Of a stretch of DNA of 64,000 nucleotides, positions 1-64,000 are shown piece after piece; within the stretch, counting starts at the first letter, position 1; every line of letters starts with the position of its first letter. Source of the DNA: Sternotherus odoratus (lineage: Eukaryota > Chordata > Testudines > Kinosternidae); NCBI GenBank assembly GCA_032164245.1, contig JAVMKO010000006.1:104983310-105047309 (forward strand). The letters are read 5' to 3'. A program made the translations under genes and the position numbers. The notes beneath the pieces were generated by a model, which saw nothing but the letters and a program-made list of their open reading frames with translations, did not search any database and had not been told where the DNA came from.

Positions 1-439
1 TACCTCTCCATTCTGTACCATTTATTCCTACCCTTTGTTCCCTGTCTTTTAACCAGTTCTCAATCTATGAAAGGATCTTCCCTCTTATCCCACGGCAACC
101 TAATTTACATAAGAGCCTTTGGTGAGAGACCTTGTCAAAGGCTTTCTGGAAATGTAAGTACACTATGTCCACTGGATCCCCATTGTCCACATGTTTGTTG
201 ACCCCTTCAAAGAACTCTAATAGATTAGTAAGACCTGATTTCCCTTTACAGAAACCATGTTGACTTTTGCCCAACAATTTATGTTCTTTTATGTGCCTGA
301 CAATTTTATTCTTTACTATTGTTTCAACTAATTTGCCCGGTATGGATGTTAGACTTACTGATCTGTAATTTCCAGGATCACCTCTAGAGCCTTTTTAAAA
401 TACTGGCGTTACATTAGCTATCTTCCAGTCATCTGGAAG
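1..439 (-). mobile_element. CR1 LINE ORF2 remnant (reverse transcriptase)
   Basis: Read on the minus strand this translates to a CR1-type reverse transcriptase. SQHGFCKGKSGLTNLLEFF is followed by YLHFQKAFDKV, and an upstream stretch resembles the CR1 NVTPVF...ITDQ region. CR1 LINEs encode an endonuclease/reverse transcriptase used for target-primed integration. Stops and frameshifts interrupt the frame between about 280 and 439, and the element runs off the left edge of the window, so this is a dead fragment. One catalytic-region change is visible: H in YLHFQKAF where most CR1 copies have D. Confidence 0.85.
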
Positions 440-544
440 ATAGTGTCTTTGACTTCTATTGCCACACCAGATTACACTCCCTTAGTGACTTTTGATTACC
501 ATACCAGCATACATAACTCTGGTAGACCTCACACCATCAAAACA

Positions 545-1142
545 CTCTAGCTAGAATGGAAAGAGGTTTTATTCTTTTGCCTAGAGCCTTTCCAATTTGG
601 CCAATGTACATAGCAGAGGGGCATTGCTGGCACATGATGGCATATATCACATTGGTTGATGTGCAGGTGAATGAGCCTCTGATGGTGTGGCTAGTGTGGC
701 TGAGTCCTATGATGGTGTTAGTAGAGCAGATATGGGGACAGAGTTGGCAGCAGGGTTTGTTAAAGGGATTGGTTGCTGGGTTAGTGTTTCTGTGGTGTGA
801 TGTGTAGTTGCTGGTGAATATTTGTTTCAGACTGGAGGGCTGTTGGGGTAAGTGAGGACTGGTCTGTCTCCCAAGGTTTGTGAGAGTGAGGGATCATTTA
901 CCAGGATAGGTTGTAGATCCTTGATGATGCGCTGGAGAGGTTTTAGCTGGAGCTATACCTGATGGCCAGTGGTGTTCTGTTATTTTTCTTGGGCCTGTCT
1001 TGTAGTAGGTGACTTCTGGGTACCCATCTGTCTCTTTTAATCTGTTTCCTCACTTCCCCAGGTGGATATTGTAGTTTTAAGAATGCTTGATAAAGATCTT
1101 GTAGGTATTTGTCTCTGTCTGAGGGATACAACTGCATTTGCT
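545..1142 (-). mobile_element. Penelope-like element fragment, minus strand
   Basis: The minus-strand translation, split over frames, shows the region between reverse transcriptase and endonuclease of a PLE (SDRDKYLQDLYQAFLKLQYP), then CTSTNVIYAIMC and SAMYIGQIG, the start of the GIY-YIG nuclease. The fragment stops shortly after the YIG motif near 545. Stops and frame changes make it non-coding. It lies head-to-head with the plus-strand PLE fragment that begins at about 1143. Confidence 0.8.
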
Positions 1143-1154
1143 CCAATCCCTCAG

Positions 1155-1433
1155 ACATACACTGGCATGTCTACTAATGTGATATATGCCATCATGTGCC
1201 ATCAATGCCCCACTGCCATGTATATTGGCCAAACTGGACAGTCTCTATGTAAAAGAATAAATGGACAGAAATCAGATATCAGGAATGGTAACATACAAAA
1301 GCCAGTAGGAGAATATTTCAATCTCCCTGGACATTCTATAACAGATTTAAAAGAAGCCATCTTTCAACAACAAAAACTTCAGAGACAGACTTCAAAGAGA
1401 AACTGCAGAGCTGCAATTCATTTGCAAACTTAA
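1155..1433 (+). pseudogene. PLE GIY-YIG endonuclease domain (fragment)
   Basis: About 90 codons are open and contain the GIY-YIG core: TNVIYAIMCHQCPTAMYIGQ, then QSLCKRINGQKSDIRNG and PVGEYFNLPGHS. In Penelope-like retrotransposons this C-terminal domain nicks the target DNA before priming. The two cysteines of the CxxC motif and the YIG glycine are kept. There is no reverse transcriptase in frame, and the last part (LQRQTSKRNCRAAIHLQT) has slipped frame relative to the 52-kb copy. The domain is therefore a relic. Confidence 0.8.
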
Positions 1434-1508
1434 CACCATTAATTTGGGCTTGAATAGGAACTGGGAATGGCTGGTTCACTACAAAAGCAATTTTCCCTCT
1501 CTTGGTAG

Positions 1509-2256
1509 TGTGACAAAGTTCCTCCTCTTCCTTGGTGGGTCCTGCGCTTAGTGGCGGATTTGCTCGCCTCAGAGGTTCTCGGCAGCCCTCAGTTTGGCCA
1601 CTTTTGCTACTGGCTCAAATCTGCAATTCACTCAGCAACCTCATTGCTGTCCAGCATGGGGGAAAAGAGGAGAACACTCTCCACAGTATCTGCTGACCCA
1701 CATACTGGGTTGGGAACAGGCCAGAGACCTTCACCTCTGGTGGAACCCACAGTCCAGGTCAACTCCTCTTGTATCAACTAAGGAGTTGGGGGGAAGAGGG
1801 AACCCAGGTCCACCCTGTACTCCGGGTTCCCACCCAGGGCTCTGTGGATTGCAGCTGTCTAGGTGTTACCTATAACAGCTGCATGACAGCTAAAACCCCC
1901 TGGGTTACTTCCCCATAACCTCCCCACAGCACCGTCTTTAGCCTCACTGCAGGATCTTCCTCCTGAAGCTTGATCACGCTTGTACTGCTAAGTCCTCTGG
2001 CAGCACACCTTCTCACTCCCTGCTCCTTGTACACCTCTTGCTCCCAGATCCTTGCACGCGCCCCTCACTGACTAAAGTGAGATCCTTTTTAAACCAGGTG
2101 CCCTGATTAGCCTGTCTTAATTGGTTCCAGCAAGTTCCTGATTGTTCTGGAACTGCCCCTGTTACCTTACCCAGGGAAAAGGGGCCTGCTTAATCTGGAA
2201 CTAATATACCTGCCTTCTATCACTCTCCTGTAGCCATCTGGCCTGACCCTGTCACA
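1509..2256 (+). mobile_element. Solo LTR, probably Ty3/gypsy type
   Basis: A 748-bp unit begins TGTGACA and ends TGTCACA, the TG...CA ends with short inverted repeats expected of an LTR. It sits cleanly inside a PLE. The flanking tetranucleotides are gtag and gtat, compatible with a 4-bp target duplication carrying one change. No internal gag or pol lies beside it, so recombination between two LTRs probably removed the body. The gypsy assignment is from recognition of this LTR type in turtle DNA, not from coding sequence. Confidence 0.75.
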
Positions 2257-2480
2257 GTATTTATGCCTCCTCATCAATTATTGGGAGTGGACCACATCCA
2301 ATCTGACTCAATTGGCCTTGCTGGTTCTCCACTTGTAAGGTAACTCCCTTCTCTTCATATGCCAGTATATTTCTGTCTATATCTGTAATTTTCACTCCAT
2401 GCATCTGAAAGAGTGAGGTTTTTACTCAAGAAAGCTTATGCCCAAATAAATCTGTTAGTCTTTAAGGTGACACTAAACAG

Positions 2481-2930
2481 GTTCTTAGATAATGTCACAT
2501 TTCAAAAGTTTATTCTATATTGAAATATTTTACAGGTTTGTGGGAGATCCCTTATATTTCAAGGGACTCATCCAAAGCCCATCAATGTCAAAGAAGCTAT
2601 ATGGATTTTAAGCCCCGAGGATCTTTTTGTTTCTATTTCTGTTCTGTTGGTAAATGTCTATCATAAAAGGTCTATAGAATGTGCCACACTCTCATCATTT
2701 CACTTGTGTATAAATAAGCCAAACAATAACTGTCCGAGAACAATATGTTTGAATTTTATCATTGTCATGCATTTAAATTCTCAGCCATAATTTTGCATTA
2801 ACACAGGTTTTCCCATTTAACATGTAGCTACTTGGAAATATGTCCTTGATCAATGTGGTAGCTATTACATTTTTTCCTCTTGAAAGATAAATAAACAAAA
2901 TCAAATACAAAACAAAAACCAACAACCTAC
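2481..2930. other. Unassigned, AT-rich
   Basis: No repeat or exon is recognised. The right-hand 150 bp would be intron downstream of the CARD exon, starting with its donor at 2930-2929 on the minus strand. Confidence 0.4.
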
Positions 2931-3226
2931 CATGCTGTAAATCCTGATTTGTGCCAGGAAACATGGTTTCTAAACACTCCAGAAACTGGTGACTGGCCAA
3001 TTCCCCCTTCCTTTGTATTTGAATTATCAATTTTCTAATTTTCACCTCTATATTCGATATCATATTCATATTGTCATAGTCCTCATCTGTGATGAGGGAC
3101 TGAGCAACTGACTCATCCAAGACGCCACCTGGGTCCCTTTTAATAATTTTAATCAGTTTATTGCGTTCTTTGCATATAATCTTCAAGGAATTCCCACCAG
3201 TGGCCACTGTTGCTGAGCCAGGAGAT
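2931..3226 (-). CDS. Isolated exon encoding a CARD (death-fold) domain
   Basis: A 296-nt minus-strand exon is bounded by a good acceptor (polypyrimidine then CTTACAG, just above 3226) and a donor (G|GTAGGT, at 2930). Its frame is fully open across the exon. It encodes about 98 residues with the spacing of a caspase recruitment domain: KERNKLIKIIKRDPGGVLDE, then AQSLITDEDYDNM, IEVKIRKLIIQIQRKGE and HQFLECLETMFPG. CARDs mediate homotypic contacts in inflammasome and NF-kB signalling, for example in NLR, ASC-like and caspase proteins. The exon starts one base before a codon and ends one base into the next, so phases are preserved. No second exon of the gene was found nearby. It may be part of a gene extending outside the window or a stray duplicated exon. 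Confidence 0.65.
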
Positions 3227-3398
3227 CTGTAAGAATGAAAAAAATACAAAAATACAGTGGTTTTAGACAAGGGGTAGAAATCATCTTTGAAGGTGCCAGA
3301 ATTAGATTCAGTTAAGTGAGTAACAATCTGGGATTCTGCCTTCTTCAGTATCAGGTGCTAAGCCTATTAAAAGGTTTAGGGTAATCTTTACTGCAATC

Positions 3399-3645
3399 AA
3401 AGGTATGTCGACAGCACTTCTAGACATATCCAAGGTAGCTTTAATCTAGCTAGAGCCAATATCAATAGCAGTGAACACACAGTGGCATAGGCTAGCCACT
3501 TGAGTAGATATCCAGGGTCCCAGAATGGTACCCATACTGCCACCACTTCACTGCTCTTCTTATTCAACCTAGATAGATTGAAGCTAGTTCAGGTATGTCT
3601 ACATGTGCACATAGCTATATGCATGTAACATGACTTTTCTAGGCC
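3399..3645. mobile_element. Fold-back MITE (imperfect palindrome)
   Basis: The two halves are imperfect inverted repeats around about 3530. The left half, with agcagtgaac and gctagccac, pairs with a right half that contains actgctctt and ends in ggtatgtctaca. Non-autonomous DNA transposon of the type that reads ggtatgtctaca at its ends. The element at 14336-14621 appears related. Confidence 0.55.
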
Positions 3646-4155
3646 ATGATGTAGGGAAGGGACTCTGAGTCTCACTTTCCCTCCTCATACTGCTTCCATC
3701 TGGTAGCTACCACCTTTGCTCGTGCACTGGTCAGTCCTCCAGTCCTTCCAGGGCCATGGAGGGGCCAAAAGGAGACAAGAATTGGTCACTACATAGGAGC
3801 AAGGTGTGCCCAGGAAACTCCTCATGATTCCACCAGATGCCCCTCAATCCTACCCCACCATTACTACCCTCACATCAATGAAACACAAGGGAAATTCACT
3901 GATAAAAAACTTCATATACACAGCTTTACCCTTCCCTTGCAGTGCCTCATGTCCCTCCAGATGGGGGAGGATTGCTAAATATAAATCACTAAACACAGAA
4001 TTAAGAGAACGTCTCACCCATTAAATCCCCTCACAGCCTTAACTCTGGCCCCTTTGATGCCCCCCAAATCCCTTTAGAGACAGTATAGCAGTGTCTTCTT
4101 CCCAAGCATTTGGAGGATGGCAAAGAGTGAAGAAGAGTAATGTGGGGGAAGTGTC
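3646..4155. other. Unassigned
   Basis: No gene or recognisable repeat is seen. A 72-codon open frame at 3806-4024 has no family likeness. Confidence 0.4.
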
Positions 4156-4272
4156 CAGTGGTTCTCAACCTATTAAACATTGTGGGCTGCATCCAATGCT
4201 ACCTGTATGGCCCTGAGGATATCACATGGTCTACAGATGTGTGCTGATTGGGCCACAGGTTGAAAACAACAG
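4156..4272. mobile_element. hAT-Charlie type MITE fragment
   Basis: Starts cagtggttctcaacc and ends near ggttgaaaacaacag, the degraded inverted repeat of a well-known vertebrate hAT (Charlie) family. Only about 117 bp remain and no 8-bp target duplication is preserved. Confidence 0.6.
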
Positions 4273-5773
4273 GTTTAGGCCTTTTCTTGTCATCAGGATA
4301 AAGATCAAGTTTGGGCCAGGTTCTGCTAAAACAAGCTAGTTAACCCCAAAATTGTCTCTTGGACAATTTTAAAAAGAGCTTCTAATTAATAATATCGACA
4401 AGTAAATTTCTGTTTGTTTTCTAAAATGTTTGGTAGGTATGTTTCTTGGTTTTCCTTTTGGCCATTATGAGGTTGGCCTATCATACAAGAAGGTAGGGAG
4501 CATCATCATGGAGCACGTAAAAAGAAGGCAATAAGGGTAATTTTAAAGCAGGTGGGTCTTGATAAGGAAAAGTAGAATTCTTCTTCAGAATGAACTGGAC
4601 AGAATGTGGTTTAATGGAGATAAGTAGAAGGAAAAATCCAGAACCCTGCTGGGAGGGTTGGGGATGGGTATTATTCTAATTTTAACCTACCCAAACCAGG
4701 GACCAGCTTTCACCTCTCCCAGAGACAGAGTGTTTTGTTTATTCTATCTGAACCAAGGGACTAATATGGTTGCTTTTCTCCACTGGAGAAAAGGGAATGT
4801 TTTGTCTGTGAAGCCAGGGACCAACTTTGTGAATTTCACTGCCTAATACACTGAAGTTAGATAAATTGTCCATTTCACAACCATTCAAAAGGACACCAAC
4901 TTGTCTGGAGTTTTCAAATAGACGGCTAGTTTTGCACATTGATATGCTGAAATAAATGATAGATCATAGAAATTGTAGTTAAAATGTACAGGATGAAAGA
5001 GGGAGTTGAGAGGGGGTTTTCCGCTAAACAACAAAGTGTGAAACACAAATTTTACAACCAAATATACAGTTGAAAATTTCTGTTCTTAATTTTAATATTT
5101 GCAGTCACACTTCTCAAGACTACTTGAACAACTATGGGTGAAAAACACATGCAGAAACAGTGCAAATACAGCTGAACCAGCATTTTTTCTATTTCCTTAC
5201 CCCAGTCAAGGTTTAATATGCATACAATAATTTCCCAAATGTGTGCTCCAGGTTTTATGTTTTAATGTTTGTATGCAACTTTAAAATAATATATTTTTAA
5301 AATTGTTATACAAACCATCAGTTTACTACTCATGAATGTTCATTAAGTATCAGATCTGAGTACCCTTACACTGAGTGGCACTGGACTCGAGGAGCTGCCC
5401 CATTGAAATCCATGGAACTGGGGAGGCACTACTCAAAGTGATAAAGGGAGCAGAATCTGCCCCTAAAGTCAGAAATCTCACCAAGGTTAATATTAGAGGA
5501 AGACAGTGGGTGAAGGAGCCTGCCATGCAGAGCTCCTAAGTCCTGCAGGAGTAGAGCTCTTCTTTATCTCCTTGGTTGTAGGAGCCATGAATGCTGGTTC
5601 CCTTCTCCTGCAGTTCTACTCTTGTGCTTCTATCTGGTGCTGAATGATTTTGTAACCAATGAACATGGCTAGAGTATGCCCAGTGTCTCCTAGAACTCAG
5701 TGCCATTCGGCTGGGGCCACAGACCTTACATCAAATGTGCTACATAGTACACAGGAGAGGGGACTTGAAATCT
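4273..5773. other. Unassigned, AT-rich
   Basis: About 1.5 kb without recognisable exons. Short open frames such as 4658-4846 show no domain likeness. Confidence 0.4.
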
Positions 5774-6901
5774 AGGGTGGATAAAATACAATGTTTTTTT
5801 TAAAAAAAAAATCAAAATCATCATGTTTTTTATATTTAAATCGGATTCTTTTTTATAAAATGCTTTTTGAGGAAAAACCTACCTAAAGATAGTTTTAATT
5901 AAGATACATTGTAGCTCAAAGATATCTCATCATGGAATAGAGATTATAAATTCTAATTCTATAGTATGAGACAATATATTCATGTAATGTTTAAGAAAGT
6001 TTGGTAAATAAATTCTAATAGTTCATGGATTAGGGATCCAATCGTATGGGGGTTCCAGAACCTAACCGTGTAGATTATTTAGGTTAATATTTCTATCTAC
6101 CTGATGGGACTCAGTGCTCAGTATAGAAGATACCATCAGAGATGCTTAGTTTTCCAGTTCTCAAAGTGTGGATTTGTGACTCCAGAGATACCATACTTGT
6201 TAACAGCAAAAATGTTTTAAAATAAACAAATAACATACAGATCTGAGAAATAACAAACCTCAACCTTATTGTCCATCTGCAAAACTGTGTACACAGAGTC
6301 AATCCCTTACCTCTCTCTAGAAGTGCAAAGTTTCAAAAAGTTCAAGGAATGGAAGATTGTTGTGGGTGGAATAGATCTGGACAAGGAGAAGAAGTCTGGA
6401 GATAAATATGAGAAGCGAGGGACATATGCTTGTTTTGTTAAAATATTGTATGTTTGCCGTTGGAGAAAAAAAATCTAGAATACTTAACATTGTTGTTTTA
6501 GTTAAATAAAATAATTTAAATGTCTTTCTGATGATGTTCTCCACCTAATACAGCATGGCAAGAAAATCTTCCAAATATTAATGATTAACCCATTGAATTG
6601 GAGATAGTTCACCTCCCAGTGACTTCATAAATATCTGCTTTAATTACCTTTGGGTAAATGTAATAACCAAACAATCATTCATTTTCTGATATGGCTGTGA
6701 AACACATCTGAAATGTTTTCAAAATAAATCACTTAAAAATTTATAGTGTGTATCTTCTAAAAATGAAACCTACAGCTATCTCTGAATTGTGAAGAATATT
6801 TATTAAGGTTGTCTGTAACAACCAATCAGAATGTACTTTTATGTAGAAAACCAAGATTAAATTGAGCCTTCCTGACTAGTGATTTAAATCAAATCCACCT
6901 T
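5774..6901. mobile_element. Non-autonomous DNA transposon, about 1.1 kb
   Basis: Left end agggtggataaaata and right end tttaaatcaaatccacct form degraded terminal inverted repeats. The inner ends carry the A/T-rich ggattt/aaatc text seen in a common reptile DNA transposon. No transposase frame is present. Confidence 0.6.
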
Positions 6902-7454
6902 GTTGGCATCTCTTATCAGACTGGTGAACACTGTGTGGGACCTCAGCATTATTCACCCCAGGGAGGTACTGAATAGAAATCTGCTGCTTTGCCACATGAA
7001 AAAAACCAAGAGTTTTTCTTGTATGTAGCTCTAATAGTGACAGTATCATGGCACTGACACTTTAGTGCTGTCTGAGGAGACACTTTCATTCCACCCACCA
7101 TGGCCTAATTTGTTTAAGCATCTAAAGCCCAGACTGAAGCTCCACTGGGATCCATAAAACTCCTGCCACACCCTGTAAACACCTAAACTCACTCAGTACC
7201 TACATTTTTGTAGTAAAAAGTTCCCTGGGCACCTGTGTTTCTGCCCCTGGATCCGTACACTACTGAATCCCTCTGTGAATCCAGACACCAGTCTCCTGTC
7301 TAAACCCAGAGTAATTCACGGAAGGGGTGAGACAGGCATTTGGCTGCCTTACTCACTCAGGGGACCTGATCTGGTAGATATGCTGAGAGGCAGCCTACTG
7401 GATAGGGCCCCTCAGGTGAGTTCACACAACACAACCTTTGGGGGAGGGGATGAT
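6902..7454. other. Unassigned
   Basis: Nothing recognised apart from the approach to the SINE cluster. Confidence 0.4.
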
Positions 7455-7790
7455 GACCTCCTTTATCGCTTTTTGCCCAGTGATTGGGGTACTCGCCTGG
7501 GATGCGGCAGACCTCAAGTTCAAGTCCTCCGTATACCTAGGAGAAGGGACTTCCACGGGGGTCTCCCACTGCTCAGGTAAATGCTCCAACCACTGTGGCA
7601 TGTTCTGATGTGGGGAATCCGTCAGTCTCTCCTGTTGAAATTGTTCCATTATTGACTGTATAATTAAAAAGTCATTTAGGCCAGAAAGTGAGTGAGCAAG
7701 GGAATGACTCTGTAGCCTAATGGTTGGAGCACTCAGTGCCCAAGTGGGAGACTCTGGTTCCTGTTCCAATGAGGGTTCTCAGCTGAGACT
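7455..7790. mobile_element. tRNA-derived SINE units in alternating orientation
   Basis: Three tRNA-like blocks are visible. One is forward at about 7478-7540, with B-box-like agttcaagtcc. One is reversed at about 7545-7605, reading tggttggagcatttacctga on the minus strand. A third is forward at about 7705-7770 (agcctaatggttggagcac, then tggttcctgttcc). The A- and B-box like spacing marks RNA polymerase III SINEs. Alternating orientation is typical of this composite reptile SINE. Confidence 0.65.
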
Positions 7791-8170
7791 CAGGAGTAGT
7801 TGATATGGTGCTTGTGATGGCTTGGACTCCCCTTCTGGGATGCCACCTATGTAATGGGGTTTCACTGAGCATCTCTTGCCCCACAAGTTCTTGATTCCCT
7901 CTCCTTATTTTGCTTAATTAATTTCTCTGTCCTCTTGCAGCACACACAGGTAAGACCACACCCAGCTGAAGACACAGACTGAAGTCAGTTCTGTGTGAGA
8001 GGACTCCCCCAGAACTCACGTGCACACCCCTTTTGGGAGATAAACCCAAAATAATACTGCCTTGTGCTGGTTAGAGAGATCTGCACAGCACAAGTTCATA
8101 AAAATTAGCCCTCCCTCAATAGGAAGAGAGATATGCACAACTTCTTGCCCCACCCCCAGTTAGAAATTGC
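7791..8170. other. Unassigned
   Basis: No gene or repeat recognised. Confidence 0.4.
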
Positions 8171-8174
8171 ACAA

Positions 8175-8268
8175 ACCTAAGATACGCTCAGTTCAGCTAC
8201 TCTATTCCCATAGCTGACGTTGCATATCTTAGGTCAACCTCCCCACCTAGTGTAGACCTGGCCACAGT
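8175..8268. mobile_element. Right end of a fold-back MITE
   Basis: Contains cagctac...tagctgac and ends cctagtgtagacctggcc. This is the right terminus of the same MITE type found complete at 10654-10941 and 29746-30036. Confidence 0.6.
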
Positions 8269-8429
8269 TGTAATTGTCACATAGTCAATATTCCTAACTT
8301 CAGATACAGACATGATACATGCATATAAATTGGATAATCACATTCCGTAAATCATAACCTTTCCAATGCTGTCTTACAAGAGCCATGTTGCATACAGTAT
8401 GTCTTCGTTATGCCATATTCATATCATAA

Positions 8430-8645
8430 CCATATTTATATGAAGACTAAAGGTCAGGAATGGTTTCCCTAGCCTCTGTTTGTCAGAGGGGGGTGATGGG
8501 TGGCAGGAGAGAGATCACTTGATCCTTACCTGTTAGGTTCACTCACTCCGGGGCACCTGGCATTGGCCACTGTCAGTAGACAGAATACTGAGCTACATGG
8601 ACCTTTGGTCTGACCCAGTACAGCCATTCTTATGTTCTTAACATG
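8430..8645 (+). mobile_element. CR1 LINE 3' end
   Basis: Ends with tggtctgacccagtacagcc and cttatgttctt, the 3' terminal text of a common CR1 subfamily. The reverse complement of the same text appears at 59283. Confidence 0.85.
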
Positions 8646-9925
8646 GGGTGTAACATCAGAGAGTTTACCTGCAGTCCACACATAGGCACCTATTTCTGTA
8701 AGGGAGTGGGGCTTAACACACACCTCTCTTGTCAGTGTCTCCCATTGGCTAGTTTAGGCGGTCTAAGGAGCCCACCTCTCCCCATTCTTCTACAGGAAGT
8801 CCAGCACCAAACCCAGGCTCTGGCAATGGATTCTGGTGATTTTCTAGGTGCCTAAAAGTTAGGCATCACGAGCATCACAAACCATTCATAACTTTGTGAA
8901 CCTAGCCCCCTTTTCAGTCACTTATACCCCATCAGAAGAATTACCCTGTAGATGAGCTTCTAAGTGTAGAACTGCTACCCAGCTTTCCCTGGGCTTTCTC
9001 ATCCATTGGTCTTGCTGGCGAGGTCTCCCCAGTTGGTGCAGATGCTGTGAGATAGAGCAGAACCAAGTCCAACAAATCCTTTTAGAAAGCAAGCATGGAA
9101 AGCAAGAGATTAAAATTCCCCAGACAAAATGCGTAGCTAAAATGGAGTCAAGTTTGCAAATCCTCATCAGTAACCTGAGTGCTAAAGGCCTTTCAAGAAC
9201 ACTGGACTTAGCAAAAGACAAACTTCAGAAAGCTACACAACTCGGACCTGAGATTACAAGAAGGGTGTAACTGTGTGAATAAACAACAGACAAACACAGA
9301 AAATTATAAAGTAAGGCTGACAGTCCAAAAAAAACCCCCAATATTTAAAAATATGGAAATTCACAGTTTAAGTCACCCAAACAATCTTAACTGCCTCATA
9401 ATAACACCAGTCTTCCATCTCTATGTTCCTTTCATACCAATGTTGCAAAGAGCAGGATTACTATCCCTTGCAATTTTTTGGAGTCATGTTATTAAATCAG
9501 AATCTCAGTTTTGTTTTGTTTTTACGGGAAATTTCTAGCCTTCAGGGCTGCAGAGAAAAGCATGAAAACATGACCCCTAAAAACTCAAAACCTAGAAGTA
9601 AATAAATAGAACCCAAAATGCATTACATTTTAAATCTCATCATTTGAAGCAAATTTCATGATGGGGGGGGCATCTGACTCATGATCTGTTAATATGTGGG
9701 GATAGCAATATGGAAGCAGCAATACATTTGAATTAAAGCCTTTCCCCCCAAGGTATTAAGTCTGTAGCCATTGGGAGACAATTTGCGAATTATAATTTCA
9801 AAACGTGAACCTGGGCAAGGTAATGGAATGGTTGAAACAGGAGTCAATTAGTAAAGAATTGAAGGAGGGTGATATAATTAATGCCTATCAACATGGATAT
9901 ATGGAAAACATCCTGTGAGATGGGA
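8646..9925. other. Unassigned
   Basis: About 1.3 kb with no exon or classified repeat. There is a short G-run at 9663-9671. The text around 8848 (ggtgcctaaaagttaggca) may be an old unclassified repeat. Confidence 0.4.
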
Positions 9926-9929
9926 GGGG

Positions 9930-9985
9930 TAATATCTTTTATTGAACCAACAAATATTGGACCACCTTGTCTCTCTACAATCCAG
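9930..9985. repeat. Fragment of a dispersed tail repeat
   Basis: Contains taatatcttttattg and ccaccttgtctctct, a phrase found at the ends of many dispersed reptile elements and possibly another PLE tail type. Very short and not classified further. Confidence 0.4.
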
Positions 9986-10265
9986 GGACCAACATGACCG
10001 AACAAGGAGTAATGGTCTCAAGTTGCAGTGGGTGAGGTTTAGGTTGGATATTCAGAAAAACTTTTTCACTAGGAGGTGATGAAGCACTGGAATGGGTTAC
10101 CTAGGGAGGTGGTGGAATCTCCTTCCTTAGAGGTTTTTAAGGTCAGGCTTGACAAAGCCCTGGCTGGGATGATTTAGTTGGGATTGGTCCTGCTTTGAGC
10201 ATGGGGTTGAACTAGACCTCCAGAGGTCCCTTCCAGCTCTGAGATTCTATGAATCTCTGACTCTA
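9986..10265 (+). mobile_element. CR1 LINE 3' end
   Basis: Classic CR1 3' text: ggtttaggttggatattcag, then ggtggaatctccttcctt, gatgatttagttgggattgg and ggtcccttccag, finishing in gattctatgaatc. 5'-truncated, non-coding. Confidence 0.9.
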
Positions 10266-10493
10266 TGGCTGCAACAACACCGCATACATAACATTAAGAT
10301 GGCAGATATTCATTAAATTTTTTTTCTAGACTCAGACTCTTGCCTTTCAGAGGCGCCCAGGGGTGGTGTGTAATTTTCACAGGTTACTGGGTGGGGACTC
10401 AAGCTGGTTCTGTGTTACACCAATGACCAACCTAAGACTCCCATGCATAAGGAGCCTCTGGCTGTGGCAGTGAGAGAAATCAGCATTTAGAGC

Positions 10494-10575
10494 AAGGGTG
10501 GGGAACATTTTTTTGTTCAGTGGCCACTGACCCACAGAAAAATCAGTCAGGGGTCACACACAAGTAAAAAGTGAA
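10494..10575 (+). mobile_element. hAT-type repeat fragment
   Basis: Begins caagggtggggaacatttt and continues with gggtcacacacaagt, which resembles the start of a common reptile hAT MITE. Only one end is present. Confidence 0.45.
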
Positions 10576-10653
10576 GTGTGTGTTGTACGTGGCTTGTCTT
10601 GTATTTGTAAAGTCTAGCCCTGTGGAAGTTTGTGTGGAAGGTTTGCTTTCTAT

Positions 10654-10941
10654 GGGCTTGTCTTCACTACCCGCCGGATCGGCAGGTAGCGACTGATCTG
10701 TTAGCGATCGATTTCTTGCATCTCATGAAGACACAAGAAATTGATCGCCCGCAGTGCTCCCGTTGAATCCAGAACTCCAGCTCGCCGAGAGGCGCAAGCT
10801 GGAGTCGACGGGGGAGCGCGCCGCAGACTGCCGCCGAGGACGGCAGGTAAGTCGGCTGAAGATACGCCAACTTCAGCTATGTGATTCATGTAGCTGAAGT
10901 TGTGTATCTTCAGTGGATTCCCCCCCAATGAAGACCAGCCC
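10654..10941. mobile_element. Complete fold-back MITE (PIF/Harbinger-like)
   Basis: Ends gggcttgtcttcact and aatgaagaccagccc form terminal inverted repeats, flanked by tat on both sides, a 3-bp target duplication as in PIF/Harbinger elements. The interior is a long imperfect palindrome (cttcagctatgtg...catgtagctgaag). No coding capacity. Confidence 0.7.
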
Positions 10942-11221
10942 TATGAGAGACTCTTGTTCTGAGAGCTTTTTCTTAATCTTCACCTCTTTTCTGTACAAGA
11001 TGCTGATCAGGTAGTTCCTCAGTTTCTTTGAGAGTGCGTGGCACAGTCTCTCACCATAGTCTGTGTAATATGTTGATCAAATAGATTTTTTACTCTCAGT
11101 CCATTTGGTATGATGTCCATCTGTTTGCATTTGGAAAGGAAAATGGTGTCTGTCTGGAACTGTGCGAGTATTTTCATGAAGCTCATGGATTTCCACTTCA
11201 TACCACTAAATTCATGCTGAC

Positions 11222-11692
11222 AAATTTCAGAGGGGTAGCCATGTTAGTCTGTTGCAGCAAAAACAACGGGGAGTCTTGTAGTGCTAAGGAGGCCATTTTT
11301 CAAACTTGACACCATCAAATTAGGCCTGAATAAAAACTGGGAATGACTGGGCCACTATAAAAAGTAATCTTCCCATCCCATAGTCTGTTAAGTACAAGAG
11401 CTTGTTAAGTATAGGCATCCACCCTGAATTGGCCTCATTAGCACTATGAAGTTGATATTCACACTTTCTTGTCAACTATTGGAAAAGGGACTGATTGAAT
11501 TAGCCTCCTTAGCTTCTCATGTTCTGTATATTTATGCCTGCCTACTGTAATTTTCACTCCATAAATCTGAAGAAGTGGGTCATAACCCACTAAAGTTTAT
11601 GCACTAATAAATCTGTTAGTCTTTAAGGTGCCACGAGACTCCTCATAGTGTTTACTGAAACAGACTAACACGACTACCCCTCTGAAACCTGA
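11222..11692 (+). mobile_element. 5'-truncated Penelope-like element with inverted terminal repeats
   Basis: The left end, tttcagaggggtagccatgt, is the inverted copy of the right end (actacccctctgaaacct). Between them lie the last codons of the PLE protein (ttgacaccatcaaatt, equivalent to FDTIN, then LNKNWE-like text) and the 3' tail with the tctttaaggtgccac phrase. Inverted terminal copies of the tail are a known feature of PLEs. Confidence 0.8.
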
Positions 11693-12478
11693 AGAGTTTG
11701 ACTTTGGAGATTTGCCATTGTCTGAGGAGTAGAAGGCTCACTCAAGGAAGAAACTTTGTAACCCATGCAAGGTGTTCTGACTGCATGAGTCGGATGTGCA
11801 AAGGGGTAGAGCACAACATTAGACTATATGACTCCCGACCCTTCAGGGAGATATCTAGGAGTATTGCTCTCTCAGAGATGGAAGATGTGTGACATCGTCT
11901 TCAGGAGCTAATTACAAATGGCATCATTACTGAGTCCCACAGCCCCTTTGGCTCACCCACTGTAGTGGTCTGTAAAAAGAATGGGAAAATCTGGATGTGT
12001 ATCAACTACCACACCCTAAACAGCCATACCGTGGTTGCCCAGTACACTATGCCTCGAGTACAAGATGGTTAGACTGTTTTCTGGGAACCCAGTGGTTCTC
12101 AGTATTGGATCTTTGAAGTAGATACTACCAGATCCCTCTGGGAGCAGAAGATAAGGAGAAAACAGCCTTCATCTGCTCATTAGTATTTTACCAGTTTGAA
12201 CTCATGCCTCAAGGGACTTCCGGGGCACTGGCCACATTTAAATGTCTTATGGAGAAAGTTGTGGCAGATATGAACTTACTGCAAGTCTTAGTTTATTTGG
12301 ATGACCTGATTGTGTTTGGAAGAACCTTGGAGGTGCATGAAGAACTTCTTAAAGTGCTTGACAGATTGGAGGCCTATGGATTGAAGCTTTCCATTGATAA
12401 GTGCCAGTTCTGCAGGACATCAGTGAAGTACGTGGGTCACATTGTGTCCCAAGAGAATGTGAGTACTGATCCTTTAAT
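11693..12478 (+). pseudogene. Ty3/gypsy reverse transcriptase remnant
   Basis: Across frames the plus strand reads as gypsy pol: HNIRLYDSRPFRE, then ITESHSPFGSPTVVVCKKNG, MCINYHTLN, and an open stretch 12204-12480 beginning MPQGTSGALATF. This open part holds VYLDDLIVFGR with the YxDD catalytic aspartates, and SIDKCQFCRTSVKYVGHIVS. In an LTR retrotransposon this enzyme copies the RNA genome. Upstream parts have stops (for example after MEDV at about 11892) and the frame ends just after VKYVGHIVS, so RNase H and integrase are absent. No LTRs flank it. Confidence 0.85.
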
Positions 12479-13164
12479 TAAAGTTTATTTTCTATACTCA
12501 GATGCTGTGCTTGCAAGTGGGGAAGTATTGCCTCACATCGGTGCCCTGGTGTGGTGTGTTATTTTCCCAGATTAGTATTTTAATCCACATTAAATGGATT
12601 AATAAGTGGATAATTGAGAGATCTCAAACAGTAATTGTAAATGGGGAATCATCACCCAGTGGAAGTGTTTCTAGTGGATCACACAGGGATCTGTTCTTGG
12701 CCCCACATCCAGATCAATATCTTCATCAGTGATCTGAAAGAAAACTTAAAATTTGATGATGACACAAAATTTGGTGGAGTGGTAAACAATGCTGAGGCCA
12801 GCTCAGTTACACAGGTGGATCTGGAAGACTTGGTAAGGTGGTCTCATCTGAATAATGTGTTAAAATAAAGCCAAATGCAAGTCGTGTATTTGGGAAGAAC
12901 GAAAGCAAGTGGCACGGAAATGTGGGTCTGTATCCTGGAATGTAGTGACACTGACACAAACTTTAAGGAGGAAACCAACTGAACACATGTTCCCAGCAGC
13001 TAAGAGTGTGACTGAGATCCTTGGATATATTAGCAGGGAAATATCAAATAGGAGTACGGAGGTCATGTTACCTCTGTATACAGAAGTAGTGAGGCTTTGC
13101 TGGATGCTGTGTCCATTTCTGGTGTCCACACTTCTAAAAGAATATTGAAAAATTTGGAAAGTAC

Positions 13165-13311
13165 TTGGAAAGTAGGTGTTTAAGGTCAGGCTTGACAAAT
13201 ACCTGGCTGGGATGATTTAGTTGGCGATTGGTCCTGCTTTGAGCAGGGGATTGGACAAGATACCTCCTGAGGTCCCTTCCAACCCTGATATTCTATGATT
13301 CTACTCAGAAG
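13165..13311 (+). mobile_element. CR1 LINE 3' end nested in an older LINE
   Basis: ttaaggtcaggcttgacaaa, then gatgatttagttgg and ggtcccttccaaccctgata, ending in attctatgattct. It interrupts the older CR1 exactly between its text about CTLLKEY and the following QKRATRMI-like region. Confidence 0.85.
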
Positions 13312-13569
13312 AGAGCTACAAGAATGATCTGAGGTCTAGAAAGCCTGCCTTACAGTGAAAAACTAGTGAAATTCAATCTGTTCATTTTAGGAAAAAGTTA
13401 AGAGGTGATTTGATCACAAGCTGCAGATACTTTACATGGGAAACAGATCTCAGCCAGCTGAGGGCTCTTTAATCTAGCAGACAAAGAGCAGAACAAGATC
13501 CAATGTTTTGAAGCTGAAATGAGACAAATTCAAGTCAAAACAACGTGGACTTCAAAATGCCATTTAACT

Positions 13570-13890
13570 TCACCTCTTCATCAAGAACTTCACCTCTGGA
13601 TTAGGACCTCTGCCACCTCCAGTCCTGCTGAAGTATCCACGGGGTTGGTGGGGTTTCCACCAAGGATAGCATCTAGCTCTTTATAGAACTGGCAGGTCTT
13701 GGGTGCAGCACCGCAGTGAGTGTTTTCCTCCACTGCCGTATCTTGTTCTGGTAATAGCCTTTTCCACACAAGCCTCAAGAAATCTGCCCATAAGTATCAA
13801 AATTCCTATGCCTGAAATACAGTTGAGACTGCACAGTCCCCTCTCCCCATATACTGAGCAGATCCAGCAGCTCTACAGTGTTTAGTGTAG
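13570..13890 (-). pseudogene. Harbinger-type MYB/SANT-like protein fragment
   Basis: The minus strand reads GAAPKTCQFYKELDAILGG followed by NPTNPVDTSAGLEVAE. This resembles the MYB/SANT-like (MSANTD-type) proteins linked to PIF/Harbinger transposons, which typically have EPQTCRFYxELHAILGG. Such proteins bind DNA and help import the transposase. Only about 60 residues are left, with no start and no N-terminal helices. It lies inside the old CR1, so it is an insertion relic. Confidence 0.6.
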
Positions 13891-14335
13891 TCTAGGCCTT
13901 ACAGTCCGTAAGTCAAGACTGGACTTATTTCTAAAAGATAGTCTCTAACTCATAGCGAAGTTCTGGGTGTGATGCTGGAATCATGGGGTGGATTCTGTGG
14001 CCTGGGTTTTGTGAGAAGTCAGAGTAGATGATCAGAACAGCCCCCTCTGGTTTTACAGTTTATTAATCTATTGGGGCGGGATTAGACAGTCATGGTGGTG
14101 ACTTATTGTTCCAATTTAAATAAAACTTCTGAACATTATTTCTTTGGTTATCATCTTCTGGAATTGGCTGTATCCCTTGGTGAGTTTCGATGCTCACTGC
14201 TTGGATGTTTAGAAGAGATTCAGACACCCATTATTCAAAATGGAATAAGTTGGAAGTTGAGATTCATGTCAGTCTCAGAAATGCAATCAGTGTATTTTAG
14301 AAAATCTTATTTCTTGCTGGCTGATGAAACTGAGG

Positions 14336-14621
14336 ACACTGAAGGTAATGTGCACAATGCGGATAGCAGTATAATTCTCACTGTGGATAGGCAGACATGC
14401 GCTAACTCTGCTCCAGCTAACACCTCTAAATAGTAGTATGGCCGCAGCATTACAGGCAACAGCTTGACTAGCCACCTGAGTACATACCCAGGGGTGTTGG
14501 TAGGAACTATCAACTGTGTCACTGTGACCACACTGCTATTTTTAGGTTGTAGGTTGAGCAGATCAAACACATGGACATTATCTGAACTGAGAATTACACC
14601 TCCCAGATGCTGTGTAAACAT
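14336..14621. mobile_element. Fold-back MITE
   Basis: The halves are inverted copies around about 14478. taattctcac and ctaaatagtagtatggcc on the left pair with ggtcacagtg-type text and agaattacacctcccag on the right. The centre reads cacctgagtacatacccagg. Related to the element at 3399-3645. It overlaps the end of an open frame (14092-14433) that has no family likeness. Confidence 0.65.
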
Positions 14622-15379
14622 ATTCTGAGAACAGCGGGGAGTACCAGGTTCCGGGAGTGCATCACATTCTTTTTATCTTTCCCTCTGTGGACATTTCAGC
14701 CATTGATCATAAGAATTTTCTGTATTATTAACAATTTAAAACACACTTTTAAATTGCGGGTAGATGTACCAATAGGTAGTGTTGGCGGCGGTCCAGTTCC
14801 CTCCTCCCTCTCAGTTCCCAGACACAGTTCGCCAGAAAATTACAGTCCAGAGTCCAATCTGCAGGAAATTTGATGGGTTTATTGGGGCTAAACAAGCAAG
14901 CATGAGGGTAAATTATATATTAATTGAAGGATTAGCCCCTTATCTTCAAGGCTATCAGCTGGGAGAAAGCTGCAGCCTTGTGCTTTCACTTACATTTTCT
15001 TGTTTGCTTATTCAACCTGCTTAAACTAAAAGCAAGGCCAAAAGCAAAGTTGTTATTATTTAGTCTCTACCCTATGGACTTTGCATTCTCCTAACAGATA
15101 GAAATCAGTGTTTTTTGACATCCAATAACTAGTACCCAAAACCTGCAAAGACTCACACCCATGCTTAACTTTACTCGGTTCAGTCTTATTCCGAGCATGT
15201 TAAGCTTGTGTGTGCATTTCGGCGATCAGGTCCTGAAGTCAAATCTTTCCAGCATACATGATGAAATGACCTTGAAAGCAAAATTAATTATGACCTGCCC
15301 ATCAATTTAAAGACCTGCTGAACTCAGGACTAATTATATATTTTAACCAAATCAAGGAAGACATAGGAATAGGAAAATA
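14622..15379. other. Unassigned
   Basis: No exon or classified repeat. A short open frame around 14780-15020 shows no domain likeness. Confidence 0.4.
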
Positions 15380-15527
15380 CTATGTCACAGGAGAGGTAAC
15401 AAAGTCCTGTGGCACCTTAAAGACTAACTATAAAGTTAGTCTTTAAGGTGCCACAGGACTTTGTTACCTCTGCTATTCCAGACTAACACGGCTAGCTCCC
15501 TGATTCTTGACATCTATGTCACAGGAG
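15380..15527. mobile_element. PLE tail pair (inverted) with 14-bp target duplication
   Basis: A 120-bp insertion (15394-15513) consists of aggtaacaaagtcctgtggc...aaagactaact joined to its inverted copy, then the PLE terminal text (ttccagactaacacggct). It is flanked by ctatgtcacaggag at 15380-15393 and again at 15514-15527, an exact 14-bp direct repeat. No protein sequence is included. Confidence 0.85.
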
Positions 15528-18107
15528 TCAGTCTTTGTAATCTGTCTACAGGAATAAACTATAAAGATGCCCAGGGGTCCTTTTTGTACACAGTAACCCC
15601 TGTGATTTTGTGTCACCAGGAAAATTAAATCAAATATTTCACTCACATCATAATGTACTTCATAAAATTACAGAAACTCACCAAAATGCTCAGGATGCTA
15701 AACATTTAAAACACTTATGATTATATGTGAATGAAACACATACGAACTCATTTCCCTTTTAGACCCCTCAGAAGACTTTACATTTACTGTTAGCACAAGG
15801 GGGTCTGTGCAAACATACAGTGAATGAAGTCCAAGTGTTAGATATTTCATTAACAATTTCATAAAGGATAATGTTGTTCCTTACACCTCACTCTCAGGGT
15901 GGCTATTTTAGTGATTACCAGGATGTTTCTCTAACAGTTTGGACACTGGAAGGTAAATAGGAAAGGCAGGAGTTGGTAGCAGCAATCGCAACTCTGCATG
16001 ATGTGAAATGTCCTGCTACATTTATCTCGGGCATTTCTACACAAATCATTAAAGCTCTGTCCTGATTGATGGCAACAAACAGATGCTGATATGTCCCTGA
16101 CACTCTCTGAAAATCAATCACTGTTGTTCAGATTTTGAGCTCCTAACTTCACTTTTACTCTGTTTTCTATTGTCTTGATTCAGTTTTAGTCCACTCAATC
16201 CCAAGGGAGTTTCACTGAGAAAGGCTCTCCAGGATTGGCCCAGAGATTTTTGTTCCAAGAAATTTTCCAGGGTATTTTTTTCCTTTTTGTAATAAATAGT
16301 GCCACCTACCTCCTGTTCTGTGGTAGAATTAATAACAAACACAGCTCCCCATGAAGTCTCACTCTGCAGTGTTTGCCTCATGCTGTATAAATAGTCAATT
16401 GGAATCTGAAAGTAAAATCTTTACAAGGGGGCCGGCTCTGAGCCTTTCTGCTGATAAATGGAAATCACACAGCATTAGAAGACCTGTAATCACTTCAACT
16501 CACAGAAGTTCAGTCCCGCCCTCCTCCCAGCTGACACTTGGCCTAATCTCCTACACAGCCTGTGTGTCCATTGTAATGGGGAGCACAGGTGAAACTGGAA
16601 GTCTTGAGATTCAGGTTCAGGACATATCTTATGGGACTAATCTCACCCCAATTTACCCGCCTGCTGCACCCCAGGAACTGAGGGCAGAATTGAGCCCACA
16701 GAGCTCATTGCCATGTCAGGCTGTTCGCACATCATGGAGTGTGGATGACAGGAGAAGAGTACAACCCCCTTTTGCTCCTCATTTGTGGGGTGAGGTCTCA
16801 GAGAGACACACCAGTTCTGACCAAGGTGGGAATAAGGTGTAGCGGAGGGTCTATCATACTCAAGAGGGGAAGAGTGTAGGATCCACCATTTGGGGGAGAC
16901 ATGGCCCCACACATTAGGGGGCAATGCAGGGAACAGGGTGTAAGCGTATTACCCCCTTAGCTGAGTGGAAGCAGGCTTTTGTGGCCTTGCAGGTCAGTTT
17001 CCCAAGTGAAGCAGAAATCAGTGACGTAGAGTCATGCTTTGTTGGGCATTGTGAACACCTGAAGGTTTTACAGCTTTAAATACACTGGCATAGTTAAAGC
17101 AGCAAAACCCTCCTGCTGTAGATACAGTTTAGATCAGCAAAATTGCTCATTTGCCAGTATAGCTTATACCGGTTCCCCGAGCAAAATGACCTAAACTAGC
17201 AACACCACATTTTTTCCAATAAAAATGTGTTTATATACTAGGGTTTTTTCTAGCACGTATACTTTGTAAAAAACTACACTCCCAACAAACATACCTATGT
17301 GGGCAAATCTTTTCTATTTATCCCTACCCCTAATGTAATCTGTGTATTTACAAAATGTAAATGAGCACTGCTTCCTTGTACAGAGGTGTCCCAAGCTGCA
17401 GATGGACAATTTCTTATTTTACAAACCTCAGCTAAGCCAGTATTGCCTTGTCCTAGGAAGTACCTGACGAACCTCTGTCTCACTCTGGGGTCTCACACCA
17501 AACTACGAGCCAGACCAAGGAGAGTGTTCTAAATGTACAACCTGCTTAATGAGTGTCTGGTTGCTTATACATCATTGACCCCAATGGGAAAGCCATTAGC
17601 AACTTTCTGCATAACAAGGGCTCACCATTCTTGAGGAGATGGAAATTGGGGGTATTTATTGTTGCCCCTTTTTGACCCTAGCAGCTGGTCAAAATTTGGG
17701 GCTCTGGGAATGTTCCAGTTTGAAGTAAAAATTGATGAGTCTGGTATTTTCTTGTCTCTTTACAAGGGATGTACAAACTCCTGCTTCCCTGAATGAAACA
17801 GGAAACCAAGAATAATCAGACCAGTATCTGAGCTTACAGTCCTAAGCCTCTTTAGCAAACTGACCAACAAGCCCTCTCTCCACCTTTTTCTGAGGTCACA
17901 CTGTGTGCACAGCCTATTGCTTCTCTCTCTATCCTGGTCCGTTCTTGATTTCTGTGTGTCCTCCCTTCCCTCACATGCACACCTGGTCACAGTACCTAGG
18001 AGAACCCTCCTTTTCATTTCTGGGCACACTCCCTATGGCTTTGCTTATATTGCAATTATTATCAGTCTTTTATACAGCAGGGTATTTTCATATGTCATAG
18101 ATCTCTG
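15528..18107. other. Unassigned, 2.6 kb
   Basis: No exon, RNA gene or classified repeat is recognised on either strand. Open frames at 16118-16381 (minus) and 16351-16842 (plus) have no family likeness and overlap each other. Confidence 0.4.
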
Positions 18108-19126
18108 CAGGGCCGGCGACAGGGGGGTACAACGGTTACAGCTGTACCGGGCCCCGGACTTCAGGGGGGGCCCCCTGAAGTCCGGGGCCCGGTACAGCTG
18201 TAACCGTTGTCGCTGGGGCTGTGAGCGAGGCGCGGCTCGGGCAGCCGCTGCCGTGCTCACCAGCCCTCCTCCCCCGGCACCCAGCAGCCGCAGCACATGC
18301 GGGGGTTGGGGCCCGCAGGAGGTAGGAGACAGGCCGCGGGAGTTCGCCGGGGGAGGGCCGCGGGAGATCGCCGGGGGAGGGCCGCGGGAGATCGCCGGGG
18401 GGGGGAGGGCCGCGGGAGATCGCCGGGGGGGGGGCGCGGGAGATCGCGGGGAGGGGAGGGGCGCGGGAGATCGCCGGGGGGGGAGGGCCGCGGGAGATCG
18501 CGGGGGGGGGGAGGGCCGCGGGAGATCGCGGGGGGGGCCGCGGGAGATCGCCAGGGGGAGGGCCGCGGGAGATCGCCGGGGGGGGCCGCGGGAGATCGCC
18601 GGGGAGGGGAGGGCCGCGGGAGATTGCCGGGGGGGGGGGCGCCGCGGGAGATCGCGGGGGGGAGGCAGGAGATCGGCGGGGGGGGGCGCGGGAGGTAGGA
18701 GACCGGCCGGGGGGGGGCGCGGGAGGTAGGAGACCGGCGGGGGGGGCACTCGGGCCGCGGGAGATCGGCCGGGGGGGGCCGCGGGAGATCGGCAGGGGGG
18801 GGCGCGGGAGGTAGGAGACTGGCAGAGGGGGGGCCCTCGGGCGGCGGGAGATCGGCGGGGGGGCCGCGGGAGGCAGGAGACCGGCCGGGGGGGGCCGCGG
18901 GAGGTAGGAGACCGGCGGAGGGGGGGCCCTCGGGCGGCGGGAGATCGGCGGGGGGGGGGCGCGGGAGGCAGGAGACGGGGGGGAGCGCAGGCGGTGGGAG
19001 ACTGGCAGGGGGGGCCCCTCGGGCAGCGGGAGACTGGTGGGGGGGGGGCCCGCGGGCGGCGGGACACTGGCGGGGGGGGCGTACGGTCTGCCGAATGGGG
19101 CCCCAAAATTCCTGTCGCCGGCCCTG
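18108..19126. mobile_element. G-rich hAT-type non-autonomous element, copy 1
   Basis: A 1019-bp unit starts cagggccggcgacagg and ends cctgtcgccggccctg, perfect 16-bp terminal inverted repeats with the CAGGG start usual for hAT elements. Next to the left end is a palindrome with 40-bp arms (18129-18168 and 18171-18210) and a 2-bp loop. From about 18340 to 19080 it is a degenerate G-rich minisatellite built on gggagatcgccgggggg-like units of about 24-34 bp. Unlike copies 2-4 it lacks matching 8-bp flanks (gatctctg left, attgcaat right). Confidence 0.8.
18129..18210. repeat. Perfect palindrome, 40-bp arms
   Basis: The left arm acaacggttacagctg... continues to tcaggggg and is the exact reverse complement of 18171-18210. 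It could extrude as a cruciform or form an RNA hairpin. Confidence 0.95.
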
Positions 19127-20044
19127 ATTGCAATGGAACAATGTTTCTGGGCCCCGAAGAGGGTCACGTTTCCAAACTTTTCTTAGTAACTCTGACGGCT
19201 AGAAATACATTTAAAAAATCTGAGAATCTCAAGTGATCCCAGGATTGAAGGAGCTGGGACTTTAAGAGAAGCACCAAACATCCTGAAAATTGGCAACTGT
19301 GCCTTCCATCTCTATTGCTCTCCTTGCTCTAGGAGCTTTCTGGCCACTTGTCTCCACTCCCAATTACTTACACCTACTAGTGGTAAACACTGCCAGGTCC
19401 TTCATCTGGGTCACTCACCATAACATAGGGATATGATGCAGGCAGGAAATGGGGAAGGAAGAATGCTGGCACAGAAGGGACAATGGGAAGCTGTGTGCAA
19501 GGCAAGGCTCTGAAGGAGGGAAGGAGGATGCTTGGAAGAGGTAGCATAGGGGGAATGTATGAAGCCACATGTGAGAGAATGATATAAATGGAGAAGTTGC
19601 TGAATAGACAAGGAGTGGGAGGAGAATGGGAAGGAAAAAGGAAGGAGAAAAGGCAGAAGAGACATGAAGGCAAAACTATGTAACACCTCAAAAGTGAGGT
19701 GTTATCCATTCGCTTCCTTCTTTGGCTCCCCCTTCCCCAGTTCATCACACAAAAGCGGCTTGTTTTCAATCCAAAGCCCTTCACTGGCTCTCTACCCTGT
19801 GAGGATCCTCTGCTATTGCAATGTCCTCTACCACCTCCGCCCTTCCAATGCTGCCCATTGGTCACTTTTTTCAAACAAACATGACCATTTCTGGAGCTGC
19901 CGCAGTGCAACTAATTATTGTTGTTTCCCCCTTATGGTTAGAGATCGGCCACACCACAACCCACTGGATCCAAGTGTCCATCCTCCCCCCACCTCCACTC
20001 ACGTGCGGACACAACATTGGATAATGGTCAGACTGGTGCCAGGG
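19127..20044. other. Mostly unassigned; possible old LINE text at 19700-19870
   Basis: A 177-codon minus-strand open frame (19377-19910) is low in complexity and unlike any family. The stretch 19700-19870 on the plus strand (tttggctcccccttcccc, then ccaaagcccttcactgg) weakly resembles the end of an L2/CR1-like ORF2, but I would not rely on it. Confidence 0.35.
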
Positions 20045-20281
20045 GCATTAGACTGAAATCGGCCTTTGATTCCTGGCTCTGCTACAGAATCCCTGTGTGA
20101 TTTTGCATAAAGCAAAGGTCTCCTCTTTATTAAATTTGGATAATAAACCTTCCTTTCACCCACCCTCTTCTGTCTTGTTTGCTAGCCTGTAAGCTCTTGA
20201 GGGCAAGAACTGTCTCTTACTAGTTGTTTTCAGAGATCCCAGTACAGTGGGGGCACTGATCTCTCATTGATAACACAACAA
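20045..20281 (+). mobile_element. MIR/L2-type SINE
   Basis: Contains tgattcctggctctgctaca and a degraded splice of the MIR core, then ctgtaagctcttgagggcaa, gaactgtctctta and a tail of acaacaataaataac. This is the L2-like 3' end shared by MIR elements. Confidence 0.6.
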
Positions 20282-20500
20282 CAATAAATAACAAGAATCA
20301 GAGAGGTAGCGGTGTTAGTCTGGAATAGCAGAGGTAACAAAGAGTCCTGTGGCACCTTAAAGACTAACTAAAGTATTGAAGCATAAATACCATTTCACAA
20401 GCATCTGACGAAGTGGGTATTAGCCCACGAAAGCTTATGCTTCAATACTTTAGTCTTTAAGGTGCCACAGGACTCTTTGTTACCTCCAATAAATGACAAG
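20282..20500 (-). mobile_element. PLE tail pair (inverted) with 14-bp target duplication
   Basis: The 191-bp insertion (20296-20486) starts with the reverse complement of the PLE end (aatcagagaggtagcggtgt) and runs through ggtaacaaagagtcctgtgg. After the atctgacgaagtgggtatta phrase it returns through the inverted copy. Flanks are caataaataacaag (20282-20295) and caataaatgacaag (20487-20500), a 14-bp repeat with one mismatch. Confidence 0.85.
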
Positions 20501-21404
20501 TTTTACAACCCTGACTTATCTCTATAGTTAGTTTTAACCAAAGCCCAGAATCTGAAAATCATCAAAGCTTGCAGAAGTCGGATCTGAAGCAGATCCCACA
20601 TCTCTGAAGTGTGTAACTCAGATGCTTCTCTGTGTACAATACTGGATTCTTACCTAATATCCGTCTGGACCTTTCAGACTCTTTCATGACCCATGTCGGT
20701 TTTCACTGTACTTGCTCCTGAGACAGAAAAATGAAGAAAGAAACGTTTGTCTCAAGTTGCCAAAATGTTGACTCCGCTAACATCCCACATCTAAGTAAAT
20801 GGTGAAAATGGAAAGTTATGTCCAGGAATCAGAACGGAAGGAAAATAGTCATCCCACCTCCACTGAAGGAAAGAGGTATTGAATCATAGCTGCTGGTGGA
20901 CAAAAGTGTTCACTCACTCTTCATCCCTAAGGAACATGTTAAGGCACCAGAAACCTTATATATTCATTTCTATGGCGTTTAGGGATCAAGTCTCTGAAGT
21001 AAGTCACATCCAGGCATAGAGGGGCAGGCATAGAGGGGCTCATTACAATGTCCGCTGTGGTGCCCTATCTTACCTCCAAACGATGCACATGCTAAGTAGG
21101 TTTCTTTTTTAGCCTTTGCTTAGTTCTACAGAAAGCTCTCACTGTTTTGCTAAGCCACAAAAGAGGTCTCCAGGGGAGTGTAACTGAAAATGAATTGGCT
21201 CAGTCTTTCTTTCTGTATGGAGGAGTCAGTGAGTTCAGTGTCAAAGACAGGCTTAAAGGAAATCCAGGCATGTTAAACTATGGAAAAAGCACATCTACAG
21301 CAATCAAACAACTTTAACTTTGTTCTGTGTAGATGCCAAGCAATCACCCTATCCTTACAATTAGTGCTTAACAGAGCTTACCTCCCCTGATTGGGTAAAA
21401 TTGA
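20501..21404. other. Unassigned
   Basis: No recognisable exon or repeat. Confidence 0.4.
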
Positions 21405-21520
21405 TTTTTCATACAGTTCAAGGCCATAAGAGGTCAATAGGATCATCTAATATGACCTCCTGCATAACAAAACCTTGTCCCATAATTTCTGTATCAAGCC
21501 CATTTTTTTTTCTTTTTTAG
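21405..21520 (-). mobile_element. CR1 LINE 3' end, minus strand
   Basis: caaggccataagaggtca, then ggatcatctaatatgacctc and ctgcataaca: the reversed 3' text of a CR1 subfamily. Confidence 0.7.
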
Positions 21521-21599
21521 CTCTAACACATCATTTAGCTAGCTATCCTGTTAGAAAGACAATCCACCATTAGCAGGATTGTTGTAAGCAAGACACAAG

Positions 21600-22034
21600 A
21601 AATAACTCGTAAGATCTGATGAGGCCTCAACTGGAGTATTGTGTCCGGTTCTGGGCACCACATTTCAGGAAACATGGGGACAAATTGGAGAAAGTCCAGA
21701 GAAGAGCAACAAAAATGATTAAAGGTCTAGAACACATGACCTATGAGGGAAGATTGAAAGAACTGGGTTTGTTCAGTCTGGAAAAGAGAAGACTGAGAGG
21801 GGACATGTTAACAGTTTTCAAATACTTAAAAGGTTGTTACAAGGAGGAGGGAAAAAATATTTTCCTTAATCTCTGATGATAGGCCAGGAACCAATGGTCC
21901 TAAATTGCAGCTAGGGAGGTTTAGGTTGGAAGTTAGGAAAATTTCCTGTCAGGGCGGTTAGGCACTGGAATAAATTGTCTAGGGAGGTTGTGGAATCTCC
22001 ATCATTGGAGATTTTTCAGAGCAGGTTGGACTGA
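21600..22034 (+). mobile_element. CR1 LINE ORF2 C-terminal region
   Basis: Open for 85 codons (21619-21876) with the CR1 ORF2 ending: [32 protein letters not shown] and [20 protein letters not shown]. The text continues with ggtttaggttggaagttagg and stops abruptly at ggttgga (22034) where another sequence begins. The part 21843-22034 recurs at 23137-23313. Confidence 0.9.
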
Positions 22035-23129
22035 AATTATTGGGGATCATATGGATTATTGGTGCAAGGTCCTGTAGTGGCACCAAATATTGTGTAAAGG
22101 GGGTCATATAAGGTGTTTACAACAAGGTTATGATCTGCTGATTATGATTAATCTATCTTTTTTGTAACTAAAGTTATGGTTATTGGCTATATGGTGACTG
22201 TATGTCAAATTTATGCTTGACTTCTGGGTGAAATCTCAGAAAAGCTGTTGTTAACTTGGCTGGCCTGACTGATGGCCTATTAAGGACCATCAGCTACACA
22301 ATGAACTCTGTAGATGCCCGTCCACACCCGAGCTTCTCCAGGAATGTGGCCTGGCTGGTCAGGAACTGAATCACGGAGAGTCTGGTAATTGGACCATGTG
22401 GCTATGAACCTCCATTTTGCAACTGGACTCTGCATAAGAAGGAGGAAGGGGGCCTTCACCCACAAGAGGAAGTCTATAAATCCTGGGAGAAACTCCCTCC
22501 CTTTTGTCTTCTACCCTCAGACTTCAGCCTGCCTTGTTTCCAGCTCTGCATGGAACTTTGCTACACAAGGGAACTCTGGCCAAAGGGTGCTGACCCATCC
22601 CTGGAGGGGATGAATTCCAGAGACTTTGATTTGAATCTGCAGTTTATTCTACCATTGCTGCAAGCCTGATATTTGCCATCACTGCATGTAATTGATTTCC
22701 TTTAACCATTCCTAACCCGTACCTATATCTTTTCCCTTGTATAATAAACCTTTAGAGTTTAGATTCTAAAGGATTGGCAACAGCGTGATTTGTGGTAGGA
22801 TCTGATTTGTATATTGACCTGGGTCTGGGGCCTGATTCTTTGGAATTGGGGAGAACCATTTTCTTTATTTGGGGCATTGGTTTTCATAACCATTGGTCCC
22901 CAGGACAGATGGCTGCTGGTGGTGATACTGGGAAACTGGGGTGTCTAAGGGAATTGCTTGTGTGACTTGTGGTTAGCCGGTGGGGCAAAACCAAAGTCTT
23001 TTCTGTTTAGCTGGTTTGGTTCTCATTAGCATGGAAAAACCCCAGCTTTGGGCTCTAGTTGCCCTTTGGAAGCAATCTGTCCTGATTTGGCACTCACAGT
23101 TGGATCCCACCAGGAACAGCACCGTCACA
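22035..23129 (+). mobile_element. LTR-like insertion between two CR1 pieces
   Basis: About 1.1 kb separates two copies of the same CR1 stretch. It contains ataataaacctttagag, a polyadenylation-like signal, near 22741 and ends in gcaccgtcac(a). I recognise it as a dispersed reptile repeat with LTR-like 3' features, but no TG start and no coding region can be shown. Class uncertain. Confidence 0.45.
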
Positions 23130-23413
23130 AAGGAGGAGGGAGAAAAATTATTTTCCTTAATCTTTGATGATAGGCCAAGAACCAATGGTCTTAAATTGCA
23201 GCTAGGAAGGTTTAGGTTGGACGTTAGGAAAATTTCCTGTCAGGGCGGTTAGGCACTTGAAAAAATTGTCTAGGGAGGTTGTGGAATCTCCATCATTGGA
23301 GATTTTTTGGAGCAGTAGGACAAACACCTGTCAGGAATAGTCTTGATCCTGCTATGCGTGAAGGGGCCTGGACTTGACATCTCGAGGTCCCCTCCAATTC
23401 TATGATTCTATCA
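23130..23413 (+). mobile_element. CR1 LINE 3' end
   Basis: Repeats the text of 21843-22034 (cttaatctttgatgataggc, then gttaggaaaatttcctgtca) and continues to the CR1 terminus gaggtcccctccaattctat with a gattctat repeat. Confidence 0.9.
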
Positions 23414-23725
23414 TGGGCTGGGTGATGCTTTGTCTTAAGATGGCTGGTGCTGGTAGCTGGGTGTGGCTCTGTTTTTTGCCCTCTTCCTCTGCCTGCACAG
23501 TTCTCAGCTCTAGGATACGGCTGCTTCTGTAGGCCAGGCAGCTGCCCCCCCAGACTTTAGAGTTGCTGTTTCCCTTGCCCTGGGTCTGAGCTGTATTGTG
23601 GGCAAGGGAGTAAGATCAAATCTCCACTGTGTTTGGGTGAGGGCAGAAATGGGGTGGCAGCAGCTGGAGGCAGAAGGCAGTGAATTGCATGAAAAAGGGG
23701 GGAAATGTTTGAGTATTCCAATCAT
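23414..23725 (+). repeat. Unclassified dispersed repeat, copy 1
   Basis: Starts gggctgggtgatgctttgtc and ends gaattgcatgaaaaagggg. A second copy is at 27819-28110. Shared text includes aagatggctg, tgtaggcc and ggcagcagc...aggcagaagg. No coding frame is conserved between the copies, so I read it as a repeat family that I cannot name. Confidence 0.65.
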
Positions 23726-24317
23726 GGATTTAGGGAAACCTGATTTAGACTCCTCTCTGTGAAAGGGAAAGAAAAAGTGAAGTGCTTCAATAAGATCAGC
23801 CTTATCAGAATGAAATGGTTCAATTTTTTTGTTTCAAAAGGACATTTGGCTTCAGAATTTTATTTCATTTTTTATGAGATTGTGTCTTTTATGTTTCACA
23901 CAAGCAGAGACAGTAGAGAAAACATAAAATATGTTTGCTGGGTGTTCACAATGTCTTGCTAATTTGTTTGTTAGGAGCCAGAACAATAACACGTAAGAAC
24001 CCAAAAATCAGAGGGAGAGAATGTAGGCTACTGCCTATAACAGAGAGGGTTACTCACTGGGTACCTGCTGACTGACTGAGCCTAAACCCAGATTGTGTGC
24101 TGTCCTACTGAGCTCCCTACCATGCAGGCAGGTCCAGAAACCATGCCCAAAATTTAAAGTCACAGTATTCAATTTCAACACAACCACAAATACACCAGAG
24201 CATCCAAATTTTTGTGTTTTACAAGGTCTCTCCTTGTTTTGGAACACTGGTTTCTAAACATGCCATGCAGGATTTGAATCAAATTTCAGCTACTAATTAC
24301 CATGTGTGTGGAACAAT
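23726..24317. other. Unassigned
   Basis: No recognisable feature. Confidence 0.4.
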
Positions 24318-25475
24318 CACTAATGTGGATTTGGTGTTATGTTGTTGGTTTCTTTAGGAGATTTGGGGAAACAGGAGCACTGGGAAAGCCCCTCCCCCCC
24401 ACGCTTAGTGCACATTTGCTGCCCACTGGTACTGCCTGAGCAGTCGCATTGTGACATCAGAGATAATCCACCACTCAGCCCTCCCTCCCTCCAGGTCATT
24501 TTCATACCTGGGGAGAATGACTAGCCCCCTGGCTGCCATGGCAACAGCTACCTTTGACACCTGATTGCCCCCCAGAACATCATAGGATAGGAAGTTTGTA
24601 ATGAAACAGGGCCAGATTTGGGTAAGCAGGACAGTCTCCTGCTGTGCTCATTTGGGTTTGTACTGGGGTACAGTACAGTGCTTCTTTTTATAGGGCAATT
24701 ATTTGCTACTGTCCTTAGTAAGGCCTAGGTGAAAATTAAGATGCAAAATTCAAGATCTTTTTCTTGGATATTGTTTATCTGCTTCTTACACATTCAGGAT
24801 TATAGCTTAGAACTTGCACTGAAACTGAAGTTGCATAAAATGAGTTTTGTTTAATTTAATAACTTTCAATACCGTGACCAACACAACACTGAGAGGTGAA
24901 ATGGGGATTTTCACAAAGGTAAGAATGGCAATAAAATATATACTGAAAACAACATTTGAGTAAGAGCTTCATTGTTTAAATAGCACATTTCTAAAAAAAG
25001 AAATGAACAAACAAAACCACCTTCATTTAACGTTACTCAAGTTTGCTTTCATCAGTAAATGAAACCATCAAATAATAATGAAATAAAAAGTCAAGGTTTT
25101 AAAAAGGATTAAAAGGTTAGCAAATATCCAAATAAATGTTGCCCTGGCACCCTTAATTCTGTCCTCTTGTGCATAGGCATGATGATACAGGCTTTAATGA
25201 CAGGATACCATATTATTTTTTTCCACAAGACCCCTTCCTTATTCAGTACACAGGATTTTCTGCTCTGGAGCTGTGTGTTGAAGGAGTCTGTCTGTAGGAT
25301 CCTTGCCTCACTTATTGCTGAGTTAATGTTGAATGGGCAATGCTCATTCTGGTATTTCCTAACCTGAGTGTGTCTGATTTTGCAGCCTTTTGCTCCTTTG
25401 TGCATTTCCTAATTTTTATGGCTTGCTTTACTGACGAGACCAACCTTTATGACAAAGGGGTTTTCTGTGTGTGTG
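24318..25475 (+). repeat. Duplicated segment A (partner of 61236-62425)
   Basis: The whole stretch is found in reverse complement at 61236-62425, with many substitutions and small gaps. Shared landmarks are ttggtttctttaggagattt, gacatcagagataatccacc, tgcccaaatctggccctgtt (reversed) and tttctgctctggagctgtg. A third partial copy is at 33915-34330. No reading frame is conserved across copies. It carries a CRE-like TGACATCA (24452-24459) and an RFX X-box-like ctgccatggcaacag (24533-24547). Confidence 0.8.
24452..24547. promoter_or_regulatory. Candidate CRE and X-box motifs
   Basis: TGACATCA at 24452-24459 and ctgccatggcaac at 24533-24545 match CREB/ATF and RFX site consensus. The same pair, reversed, lies at 62290-62297 (tgatgtca) and 62203-62217 (tgttaccatggcagc). 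Motif matches alone do not show promoter activity. Confidence 0.35.
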
Positions 25476-26189
25476 TGTGTGAGATGTATCCATTATTTAT
25501 CTGTTCAGTGTCATTAGTGACACTGGGCTAGATGTACCTTTGATCTGACCAAGTGTGGCCATTCTTATGGTGTAATGATGTTAAACCTACTTAGGGCCAA
25601 TACATCAGCACAGTATAGCCACAAAATAGAGCAGTCTGGCCACACACAAATGGGCCCTGATTTTCTTCAAATGCTTTCACATCTATTCCACAGCTTTATT
25701 CCATAGCTTGGCTCTCTTCCTTTTAATGGTCGTTTCTGAATCAGATAGTGGATCGTTTTCAAAACATCTGGCCTATGGAACCTTTCATGTCTCAATGCAG
25801 AGTTTAGGATATTTGCCACAGAGGAGGAAAGGAAGGGGCAGGCCTTTGGGAATTCATAGGAAACCAATTGCTTCTTAATTCAACTCCTGTCCCTTCTATC
25901 TCCTTTTCATGCAAAAATGCCCTGCAATGTGAACGCCAGGTGTGGTACCCACTGGAAAGAATGTGTCAACCCCACACCAAAGGCGTTCTGATGGCTCGGT
26001 TATAAGATTGTTCTTCTTGACAATGGTAACCATTTTCTACATCTGCTTGAGCCACATCACTGGACTCTTACTGATGGGTGACGTCTTATCCTGCAGTAGT
26101 GAATGGGACAGCTAATGTGGATCAACATTCACCAACATAAGTAAGGTATTTGTGATGTGTCTAAAGCACATATATGGCTCCAGCTACTG
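25476..26189. other. Unassigned
   Basis: A short gtgtgtg run at about 25468-25482 precedes it. No exon seen. Confidence 0.4.
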
Positions 26190-26400
26190 TAATGATTGAG
26201 CATCTCACAACCTTTTAATGACTATGTCCTCAGAACACCTCTGTGAAATAAGGAAGTTCTATTAATCCCTATTTACAGAATTTCAAATGAGGGTTTAAGT
26301 GACTTTTCCAAGGTCACACAGCAAATCTGTGGCAGAGATAAGAATTTAACTCATCTTCCAAATTCCAGATTAGCACCCAGACTGGCCCTTCCTTCCTGTT
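26190..26400 (-). mobile_element. MIR SINE
   Basis: tgacttttccaaggtcacac and agcaaatctgtggcagagat are the reversed MIR core. The copy is unusually readable for so old a SINE, in keeping with slow turtle evolution. Confidence 0.8.
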
Positions 26401-27479
26401 TGACCTTTTGCTCTCAATATTGATCAAAGTATTTGTTCACCTGCTACAACACTAGATACACTGTTGGGTATAAACTTATTGATGATAATAAAATATATTG
26501 GGAATATATAAACGCCAGCATCTGAAGACCTGCCTTGAACATCAGTTGCAATGGGCATTGTTAGCAGAGAAGTATCGTTTTGTGTGTGTGGATGATAACT
26601 TTATGCTCCTTAACCCCTTTGCTGCCGTTCTTTGGGAACTCTTTTCTTGCAGCCAGTGAGACTGAGAGAGCCTTGCGTTGTATCAGAGCATCTTTGCAAG
26701 GCACCCAATTCCCAGATCAGGAGGGAAGGGGATATAGGCAGAGATGACTCTTCCCAACAAGGAAGAGTTAAGTGGTACAACAAATTCTATGCCTTGATCT
26801 GAAGTCAATAGAAAAGCTGCAATTGAGTTCAGCACTTTTAGCTCAGGCTTTTATGCCATCGTTAAGCCGGTGAACTCTGTGAAGATTCCTAGGTTTTTTA
26901 GTGTAATTTAAACATGCTCCAAGGACCAATATCTTTATTTAGTTGAATTTCCTTCATAACACAGGCACAAGACCTTCACCCCTTAATTTATCCTTTGAGC
27001 CCATGAATTCTGTTCAAGCTATCGAATATGATTTAGAAAGATACATTGCCTTGATTTTAAGACATTACGTGATGGAACATCCACAATAGTAATAAGTAAT
27101 ATGTTCCAGTAATTAATTACCTTCACTAAGAAAAAGGTTCACCTCATATCTTGACTGAGTTTATTGAGCTTCCAGCCACTGAATCTTATTCTTTGTCTGC
27201 AGAATTAAAGATATTTACCCTATTGGAAATCTTTGTCATACAGAGGCACATATATAGCATGTTTAAGTCACTTCTTAAACTTCCCTTGGATAACTAATTA
27301 ATAAAAATAAGATATATCAGTAGAACTCATTCTTTTCAGGGGCAGATCCTCATTTGCAGTCATTCATGTCGCTCCATTGACTTCAAGTGACTTCAGCAAA
27401 ATGACACAACAACCTAGGGTCTGGAACTCAGTTCCTCAAACACAAGCCGATATTTGAGGTGCTAAAGAAGAATTTCAAT
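26401..27479. other. Unassigned
   Basis: About 1.1 kb without recognised exons or repeats. The region 27030-27290 might be an old reversed CR1 (ttaagacattacgtgatgga and ttaattaccttcactaag). Confidence 0.4.
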
Positions 27480-27818
27480 TGTCAGCAGTAGAGCTGAGCG
27501 GAGGACAGTGATTACCAGGGGATGTTGTGAAGGCCAAAAGTATAGCTGGGTTCAAAAAAGAATTAGATAAGTTCCTGGAGGATCAGTCCATCGATGGCTA
27601 TTAGCCAATATGGTCAGGGACGCAATCCCATGCTATGGGTATCCCTAAACTTCTGACTGCCAGAAGCTGGGAGTGGATGATGGGGTGGATGATTTGATAA
27701 TTGCCCTGTTGTGTTCATTCTCTCTGAAACATCTAGCATCGGCCATTGTGGAAGAGAGGACCCCGGGTAAGATGGACCATTGGTCTGACCCAGTATGACC
27801 ATTTTGATGTTCTTATGT
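27480..27818 (+). mobile_element. CR1 LINE 3' end
   Basis: attagataagttcctggagg, then tcaatccatggct-like text and ccattggtctgacccagtat, ending at gatgttctt, a CR1 3' terminus of the subfamily also seen at 8430. Confidence 0.9.
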
Positions 27819-28110
27819 GGTGGGCTGGGTGATGCTTTCTGTTAAGATGGCTGCTGCTGGTATCTGGGTGTGGATCTAATTTTTGCCTCCTTCCTTTGCT
27901 TGCACAGCTCTAGGACACTGCTGGTTCTGTAGGCCCCGCAGCAGGTTCCTCAGCCTTTAGATTTGCTCTGCCGTGGGTCTGAGCCGTGTTTTGGGCTCAG
28001 ATAAAGCCAAACGGTGTATGGGTGAGAGTAGAAAGGGGGCGGCAGCAGCCAGAGGCAGAAGGGAGCAAATTGCATGAAAAAGAGGGGAAATGTTTGGGTG
28101 TCCTGGGTCT
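27819..28110 (+). repeat. Unclassified dispersed repeat, copy 2
   Basis: Matches 23414-23725 from gggctgggtgatgcttt to ttgcatgaaaaag. Both copies follow directly after a CR1 3' end, so they may have moved or been duplicated together with that CR1 junction. Confidence 0.65.
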
Positions 28111-28365
28111 GAGAGGCAGCGGGCCTAGGGGTTAGGCTCGGATTCCACAGATGACTTCAGTCTCTCCATTCCTGAGGCAGCTCTGCTGGGTCATATGTGT
28201 CCAATCAAAGGATCCTAGTAGGAGCCTGGCATGTGATTGAAACCTGCCCATAGCGCAATGTTATCACTTTTACAATAGTGAGTGCAGGTGGAAACTGAGA
28301 CCAGAGCCCCATTGTGCTGAACAACTCATGCACACTGACACCACAGTGACTCACTAAGTCTCTGA

Positions 28366-28902
28366 GGGCATGTCTACACTGCAGGGAAAGCCTGGGCTAG
28401 TAGAACTCAGATTTGCAGACCCTGAGTTTGTTAAGCCAGGGTCTGAGAATCTACACTCATTTGTAACCCCGGGTTAGGGATCGTTGCATCCTGGGTCCCA
28501 AACTGGGGCTCCAGCATCTACATGGCCTTATGTGGGTCCCATTTCAACCACCCATATCTGAGTCCCAGCACGCTTCCAAAATGTGACCACTCTAGCTCTT
28601 TGTTCGTGATGCAGTATGGGAACACTTTACTGTCCAGAGGACAAAGAAACTCAGCCTTTGGGATATTTTGGCTGACTCCCGGAGCAGGAGTCCAGAAGGG
28701 CTGCATCTGCACTGCAAACCAATAAAGAACTTGAACCCTGGGTCTCATCTTGACTCAGACTCAGATCTTCTATCGATGTGGGGTCCTTGGACCCGAGATT
28801 TGAGCCCTTGGTTAGTGAAATTTATGTGCAGATGGAAGGGGGCTTGAGTTGACTTGAGCATGAGTTCAAACCCTGGGCTTACATTGCCATGTGGACATAC
28901 CC
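28366..28902. mobile_element. Complete MITE, 537 bp
   Basis: Ends gggcatgtctacact and atgtggacataccc are imperfect terminal inverted repeats, flanked by tga on both sides (28363-28365 and 28903-28905). This 3-bp target duplication suits PIF/Harbinger. Overlapping open frames are short and unlike any protein. Confidence 0.7.
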
Positions 28903-29745
28903 TGAGGTGACTGGTGCTTCGGGTATTCACTGTTGTAATTCACCCTGCCCAAAAAATTCAGAAATGGCCAGTGATTTTGGTGCCCAACTTCAGTCCCCTC
29001 GGTCCCGATTTCCAGAAATAAAAGGTTCCACCACTCCAGCTGAAGTCAAGGGGAGCTGTAAATACTCAGCACTTCGGAAAATAAGGCCCAAGGTATTTTA
29101 CATTGAGATCCCAATAACAGTGGCATTCACTATCAATGACTATATTTGAAAATGTATCTGTATATGTTTGGTCACCTAGACTACCTGGACTTTAATCGTG
29201 ACTCCTAAACTCACAGAGCTGTGTGCGTGTGTGTGTGGGCGGGGGGGGGGGGGAGACTTTTGGTGTGAGTACTGACAAAATGTTATATCTGACCTAGCAT
29301 TCATGTCATTCTCCCTTTCAACAAACACAGTTTTGAATATAATTTCAGTCACACAAATGTCTCCCCAAAAACAGATGAGTTGGGCTCTGGGTCTGATTAA
29401 AGCAGAATCACAAAATTTATTTCAACAAATATCTGTCAACATTTTTGAAGTCTACAATCAGTTCTGGCTACTGCTCATGAATCCATGGTTGCAGTATGAA
29501 CTTTTCCATTTTATTCAGTGGTTCTAAACAATAGTTGAATCACCTTCTTATACCTTACACTGAAAAATCAATTTCAAAGTATTTTATTATGGATTCAGGG
29601 AAGCCAAACCACCATTTAACAATCGACATGGCCTTTTTATGCACATACGGCCTTTATTCAGGAAAGCATCTTCTCTTCAAAGCAGCACTTAAATACACAT
29701 TTAACTTTAAACATGTGCTTAAGGACTTTCTGAAGCAGAACCCAT
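28903..29745. other. Unassigned, with old repeat text and a GT/G run
   Basis: The stretch 28960-29095 (tgaagtcaaggggagctgta, cggaaaataaggccc) looks like an old unclassified reptile repeat. A gtgtgtg run followed by 13 G lies at 29221-29253. Confidence 0.4.
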
Positions 29746-30036
29746 GGACAGGTCTACGCTTCGGGGACAGGCAGATCTAAGCTACACATTTTGAGTTATG
29801 TTAGTAGTGTAACTCAAGTTGACATAGCTTAGAGCTATTTACCATGGGGTCCACACTGAGCTGGGTCGACAGAAGAAATTCTCCCGTTGACTCCCCTCAT
29901 CTCGTTCTGGTGGAGTACCAGAGTCGATGGGGGAGTAATTGGGGTCAATCCAGTGGGTCTTCACTGGACTGGCTAACTTATCCTCCAGTGGATTGATCAC
30001 CACAGCATCAATCCACCCTGTAGTGGAGACAAGCCC
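29746..30036. mobile_element. Fold-back MITE abutting the OR stop codon
   Basis: Left end ggacaggtctacgct and right end gtggagacaagccc match the MITE at 10654-10941. Flanks are cat and tat, a 3-bp duplication with one change. The interior pairs (gttgactcccctcatct with gagtcgatgggggag). Its last base forms part of the stop codon of the adjacent olfactory receptor. Confidence 0.7.
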
Positions 30037-31034
30037 TATGTGTGCAGAGCAGCCATTGAAGGATGCAGTTGTCCTATTATGACACGCTTTGGGGGAAAAT
30101 GGGCCCTCAGTTTTGTCTCTATTGCTCTCCTCAGGGCGTCCTTCACATCCTTGTTCCTCAAGCTGTAGACGAGGGGATTCAGCATGGGGATCACCACCGT
30201 GTAGAACACGGAGGCCATTTTGTCCGTGTGCAGCGCGTAGCTGGCGCTGGGTCGGAAGTACATGAAGAGAATTGTCCCGTGGAACATGGAGACGGCCATC
30301 AGGTGGGAGGCGCAGGTGGAGAAGGCTTTGCGCCTGCCCTCAGTGGAGCGGAACCGCAGCACCGTGGCAATAATTAAGATGTATGAGGTGAGGATGGTCC
30401 CAATGCTGATCACCTCAATCAGACTGCCAAACAGAAAAACGAGTAACTGATTGATATAGACGCCAGAGGAGGAGAGCTTTAGAAGCGGGTTGATATCACA
30501 GAAAAAATGATTCAGGATATTGGAGGCACAGTAGGATAATCTTAGCAAACCGCTCGTGTGGATCACAGAGTTCAGGAAGGCCCATAGATATGAACCGACC
30601 GCCAGCCGTAGGCAGTGCTTTGGTGACATGATGACCGTATACAGCAGCGGGTTACAGATGGCTACATAACGGTCATACGCCATTACTGCCAGCAGAAGGC
30701 ACTCAGAGATGACAAACAATATGAAGCTAAAGTATTGGATGATGCAGGCTGTATAGGAAATAGCTTTCCTCTCTGCTAAGAAGTTCATCAGCATCTTGGG
30801 AGCGATGACTGTGGAGTAACAGGCATCCACGAGAGATAAATTCTTGAGAAAGAAGTACATGGGGGTGTGAAGTCAGGGGTCGACCCTGATTAAAACCATC
30901 ATCCCCAGATTCCACAGCAGGGTGAAAACATAGATCACTAGGAACACCGCAAAGAGGGGGACCTGCAGCTCCGGATGATCTGTCAGTCCTGCAAGAATGA
31001 ACTCGGTCACTGCCGTACAATTTCCTCCAGCCAT
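30036..31034 (-). pseudogene. Olfactory receptor, class II, one nonsense mutation
   Basis: A single-exon seven-helix odorant receptor frame of 333 codons (332 residues plus stop). Seen in it: an N-glycosylation site near the start (NCT), ending the conserved TPMYFFL box of helix 2; [10 protein letters not shown] after helix 3; [10 protein letters not shown] before helix 6; and [19 protein letters not shown] in helix 7. Such receptors couple to the olfactory G protein in nasal neuron cilia. Everything is in one frame except codon 54, which is TGA (30873-30875) where CGA (arginine) is expected before LHTPMY, a typical CpG change. The start is the ATG at 31034, which gives the usual 25-residue extracellular head. 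An ATG four bases upstream is out of frame. The tail is longer than usual and ends at the border of a MITE. Likely OR5/OR8-like, subfamily not certain. Confidence 0.93.
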
Positions 31035-31965
31035 TCATTCAGCCTTGGGCGCTAGCTGTGGGATCAACCATAAAGGAAGGCATTAGTTCTTATGTGAACG
31101 GTGTATCTAATATGAAGAACTTGGTCATCGGCACAGAGACCCTTTGAGCCATGGAATGGAAACTGGAACCACTCTTGGGAAAACCCAGAACACTCCTTCA
31201 CTTCATCTAAGGGAGACAAAAAACCTTTCTCTCTAGGAAAGTGCATTGCTCTCCCATTTAATCTGATTTACACATTTTGACCCTGATTCAGCTGATATTT
31301 TAATATCACTGATCAGTGCAGACTCACAGACTCAGTGGAATACCTCACATGCATAACATTAAGGAATATGTGCACGTTTGAGGAACTGGGGCCTTAGACA
31401 GTAGCAAGATCCATGTATCTCCGTTATACTTGGGAACAATAATATGGGTAGAAGGAACACACATTTTGCATCGCACTCTGAGGTTATTGGGTGACAGTTT
31501 CCCCCTCCAAAATCTGCCTCCATGTTTTAAAATCATCGGCTACCAGGCAGTACACAGTATGCACATACTTCAGTGAGGAAATACTTCAAAAATGGAGCTT
31601 CCAAATTGATCCCTTCTGGACACTACAGCCATGATGAGTAAATCTTGTAGCTTGTTCTTTGGCTGCTGAAAAATTACCACATGTATACTTCTGGTGACTG
31701 GACTAAAAGCGTGTAGCCAAGGGTGAATTTTTCAGAGAAAATTAACAACAGTGAACATATTTTTAGAAACATATATTTATAATGATAAGAAAAAAATATT
31801 CCTGGAATAGATTTATCCTTAAACTGTCTTTATGGAGATAAAAAATAATAATATTCTCTTATGATAAGTGGGTTGGGATCAAATGGCCTATAAACCTGTT
31901 TCATCCTATGTCAGTATCCTCAATGCACCTCTTTCCTCACCACATGTCACAACAGTGATTGCCGA
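31035..31965. other. Upstream of the OR; unassigned
   Basis: No second OR or non-coding exon can be picked out. Confidence 0.4.
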
Positions 31966-33110
31966 ATCATGTAATCGTTAATTGTATTTAGCTCATGTCA
32001 CACATTCCAGCTGGTAGAATTATGAGGATGGCTGGGTTTTCATTCATAACACCCTGGCAATGTTAAAGGTAGAGAACATCTAGTGTGATCAGCAGGTATG
32101 TATGTGTGGTATGTTTTCTGTGGCCAAAGTTTAAGAAGTGTGTGTATGTGTATTTATACACATACTGTACATACACACATGTATCATTTATATTTTGACT
32201 CAGTCTTTGGTTCTGGCCAAATAGCATGTCAGTCAGTTGGCATTCAGACAAATATTACAAATAAGGCAAAAATGATTATTCAAGTTCAAGCTTGTTTAAT
32301 GTGTGGTTCTACAGAAGGTACCAAGGAAGAAGGACTTGACTTCTTTCCTCAAATGCATCCAAGCAAAGAACGATAGGTTATTTAGGGCTGGATCCTGCAT
32401 GGATCCGAGCATTCTTGCCTCAGTCCAGCAGAACATTTCAGCAGTTGTTATACCTTTTTGTAGAATGCTAGAAATGTAGGGCTTGAAGAAGTCATCTAGT
32501 CCATCCCCCAGCTCTTGTAAACCTTTCATCATTTTTATTGCTCTCCTCTGGACTGTCTCCACTCTACTCTATCTTTCCTGAAGTGGACCACCCAGAATTT
32601 TAAGCATGTTAATTTTAACGGGGCTTCTTACATTCTTAAAGTTGCTTAAAGTTAAGCCTGTGCTTGTATGTTTCTCTGGATTGGGGGTAGAGTGCTCCGT
32701 ATCTTGCTGGTTTGAGCTCTTATTATGAGCTGAGAAGTTCGGAAATATCTGTAGATCCTAGGAGTGCTTTTTGCAGAATTGAAAAGAAACTGGAGGGATT
32801 TGACAGCTTTATATGGTATAAAGGATGCTTAAGGGATACTAAACATCATGCTTCAGGGCTTAAATGAATCTGTAATTATTAGAGATCAGGATGAGATGGG
32901 TGGAAGGGCTGATTATTCCACATCTGCCTATTGAAGGTTATTAAACCTTCTTTTGCAACATCTCATACTAGCCACTATCAGAGACACTCATGTCTGATCC
33001 AATCTGGCAATTTCTATGTGTTTATTCAGTGTTTCATAAAAAGACTGGTGAATTCAAATGCTTCTGCAGAACAAATTCCTTCTAAAGAGAGAATCTGAAC
33101 CAAAGGTCGG
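31966..33110 (+). repeat. Duplicated segment X1 (partner of 58740-59282)
   Basis: Two blocks, about 31966-32190 and 32850-33110, recur reversed at 58740-59282. Landmarks are ttaattgtatttagctcatg, cattcataacaccctgg, gatcagcaggt, cctattgaaggtta and aaaaagactggtgaattcaa. The middle (about 32190-32850), with a CR1 fragment, is missing from the partner. Lies 1-2 kb upstream of the OR pseudogene. Confidence 0.8.
32460..32660 (-). mobile_element. CR1 LINE fragment
   Basis: Reversed CR1 text gtcatctagtccatccccca, then ctttcatcatttttattgct and ctctggactgtctccac, with METVQRRAIKMMKGL readable on the minus strand. Absent from the partner segment at 58.7-59.3 kb. Confidence 0.75.
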
Positions 33111-33249
33111 ATAGCTTCCTAGAAATTTGCTATACTATAACTATTTCCCACCCCACTTAAGAAGGAAGTGCAAGATCGATGCCCATAAATAAATGTTTAA
33201 TGCTAAAAGAATTCTCCTGCCTCTTCACAGATCTCAGATCCTAATAAAA

Positions 33250-33280
33250 CATCTATCTATCTATCCATCTATCTATCATA
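33250..33280. repeat. (TATC)n microsatellite
   Basis: About seven atct units with one atcc variant. Confidence 0.9.
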
Positions 33281-33282
33281 TG

Positions 33283-33914
33283 CAAGCCAAAAGTACTCTC
33301 AAAAGAGATGGTGGAATTCCCCTTTATATAATTCAAGGCAAGATGGAGTTAAAAACATCAGAGAAAATACTAATATAAACACATTCTACATATTGCTCAC
33401 CAGAGAGCAGGGCCTCTTCAAGACTATAATTTTATCCTGAAACAAACATGGCTGCATTTCAAATTCAAACAAGCTGACATCTGCAAATTTCTGCCTTGGG
33501 CAAGGTGACCTGAAGAGTTACATTGGGAAATAACCCTAAGAAAAGGAGATTTCAGTTCTATTGTAATGGAAATACTGTTCACTCCTACCTTCTGAGAGAT
33601 GATGTCTTTCTTGATTTCAAAGGAGAAGCTGGAAGTGTGTTTATGTTTGGCATAGCATCATTTTGGGAGCGAATCCCTATATCACCTTTTGGGCTCTGAT
33701 CATCAAGACAAGCAGGGGCAGACACATTAAAATACATTGTATTTCTCTGGGGAACAGGGGATAATCACATGCAGGTGCATTAATCATTAAAAGTTTTGCA
33801 AAGGTTTATGTGAATGTGGGGATATGGGTTCTGTGGCTGATGTAGAACTGATCCCTTTATTCCCTGACCCTATAGACACTAAACAGACAAATAACAGATA
33901 CATCACAACCAAAG
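33283..33914. other. Unassigned
   Basis: No recognised feature. Confidence 0.4.
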
Positions 33915-34330
33915 CAACTCTGTGTATTTCCTATTTTTTTTGGCTTACTTTACTGGTGAGCCCAACCTTTATGACAAAGGACTAAAAGGTTTCAAAGTCA
34001 GGGACTCTCAAGTTAGGAAATACCAGAATGACCATTGCCAATGCAACATTAATGAGAGAATCATAGCATATCAGGGGTGGAAGGGACCTCAGGAGGTCAT
34101 CTAGCCCAACCCCCTGCTCAAAGCAATAAACGAGGCAGGGATCCTACAGACAACAGACTCCTTCAATACACAGCCCCAGAGCAGAAAATCCTGGGCACTG
34201 AAGAAGGCAGGGGTCTTGTGAAAATAAAATGGGATCATGTAATTAAGGTCTGCATCATCATGCAAATGCACAAGAGGCCTGAATGAAGGGTGCCAGGGCA
34301 GCCTTCATTTGCCTAACCTGAGGACTCCTC
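33915..34330 (-). repeat. Duplicated segment C (third copy of A/B)
   Basis: Shares ggtttcaaagtcagg, ctctcaagtt, cacagccccagagcagaaaa, tcctgggcactgaagaaggc and aattaaggtctgcatcatca with 61.3-61.55 kb. Its first 60 bp (33915-33975, gtgtatttcctattttt to cctttatgacaaagg) are in the opposite orientation to the rest when compared with A. A CR1 tip is inserted at 34057-34125. Confidence 0.8.
34057..34125 (-). mobile_element. CR1 3' tip, about 70 bp
   Basis: aatcatagcatatcaggggt, then gaagggacctcaggaggtca and caaccccctgctcaaag: the reversed last 70 bp of CR1. It interrupts segment C between attaatgagag and aataaacgaggc. Confidence 0.85.
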
Positions 34331-36208
34331 ATTGTTTATGCTGATACAGACCACACAGCTCCCACTCTGAAAAACATTGAGAGGTTTCCAGCAGAACACC
34401 TTTATTCAGCTGGGAAATGCTGATTCCTTGAAATTGACCCCTTGGGAACACGTCCATCTCAATGACAATCTGTTTGGTGAGGGTCCCGATCAACATGGGA
34501 GAGTGGGGAAGTTCAGAGGTTGTTCGGGTTGGGGTGGGGTGGGGTGGGTGACAGCACTGCCGCCCTCACATCTGTGCTGCCTTCAGACCTGGGCTCTGAG
34601 ACTAGCAGCCAGCAACCTTTCTGAAGCTAGAGGAGGTTCCCAGATGTGGAGGTGGGTCCCTGCTGCTGGGAGCACCTCAGCTGGGGGCTCCGACCTACCC
34701 GTCCCCATGCAGATTAGCACAACGGCCTTGGCCAATTTGGGGGCATCCAGAAAAATGAGCCCCAGAAGGAACTGCAAGGGAAGCCCCGAGCCCCAGCTGC
34801 AGATGCCGGGTAGAAGCCCCGAACCCAGGCACCCAGAGCACGAGCAGGAGTGGGGAGGGGCATGAAAGTCCTGAGTTCGGTGCCACAGCCCTGCCTGCAG
34901 CCGTGGGGGTCAGAAGCCCTGAATCCAGGCACCCAGAGATGAGGCTGGAGGAGAAGCTGCCAAAACCAAAGCCCTGAGCCCAATACTAGGCTGCTGCAGT
35001 GCACTCGCTTCTGCCCTGCCTCTGGAGTTGCATCTGATATCCCCACGGAGAGCCCTGTCCCCAGCCCAGCGGACTAACAGCTAGGACGTCCCTACTGGGT
35101 ACTCCTGGCTCGGGGGATCCCAGCAGGGTGGGGAGATCGGATATCACGGGGCCAGGGCTATTTCAATCTCGCCAAGAAAGGCACAAGAACCAACGTCTGC
35201 CAGCTGAAGCCAGAGTGATTCCAATGAAAAGGAAGAGACCCATTTTTGACAGTGAGGGAGACTAGGCACGGACACCAATTACCCAGGGGTGAGGTGGAAT
35301 CTGTTTCCTTGTGTCCTCACATCACAACTGGCTGTCATTCTGGAAAGTGCCTTTTAGTGAATTACAAGCAACGGGGCTTAATATGGTGCAAAGGGAGTGA
35401 AATTTCATAACCCATGAAATAGAGGCCAGTTTAGGAGATCGAATTATTTAACACTCTATGAAAAACTCAGTGTGGGGTGAGGAACAGTCTTTGCTGTTTT
35501 ACTGGGGGGCCTGCTTGCTCCCCAGAATCAATAATGAGCAAGTGGGGAGATCCGGGGTGCAGCCCAAACATCCCACCGGGCTGGCCAAGGGCAGACATCA
35601 GGCCTGCAAGGGAAAACATGGGGGTGGCAGTGACTTCACCAAGGCCTTGGGCAGGAACTCTGCCTATTGGCCAAAGGTGGTGAGGTGGCTGTGACCTCAC
35701 AGCGCTCCCTTGACAACACCGGGCAGGACAGGGATGCGGGGTAGCGGGTACCCCAGAGACCCCTGTAGCCTGGCTGTAGGAGGTCTCCAGCTCATGAGCT
35801 CTCGATGGATTGGTGTGGAGGAGATTCAGTGAGCTATCTGATCACCAGTGTGAGGATTTTTTAAAAAGAAATTGTCATCTGTGTAGAAGTTAAGAAAAAT
35901 CTCGGCTTTATGTACAGGATGGGGGACTCTATCCAAGCAGATCCTCAGGGAGGAGTGGAGAGGTTTGATAACTCTGTACTGGGCATTGGTGCAAACACGC
36001 CTGGAATATTGTGTCCTAAATGAGGCCTAAGACTCAATTCAACGGCATTTCTTTCTCTGTCTGCAAGGCGATAATTTTTGAAGGCTACATCCAATTGATT
36101 CCAAAATGTCAGGGAATTTCTAGGGATCCGTGGGAAGAACCTTGTTGATTTTGGTGACAATTGGAAAGTTACACCCCCCAGAAAAGCCTCGTTTCCACAC
36201 TGGGCCCC
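34331..36208. other. Unassigned; GC-rich stretch at 34480-35130
   Basis: 34785-34985 repeats loosely the phrase gaagcccygarcccaggc, suggesting a degenerate tandem sequence. The 162-codon frame at 34377-34865 has no family likeness and no splice support. Confidence 0.4.
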
Positions 36209-36338
36209 TTACATTGGTGTTGTTACCTCTGCTAGTTCAGACTAACACGGCTACCTCTCTGATTCTTTACATTGGTGTTGTTACCTCTGCTGTTTCAGAC
36301 TAACACGGCTACCTCTCTGATTCTTTACATTGGTGTTG
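36209..36338 (+). mobile_element. Two 44-bp PLE tail tips between three copies of a 14-bp repeat
   Basis: ttacattggtgttg occurs at 36209-36222, 36267-36280 and 36325-36338. Each gap holds 44 bp of PLE terminus (ttacctctgct, then ttcagactaacacggctacc and tctctgattct). The two 44-mers differ at two neighbouring positions (gctagtt and gctgttt). Confidence 0.9.
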
Positions 36339-36439
36339 TGAGCTGAAGGGCATTGTGACCCTAGTGTGAATTCAGCCAGTCAGGGCTGACTCTCCACCAA
36401 TGATTTGCATAAATAAGGGTTGGTGGAGTCAGTGGGTAA

Positions 36440-36530
36440 CAGGCGGCCGAGTTACCTCTGATGTCACAATGTCACTGCTCAGGTTCCTCTGCCTGCAGCA
36501 CCACCTGGGCAGTGACTGTCAAGGGGAAGG
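36440..36530 (-). repeat. Piece of duplicated segment A/B
   Basis: tctgatgtcacaatg, then cactgctcagg, matches 62287-62320 of segment B, with the CRE-like tgatgtca at 36459-36466 kept and the X-box missing. Confidence 0.55.
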
Positions 36531-36962
36531 TTTGGTAGATTTGAACCTTATCAAAGAGAAAGCCCAGAAGAGGAATGGTTTAGACAATTTGGCAATAAAA
36601 TGCTAGTTTTGTGGCAATATCCTGTGCCATTGCTACTGGTTGAGGAATGGAGACAGTGTTCCGGAATATTTTCTTCAGTTTAGTTCATGCAGCTATTTCA
36701 TTCCAATTTAAAACACTGATTGGGAGATGGAAAGGATGAAGGCTTCTTTTCCTCTTGTAACGTATAAATAAACTCTAGATAGAAGGAGATGTGAGCTACT
36801 ACTTCTAATATCTGGAAGGACGTTTATGACCAGGAACAATCAGTTCAATGCACTAACAAACCTCAGTTTGTTTCAATCTTTTTTTTTTCACTTCAGTCAA
36901 CCTTTTTGTTTTTATGTATCCTGTAAAACCAGCAAGTCAACGTGTTTTAATGGTGGCCTGTT

Positions 36963-37260
36963 CATAGAATCATAGAAGATGGGTCTGGAACAGAGCTCAG
37001 GAGATCATCTAGTCCACCCCCTTGCTTAAATCAAGACCAACCCCAAACTAAATCATCCCAGCTAGGGTTTTAGCAAGTTTAGCATTAAAAACTTATAAGG
37101 ATGGACATTCCTCCACCTCCCTCGGGAACCAATTCCAGTGCTTCACCACCCTCCTAGGGAAATAGTGTTTCCTAATATCCAGTCTAAGCCTCCACATGGC
37201 AACTTAAGGCCATTGCTCCTTGTTCTGTCATCTTCCAGCACTGAGAATTTCATGAGAATC
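36963..37260 (-). mobile_element. CR1 LINE 3' end
   Basis: Reversed CR1: tcatagaatcatagaa, then gatcatctagtccacccc, ctaaatcatcccagc and cattgctccttgttctgtca. Confidence 0.9.
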
Positions 37261-37930
37261 AATCTTTGATTAGGAAAATAACTCAAAAATACAAATACAA
37301 AACATCTGGAATGAAATCAATCCACCCTGATCTTTAGTGTCTGGGGGGGTGGGCCTATGAGGCCAGACTGAGACCCTCATTGGCTAGGAACACCCAGGAA
37401 GCCAGTAAAAAAGTCCCTGTCATCTTAGGAACCAAGCCTCCATCATCCAAGGAACCCCCATAGACTGCGGGAGACAGGGGGGTGCTGAGAATGTCTAACT
37501 CATGACTGCAAACACAGAGATGTGTTATTGGCTTTGGATGGGGGACAAACAGCAAAGTCGTCGGGATTCTTGCCCCAAACAACACTCACTCATTCTCCTT
37601 CAGAGCACCAGGGCTCTAACACGCCTGTCGTGCTCAACTGTCTCTCCTGCTGGGACTTAGAGAATTGTCTCCATCCCCACGATACAGAGGTAAAGAGAAA
37701 AGAAGTGACCTCTCTTTGGTCACACACCAAAGTCATGCTAGAGCTAGAAAGAGAAGCATAAGAAACAAAGTTGTGTCAACATGTTTTGCCTTGAAAACTA
37801 GCTGATTTCTTAAACCAAGGAAATTTGCTATGTGGTTAGTGAAGTGAAATGATACGTTCGGGTCTCCACGTGTTTCTAAACTTATGAACCAGCAGATCCA
37901 TCCCCTCACACCTAGTTTTACTCCAAGAGA
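37261..37930. other. Mostly unassigned; possible MIR piece at 37675-37740
   Basis: tacagaggtaaagagaaaag followed by gtgacctctctttggtcaca resembles a reversed MIR core. Nothing else recognised. Confidence 0.4.
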
Positions 37931-38765
37931 TTGGGGCGGTCTACCCCGGGGGAGGGTTTGTTTCGGCAGGGTGGCCCACCCGGGCGGGGGTGTTGTTTCA
38001 GTGGGGCGGCCCACCCGGGGGCTGGGTTGCAGTTGTGTCGGTGGGATTGCCCAACCAGGGAAGGGGGGTGTTTTAGTGGGGCGGCCCACCCGGGGGCTGG
38101 GTTGTAGTTGTGTCGGCGGGATTGCCCAACCAGGTAAGGGGGGGTGTTTTAGTGGGGCGGCCCACCCGGGGTGGGGGGGTGTTGTTTCGGTGGGCATCCC
38201 AACCGGGTTGGAGGGGTGTTGTTTCGGTGGGCAGCCCACCCGGGGGGGGGGGTGTTGTTTCGGTGGGGCGGCCCACCCGGGGTGGGGGGGTGTTGTTTCG
38301 GTGGGGCGGCCCACCCGGGGTGGGGGGGTGTTGTTTCGGTGGGGCGGCCCACCCGGGGTGGGGGGGTGTTGTTTCGGCGGGCAGCCCACCTGGGGTGGGG
38401 GGGTGTTGTTTCGGTGGGCAGCCCACCCGGGGGGGGGTGTTGTTTCGGTGGGGTGGCCCACCCGGGAGTGGGGGGGTGTTGTTTCGGCGGGCAGCCCACC
38501 CGGGGTGGGGGGGTGTTGTTTCGGTGGGGCGGCCCACCCGGGGTGGGGGGGTGTTGTTTCGGTGGGCATCCCACCCGGGGTGGGGGGGTGTTGTTTCGGC
38601 GGGCAGCCCACCTGGGGTGGGGGGGTGTTGTTTCGGTGGGCAGCCCACCCGGGGGGGGGGTGTTGTTTCGGTGGGGTGGCCCACCCGGGAGTGGGGGGGG
38701 GTGTTGTTTCGGCGGGCAGCCCACCCGGGGTGGGGGTGTGTTGTTTCGGTGGGGCGGAGTTCAAT
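37931..38765. repeat. G-rich VNTR, about 39-bp unit, roughly 22 copies
   Basis: Unit approximately tgttgtttcggtggggcggc then ccacccggggtgggggg, 36-40 bp with two main variants (ggggcggccc and gggcagccc). The left part (about 37970-38160) uses a longer, 78-bp composite unit containing gtgtcggygggattgccc. The repeat leaves open frames of up to 436 codons on both strands. A CR1 3' end follows at once. Confidence 0.95.
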
Positions 38766-38784
38766 CCTTGGGGGGACCATCTGG

Positions 38785-38880
38785 GGGAAAACTCTGTTGG
38801 ATGATTTAGGTGGGGTTGGTCCTGCTTTGAGCAGGGGCTTGGGCTAGAACCTCCAGAGGTCCCTTCCAACCCTGACTTAC
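38785..38880 (+). mobile_element. CR1 3' tip beside the VNTR
   Basis: ggatgatttaggtggggttg, then gtcctgctttgagcaggggc and aggtcccttccaaccctga: the CR1 terminal 95 bp. Confidence 0.85.
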
Positions 38881-39243
38881 AGGGCAAGAGCCTGCTACTT
38901 ATTTCTAGCTGAAGGTGTTTGGCTGCCAGAGGCCAAGGACCCTGGGCTGCAGCCTTGCTAATGGCCCTGGCTTGTGTGTGTTGCATGCATATGTGGCAGT
39001 AGGGGACCTGGCTGTCTTTGTGAATTTCGGTTCTAGAGCACACAGACTCGTTCCCAGTCTGTTAGGACACCTGCGGTGAATCCTGCTCCAGAAAGAGCTA
39101 TTCCTTAGGGCCTGCAGCCTTTAAGCGAAGGGGCCATGGGACCCCAAATGTTGGCTGTCCCAGGACTCTTCTCCACCTTGTGAGATACTAGACGGAGCCT
39201 TGTTCTGGGCAATTGCCAAGAGCTCTGGTGCTGTTTCTTTTAG

Positions 39244-39396
39244 GTCTTTGGACAGATCTTCTCAGAGGTCCAGAGAAGATCTTTCCTCCATGCAGCGCTC
39301 CTGGCCATAAATGACCCCCAGAGCCGGGTCAGCCAGGCTGGGCTGGTCCTGACCTATGCGATGCTAGGGGAAGTCAGACAGCTTATAGGGAATGAG
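39244..39396 (+). CDS. Exon of a HEAT-repeat-like gene (MROH-like?), 51 codons
   Basis: Bounded by an acceptor (tgctgtttcttttag) and donor (gag|gtaacc). Exactly 51 codons, phase 0 at both ends. The peptide (VFGQIFSEVQRRSFLHAALL, then DPQSRVSQAGLVLTYAMLGE) has the amphipathic helical look of alpha-helical repeat proteins. I think of the maestro heat-like (MROH) family, from memory of similar text, without proof. The next exon continues in frame at 40213. No earlier exon is visible to the left, where the VNTR lies. Intact here, but the gene as a whole appears broken (see 41094 and 44580). Confidence 0.5.
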
Positions 39397-40212
39397 GTAA
39401 CCAAATAAGGATCAACTGGGGAGGGACCCCCAGGGCCTTTCACCTCCAGGCGATTGACAGTCACTCCCATCCCATCCCCATGAGGTGACCTGGGAGCAAG
39501 GAGAGGATGAACCTGAGCAGGTGCCATTGGTGGGTGCCAGCTTGTCCCCTGAGCAGCTCAGAGCAGAGCAGACCCAGCTCCCCAGCACGGCTATTTCCTA
39601 ACACATCAACACGACACGCTGCCATGGCTCACGCTAGGGGCTGCCAACTCCCCTAACGACCACTGTGAGCCTTTCATACCCCTCCGGGCCTCAGGCCAGT
39701 TCCTAGGGCCCTAGTATCCTGTTATCCCAGCCACCCCCTGCTCCGGGAGAACTGGGGGGAGTCAGTCAGCAGAGGCTGCTCCAGTGCCCCATTCCCCGGA
39801 GCTACTGTCCACAGAGTCACCATGACGATGGGGGTCCCTTGGGGAAAGGTGTCCACTTCCTCACCCTCCCCCATGACACTACTGCCCAAAGCCTCCCAGC
39901 CCCTCAGCTGGAGGGGGAACAGGCAGCTGAGGGGATTCTGGGGAGCGGAGCTGAATCCTCAGCTTGGTTGGGAGGTAGAACAGCTCTCATGGGGGCTGAG
40001 AGGAAGGGGGCAGGAGTTCATTCCACTATGGTGGGAGTGGGGCTGGAGGACACTAGACAGGAGACAAGATCTCGTCTCGGGAGTTGGGTGGGGGAATCCG
40101 TCCCTCAGACGTGGGGAGGAGTGGGGTGGAAATTTTGCTGGCTCCCGGTGCTGTTAATGCCCTTCGTTGCCATGGGTGTCCGAGTCTCTGACTGATCCTT
40201 GTTCCCTTGCAG

Positions 40213-40355
40213 GAGGAGGACATAACACCTAGGGTCATGGTGCACCTGTTCAACCTCCGGTGCTTGCACCAGGTCCCTGAAGCGCTGCAGGGACTGTGGG
40301 ACATGACCTCTCTCCACCAACTCCGCTTCCCAACACCTTCCCAGAGCAGACACAG
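40213..40355 (+). CDS. Next exon of the same HEAT-repeat-like gene
   Basis: Acceptor cccttgcag and donor cacag|gtactg enclose 143 nt. Reading on in phase from the exon at 39244-39396 gives EEDITPRVMVHLFNLRCLHQ then VPEALQGLWDMTSLHQLRF, open throughout. It ends two bases into a codon. The exon-like copies at 44580 and 45718 start with one base before a codon, so they would splice to it in phase. The in-phase chain of exons is the best evidence that this was once a real gene. Confidence 0.5.
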
Positions 40356-41093
40356 GTACTGTTCTTTCTCACTGGGCTTAGGGGAGAAGGACTGGGGGTG
40401 GGGTGGACATAAACCCCACAGCACTGAGAGAAACCCAGGCCGAGCTCCTCGCTCTCACCACCCTACCCCACCCAGACCCCTGGAGCTGGGGCCAGGCCAC
40501 ATACGGTCCCTGCCCCCGTGCCCAGAGGTCAGTTTCGGAAGCATCAGGCTGTCAGGGCCGTGGGGCTGGCCCGGAAATGAATCCACAGAGCCAGGGGTTA
40601 TCTTCAATAACCACTGCAGTCTGGGAGGGGTGGCCCCACTTGGAGCCCCTCCCCTGTCATCACAGCTCAGACCTCCCCGTGGCCCGTGTCAGTGAATGTC
40701 TGACCATCCCCCACCTGGGGCCAAAGCCACCCATCTGGTATCTGAACCCTTCCCAGCCAGGAATGATACTCCCCCCTAGCAGCTTGGGGCAGGGAAGGAT
40801 CCTCCCCATCTGGCAGGTGGGGTCTGAGACACAGAGGAAGGGCTGTGATCCTGAGCACACAATCCCGGGGGGATATCTGGGAACTGGACTGGGTCCCAGG
40901 CTAGTCCCTTTCCCCCAGGGGCACCTTCGCTTCCTGCCCTTTATTCTCCCCTCTGGCAAGGGGGTCTCTGAGTGTGAAATGGACCAGGAGGGTGATGGGG
41001 TCCTGGCACAATGCCGGGGTGGGAGCTCCCCTTGGCCTGGACCCCAGGGTCAGAGACATCTTTGCCATCCTGCTCTCCTTCTTTTATTCCTAG
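40356..41093. other. Intron-like sequence
   Basis: No further exon is convincing. Open frames across it (for example 40403-41251) are proline-rich and cross splice-like sites. Confidence 0.4.
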
Positions 41094-41430
41094 GCCGGGA
41101 GTCCCCAGAGGAGGCCTCCGTATCCTCCTTGCCTTATGTAGCCCTGCTCCAGACCCTCCACCGACCTGCTCCCGCATCGCCTTCTCCTCCTGATCCTCCC
41201 CAACCACATGGACTTGGACTACCTGGTTTTGACCCTCGGCCTGTATCTTGACTCCTGTTTGGACATTGACTTGGCAGATCTTTCGTCTCTGACTACCCGC
41301 TAACTACCTCTGGCCCGGACTTAGACTCTGGCTCTGGTTCTGCTCTGGCTTTGTCGATGGACTCTGACCTCAGTTTTGACCCCGGACCTTGATATTGGCA
41401 CCTCGCTGCGACCTGCGCTCCAACCCCTGG
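41094..41430 (+). pseudogene. Truncated exon-3 copy running into ctctgac-rich sequence
   Basis: The acceptor and the first 25-30 bp (tattcctag, then gccgggagtccccagaggag) match the exon starts at 44580 and 45718 (PRGGLRI against PKGGVRI). After about 41120 the match stops. From about 41200 the sequence becomes a chain of gactctggctctg-like words typical of LTR-retrotransposon non-coding DNA. I infer that a repeat replaced the rest of this exon. Confidence 0.45.
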
Positions 41431-41874
41431 GCCCATGGTTATCAGATGCAGCACGTGACATTAGGTGGTGACATTAGGTGGTGCAACTTTTTGCAAGAAA
41501 GCAGGCGCTCCGCACGTAAGTGGAATTAAGGCTGTCCCTGCGTACAGTCCTGAAAACCGGACCTAGGAGTTTACGAGCCAATAAACATTTCCCACAGGTG
41601 CCCAGGCCCTTTTTGGGAAGACGAAATGTGGGACTCTCGTTAGACAATCAGCTCCTGAAAAAAATGATTGTTTGGAACCATTACCCCCCTGCTGTGAATC
41701 CCCCCATGGTTGGCTCCCAGGAAATCTGCCATGTTGTTCATCAAACTTCATCTGGGAGGATTTCCAATCTAACACTCATTTGGGCAGGGGACAAATGGAA
41801 GACAGATTTCAAAACACACTATGGACATTTTAACTGTCTGATATGGCATGTGAGCTCACTAACGGTCCCCTGCC
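41431..41874. other. Unassigned
   Basis: Holds a small direct duplication, tgacattaggtgg twice at 41457-41481. No exon seen. Confidence 0.4.
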
Positions 41875-42350
41875 CTTGACACACTTTTGGAATCCACACC
41901 GTGTCATCTGTTCAAGTGACAGACTTCTCTTTTTGGAGAACCCAGAGCAGCACGCACACCACACCCGAACCTGGAGAGGTTTCGGCAGCAGAATTGGAAA
42001 AGCGTACCTCCGGCCAACTCTCCACGGGGCATTGGGGGTACATCCTCTCCCCGGAAGATGTGACGAGTGATCCACATAAAGTGGAGGCCATTCCTAGATG
42101 GGACCAAGTTTGAAGTCCTCAAGAAGACAGCGCTTCCTAGACTTCCCCAGCTTCCCTGCTGCTTCGGCCCAGGGTTCTCAGGGCCCGGAGAGCTCTCCTC
42201 CACATAATGGCCACATTCGTTTGGTCGCCCAAGTTCCAACAAGCCTGCAAACAGCTCAGAATTGCCTTCACCACTGCACCTATTTGGAGGCTCAGCATTC
42301 CTCCGGGAAGTAGGCGCATCCACTGTGATCACCAGGGCCTGCTTCATTTG
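41875..42350 (+). pseudogene. Ty3/gypsy pol remnant (RT end to RNase H start)
   Basis: Across frames the text reads DRLLFLENPEQHAHHTRTW (the stretch after YxDD), then GYILSPEDVTSDPHKVEAI (the LGYxxSPEG block of RT) and a degraded FLGF-like stretch. AFTTAPIWRL (the start of the RNase H connection) follows near 42262. Frameshifts separate these blocks. The wording differs from the remnant at 11.7 kb, so it comes from another gypsy lineage. No LTRs found. Confidence 0.75.
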
Positions 42351-43029
42351 GTGGTGCCAGATGTGGGCTGAAATTCAGACTTCTCTTGACTGACGTGACT
42401 TCTGCGCTTTCACCAAGGCGCCACACACCAAACTCCTTGGCCTCTCAGGCCTCTGGAGACCCTGCTCTGGCCATGGGCCGCCAAGGCCAGGAATTTTACA
42501 GAATCAAATGGCCACATGATGGCGCGCTTCATCCCCTGGTGAATGTGAACCGTCGATTGAGAGGACAGATCAGTTCTGGATTTGCAAAGGCCAATGACTC
42601 CTTCATTTTGTTAGCTATTGATTTCCCATGGATTTCAGGCCACACTACAAATGGCCTCTCTGAACTTCCCAGCTATTGACCTGGGTCAAGGAATCCATCC
42701 CATTCCAGAAGAGCGATGGGAGCCCCCTTCAGGACACTGGGAAGGAGCTGAGATAGTCTACGGCCTGCTGATGATAAGAGGGAAGCCATTTGCTGAAGGG
42801 AGGTACAAAGCCCCTGGCACTGACTGAATCCCTGAGTCCTTGTCTGTGGCAGCAGTTCCTGACCCATCCCCCTTTGCTGACCTTCTGATCCCATCCTCCT
42901 CCCCTGGCTCTCGGGAGCAAATTCTGGGTCCCTTCCCTCACTGTGGCACAATCCGTGCCCGGAGGGTCTGAGCTCCTCGCTGACAATGGGACTCTCCTGC
43001 CTTCCCCTCCTGGTGTGTGTGGGGCTAAG
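42351..43029. other. Unassigned
   Basis: May include further decayed retrotransposon, but no motif is safe. Confidence 0.35.
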
Positions 43030-43125
43030 ACTAGAACCCCCATTTTACAGACAGGGAATGAAGGTGATGAAGTGACCTCTCCAAGGTCACACCTAGCAAT
43101 GGGAGCAGAGCTGGGAACTGGACTG
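43030..43125 (-). mobile_element. MIR SINE fragment
   Basis: ccccattttacagacaggga, then gtgacctctccaaggtcaca and agcagagctgggaa: reversed MIR core. Confidence 0.75.
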
Positions 43126-44294
43126 GGTTCTACAAGAGGGCCCCTCCCTTCTTGGCCCATCTTCAAAGGGGGGCTCTGAAAGGGAAATGAACAGGGGTTT
43201 CCTCCCCCTCTGTCTTCCAGGCTCTGAGATCTGTCCATGTCGCCTACAGCAATGCAGCCTGCAGCTGGCCAGCTTGGGAAGTCAGGACCTCATCCTGTGA
43301 AATCAAGAAGTGCTGGCTCTCAGTGAGATTTAGATAGAAACCCCCACACCCCACATGGAGGTAGGAACCACCCATTCCCCGGTTGTCCTGAGGAGCCACG
43401 ATTCCTCCAGGAGCCGGGGAAGAGCCCAGTGATCAGTCTGTCAAAGGTAAGGAAGGATGGTGTAAGGAGAGGGTCTAAGAGAGGGGGAGCGTGAGCTAGG
43501 CTCTGTATTTGGGCTTGGCAGGGATCAAGAGGAGGGACGGGGCTGTTAGAGGGCAATGTTGAGGTACAAGGGGTGTCGGAGGTGGGGGCAAGGCCTGAAA
43601 AGTTCAGCTACTTTAGATCAACTCTGCTAGAAAATCACCGGTGGAGAAGACATGGAAGCTCTGAACTAGGGCTGGCCACAATCATCCTCCTCAGATGGGA
43701 AACATCCCAAAAGTCTGCGGAAGGTCAAGCCTCTGAGGGGAACGTTGTGGCCCAAACCTCTCTCTGCTCTGTACCTCACAGAATTCCCACTGGCTGTTCC
43801 AATCCAGGATGAAAACTATGCCCCTGGAGTCTCACAGACCCTGTGCAGTGAAGTGCCACTTAAACCCGCTGTGATTCACAGACCTCACAGTGGCTGTCTG
43901 CACAGGGCTGAATTTTGCTCCTTGAAAGTGTAAGGAAATAATTGGCTGAAGGCCTTTTTCTTTTCAGATGTGGTTCTAGTGGGAAAGAACCATGGGGATT
44001 TCTCACCTGCATTGCTCCAGGGACTGGTGCTTCAATGAAGCAGAGAAGTACTGTTACATTGGTGGATTTTTGCCTGCTTTTAATCTACTGTCTTCCTCTC
44101 TTAACAGGTTTTCTAAGGGAACCCCGGGATTCATGTGGGCATTCTTGGGTGGGCAGATCCCATCAGACCTGCACCTCCCTAAATAATAGTGAATGAAATA
44201 TGCAGACACTAAAGTTCTGTAGCCAAACTCTCAGAAACTTTCCTCTTCAATGTAGGAACAGGATTTTGTTTTTAATTGGATTTTTTTTATAGTA
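43126..44294. other. Unassigned; possible exon at 43221-43300
   Basis: tctgtcttccag is a good acceptor at about 43220 followed by an open stretch (SEICPCRLQQCSLQLASLGS), but no donor or homologue was found. Confidence 0.35.
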
Positions 44295-44579
44295 TTAAGG
44301 GGATGCTGCACTATAATAAGAAGAAAGAGAAGTAAAAACGGAAAGAATCCTACTTAAACCAATGAACGGATGCAGAGAGTGGAAACACGGCAAAGCAAAC
44401 CAATGAATACTGTGAGCAGATAACCTGACAGCAAATGGGGAAGAAAACCTTATCTCGAGAATTGTGTATAGAGATCAGGTTCCTGGTACGTAGCCTGGCT
44501 GAAATCAGATCTTTCCCCTGGATCCCAGACCTGGGATTCTGATGTCATTCTCAGTGTTTTGTCCTTATTTTATTCCTAG

Positions 44580-44652
44580 GAAAAGGATTCCCAAAGGAGG
44601 TGTAAGGATCTCGAACTCTAATGTCAGCAAGAAACTTCAACCACTTTCCCAG
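44580..44652 (+). pseudogene. Exon-3 copy of the HEAT-repeat-like gene (copy 1)
   Basis: 73 nt between ttattcctag and cccag|gtagaag. Joined to the exon ending at 40355 it reads R KRIPKGGVRISNSNVSKKL and returns to phase 0. An equal-length copy is at 45718 and a truncated one at 41094. Length and phase are kept, which argues that it served as an exon before duplication. Confidence 0.45.
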
Positions 44653-44929
44653 GTAGAAGTCACTTTCTTTCCCACAATGCCACTAGTGCACTTACTGCTC
44701 TCCAGGTCTCCTCCCTGCAGCAGGACAGAGACACCCCTTAGCTCCCTGAGTCCTGATTTCCTGCCATGCAAGGAGCTGAGGGGTTGCATTGCCCCCACCC
44801 CTTCCATCAGAGACTTTTCCTGGTGAGAATTTCCCTAGAGCAGGGGGGAAATCTGTTCTTCCATTAGAACCAGACTGCTCAGGAAATCCACCCCCACTGA
44901 CCTCATCTTAGCTGCTTTGTTTGTCCCAG

Positions 44930-45216
44930 ATGAGTGGTATCTTTGGAAAACCCTTAGCGTGTCGGGATGTGAGGTGGAGCAGGGGGGATGGGAGCTCCAG
45001 CAGAATCCCCTGAAGAACACCCCCTGTCTTTCTCTGGTCAGGCTTGGGCTAGCCCTCCATTGTGGAGGTGAAGACCAGATGGGAGCTGCTGGATTGACCT
45101 TGATACGCAATGTCCTTGTGTGCATGAAGGACTTACATCTCAGAGATGACCAGCAGCAGATGTTCCACATGTGTCCAGGAATAGGATAAACAGCCTACAC
45201 TGATGGGTAAGTAAAG
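44930..45216 (+). pseudogene. Exon-like open stretch in duplication copy 1
   Basis: After a tttgtttgtcccag acceptor the frame DEWYLWKTLSVSGCEVEQGG continues to AAGLTLIRNVLVCMKDLHLR then DDQQQMFH, and stops shortly before tgatggg|taagtaaag, a donor-like site. The second part looks like real protein. Copy 2 has a one-base difference that breaks this frame, and both copies have a TGA before the donor. I therefore read it as a decayed exon or exon pair. Confidence 0.4.
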
Positions 45217-45717
45217 TCATGGACAGATGTAGACACCACAGGAATTGGTGGGGAATGAAGCAGCTTTCTGTTTCCTGCTGCTTCCCTGGACCCACTTGAG
45301 GAGAAGAGGAAGTCAACTAAAGTAGTAGGAGCCAGTTAAGCCCTTAAGATGCTGATCTCTTCCCTCACCCAGGCCCTGCTACCAGCCTGCTTATTTTTCC
45401 CCTTTGATGGAGTATTGAGAATCACAAAGGAGATGCTACACTATAATAAGAGGAAAGAGAAGTAAAAGCTGAAAGAATCCAACTTAAATCAATGAACAGA
45501 TGCAGAGAGTGGAAACACGCCAAAGCAAAGAAATGAATACTCTGAGTAGATAACCTGACAGCAAATGGGGAAGAAAACCTCATCTGGAGAATTGTGGCTC
45601 TCGGGACAAAGATCAGGTTCCTGGTACGTAGCCTGGCTGAGATCAAATCTTTCCCCTGGATCCCACACCTGGGATTCTGATGTCATTCTCAGTGTTTTGT
45701 CCTTATTTTATTCCTAG

Positions 45718-45790
45718 GAAAAGGATTTCCAAAGGAGGTTTAAGGATCTCGGACTCTAATGTCGGCAAGAAGCTTCAGCCGCCTTCCCAG
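45718..45790 (+). pseudogene. Exon-3 copy of the HEAT-repeat-like gene (copy 2)
   Basis: 73 nt, same splice sites as 44580-44652. Reads KRISKGGLRISDSNVGKKLQ. Differences from copy 1 are scattered, with no frameshift. Confidence 0.45.
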
Positions 45791-46069
45791 GTAGAAGTCA
45801 CTTTCTTTCCCACAATGCCACTAGTGCCCTTTCTGCTCTCCAGGTCTCCTCCCTGCAGCAGGACAGAGGCACCCCTTAACTCCCCGAGTCCTGATTTCCA
45901 GCCATGGAAGAGGCTGAGGGGTTGCATTGCCCCCACCCCACCATCAGAGACTTTTCCTATGGGAATCTCCCTAGAGCAGGGGGAAAATCTGTTCTTCCCT
46001 TAGAACCAGTCTGCTCAGGAAATCCACCCACACTGACTTCATCTTAGCATCTTGTTTGTCCCAGATGAG

Positions 46070-46352
46070 TGGTATCTTTGGAAAACCCTTAGTGTGCCGG
46101 GATGTGAGATGGAGCAGGGGGGATGGGAGATCCAGCGGATTCCCCTGGAGAACACCCCCCTGTCTTTCTCTCATCAGGCTCGGGCTAGCCCTCCATTGTG
46201 GAGGTGAAGACTCTGGAAGGGCTGGGCTGCTGGATTGACCTTGATACGCAATGTCCTTGTGTGCATGAAGGACTTACATCTCAGAGACGACCAGCAGCAG
46301 ATGTTCCACATGTCCAGGAACAGGATAAACAACCTACACTGATGGGTAAGTA
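46070..46352 (+). pseudogene. Exon-like stretch in duplication copy 2, frame broken
   Basis: Same text as 44930-45216. DEWYLWKTLSVPGCEMEQGG is kept, but an extra C shifts the frame before NVLVCMKDLHLRDDQQQMFH. The latter half is then readable only in another frame and ends in TGA before the gtaagt site. Confidence 0.4.
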
Positions 46353-46379
46353 AAGTCATGGCCACATGTAGACACCACA

Positions 46380-46525
46380 GAAATTGGTGGGGATTGAACC
46401 AGGGTTCTTGAGCACAAGCCCCTCCCTCTCATTGTCAACCAATCCAGCTCCACCCACTAGACCACGCCCCCTTCCAGAGTCAGGGAACCCAGGAGTCCTG
46501 ATTCTCAGACCCAGTCCTCACATCA
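46380..46525 (-). mobile_element. tRNA-derived SINE
   Basis: On the minus strand an A-box tggtctagtgg is followed by B-box ggttcaatccc. A second tRNA-like phrase (ggactcctgggttccc) lies just upstream. RNA polymerase III promoter boxes with the usual order but extra spacing. Confidence 0.65.
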
Positions 46526-46864
46526 CAAGGTCAAACCTCCTCCCAGGATGGGCCCTGTAGAAAGGACCATCTGCAGAATCCCCTCAGGTTCCAGACTGTG
46601 TGGGGTGCCACTAGGACCCAGAGTGTAGAAAATTGTGTCTGCTGCTGGTGCATCTGTATTCTCTCTGCTCTAGATGTGCAGAGATGGTGGAGGGCTGGGC
46701 TGGAGGAAGGAAGGAGGGTGCAAGAGACAACAGGCAGGAGAAAAGGTGAGAGGGAATAACAGAAAGCAGCAGAAGATGCAGGGAGAGAGAGTAGGGGGAG
46801 CCTCTTATGTACCTCTCCAGCACCCCCAGGAGGCAGGATTCATTAACACCAGCTTCTCAGGGAG
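46526..46864. other. Unassigned, GA-rich
   Basis: gggagagagagtaggg-type purine-rich DNA. The open frame at 46611-46823 (minus) is low in complexity. Confidence 0.4.
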
Positions 46865-47025
46865 CTTCCTGTTTCCTGCTGTTTCCCTGAACCCACTTGA
46901 AAGGAGCAGTCAGTCAACTGAAGTAGTAGGAGTCAGTTAGGCCCTTAAGATGCTGATATCTTCCCTCACTCAGGCCCTGCTAGCAGCCTCCTCATTTGTC
47001 CCCTTCAACTGAGTGTTGAGAGCCA

Positions 47026-48091
47026 CTAGAGCTGACAGCAGTCATGAGGGAAAGAAGAAAATTCCTTTTCTGGGGCAGCATTCAGAAAAAGAGAAAAGCT
47101 TCATTTGCTTTTCTTTATCTAAGCAGGAAGAAGCTCTCCTGAGAGACATAGACACAAATGTTCACGGTGAGCCTTTTGGCCCCAGTGAGGATGTGAGTGG
47201 TGAGGAGATGCCTGATCTTCCAGTTGGTTCAAGTGCAGGTGACCTGGAAGTTACTACAGCATCCATGTCTCCATCTCAAATGGATGTAACCAGGCACATT
47301 CCTGAAGAAAAGTGTAGATCAGAGAAGGGTGTAGTGGAGGCGCAAGAAACAGTTGCTGCTGAGTTTAGTTGCTTGAGTCTACGTGATCCAAGACTGCGGA
47401 CCCACTTGAAGAGTAACCTGAGAGGCTAAGTGTAAAACGTCATGTTCCCCAAAGACAATGAAACTACACGTTTCCATCCAACACATTACTGGCGTGAAAT
47501 CCACAATGGTGACAAAGTGGAGAGGCCATGGCTTATGTACTCAAAAACCTAGAATACTGCATACTGTTTTTGTTGCAAACTCTTCCATTTTAATGTTCCA
47601 GGCACATTGGGTTCTACAGACACAAAGGACTGGAAAACTCTGGCTAGAAATGTGGCATGCCATGAAAAAGCAGCAAATCACCAGACCAGAGAGCATTCCA
47701 TAAGTGGAAAGAGCTTGAGATGAGACTAAGGTTAAAGGCCACCACCGATGATCAGCATCAAGGGAAGATTTCATCAGAGTCTCTTTACTGGCAAAATGTT
47801 CTGGAAAGGCTCATTGGCATTGTGAGAACGCTTGCTACCCAAAACCTAGCACTTCTGATCAGCTGTATGTGCCAAACAAGGGAAACTTCCTTAAAATTGT
47901 GGAGCTGATGGCTAAGTTGATGCTGTACCCCAGGAGCATCTAAGAGTCACCCCCCAAGAAATGTGCACACACTACTACCTTGGAAAACAATTCCAAATGA
48001 GATCACACCGTTACTGGCAACAAAAGTCAAATGGAAGATTGTGGCAGATCTTAAGTCAGCAAGATATTACAATGTTAGTCTGGACTGCACA
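47026..48091 (+). pseudogene. hAT transposase with TTF zinc finger (ZMYM1-like), N-terminal part
   Basis: The transposase gene of a hAT-superfamily DNA transposon of the TTF-finger type. Order: an acidic head (EALLRDIDTNVHGEPFGPSE, open to 47429), the TTF finger block (RFHPTHYWREI, VERPWLMYSK), then AFHKWKELEMRLRLKATT, LYWQNVLERLIGIVRTLATQ and VADLKSARYYNVSLDCT. Several stops and frame changes disable it (for example TAG after SKT near 47550 and TGA after LKLWS near 47908). The frame is cut at 48084-48091 by a G-rich element and resumes at 49435. Intact relatives would cut and paste the element in the nucleus. Confidence 0.85.
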
Positions 48092-49434
48092 CAGGGCCGG
48101 CGACAGGGGGGTACAACGGGTACAGCTGTACCGGGCCCCGGACTTCAGGGGGGGCCCCTGAAGTCCGGGGCCCGGTACAGCTGTACCCGTTGTCGCCAGG
48201 GGCTGTGAGCGAGGCGCGGCTCGGGCAGCCGCTGCCGTGCTCACCAGCCCCCTACCCCGGCACCCAGCAGCCTCCCCCGCCACTCTTTGCTTCTCCCGAA
48301 CACGCGGCCGCAGCACATGCGGGGGTTGGGGCCCGCGGGAGGTAGGAGACCGGCCCGGGGGGAGGCGGGGACGATAGATCGGCGGGGGTGGTGGGGGCGG
48401 GTGATCGGCCGGGGGGGCGTCGGGAGATTGGCCGGGGGGGGCGTCGGGAGATCGGCCGGGGGGGGGGCGTCGGGAGATCGGCCGGGGGGGCGGTGTCGGG
48501 AGATCGGCCGGGGGGGGGGACGTCGGGAGATCGGCCGGGGGGGGGGACGTCGGGAGATCGGCCGGGGGGGGCGTCGGGAGATCGGCCGGGGGGGGGCGTC
48601 GGGAGATCGGCCGGGGGGGGGCGTCGGGAGATCGGCCGGGGGGGGCGTCGGGAGATCGGCCGGGGGGGGAGTCGGTGGGAGATCGGCCGGGGGGGGCGTC
48701 GGTGGGAGATCGGCCGGGGGGGGGGCGTCGGCGGGAGATCGGCGGGGGGGGCGTGGGAGACTGGCGGGGGGGCCTCGCGGGTGGCGAGAGACTGGCGGGG
48801 GCCCCGCGGGTGGCGAGAGACTGGCGGGAGGAGACTGGCAGGGGGGGGCCTCGGGCGGCGGGAGACTGGCGGGGGGGCCCACGGGCAGCGGGAGACTGGC
48901 GGGGGGGCCCCATGGGCGGCGGGAGACGGGGGGGGGCCGCAGGTGGCGGGAGATGGGGGGGGCCCCGCGGGTGGCGGGAGATGGGGGGGGGCCCGCGGGT
49001 GGCGGGAGACTGGCGGGGCCCCATGGGCGGCGGGAGACTGGCGGGGCCCCGCGGGTGGCGGGAGACGGGGGGGGCCCCGCGGGTGGCGGGAGATGGGCGG
49101 GGCCCCGCGGGTGGCGGGAGACGGGCGGGGCCCCGCGGGTGGCGGGAGACGGGCGGGGCCCCGCGGGTGGCGGGAGACGGGCGGGGCCCCGCGGGTGGCG
49201 GGAGACGGGCGGGGCCCCGCGGGTGGCGGGAGACGGGCGGGGCCCCGCGGGTGGCGGGAGACTGGCGGGGCCCCGCGGGTGGCGGGAGACTGGCGGGGCC
49301 CCGCGGGTGGCGGGAGACTGGCAGGGGGGCCCCCCGCAGGCGGCAGGAGACTGGCAGGGGGGTGGGGCGCAGGCTGCGGGAGACCGGGAGGGGGGCCCGT
49401 ACGATCTGCCCCAAAATTCCTGTCGCCGGCCCTG
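48092..49434. mobile_element. G-rich hAT-type non-autonomous element, copy 2
   Basis: 1343 bp, ends cagggccggcgacagg and cctgtcgccggccctg, flanked by actgcaca at 48084-48091 and 49435-49442, an exact 8-bp target duplication. Inside: a palindrome (48113-48193); about 150 bp of single-copy GC-rich DNA; a block of about 23-bp units (gtcgggagatcggccggggg) at about 48410-48740; then 28-bp units (gcgggagacgggcggggccc plus cgcgggtg) at about 48840-49330. It encodes no transposase. Long open frames over it are repeat by-products. Confidence 0.93.
48113..48193. repeat. Perfect palindrome, 39-bp arms
   Basis: 48113-48151 and 48155-48193 are exact reverse complements with a 3-bp loop. The core gtacagctgtac is itself palindromic in each arm. 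Confidence 0.95.
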
Positions 49435-49973
49435 ACTGCACACCTGACATATAAATGACTTTAATGGTGCGTGTTGTAACAACAACAGAACCTAGTGAAA
49501 ATGTCCCTGCAATGGTGACTGTCTAGAGCATTTTCTAGAATTTATTGCCAATGATGATACTACAGGAGCCAGTATGACAAATGTGCTTCCTAAAAAGCTG
49601 GAAGATACGGGAATTGAGAGAGCTGACATGAGAGGTCAGGGCTACAATAATGGTGCCAACATGAGAGGAAAGAACAGAGGAGCGCAGACTCGGATCTGAG
49701 AGTTAAACCCTCGAGTTTGTTTTGTCCCATGCAGTTTTCATTCATTGAACTTGGTGGTTAGTGATGCAGCATCAGCCGCTAGTGAGGCTGCTGAATCTTT
49801 TAATGTACTTCAAAGCATCTGTGTCTTTTTCTCTGCATCAACTCATCGATGGCAACTTTTGAAGCAACATCTGGAAACATCCTCTCTGACACCGAAACCC
49901 CTGAGTGCCACACGATGGGAAGTCGAGTGGGGGTGATAAAGCCTATCAAACACCAAATTGGGAAGTCCTGGCA
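49435..49973 (+). pseudogene. hAT transposase, middle part (duplication unit 1)
   Basis: Resumes after the target duplication with CTPDI and reads, across frames, to NLVVSDAASAASEAAESFN and VFFSASTHRWQLLKQHL, then LSATRW. These are the conserved blocks of the hAT catalytic core. Ends where PLE sequence begins. Confidence 0.8.
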
Positions 49974-50018
49974 CACAGACAACCCGCCAACCTTAAGCAG
50001 ATTCTCACCAACAACAGC
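49974..50018 (+). mobile_element. First 45 bp of the PLE, carried in the duplication
   Basis: tggcacacagacaacccgcc, then aaccttaagcagattctcac equals the start of the PLE at 51974. It is cut off at the duplication joint. Confidence 0.85.
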
Positions 50019-50204
50019 TGATGGCTAAGTTGATGCTGTACCCCAGGAGCATCTAAGAGTCACCCCCCAAGAAATGTGCACACACTACTACCTTGGAAAA
50101 CAATTCCAAATGAGATCACACCGTTACTGGCAACAAAAGTCAAATGGAAGATTGTGGCAGATCTTAAGTCAGCAAGATATTACCCTGTTAGTCTGGACTG
50201 CACA

Positions 50205-51434
50205 CAGGGCCGGCAACAGGGGGGTACAACGGGTACAGCTGTACCGGGCCCCGGACTTCAGGGGGGGGCCCCTGAAGTCCGGGGCCCGGTACAGCTGTAC
50301 CCGTTGTCGCCAGGGGCTGTGAGCGAGGCGCGGCTCGGGCAGCCGCTGCCGTGCTCACCAGCCCCCTACCCCGGCACCCAGCAGCCTCCCCCGCCACTCT
50401 TTGCTTCTCCCGAACACGCGGCCGCAGCACATGCGGGGGTTGGGGCCCGCGGGAGGTAGGAGACCGGCCCGGGGGGAGGCGGGGACGGGAGATCGGCGGG
50501 GGGGCGGGGGCGGGTGATCGGCCGGGGGGGCGTCGGGAGATTGGCCGGGGGGGGGCGTCGGGAGATCGGCCGGGGGGGTGTCGGGAGATCGGCCGGGGGG
50601 GGGGCATCGGGAGATCAGCCGGGGGGGCGGCGTCGGGAGATCAGCCGGGGGGGCGGCGTCGGGAGATCGGCCGGGGGGGCGTCGGGAGATCGGCCGGGGG
50701 GGCGGCGTCGGGAAATCGGCCGGGGGGGCGGCGTCGGGAGATCGGCCGGGGGGGGCGTCGGCGGGAGATCGGCCGATGGGGGCGTCGGCGGGAGATCGGC
50801 CGGGGGGGGGCGTCGGCGGGAGATCGGCAGGGGGGGCGTGGGAGACTGGCGGGGGGGCCACACAGGTGGCGAGAGACTGGCGGGGGCCCCGCGGGTGGCG
50901 AGAGACTGGCGGGGGACCCGCGGGTGGCAGGAGACTGGCGGGAGGAGACTGGCAGGGGGGGCCTCGGGCGGCGGGAGACTGGCGGGGGGGCCCACGGGCA
51001 GCGGGAGACTGGCGGGGGGCCCCATGGGCGGCGGGAGACGGGGGGGGCCCCGCAGGCGGCGGGAGATGGGGGGGGCCCCGCGGGTGGCGGGAGATGGGGG
51101 GGGGCCCCGCGGGTGGCGGGAGATGGGGGGGGCCCCGCGGGTGGCGGGAGACGGGGGGGGCCCGCGGGTGGCGGGAGACGGGGGGGGCCCGCGGGTGGCG
51201 GGAGACGGGGGGGGCCCGCGGGTGGCGGGAGACGGGCGGGGCCCCGCGGGTGGCGGGAGACGGGCGGGGCCCCGCGGGTGGCGGGAGACTGGCGGGGGGG
51301 GCGCGGGCGGCGGGAGACTGGCAGGGGGGCCCCCCGCAGGCGGCAGGAGACTGGCAGGGGGGTGGGGCGCAGGCTGCGGGAGACCGGGAGGGGGGCCCGT
51401 ACGATCTGCCCCAAAATTCCTGTCGCCGGCCCTG
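50205..51434. mobile_element. G-rich hAT-type element, copy 3 (duplicate of copy 2)
   Basis: 1230 bp with actgcaca at 50197-50204 and 51435-51442. One TIR base is changed (cagggccggcaacagg). Palindrome at 50226-50307. The minisatellite is shorter and ordered differently from copy 2, for example fewer 28-bp units at about 51190-51290. Confidence 0.93.
50226..50307. repeat. Perfect palindrome, 39-bp arms
   Basis: 50226-50264 and 50269-50307 are exact reverse complements, loop of 4 bp, same arms as copy 2. Confidence 0.95.
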
Positions 51435-51973
51435 ACTGCACACCTGACATATAAATGACTTTAATGGTGCGTGTTGTAACAACAACAGAACCTAGTGAAA
51501 ATGTCCCTGCAATGGTGACTGTCTAGAGCATTTTCTAGAATTTATTGCCAATGATGATACTACAGGAGCCGGTATGACAAATGTGCTTCCTAAAAAGCTG
51601 GAAGATATGGGGAATTGCGAGAGCTGACATGAGAGGTCAGGGCTACAATAATGGTGCCAACATGAGAGGAAAGAACAGAAGAGCGCAGACTCAGATCTGA
51701 GAGTTAAACCCTCGAGTTTGTTTTGTCCCATGCAGTTTTCATTCATTGAACTTGGTGGTTAGTGATGCAGCATCAGCCGCTAGTGAGGCTGCTGAATCTT
51801 TTAATGTACTTCAAAGCATCTGTGTCTTTTTCTCTGCATCAACTCATCGATGGCAACTTTTGAAGCAACATCTGGAAACATCCTCTCTGACACCGAAACC
51901 CCTGAGTGCCACACGATGGGAAGTCGAGTGGGGGTGATAAAGCCTATCAAACACCAAATTGGGAAGTCCTGGC
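51435..51973 (+). pseudogene. hAT transposase, middle part (duplication unit 2)
   Basis: Same text as 49435-49973 with a few changes, including one extra G near 51610. After it the true PLE continues, so this unit keeps the original hAT/PLE junction. Confidence 0.8.
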
Positions 51974-52556
51974 ACACAGACAACCCGCCAACCTTAAGCA
52001 GATTCTCACCAGCAACAGCACACCGTGCCATAACAACTCCAACTCAGGAACCAATCCATGCAACAAACCTCGATGCCAACTCTGCCCAAATATCTACACC
52101 AGCAACATCATCACAGGACCTAACCAGATCAGGCACACCATCGCTGGTTCATTCACCTGCACATCTACCAATGTCATATATGCCATTATATGTCACCAAT
52201 GTCCCTCTGCTATGTACATCCGCCAAACTGGACAGTCCCTACGAAAAAGGATAAATGGACACAAATCAGATATCAGGAATGGCAATATACAAAAACCTGT
52301 AGGAGAACACTTCAACCTGCCTGGACACACAATTACAGATTTAAAAGTCACCATATTGCAGCAAAAAATCTTCAAGACCAGACTGCAAAGAGAAACAGGA
52401 GAGCTGCAATTCATTTGCAAATTTGACACAATCAATCTGGGATTGAACAAAGATCTTGAATGGCTTGCTAATTACAAAACAGCTTGTCCTCTCTCTGAGT
52501 TCACACCTCCAATTCAGCTGCTAGAGGAATACCTCACCCTTCCTGATTTGAGATAA
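51974..52556 (+). pseudogene. PLE C-terminal region with GIY-YIG endonuclease
   Basis: About 190 open codons: a cysteine cluster (NPCNKPRCQLCPNIY), then the nuclease (FTCTSTNVIYAIICHQCPSA, MYIRQTGQSLRKRINGHKSD, PVGEHFNLPGHTITDLKVTI), ending in LEEYLTLPDLR and TGA. The domain nicks target DNA in PLE retrotransposition. The glycine of the YIG motif is arginine here (MYIRQTG), while the copy at 1.2 kb keeps it, so this nuclease was probably inactive. The reverse transcriptase is absent because of 5' truncation. The open frame reaches back into hAT sequence only by chance. Confidence 0.88.
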
Positions 52557-52781
52557 CAAGCAGGTTCAGGCTCATTGGACTAACCTTGTTACCTCCTACC
52601 TGGTTCTTGCCTACTTATCTATACCTGCCCCTGGACACTTCCACTGCTTGCATCTGACGAAGTGGGTATTAGCCCACGAAAGCTTATGCTTCAATACTTT
52701 AGTTAGTCTTTAAAGTGCCACAGGACTCTTTGTTACCTCTGCTATTCCAGACTAACACGGCTACCTCTCTGATTCTGTTCA
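51974..52781 (+). mobile_element. Penelope-like element, 5'-truncated, inserted in the hAT gene
   Basis: Coding end (to 52556), about 90 bp of spacer, then the full 3' tail: tgcatctgacgaagtgggta, ttagcccacgaaagcttatg, tctttaaagtgccacaggac and ttccagactaacacggctac, ending tctctgattct. It ties the dispersed tail repeat seen elsewhere in this window to a GIY-YIG-bearing PLE. hAT transposase text resumes at about 52785. Confidence 0.92.
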
Positions 52782-52784
52782 TGG

Positions 52785-52975
52785 GAGAAGAGTGGCAGAG
52801 GGAAATGGAATCACCAGAAACATACATAACATCAAATTCCTGGGTGGCTTAGTGTTGTGGTATGACATACTGTTTGGAGTCTCTTGCTTACAACATTTAT
52901 TTCAAGGTTTTGACCTTAATATATACCTGGAGCAATGGAAGAACTGGACAAAGCGAAGTCGTACTTCATAGACTC
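52785..52975 (+). pseudogene. hAT transposase, fragment after the PLE
   Basis: Frame reads EGNGITRNIHNIKFLGGLVL then WYDILFGVSCLQHLFQGFDL and EQWKNW, the part of the TTF-type hAT transposase following LSATRW...HQIGK. Ends at cttcatag where a reversed CR1 starts. Confidence 0.75.
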
Positions 52976-53300
52976 ATGGACTTTAAGGTCAGAAGGGACC
53001 ATTATAATAATCTAGTCTGACCTCCTGCACAACGCAGGCCACAGAATCTAACCCACCCACTCCTGTAATAAACCTCTCACCTATGTCTGAGCTATTGAAG
53101 TCCTCAGATCACAGTTTAAAGACTTCAAGGTGCAGAGAATCCTCCAACAAGTGACCCGTGCCCTACGCTGCAGAGGAAGGCAAAAAACTCCCAGGGCCTC
53201 CGCCAATCTGCCCTTGGGGAAAATTCCTTCCCGACCCCAAATATGGTGATCAGCTGAACCCTGAGCTTGTGGGCAAGACACCAGCCATTCTAAGAAAACA
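52976..53300 (-). mobile_element. CR1 LINE 3' end in the hAT gene
   Basis: Reversed CR1: catggactttaaggtcagaa, then ctagtctgacctcctgcaca, cctatgtctgagctattgaa and ttccttcccgaccccaaata. Confidence 0.88.
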
Positions 53301-53544
53301 AAACAACAAAAACAAAAATGGCCATTTTCCAAAAAAAGACTTGTAAATAAATCCAGGCCAAAAACTATTTAAAATGTTTATGGTAAAATGATTTTAATTA
53401 GTCAAATTAGCTAAAAACATAAGGGGTTTTATTAATACCTAACCCCCCAAAAAAGGGATATTTGTTATTTGAAAGCTAATTAGGGAGGGCAATACATGCT
53501 GAAGGTGCTTATTTAAAAACACGGGCACAGCCTGTGGAATAAGA
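53301..53544. other. AT-rich insert of unknown class
   Basis: Separates the CR1 from the next hAT fragment. No motif recognised. Confidence 0.4.
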
Positions 53545-54270
53545 CACCACTCAGATGAGAGATTTCAAAATGTTCAGAAAAGTGCACAGAAGTTGGTAGA
53601 GGAACTTCACACTGAAGCTATTTCCCCACCCATTCAAGAATAAGAGAGTCACCAAAGAAGACATTTTGATTATGAGGCAGGGGATTAGAGACCCCAAACA
53701 ACAATTCAAAGTTGAATTCTTTAATCAGCTGCTAGATTGTGCAATACGGTCAGTTGGAGAACATTTCACGCAGCTCAAGGATCACAGCAGTATATTTGGG
53801 ATGTTGTAGGATATTCCAAATCTCCTCACTATACACCAGGAATGCAGGGCACTAGAGACAGTGTTGACACATGATGGCATGTGTGATAATGATGTGAGTG
53901 ATTTAGGTGATGAACTGAAAGCACTTTCAAGATAAATTTCATCAGGAACAACTCCAAAGGCTGTTCTGGAATATATGTGCACAAATAAGATGACCATCCT
54001 CTTTCCAAATGCTTTTGTTGCTCTGCACATACATCTAGCACTTCCTATCAGAGTTGCCAGTGGAGAACGCAGCTTATCCAAGCTGAAGTTAATAAAAAAC
54101 CATCTACACTTCATAATGACTCGGGAGAGGCTGGTCGGCTTTGCAACCATCTCAGCAGAGCATGAGCTGGGCCCAGACTTGTGGACCTTCAGGAAGCAGA
54201 AGCAGTTCAAATTTCTGCAACCAAGAAGGCCCGGAAAGCACCACTTTGATTATTCAAACAAATAACTATG
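53545..54270 (+). pseudogene. hAT transposase, C-terminal part with hATC dimerisation domain
   Basis: Reads QNVQKSAQKLVEELHTEAIS, then across frames ISPPIQE...HFDYEA. An open stretch from 53975 follows: MCTNKMTILFPNAFVALHIH, ASGERSLSKLKLIKNHL and MTRERLVGFATISAEHELG. The SGERSFSKLKLIK block is the signature of the hAT C-terminal dimerisation domain. Premature stops lie near 53656 and 53930. Confidence 0.88.
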
Positions 54271-55326
54271 CCAGTGTTTACTATGCAGACAAGAAAAGTT
54301 ACATTTGCTCTTCAGTCGGTGCCAGCTTTAGATGAGGAGAAATATCGTTCTACAGATGAGTAGAAACACAATCCATGACAAAACAGCAAAAGCAAATGTA
54401 GTGGCTGTCTCAGCCAACGCAAGACACATCTGGACACAAGCGTCCCCTCACCTGACCTCCTGCAAAAGATTCACATCTCTTGTAATCAGAACTGGTGGAA
54501 CTAGATCCGGAGATGGTATAGACTGGAATAGCCTGAGGATCAGTAAATCAAGACCTTTAATATTCTGAGTGTCTATTGTGTTTTAAGTCTTTGATAAATA
54601 AAAAAAAATACTTGATGAACAATCTATGTGCATGAATATTCTCTCATGTCTCTTGGATTATGTGTCTTTTGATCAAACTACCTCTCCTGGGCAACTTCTT
54701 GTTACTTTCTGACTCAGGCTATATTTGCTCACCAATGGCTGTTCATGTTGGCTGTCCCTTTGCGGAGCTGTCTCTGAAACCCAGGACTCCACACAGGCAC
54801 AAACTCCAGCTCCTTTTGGGGGTTGTTCTCCCTCCCAGCACTGATTCCTCCCCTGCCCCCTTTTCCTCAAGGGCTGTGGTCTGTGGTCTCTGGGCTAAGA
54901 GTGTCTACTCTCTCATCAGCGGCTCCTTTTCCCAGCAGTTTTCCCTCCCCTATAAACATAATAAATAGAGTGTTACTATAGGTGTTAGCATCTCACCAGA
55001 GATCACTGTTCATAGAGTGAAATATGGAAACCTAGTTCATGTCTGTGTAGAAGGAAAGTTTGGGAAGGGGGCATTCCCAGAACATTCCCAGAATGTTAAC
55101 ACAGTCAAAGAACTGTGGACCAAAACAGAAGCAAGTTGCAAAGCTGGTGACTCGCTCTCCCCAAAAGATCCCTAGCCCCAACTTTGAATCAAAATATTTC
55201 CAGAGTAAATGTTCTTCAGAAGATACCAAGAGGACCTGACCTCTTTCAAAACAGCTTCTATCTTCTATTGTTCTTGAGGACGACAGGGTGCAAATGCCCT
55301 TTGAAAGGAAATGACTCTCTGTGCTG
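54271..55326. other. Probable 3' flank of the hAT element, unassigned
   Basis: No terminal inverted repeat of the TTF-type hAT could be fixed. An A-run (aataaaaaaaaatac) lies at about 54597-54612. Confidence 0.4.
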
Positions 55327-55334
55327 GGGACATG

Positions 55335-55507
55335 CAGGGCCGGCGACAGGGGGGTACAATGGGTACAGCTGTACCGGGCCCCGGACTTAAGGGGGGGACT
55401 TAAGGGCGGGAGACCGGCCGGGGGGGGGGGCGCGGGCGGCGGGAGACCGGGAGGGGGGGCCCGCACGATCTGCGTACGGGGCCCCAAAATTCCTGTCGCC
55501 GGCCCTG
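55335..55507. mobile_element. G-rich hAT-type element, copy 4, short form
   Basis: 173 bp with the same ends (cagggccggcgacagg and cctgtcgccggccctg) and exact 8-bp flanks gggacatg at 55327-55334 and 55508-55515. It has the left palindrome arm (acaatgggtacagctg...) but no right arm and only two degenerate ggcgggagaccggccggggg-type units. Confidence 0.93.
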
Positions 55508-55515
55508 GGGACATG

Positions 55516-58500
55516 GGACACCAGCTTCTGTGAGGGTAGCTTGACTTTACTGCAGTAGACTGCAGCTTGTCTTTAGGCAGTAGACAAATGAAAACAGTCT
55601 GGAATGCATAGAAAAGTATGCCCTTAATGTGTATATAGTGCATCTATAACCCACTGGTTGGTAGGCGTTATGGGAGTCCCGTTCAGTGCCTGATGTAAAG
55701 AGGATGTGCTTCTGTTATACCCCATTGCGTCAATGGCTGGTTCTTTAGCCAAGTGGCAGACACTCCTGTTTTGCATTCTAGAGAGGCCCAGTTCAGTGCT
55801 TCTTGTTGGTTAACATGATAACTGTCACTCATATGAATTACTGTATCATCATCAATTGTAGGATCATGTCCCATACCTGAAATAGTTTATTCTTATAAAT
55901 AAATCTAAATCATGCAATTGACAAGTTGTTAGACTCCATTGTGACTGCACCGTAGTTAATGCACTTACTCTCAAAATAACCCAGTGGGAGAGGTGCAGAA
56001 TTTGGCTTAGTGTCCCTTAAAACCATTCCCATGAAAATGATGCTACACTTCCTATGTAGACAATGCTGAGCAAGTGAAATATAACACCACAGAATACTTA
56101 TGAAAATGAGCTTGCATGGATGGTGATTTAGAAATAAATTACTATGTGAATTGTTAAAAGACTATGACTCTATCAGTAATGTTTTGTTAATACACTTCAC
56201 TGTGAAGGGGACATATTCAGTTAAGTAAAATAACAGGGAAAAAGACCTAAAAAGTTATTTTCAAAAACCGCTCGCTGCCCCAGATCCACCCAAGACTTAG
56301 TTCTTTGGTAATTTCATTGATATAGGGAAGGTCTGAGCTGGGTTATTTAGGGAGAAAAAGATGCTGGACATTTTTAAAGGACATATTTTAAAATTAATTT
56401 AAACTCAGTCATTAACTAACAGATGCACTAGCAAATTCTCAGAAAATTCATTCTGTAGTCAGGGTGCAGTGCTGTAAATATGAGGAGGAAATAGCTGAAA
56501 TATCTCAAGAGGCACCAACTGGTCACAGATGGATTAATAGGGGAGTACAAGGAAACTAGTTAAAATGGTCAGCATGAAAGGCAGTGACCTCAGCCACACC
56601 ACAGTGAATCTTTGCTTACGTGGAAGCAAACTCAGCCTTATCTGTAACACTACCTTGGTGCAATACAGCACATACTTTGTACTTGGAGACACATGCACAT
56701 TTTTTTCAGTGTTGCAGAAAAGTTAGTCATTTACTTCTGCTTTATTGGTTAGAAATATATTGATAATGTTCATGTCATTTGCATATATGAATATATTTTG
56801 CACTCCTGATCTTATTAAAGACATGTGGCAAAACTTGAATTGACTTCAAACTACCCGAACTCTAACAGTGCATATGCAGAAGGGTAAAGAGTTAAGATTG
56901 CACCTGTACATTTAACTTTGCTGATTCCTAACTCTTGTGTAACACTGGTAAATCTGTTTGTCATCAATGTAGCCCTTTCTTTGGTTAGGACCAGAATGTG
57001 ATCTATTGGCACCCATGTTGAGTCCAACTTCCTCTGATGTTTCATGGGGAAATCAAAGGAAACCAAACTCCAAATATTTGGGTGGGACATTTTCAATGCG
57101 TGGTGAAATCTGGAACCTAAAACCCTACAGATTTTAATAACATTTCTTCAACCCCCAAATATTTACATAGACAGGGGAAGAACTGTTGTTTTGGTTTTCT
57201 AAAAACTGTGATGGTCATTGGGGAGAAAGCTACATGAAGTTTCCCACAAAATTTAAAATGCAATTATCATTAAAAATGATAAAAAGTAATTAGAATTTAA
57301 AATGTGCAACCAGCTTTAATGCTGCTCCATGAATCAGGTGCAATCTGAGGAATACATTACTTCCCAATGAGAGACTGTCTAAGAATCTTGTCCATCATGA
57401 ATAATTTCAACACTGTTGGCTTCCTATTATTTCAGCTTTCCAGCCTTCTAGCTCCATTTCACTTTGACTAACCAATAAATAAGATAAAATAGGTTTACAT
57501 TAAAAAGAAGATGCTTCCAGCTCAGGAAAATACAGTGGTTTCCTCCATTATTTATCCCAGCTTGGTTCAAATATAGCCCCGTGAAACCTACCTGCTGATG
57601 GAAGCTGGCATTTACTGAAAGACTTCGCAGGATTTACATTAGTAAAAGGACGGAGTTTTAAGATTAAGTGTTTATTACTAGTTTATAAAGCCAAGATAGA
57701 TTCCCTGGAGTTTTCAGATCTCTTGATGACAGAATCGCACAATTAAGTGACTAAGACTCATGTAGCCGACAAACATTTTTTTGGTTACAGAATAATTGCC
57801 CTCAGATATATTGTTCTGTTGGGTCTGGAGGTGTGAGAAGAGATTTTTACTAATCTGCCCACTATTTCTCATCCTGTATTCTTTCACAAGGATAACTGAG
57901 CTTCCAAATTTGGGTGGAAGGAGGTCCAAAATAGAGCTCCAATTTTGGATTCTATATAAATTTATATCACCATAATATCTGAGCATCTTCCTGCCGTGTA
58001 TTGAGGGACATGGTAGTTTGTTCTGACTTCTCCCCATTATTCCCCTGGGAGTACACATTGCACAATACACAGTTCACACCGCATTAATGTTCTGTGCAGA
58101 ATTTCCTCCACCTCCCCCCGATTTGGCCTTGCAGAGCCACTAGCTGCCACTAGGGGCCACTGGACCAAGCAGAGCCCAGCTCCCGGCTTGCATAGAAGAT
58201 GCTGCCAGGGTAGGAGATGGAGATGAAGGGTTCCTGGCATGCCCTGAAAGAAAGAGGTGACATGCAGGAAACCTCACACATACAAACACAGGACCCAGCA
58301 TCAGGTTCTTTCTCCTTCTGGATCCCCAGACTTTGGAAAGGGAGGGGTGCGAGTGTCTAGGCTGGGATGGCTGCAGCTGGACTCTGGAGGTCAGTAGGAG
58401 GCACAGTTGTCTGGGCCAGGGGGGCCCTCTGGCTGGCAGGTATTTTGAAAAAATTGCCAAAATAATTAAAACCAGTGTGATTCTGTAGTGTTACTTTGAC

Positions 58501-58739
58501 ACATAAAATATGAAGAATTTTAAAATAGTATGAGTGGAATGTTGTTGTTATTTTTTTGGTGCAGAATTTTCCCCAGCGTACCCCATGGAGAAAGCTCTGT
58601 GCAGTGGAGTATATGGTTGGGGCAGAGGCTTTGCTGCTGCTGCTGCTGATAAGGATCTAGTTTACACAGGTTTTACAGAAACAGCACTCCAGTGGATTTC
58701 AGTGCAATTTCTCTCAATTTGCATCTGTTTATAGCTGTT
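55516..58739. other. Unassigned, 3.2 kb
   Basis: No exon or classified repeat found. A (GCT)5 run lies at about 58637-58651. Open frames 56851-57096, 57714-58070 and 58140-58460 have no family likeness. Confidence 0.4.
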
Positions 58740-59282
58740 TAAGAGAGGCCTGAATCAAATCAAAGCACCCACTGGTTTGGAGTCTTTCTCTAAAAGGAAT
58801 TTGGTCTGCAGAGGTATTTGAATTCACCGGTCTTTTTATGTAACACCGAATAAACATATAGAAATTGCCAGATTGGATCAGACCTGAGCTCCATCTTAGT
58901 GCAGTGTCTTGTCTCTGATAGTGGCTAGTATCAGAGGTTTCAAAAGAAGGTTTAGTAACCTTCAATAGGCAGATGTGGAATAATCAGCCCTTCTCCCCAT
59001 CTCACCCTGATCTCAAATAGTCAGAGATTGGTCTAAGCTCTGAAGCATGTGTATGTATGGTATGTGTATGAAAATGTACACACACACACACACACACACA
59101 CACATACCTTCTTGATCTTTGGCCACAGAAAATATATAACACACACATCTGCTGATCGGACTAGAAATTCTCTACCGTTTACTTTGACAGGGTGTTATGA
59201 ATAAAAACCAAACCATCCTCATAATTTCACAAACTAGAATGTGCGACATGAGCTAAATACAATTAACAATTATTTGATTCAA
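58740..59282 (-). repeat. Duplicated segment X2 (partner of 31966-33110)
   Basis: Reverse complement of the two X1 blocks: ttgaattcaccggtcttttt, agaaattgccagattggatc, gataggtggctagta-like text, cctcataatttcac and gctaaatacaattaacaa. It ends exactly where a CR1 begins (59283). Confidence 0.8.
59077..59104. repeat. (CA)n microsatellite
   Basis: About 13 CA units, at the position where X1 has a looser TG/CA stretch (32096-32180). Confidence 0.95.
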
Positions 59283-60055
59283 CATAAGAACGGCCATACT
59301 GGGTCAGTCTAGGTCCATCTAGCCCAGTATCCTCTCTTCTGACAGTGGCCAATGCCAGGTGCCCTAGAGGGAATGAACAGACCAGGTGATCATCATATGA
59401 TCCATCCCCTGTCGCTCATTCCCAGCTTGTGACAAACAGAGGCTAGGGACACAATCCCTGTCCATCCTGGCTAATAGACATTGATGGACCTATCCTCCAT
59501 GAATTTATGTAGTTCTTTCTTGAGCCCTATTTTATTTTTGGCCTTCACAACATCCTCTGGCAAGGAGTTCTACCGGTTGACTGTGCATTGTGTGAAGAAA
59601 TACTTCCTTTTATTGGTTTTAAACCTGTTTAATTTAATTTGGTGACCCCTAGTTCTTGCCTTATGAGAAGTAGTAAACAACACTTCCTCATCTATTTTCT
59701 CTACACCAGTCTTGATTTTAGATACTTAATCATATCTTTCTTCATACGGAAGCCATTCCATACCCTTAATCATTTTTGTTGCCCTTTTCTGAACCTTTTC
59801 CAATTCCAGTATTTCTTTTTTGAGATGGGGTGACCACATCTGCACACAGTATTCAAGAAGTGGGCGTACTATGGATTTATACAGAGGCAAGATGATATTT
59901 TCTGTCCTATTATCTATCCCTTTTCTTCATTATTCCCAGCAGTCTGTTCTGTTTTTTCACTGCCACTTCATGTTGAGTGGATGTTTTCAGAGAACCGTCC
60001 ACAATGACTCAGAGATCACTTCCTTGAGTGGGAACAGCTAATTCAGACCCCATCA
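59283..60055 (-). mobile_element. CR1 LINE 3' half
   Basis: Reversed CR1 text from ataagaacggccatactggg through cagtggccaatgccaggtgc, tacttccttttattggtttt and cccttttctgaacctttt to ggatgttttcagagaaccgt. About 770 bp, no open frame. Confidence 0.92.
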
Positions 60056-61235
60056 TTCTCATCACTGATTCCCCAGGGGCCGTAACAGTGCAGCGGAGAA
60101 CATAACTTGGTCCCTGCTCCCACAACGGTACCCGCCACGTTCCATCCTGTTTACCGGCCCAGGGGGCCATTTGCAATGTACGATGCTGGTTTTCCAATTT
60201 ATTTGAACTCTGGGAGCAGGATCTTGTGCCTGTGAAACTTCACAACCCAATTAAATGGGTCTTACGGATGGTTCTGAAGAGCCGCCTTCCAGCCAGGTTG
60301 GAGTCCAGAACTTGAAACACCAGGAAAGCCGGCAGGTGCACAAATTCAGGGTTCCCGTTTGGCCCTGTTGTGGATAGGCTCCTCCCAAACCCCACTGCAC
60401 CCCTGCTCATGACCTCCTCTCAAACACCCCTTTGTGGCCTAAGTGGTTCTGTAGCACCCTGCTAGCCATCTGTCCCTCCTCCAGGGTCCATGGCTGCACT
60501 CACAACAGATCAGTCTCGCCGGCACTTCCAGTGGGTTTTATTTATTTTCCAAGAGACAACAAACCAAAAGGAGCATAACAGCATAAGACAATTTTGCTGA
60601 CGACCTTAGTCTCTGCTCTCGGGGTCTTTCCTCCCAGGTTATTGCCAAACTCTCTGTATCTAGCAATCCGTGCTGCTCCTTCTTTTCTTTGCAGCTCCTG
60701 CCACTCTCAGACACTTCTGCTCCTTGCTGATCAGTAAGAGAATCATCAGATTCCTGTTCAGGTGGGCCTTTTTAGCTCCTAGGGTTGGCTGAGTTCAGGC
60801 CTCCGGTCCTTAAAATGTTAAGCCATCCCATTACAGGGCTATCTACAGGGATAGGTCATAATAAAAACCTAGGTCTTTCCTACATCGCCTCCCACTCTCT
60901 CTGTTTTACCAGCACAGCTAGCACCAATACCATGTATCTTTCTCCCATTCCACTCTTTGGGTGTTCTCAAATTGCTCCCTCTACATGGAATATCCTCATC
61001 ACACAAGCTCCCCAATGCACCATGCTTTCTTTAATAAATTCATAATTAATAATAAATAATTAATAACAATAAATGATTATTCATCAACAGAAAATAAATT
61101 CCTAGTTCTTATATATCCTGATTTCTTTGTATTTGTCAGTCTTCCTTAGACCATAGGGTCTTTGTGTTAGGACTATCCTTGCTTTTTCTGTCTTGTAAAG
61201 CACAGACTGTTGACACTGAACGGATCAATAATGGA
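60056..61235. other. Unassigned; possibly an LTR-type repeat at 60360-60800
   Basis: 60530-60560 (gtgggttttatttattttcc) and the following C/T-rich text resemble a reversed LTR, but no ends can be given. The OR that would be expected beside segment X2 is not found here. Confidence 0.35.
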
Positions 61236-62425
61236 GATATCAGGAAAAAAAACCCTTTGTCATAAATGATGGACTCATCCATAAAGGAGGCTATAAAAAT
61301 GAGGCACTACACATAGGATTCAAAGGTTTCAAAGTCAGGCACTCTCAAGTTTGGAAATACAAAAATGAGCATTGCCCATGCAAACTTAATTCTGCAATAA
61401 ACGAGGCAGGGATCCTCTAAATAACACAATACACAGCCCCAGAGCAGAAAATCCTGGGCACTGAAGAAGGCAGGGTCCTGTGGAAAGATATAATATGGGA
61501 TCATGTAATTAAGGTCTGCATCATCAGGTAAATGCACAAGAGGAATGAATGAAAGTTTCCAGGGCAACAGTTACTTAGTTGCTAACTTGAGAATGCTGAA
61601 CTTTGTAACCTTTTAATCCTTTTTAAAAACTCAATTTTGTATTTCCTCGTTATTTGATGGTTTAAGTTTATTGATGAAAGCAAACTGAAGTAACATTAAG
61701 TGAAGGTTTCTTTGCTGATTTCCTTTCTTTCTTTTAATAGAAAGAAAATCTATTATATATGTGTTGTTTAGACAATGAAGCTCTTACTCAAATGTTGTTT
61801 TCAGTATATATTTTATTGTGTTGTTAGCGTTGTGAAGGTCCCTGTTTCACCATTCAATACTGTCTTAATCACAGTATTGAAAGTAATTAAATTAAACTAT
61901 ATTAAACAAAACTCATTTTGTGCAATTTCAGTTTCAGTGAAAGTTCTAAGCTAGAATCCTGAATGTGTAAGAAGCAGATAAACAAAATCAAACAAAAAGA
62001 GCTGGAATTTTGGATCTTATTTTCACTTAGCCATTACTAAGGACAGTAGCAATTGCCCTTTGAAAAGAAGCACTGTACTGTACCCCAGTACAAACCCAAA
62101 TGAGCCCAGCAGGAGACTGTCCTGCTTACCCAAATCTGGCCCTGTTTCATCACAAAATTCTTTTCTGTGATGATGTTCTGGCAATCAGGTGTCAAAGGTA
62201 GCTGTTACCATGGCAGCCAGGGAGCAAGTCATTCTCCCCAGGTATGAAAATGACCTGGAGGGAGGGAGGGCTGAGTGGTGGATTATCTCTGATGTCACAA
62301 TGTGACTGCTCAGGCAGCACCAGTGGGTAGCAACTGTGCACTAAGTTTGTGGGGGGGGGGAGGGGATTTCCCAGTTCTCCTGTTTCCCCAAATCTCATAA
62401 AGAAACCAACAACATATATACCAAA
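61236..62425 (-). repeat. Duplicated segment B (partner of 24318-25475)
   Basis: Reverse complement of segment A over about 1.15 kb, from ccctttgtcataaa (61252) to ggagatttgg-equivalent text near 62400. Carries reversed CRE-like tgatgtca (62290-62297) and an X-box-like gttaccatggcagc (62204-62217). Confidence 0.8.
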
Positions 62426-62939
62426 ACACATGATACATGATAAACCAACACATGATACAGTCAGAAGGTGACATGATGGATTACCTACCATTACCTACCA
62501 CTTATCACACTGGTATTTTATTATTATTATTATTTTAGCACAGCCAGCAATTTGCGCAGGGTTTCCAAAAAAAATCACATCCCTGCCCCAAAGAGCTTAG
62601 TCTCAATATCCCACAAGATTCAGTACAATAGAGCAACACATTGGAAGAAGAGAACATAAGCTTCCCTCAATGTTTTCAACACTAACTAGTGATGCGGGTT
62701 GTCACCATTGGACACCAAAGTTGAGATACCTTGGGAAGGCTGTTGAGAGTGGGTGAAAATCACGTTCCTCTGAGGTATCTCAAAGCGAGAGGCCAGAAAC
62801 TAACTCATGGAAAATCACTGCTCACTTCTGAAGTGTTGGGGTGCTAGAGTACACTTAGCAGCTACTTTAGCCTCTTGTGCAAATCCATTTTTATCTACTT
62901 TTATGGCCCCCGCCCAGTGTCTGAGTATCTCACGGCCTT
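62426..62939. other. Unassigned; (TTA)n at 62516-62536
   Basis: attattattattatttta run; nothing else recognised. Confidence 0.45.
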
Positions 62940-63535
62940 TAATGGATTTATTCCCATAGAACACAAAGGACTGGATGAAACTTGGAGAGGTCATCAAGTC
63001 CAACCCCCCTGTACTCATGGTAGGACCAGCACCATCTAGACCATCCCTGACAGGTGTTTGTCCAACCTGCTCTTAAAAAATCTCCAATGATGGAGTCTCC
63101 ACAATCTCCCAGGCAATTTATTCCAATGCCGAACCACCCTGACAGTTAGGAAGTTTTTCCTCATGTCCAACCTAAACTGCCCTTGCTGCAATTTAAGCCC
63201 ATTGCTTCTTGTCCTGTCATCAGAGGTTAAGGAAAACAATTTTTCTTCCTTCTCCTTTTCACTGCCTTTTAGGTACTTGAAAAATGTAATCATGTCTCCT
63301 CTCAGTCTTCCCTTTTCCTGACTAAACAAGCCCAATTCTTTCATTCATGTTCTCTAGCCCTTTAATCATTTTTTCTTGCTCGTTTCTGGATTGCTTTCCC
63401 AAATTGTTCCCATCTTTCCTGAAAGATGGCGACCATAACTGGACACAATACTCCAGTTGAGGTCTAGTCAGCGCGGAGTAGAGTGGAAAAATTACTTCTG
63501 GTGTCTTGCTTACAACACTCCTCTTAACTCCCTAT
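62940..63535 (-). mobile_element. CR1 LINE ORF2 end and 3' UTR
   Basis: Minus strand open for 102 codons (63036-63344) with the CR1 ending MKELGLFSQEKGRLRGDMIT, then LFSLTSDDRTRSNGLKLQQG and SRLDKHLSGM. Flanking text ggtgtttgtccaacctgctc belongs to its 3' end. Same subfamily as 21600-22034. Confidence 0.92.
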
Positions 63536-63544
63536 TGCAAGTAA

Positions 63545-63665
63545 CAAGCAGACGAAAAGGGAGACTAAATCCAGGGCTTTTAATGGTATTTAGGCAGATA
63601 AATCCCATTAATTCCAATGGGAATTAGGGACAGATTTTTTAAAGCAATTTCAGCTCCTAAATCAT
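63545..63665. repeat. Old unclassified repeat
   Basis: tttaggcagataaatcccat followed by taattccaatgggaattagg is a degraded short palindrome common in reptile DNA. Confidence 0.4.
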
Positions 63666-63832
63666 TTGCCCAAGGTCACAAAGGAAGTCTGCGGTGGAGG
63701 AGTTTAAACTCAGACCCCTGCTGCCTTGCACAGCTCCCATTGGCTGGGGGACAGGGACAGAGATACCATCACCCATCGCCGGGCAGAGTCCGCCATGGAG
63801 GCAGCGTCACTGTTTTCCATAATGAATATAAA

Positions 63833-63957
63833 TAGGGTGACCAGACAGCAACTGTGAAAAGATGGGACAGAGGGTCAGGGAAAATAGGTGTCTATATAAG
63901 AAAAAGTCCTCCCAAATAGGGACTGTCCCTTTAAAAATGGGACATCTGGTCACCCTA
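63833..63957. mobile_element. Mariner-like MITE, 121 bp
   Basis: gggtgaccagac at 63835 and tctggtcaccc ending at 63955 form terminal inverted repeats, with TA on each side (63833-63834, 63956-63957). Inside is the known phrase aaatagggactgtccct. Confidence 0.75.
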
Positions 63958-64000
63958 AATATAAACAAGTCAAAATACCGAACACAACAAATTGATGCAC

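Follow-up and report, generated by a model that had tools for sequence, protein, structure and literature searches.

Probable non-autonomous hAT-type element carrying a G-rich minisatellite of variable length in turtle DNA

Four related sequences in a 64,000-nt stretch of turtle DNA (the window) are very probably copies of a non-autonomous hAT-type element that is moved in trans and carries a fast-mutating minisatellite as its passenger. The first-pass annotation had proposed an element of this type, non-autonomous and with a G-rich minisatellite that varies, and this proposal is supported by the terminal repeats, by 8-bp target duplications and by one comparison with an empty site. The additional proposal that the element spreads VNTRs stands in a narrower form, namely that of an array travelling with the element and differing in length between copies within the window.

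Copies, terminal repeats and target duplications

The copies lie on the plus strand at 18108–19126 (copy 1, 1019 bp), 48092–49434 (copy 2, 1343 bp), 50205–51434 (copy 3, 1230 bp) and 55335–55507 (copy 4, 173 bp), and the lengths initially assigned to them were reproduced. As annotated, all four carry the 16-bp inverted repeat CAGGGCCGGCGACAGG at both ends, which in copy 2 occupies 48092–48107 (plus strand) and 49419–49434 (minus strand). The repeat is matched at all eight ends and exactly at seven of them, the left end of copy 3 having one mismatch. With up to three mismatches allowed, CAGGGCCGGCGACAGG has nine matches in the window compared to a mean of 0.23 in 100 shuffles; the ninth, with three mismatches, is located at 35054.

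Exact 8-bp flanks are formed by ACTGCACA around copy 2 (48084–48091 and 49435–49442) and copy 3 (50197–50204 and 51435–51442), and by GGGACATG around copy 4 (55327–55334 and 55508–55515). Copy 1 has no target duplication, with GATCTCTG as its left and ATTGCAAT as its right flank, and a comparison of 30 bp on either side yielded no common word of at least five bases. Furthermore, an unguided scan of the window, in which inverted ends of 12 bp and flanks of 8 bp both had to be exact and to lie within 3 kb, returned eight pairs, compared to none in 20 Markov-chain controls. Two of these pairs are copies 2 and 4, one is another element at 63833, and five are internal artefacts arising from palindrome symmetry. 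The same scan with 9-bp ends, for which no control was run, gave ten pairs and now included copy 3, which is found only at this setting because of its end mismatch; copy 1 appears in neither scan. Outside the ends, the sequence differs among copies 1, 2 and 4 within the window. With such differing flanks, the ends are not merely part of a longer repeat, which the first-pass annotation had named as grounds for rejecting a transposon, and a satellite with chance ends of this kind is not what is found in this window.

A tandem duplication joining copies 2 and 3

Copies 2 and 3 go back to one insertion, which a head-to-tail tandem duplication of approximately 2 kb doubled. The first unit of this duplication (47903–50015, plus strand) holds copy 2 and the second (50016–52016, plus strand) holds copy 3; their flanks agree in 761 of 769 aligned positions (99%) with two gaps, and the trinucleotide AGC at 47903, 50016 and 52017 constitutes a 3-bp microhomology at the junctions. 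The ACTGCACA flanks are common to both copies because they were inherited via the duplication. Two insertions into a preferred target are ruled out by the approximately 770 bp of flank that the copies have in common at 99% identity. Since copies 2 and 3 are one insertion, the four copies originally listed represent three independent insertions, two of which have a target duplication; the reported 8-bp duplications are exact at copies 2, 3 and 4, with those of copies 2 and 3 not being independent of each other. The duplication thus lowers the initial count, yet it supplies two initially identical copies with their flanks as a clock.

The interrupted host gene and its empty site

The insertion represented by copies 2 and 3 sits within a decayed ZMYM1-like hAT transposase gene. 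When the flanks of copy 2 are joined with a single ACTGCACA, one frame reads across the insertion point (YYNVSLDC/TPDI, with the slash marking this point); the joined frame reads YYNVSLDCTPDI over the join and is directly followed by a stop. A protein search with the pieced-together fragment identified 27 proteins, the four best of which are turtle proteins, with a ZMYM1-like protein of Macrochelys suwanniensis at the top (79% identity). The insertion point is uninterrupted in all seven aligned homologues among these 27, including three from turtles, and likewise in the turtle proteins P0013 and P0023 that were read besides the aligned seven. Altogether, six turtle sequences were read, of which five cover the site and are all uninterrupted, and P0004 starts after the site. 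Empty sites in related species, which the first-pass annotation had suggested looking for, were found in this way for one of the three insertions, at the protein level and in related genes rather than at the orthologous locus, so that the comparison illustrates the appearance of an empty target and does not date an absence of the element. The turtle relatives are also what marks the window as turtle-like, for which a transposon gene is imperfect evidence.

The host gene extends over approximately 47400–54300 and is broken by the element, by the tandem duplication and by other sequence. Six short pieces of it gave no Pfam match at 0.001. At a lax setting, DUF4371, Dimer_Tnp_hAT and GIY-YIG were obtained for three of four pieces, each below the curated cut-off, and the ZMYM1-like family name therefore rests on the 27-protein search. 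Between parts of the host gene, at 52011–52553, lies an open frame of 181 residues that matches GIY-YIG below threshold and is possibly a Penelope-like remnant. The host transposase was also considered as the autonomous partner of the element and was rejected, as scans for inverted ends with near-exact 8-bp flanks found none around the host gene; in one of these end scans, 20 control placements gave two matches, both in a single placement.

Palindrome, GC-rich block and the structure of copy 4

The body had been annotated as a palindrome followed by a GC-rich block and G-rich repeats, a description that applies to copies 1–3 and has to be amended for copy 4, in which the second palindrome arm and the GC-rich block are absent. 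The palindrome is perfect in copy 2 (48113–48193, 39-bp arms, 3-nt loop), copy 3 (50226–50307, 39-bp arms, 4-nt loop) and copy 1 (18129–18210, 40-bp arms, 2-nt loop), and its folding z-scores range from −13.1 to −13.8. In the folds of copies 1 and 2, ten unpaired bases, which in copy 2 lie on the left, are followed by pairing that extends outward into the element's own left end. The palindrome looks like an inverted copy of this left end, from which it may have originated. The short, non-repeated GC-rich block spans approximately 150 bp in copy 2 (48194–48344) and is 37 bp shorter in copy 1; its folding is no better than chance (z −1.58, with 12 of 200 shuffles equally good).

Between the palindromes of copies 1 and 2 (18129–18210 and 48113–48193), one paired change is seen in which both arms are altered together; copying between the arms would explain this single case. 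Elsewhere in the window, a perfect palindrome with 38-bp arms and a 4-nt loop (15392–15471) is followed by the word agactaacacggct, which is also present within a 58-bp tandem repeat at 36209–36339. This palindrome perhaps consists of two inverted repeat tails.

The assignment to a hAT-type element leaves the order of events open. Tentatively, copy 4 could be the ancestral short form, with the palindrome and the long arrays acquired later, as it has both ends complete and an exact target duplication with just two units. However, copy 4 could alternatively be the internal deletion product of a long copy, and the word GGACTTAAGGG, which is repeated at the break in copy 4 (55383–55411), looks like filler DNA from the repair of an excision gap. 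Moreover, three insertions cannot set the order.

Units and turnover of the G-rich array

In copy 2, the G-rich minisatellite array occupies 48345–49400 (plus strand) and comprises 39 unit starts, nearly all of the GGAGA type, compared to 35 in copy 3, 27 in copy 1, where other unit variants prevail, and 2 in copy 4. The array thus consists of short head-to-tail units that differ in number between copies, as is characteristic of a minisatellite. An array of variable repeat number had been described correctly, but with units of 23–28 bp; the units, most of which begin with GGAGA, are mostly 22–33 bp long.

The array changes faster than its carrier, in both unit number and unit content. Between copies 1 and 2, the body shows 6 substitutions in 252 positions, besides gaps, and the arrays, with G runs shortened, show 59 in 635 together with 65 gap events. 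Comparisons of the body with copy 4 gave 2/63 and 1/42 (copy 2), and 4/46 for copies 1 and 4 at their right ends, which is above the other body comparisons. Between copies 2 and 3, substitutions amount to 1/287 in the body, 8/769 in the flanks and 24/907 in the arrays, the latter with 20 gap events (22/811 with G runs shortened). The contrast between array and flanks in this pair has a Fisher p of 0.019, a value that depends on the alignment; aligning such G-rich DNA involves uncertainty, and errors of sequencing and assembly arise easily in G runs.

At the level of whole units, the alignment of copies 2 and 3 has 40 columns, 34 of which are paired (9 identical), and the remaining 6 are unpaired and fall into four blocks. 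Units follow each other in the same order in both copies and end with three that are identical, and a difference of one or two bases, often in the length of a G run, is seen in many of the pairs. The nearest unit is found in the same copy for 22 of 27 units in copy 1, 11 of 39 in copy 2, 8 of 35 in copy 3 and neither of the two in copy 4, with copies 2 and 3, as duplicates, being each other's neighbours. The mean unit distance is 0.311 between copies 1 and 2 and 0.274 and 0.279 within copies, a small difference.

Slippage or repair would be the cause of these changes. Copies 2 and 3 offer a natural comparison, that is, an insertion doubled in place with a flank clock of 1% change and an array altered both in the number of its units and in their content. 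Should the family prove common in turtles, minisatellite turnover could be measured from dated copies at a large number of sites, and these copies would demonstrate that GC-rich VNTRs can be seeded by way of a DNA transposon.

Base composition, quadruplex potential and coding potential

Copy 2 has a GC content of 81% and a G content of 55%. Of the 931 plus-strand 25-nt windows in the whole stretch that reach a G4Hunter score of at least 1.75, 756 fall within the four copies, which account for 5.9% of its length; quadruplex potential is accordingly a prediction of this score. The observed/expected ratio of CpG is 0.81–0.89 in the copies compared to 0.32 in the window. A separate minisatellite with a 37-bp G-rich unit in approximately 22 units is present at 37950–38757 without the inverted ends, and G-rich arrays in this DNA thus do not depend on this element.

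When placed in yeast, CEB1, a human minisatellite, increases the rearrangement of chromosomes, an effect dependent on its quadruplex-forming motif, according to the available excerpt of the report (PMC3486850). By analogy, this case makes a link between quadruplexes and rearrangement plausible here. A more far-reaching proposal is that the element acts as a mobile founder of VNTRs, each insertion placing a hairpin beside a quadruplex-prone seed that expands on its own at the site, with this replication-blocking pair also provoking rearrangement of the target. The duplication of 2 kb that contains copies 2 and 3 would be the example of such a rearrangement, but we consider this proposal unlikely.

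Open frames span the array on both strands, because the units have few stops. For one minus-strand frame of copy 2, no protein relative was found at E 0.001, neither with its left part (1730 candidates) nor with the whole frame (the 7982 candidates with the most words in common). As both of these searches matched nothing, the idea that the element contains a decayed transposase is rejected, and the earlier statement that the body is not such a remnant is borne out for this frame. The interior is taken as non-coding, and since the element is apparently non-coding, the negative protein searches carry little weight. Rfam and tRNA scans of the window returned nothing, and the left end of the element had no match in a viral-contig collection, where turtle sequence is not expected.

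Mode of movement and class assignment

Movement in trans would require a hAT transposase that is made elsewhere in the genome and recognises the 16-bp ends. This enzyme would cut the element out and reinsert it, yielding the 8-bp target duplication. Alternatively, a minisatellite of the host could have been flanked or captured once by hAT ends, with later copies arising by segmental duplication instead of transposition. Segmental duplication did produce copies 2 and 3, a G-rich 37-bp minisatellite without these ends does exist in the window (37950–38757), and copy 1 is without a target duplication. However, the flanks of copies 1, 2 and 4 differ, two of these copies have distinct exact 8-bp duplications, and the insertion of copies 2 and 3 breaks a gene that is uninterrupted in relatives. 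Furthermore, two unit patterns with 45 and 7 matches in the unmasked window have none once the copies are masked, and a BLAST search of the masked window with the element gave nothing better than E 0.02. Capture of a host minisatellite followed by segmental duplication is therefore very improbable.

The hAT superfamily is defined by 8-bp target duplications and 15-bp ends in the excerpt available of PMC11008031. In the present element, 8-bp duplications are exact at two of the three independent insertions, and the inverted repeats have 16 bp, close to the approximately 15 bp of short hAT ends. The ends of hAT elements usually begin with CAGGG. The window yielded no transposase with matching ends; the hAT label rests on the ends together with the target length.

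Membership in another superfamily with duplications of this length, for example P or Merlin, is in our estimation very improbable. In its favour, no transposase was observed, and hAT elements are not the only ones with 8-bp duplications. Merlin elements also make them. In the P superfamily, Galileo has duplications of 7 or 8 bp, as stated in part of its description (PMC4168063). However, short 16-bp ends in combination with 8-bp duplications fit hAT as it is characterised in the excerpt of PMC11008031.

Relation to known elements

The first-pass annotation had called a DNA transposon with such a passenger unusual, which is too strong because elements with terminal inverted repeats (TIR) and tandem repeats have already been published, as far as the accessible parts of the sources go (PMC9659126; PMC12628747; PMC4596501). 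The turtle element adds to a pattern on record for other animals and for a bacterium, and looks like a real, tidy instance of a type that other organisms are known to have. SVA retrotransposons are mobile and contain a GC-rich VNTR of copy-dependent length, and they move by reverse transcription. The turtle element is similar in being mobile with a GC-rich VNTR whose length varies between copies, but has the ends of a DNA transposon.

TIR elements with tandem repeats include Xenopus miDNA4 and MITEs of bivalves and lepidopterans (PMC9659126; PMC12628747, both in excerpt). According to these excerpts, they are likewise short, with terminal inverted repeats that enclose tandem repeats, and the array of miDNA4 is also of variable copy number; miDNA4, however, is assigned to Tc1/mariner, whereas the ends and 8-bp duplications described here point to hAT, and the G-rich unit and the large palindrome at one end set the turtle element apart from those MITEs. 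The MITEs of Donax trunculus are grouped with MITEs carrying tandem repeats on the basis of a title in the reference lists of these sources. A MITE would be short, non-coding and of high copy number; the copies measure 173–1343 bp, no protein relatives were found for the open frame searched, and three copies exceed the approximately 400 bp given in the excerpt of PMC9659126.

In Porphyromonas gingivalis, BrickBuilt is a minisatellite within a MITE (PMC4596501, in part). It has a leader, head-to-tail 23-nt units without spacers, a tail and small inverted-repeat ends, which is similar to the organisation found here, but it is bacterial, and the parts of the report that were available mention no G-rich array or 8-bp duplication. 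Galileo resembles the turtle element in its conserved ends and variable structure, and three of its copies have internal tandem repeats (PMC4168063, excerpt); those of Galileo extend the inverted repeats, whereas here the repeats are internal and the ends have 16 bp. The turtle element hAT-6_XT has the same 8-bp duplications and inverted ends of approximately 15 bp, a likeness by description in the excerpt of PMC11008031, but hAT-6_XT encodes a transposase. The available portions of PMC2871265, PMC3389668 and PMC10294476 added nothing. Among the literature matches listed, no title concerned a hAT element of turtles that contains a G-rich minisatellite; an entry in Dfam or Repbase may exist. 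Another short hAT-like element, unrelated to the four copies, is present in the window at 63833–63957, with TAGGGTGACCAG as its ends and AATATAAA as exact 8-bp flanks.
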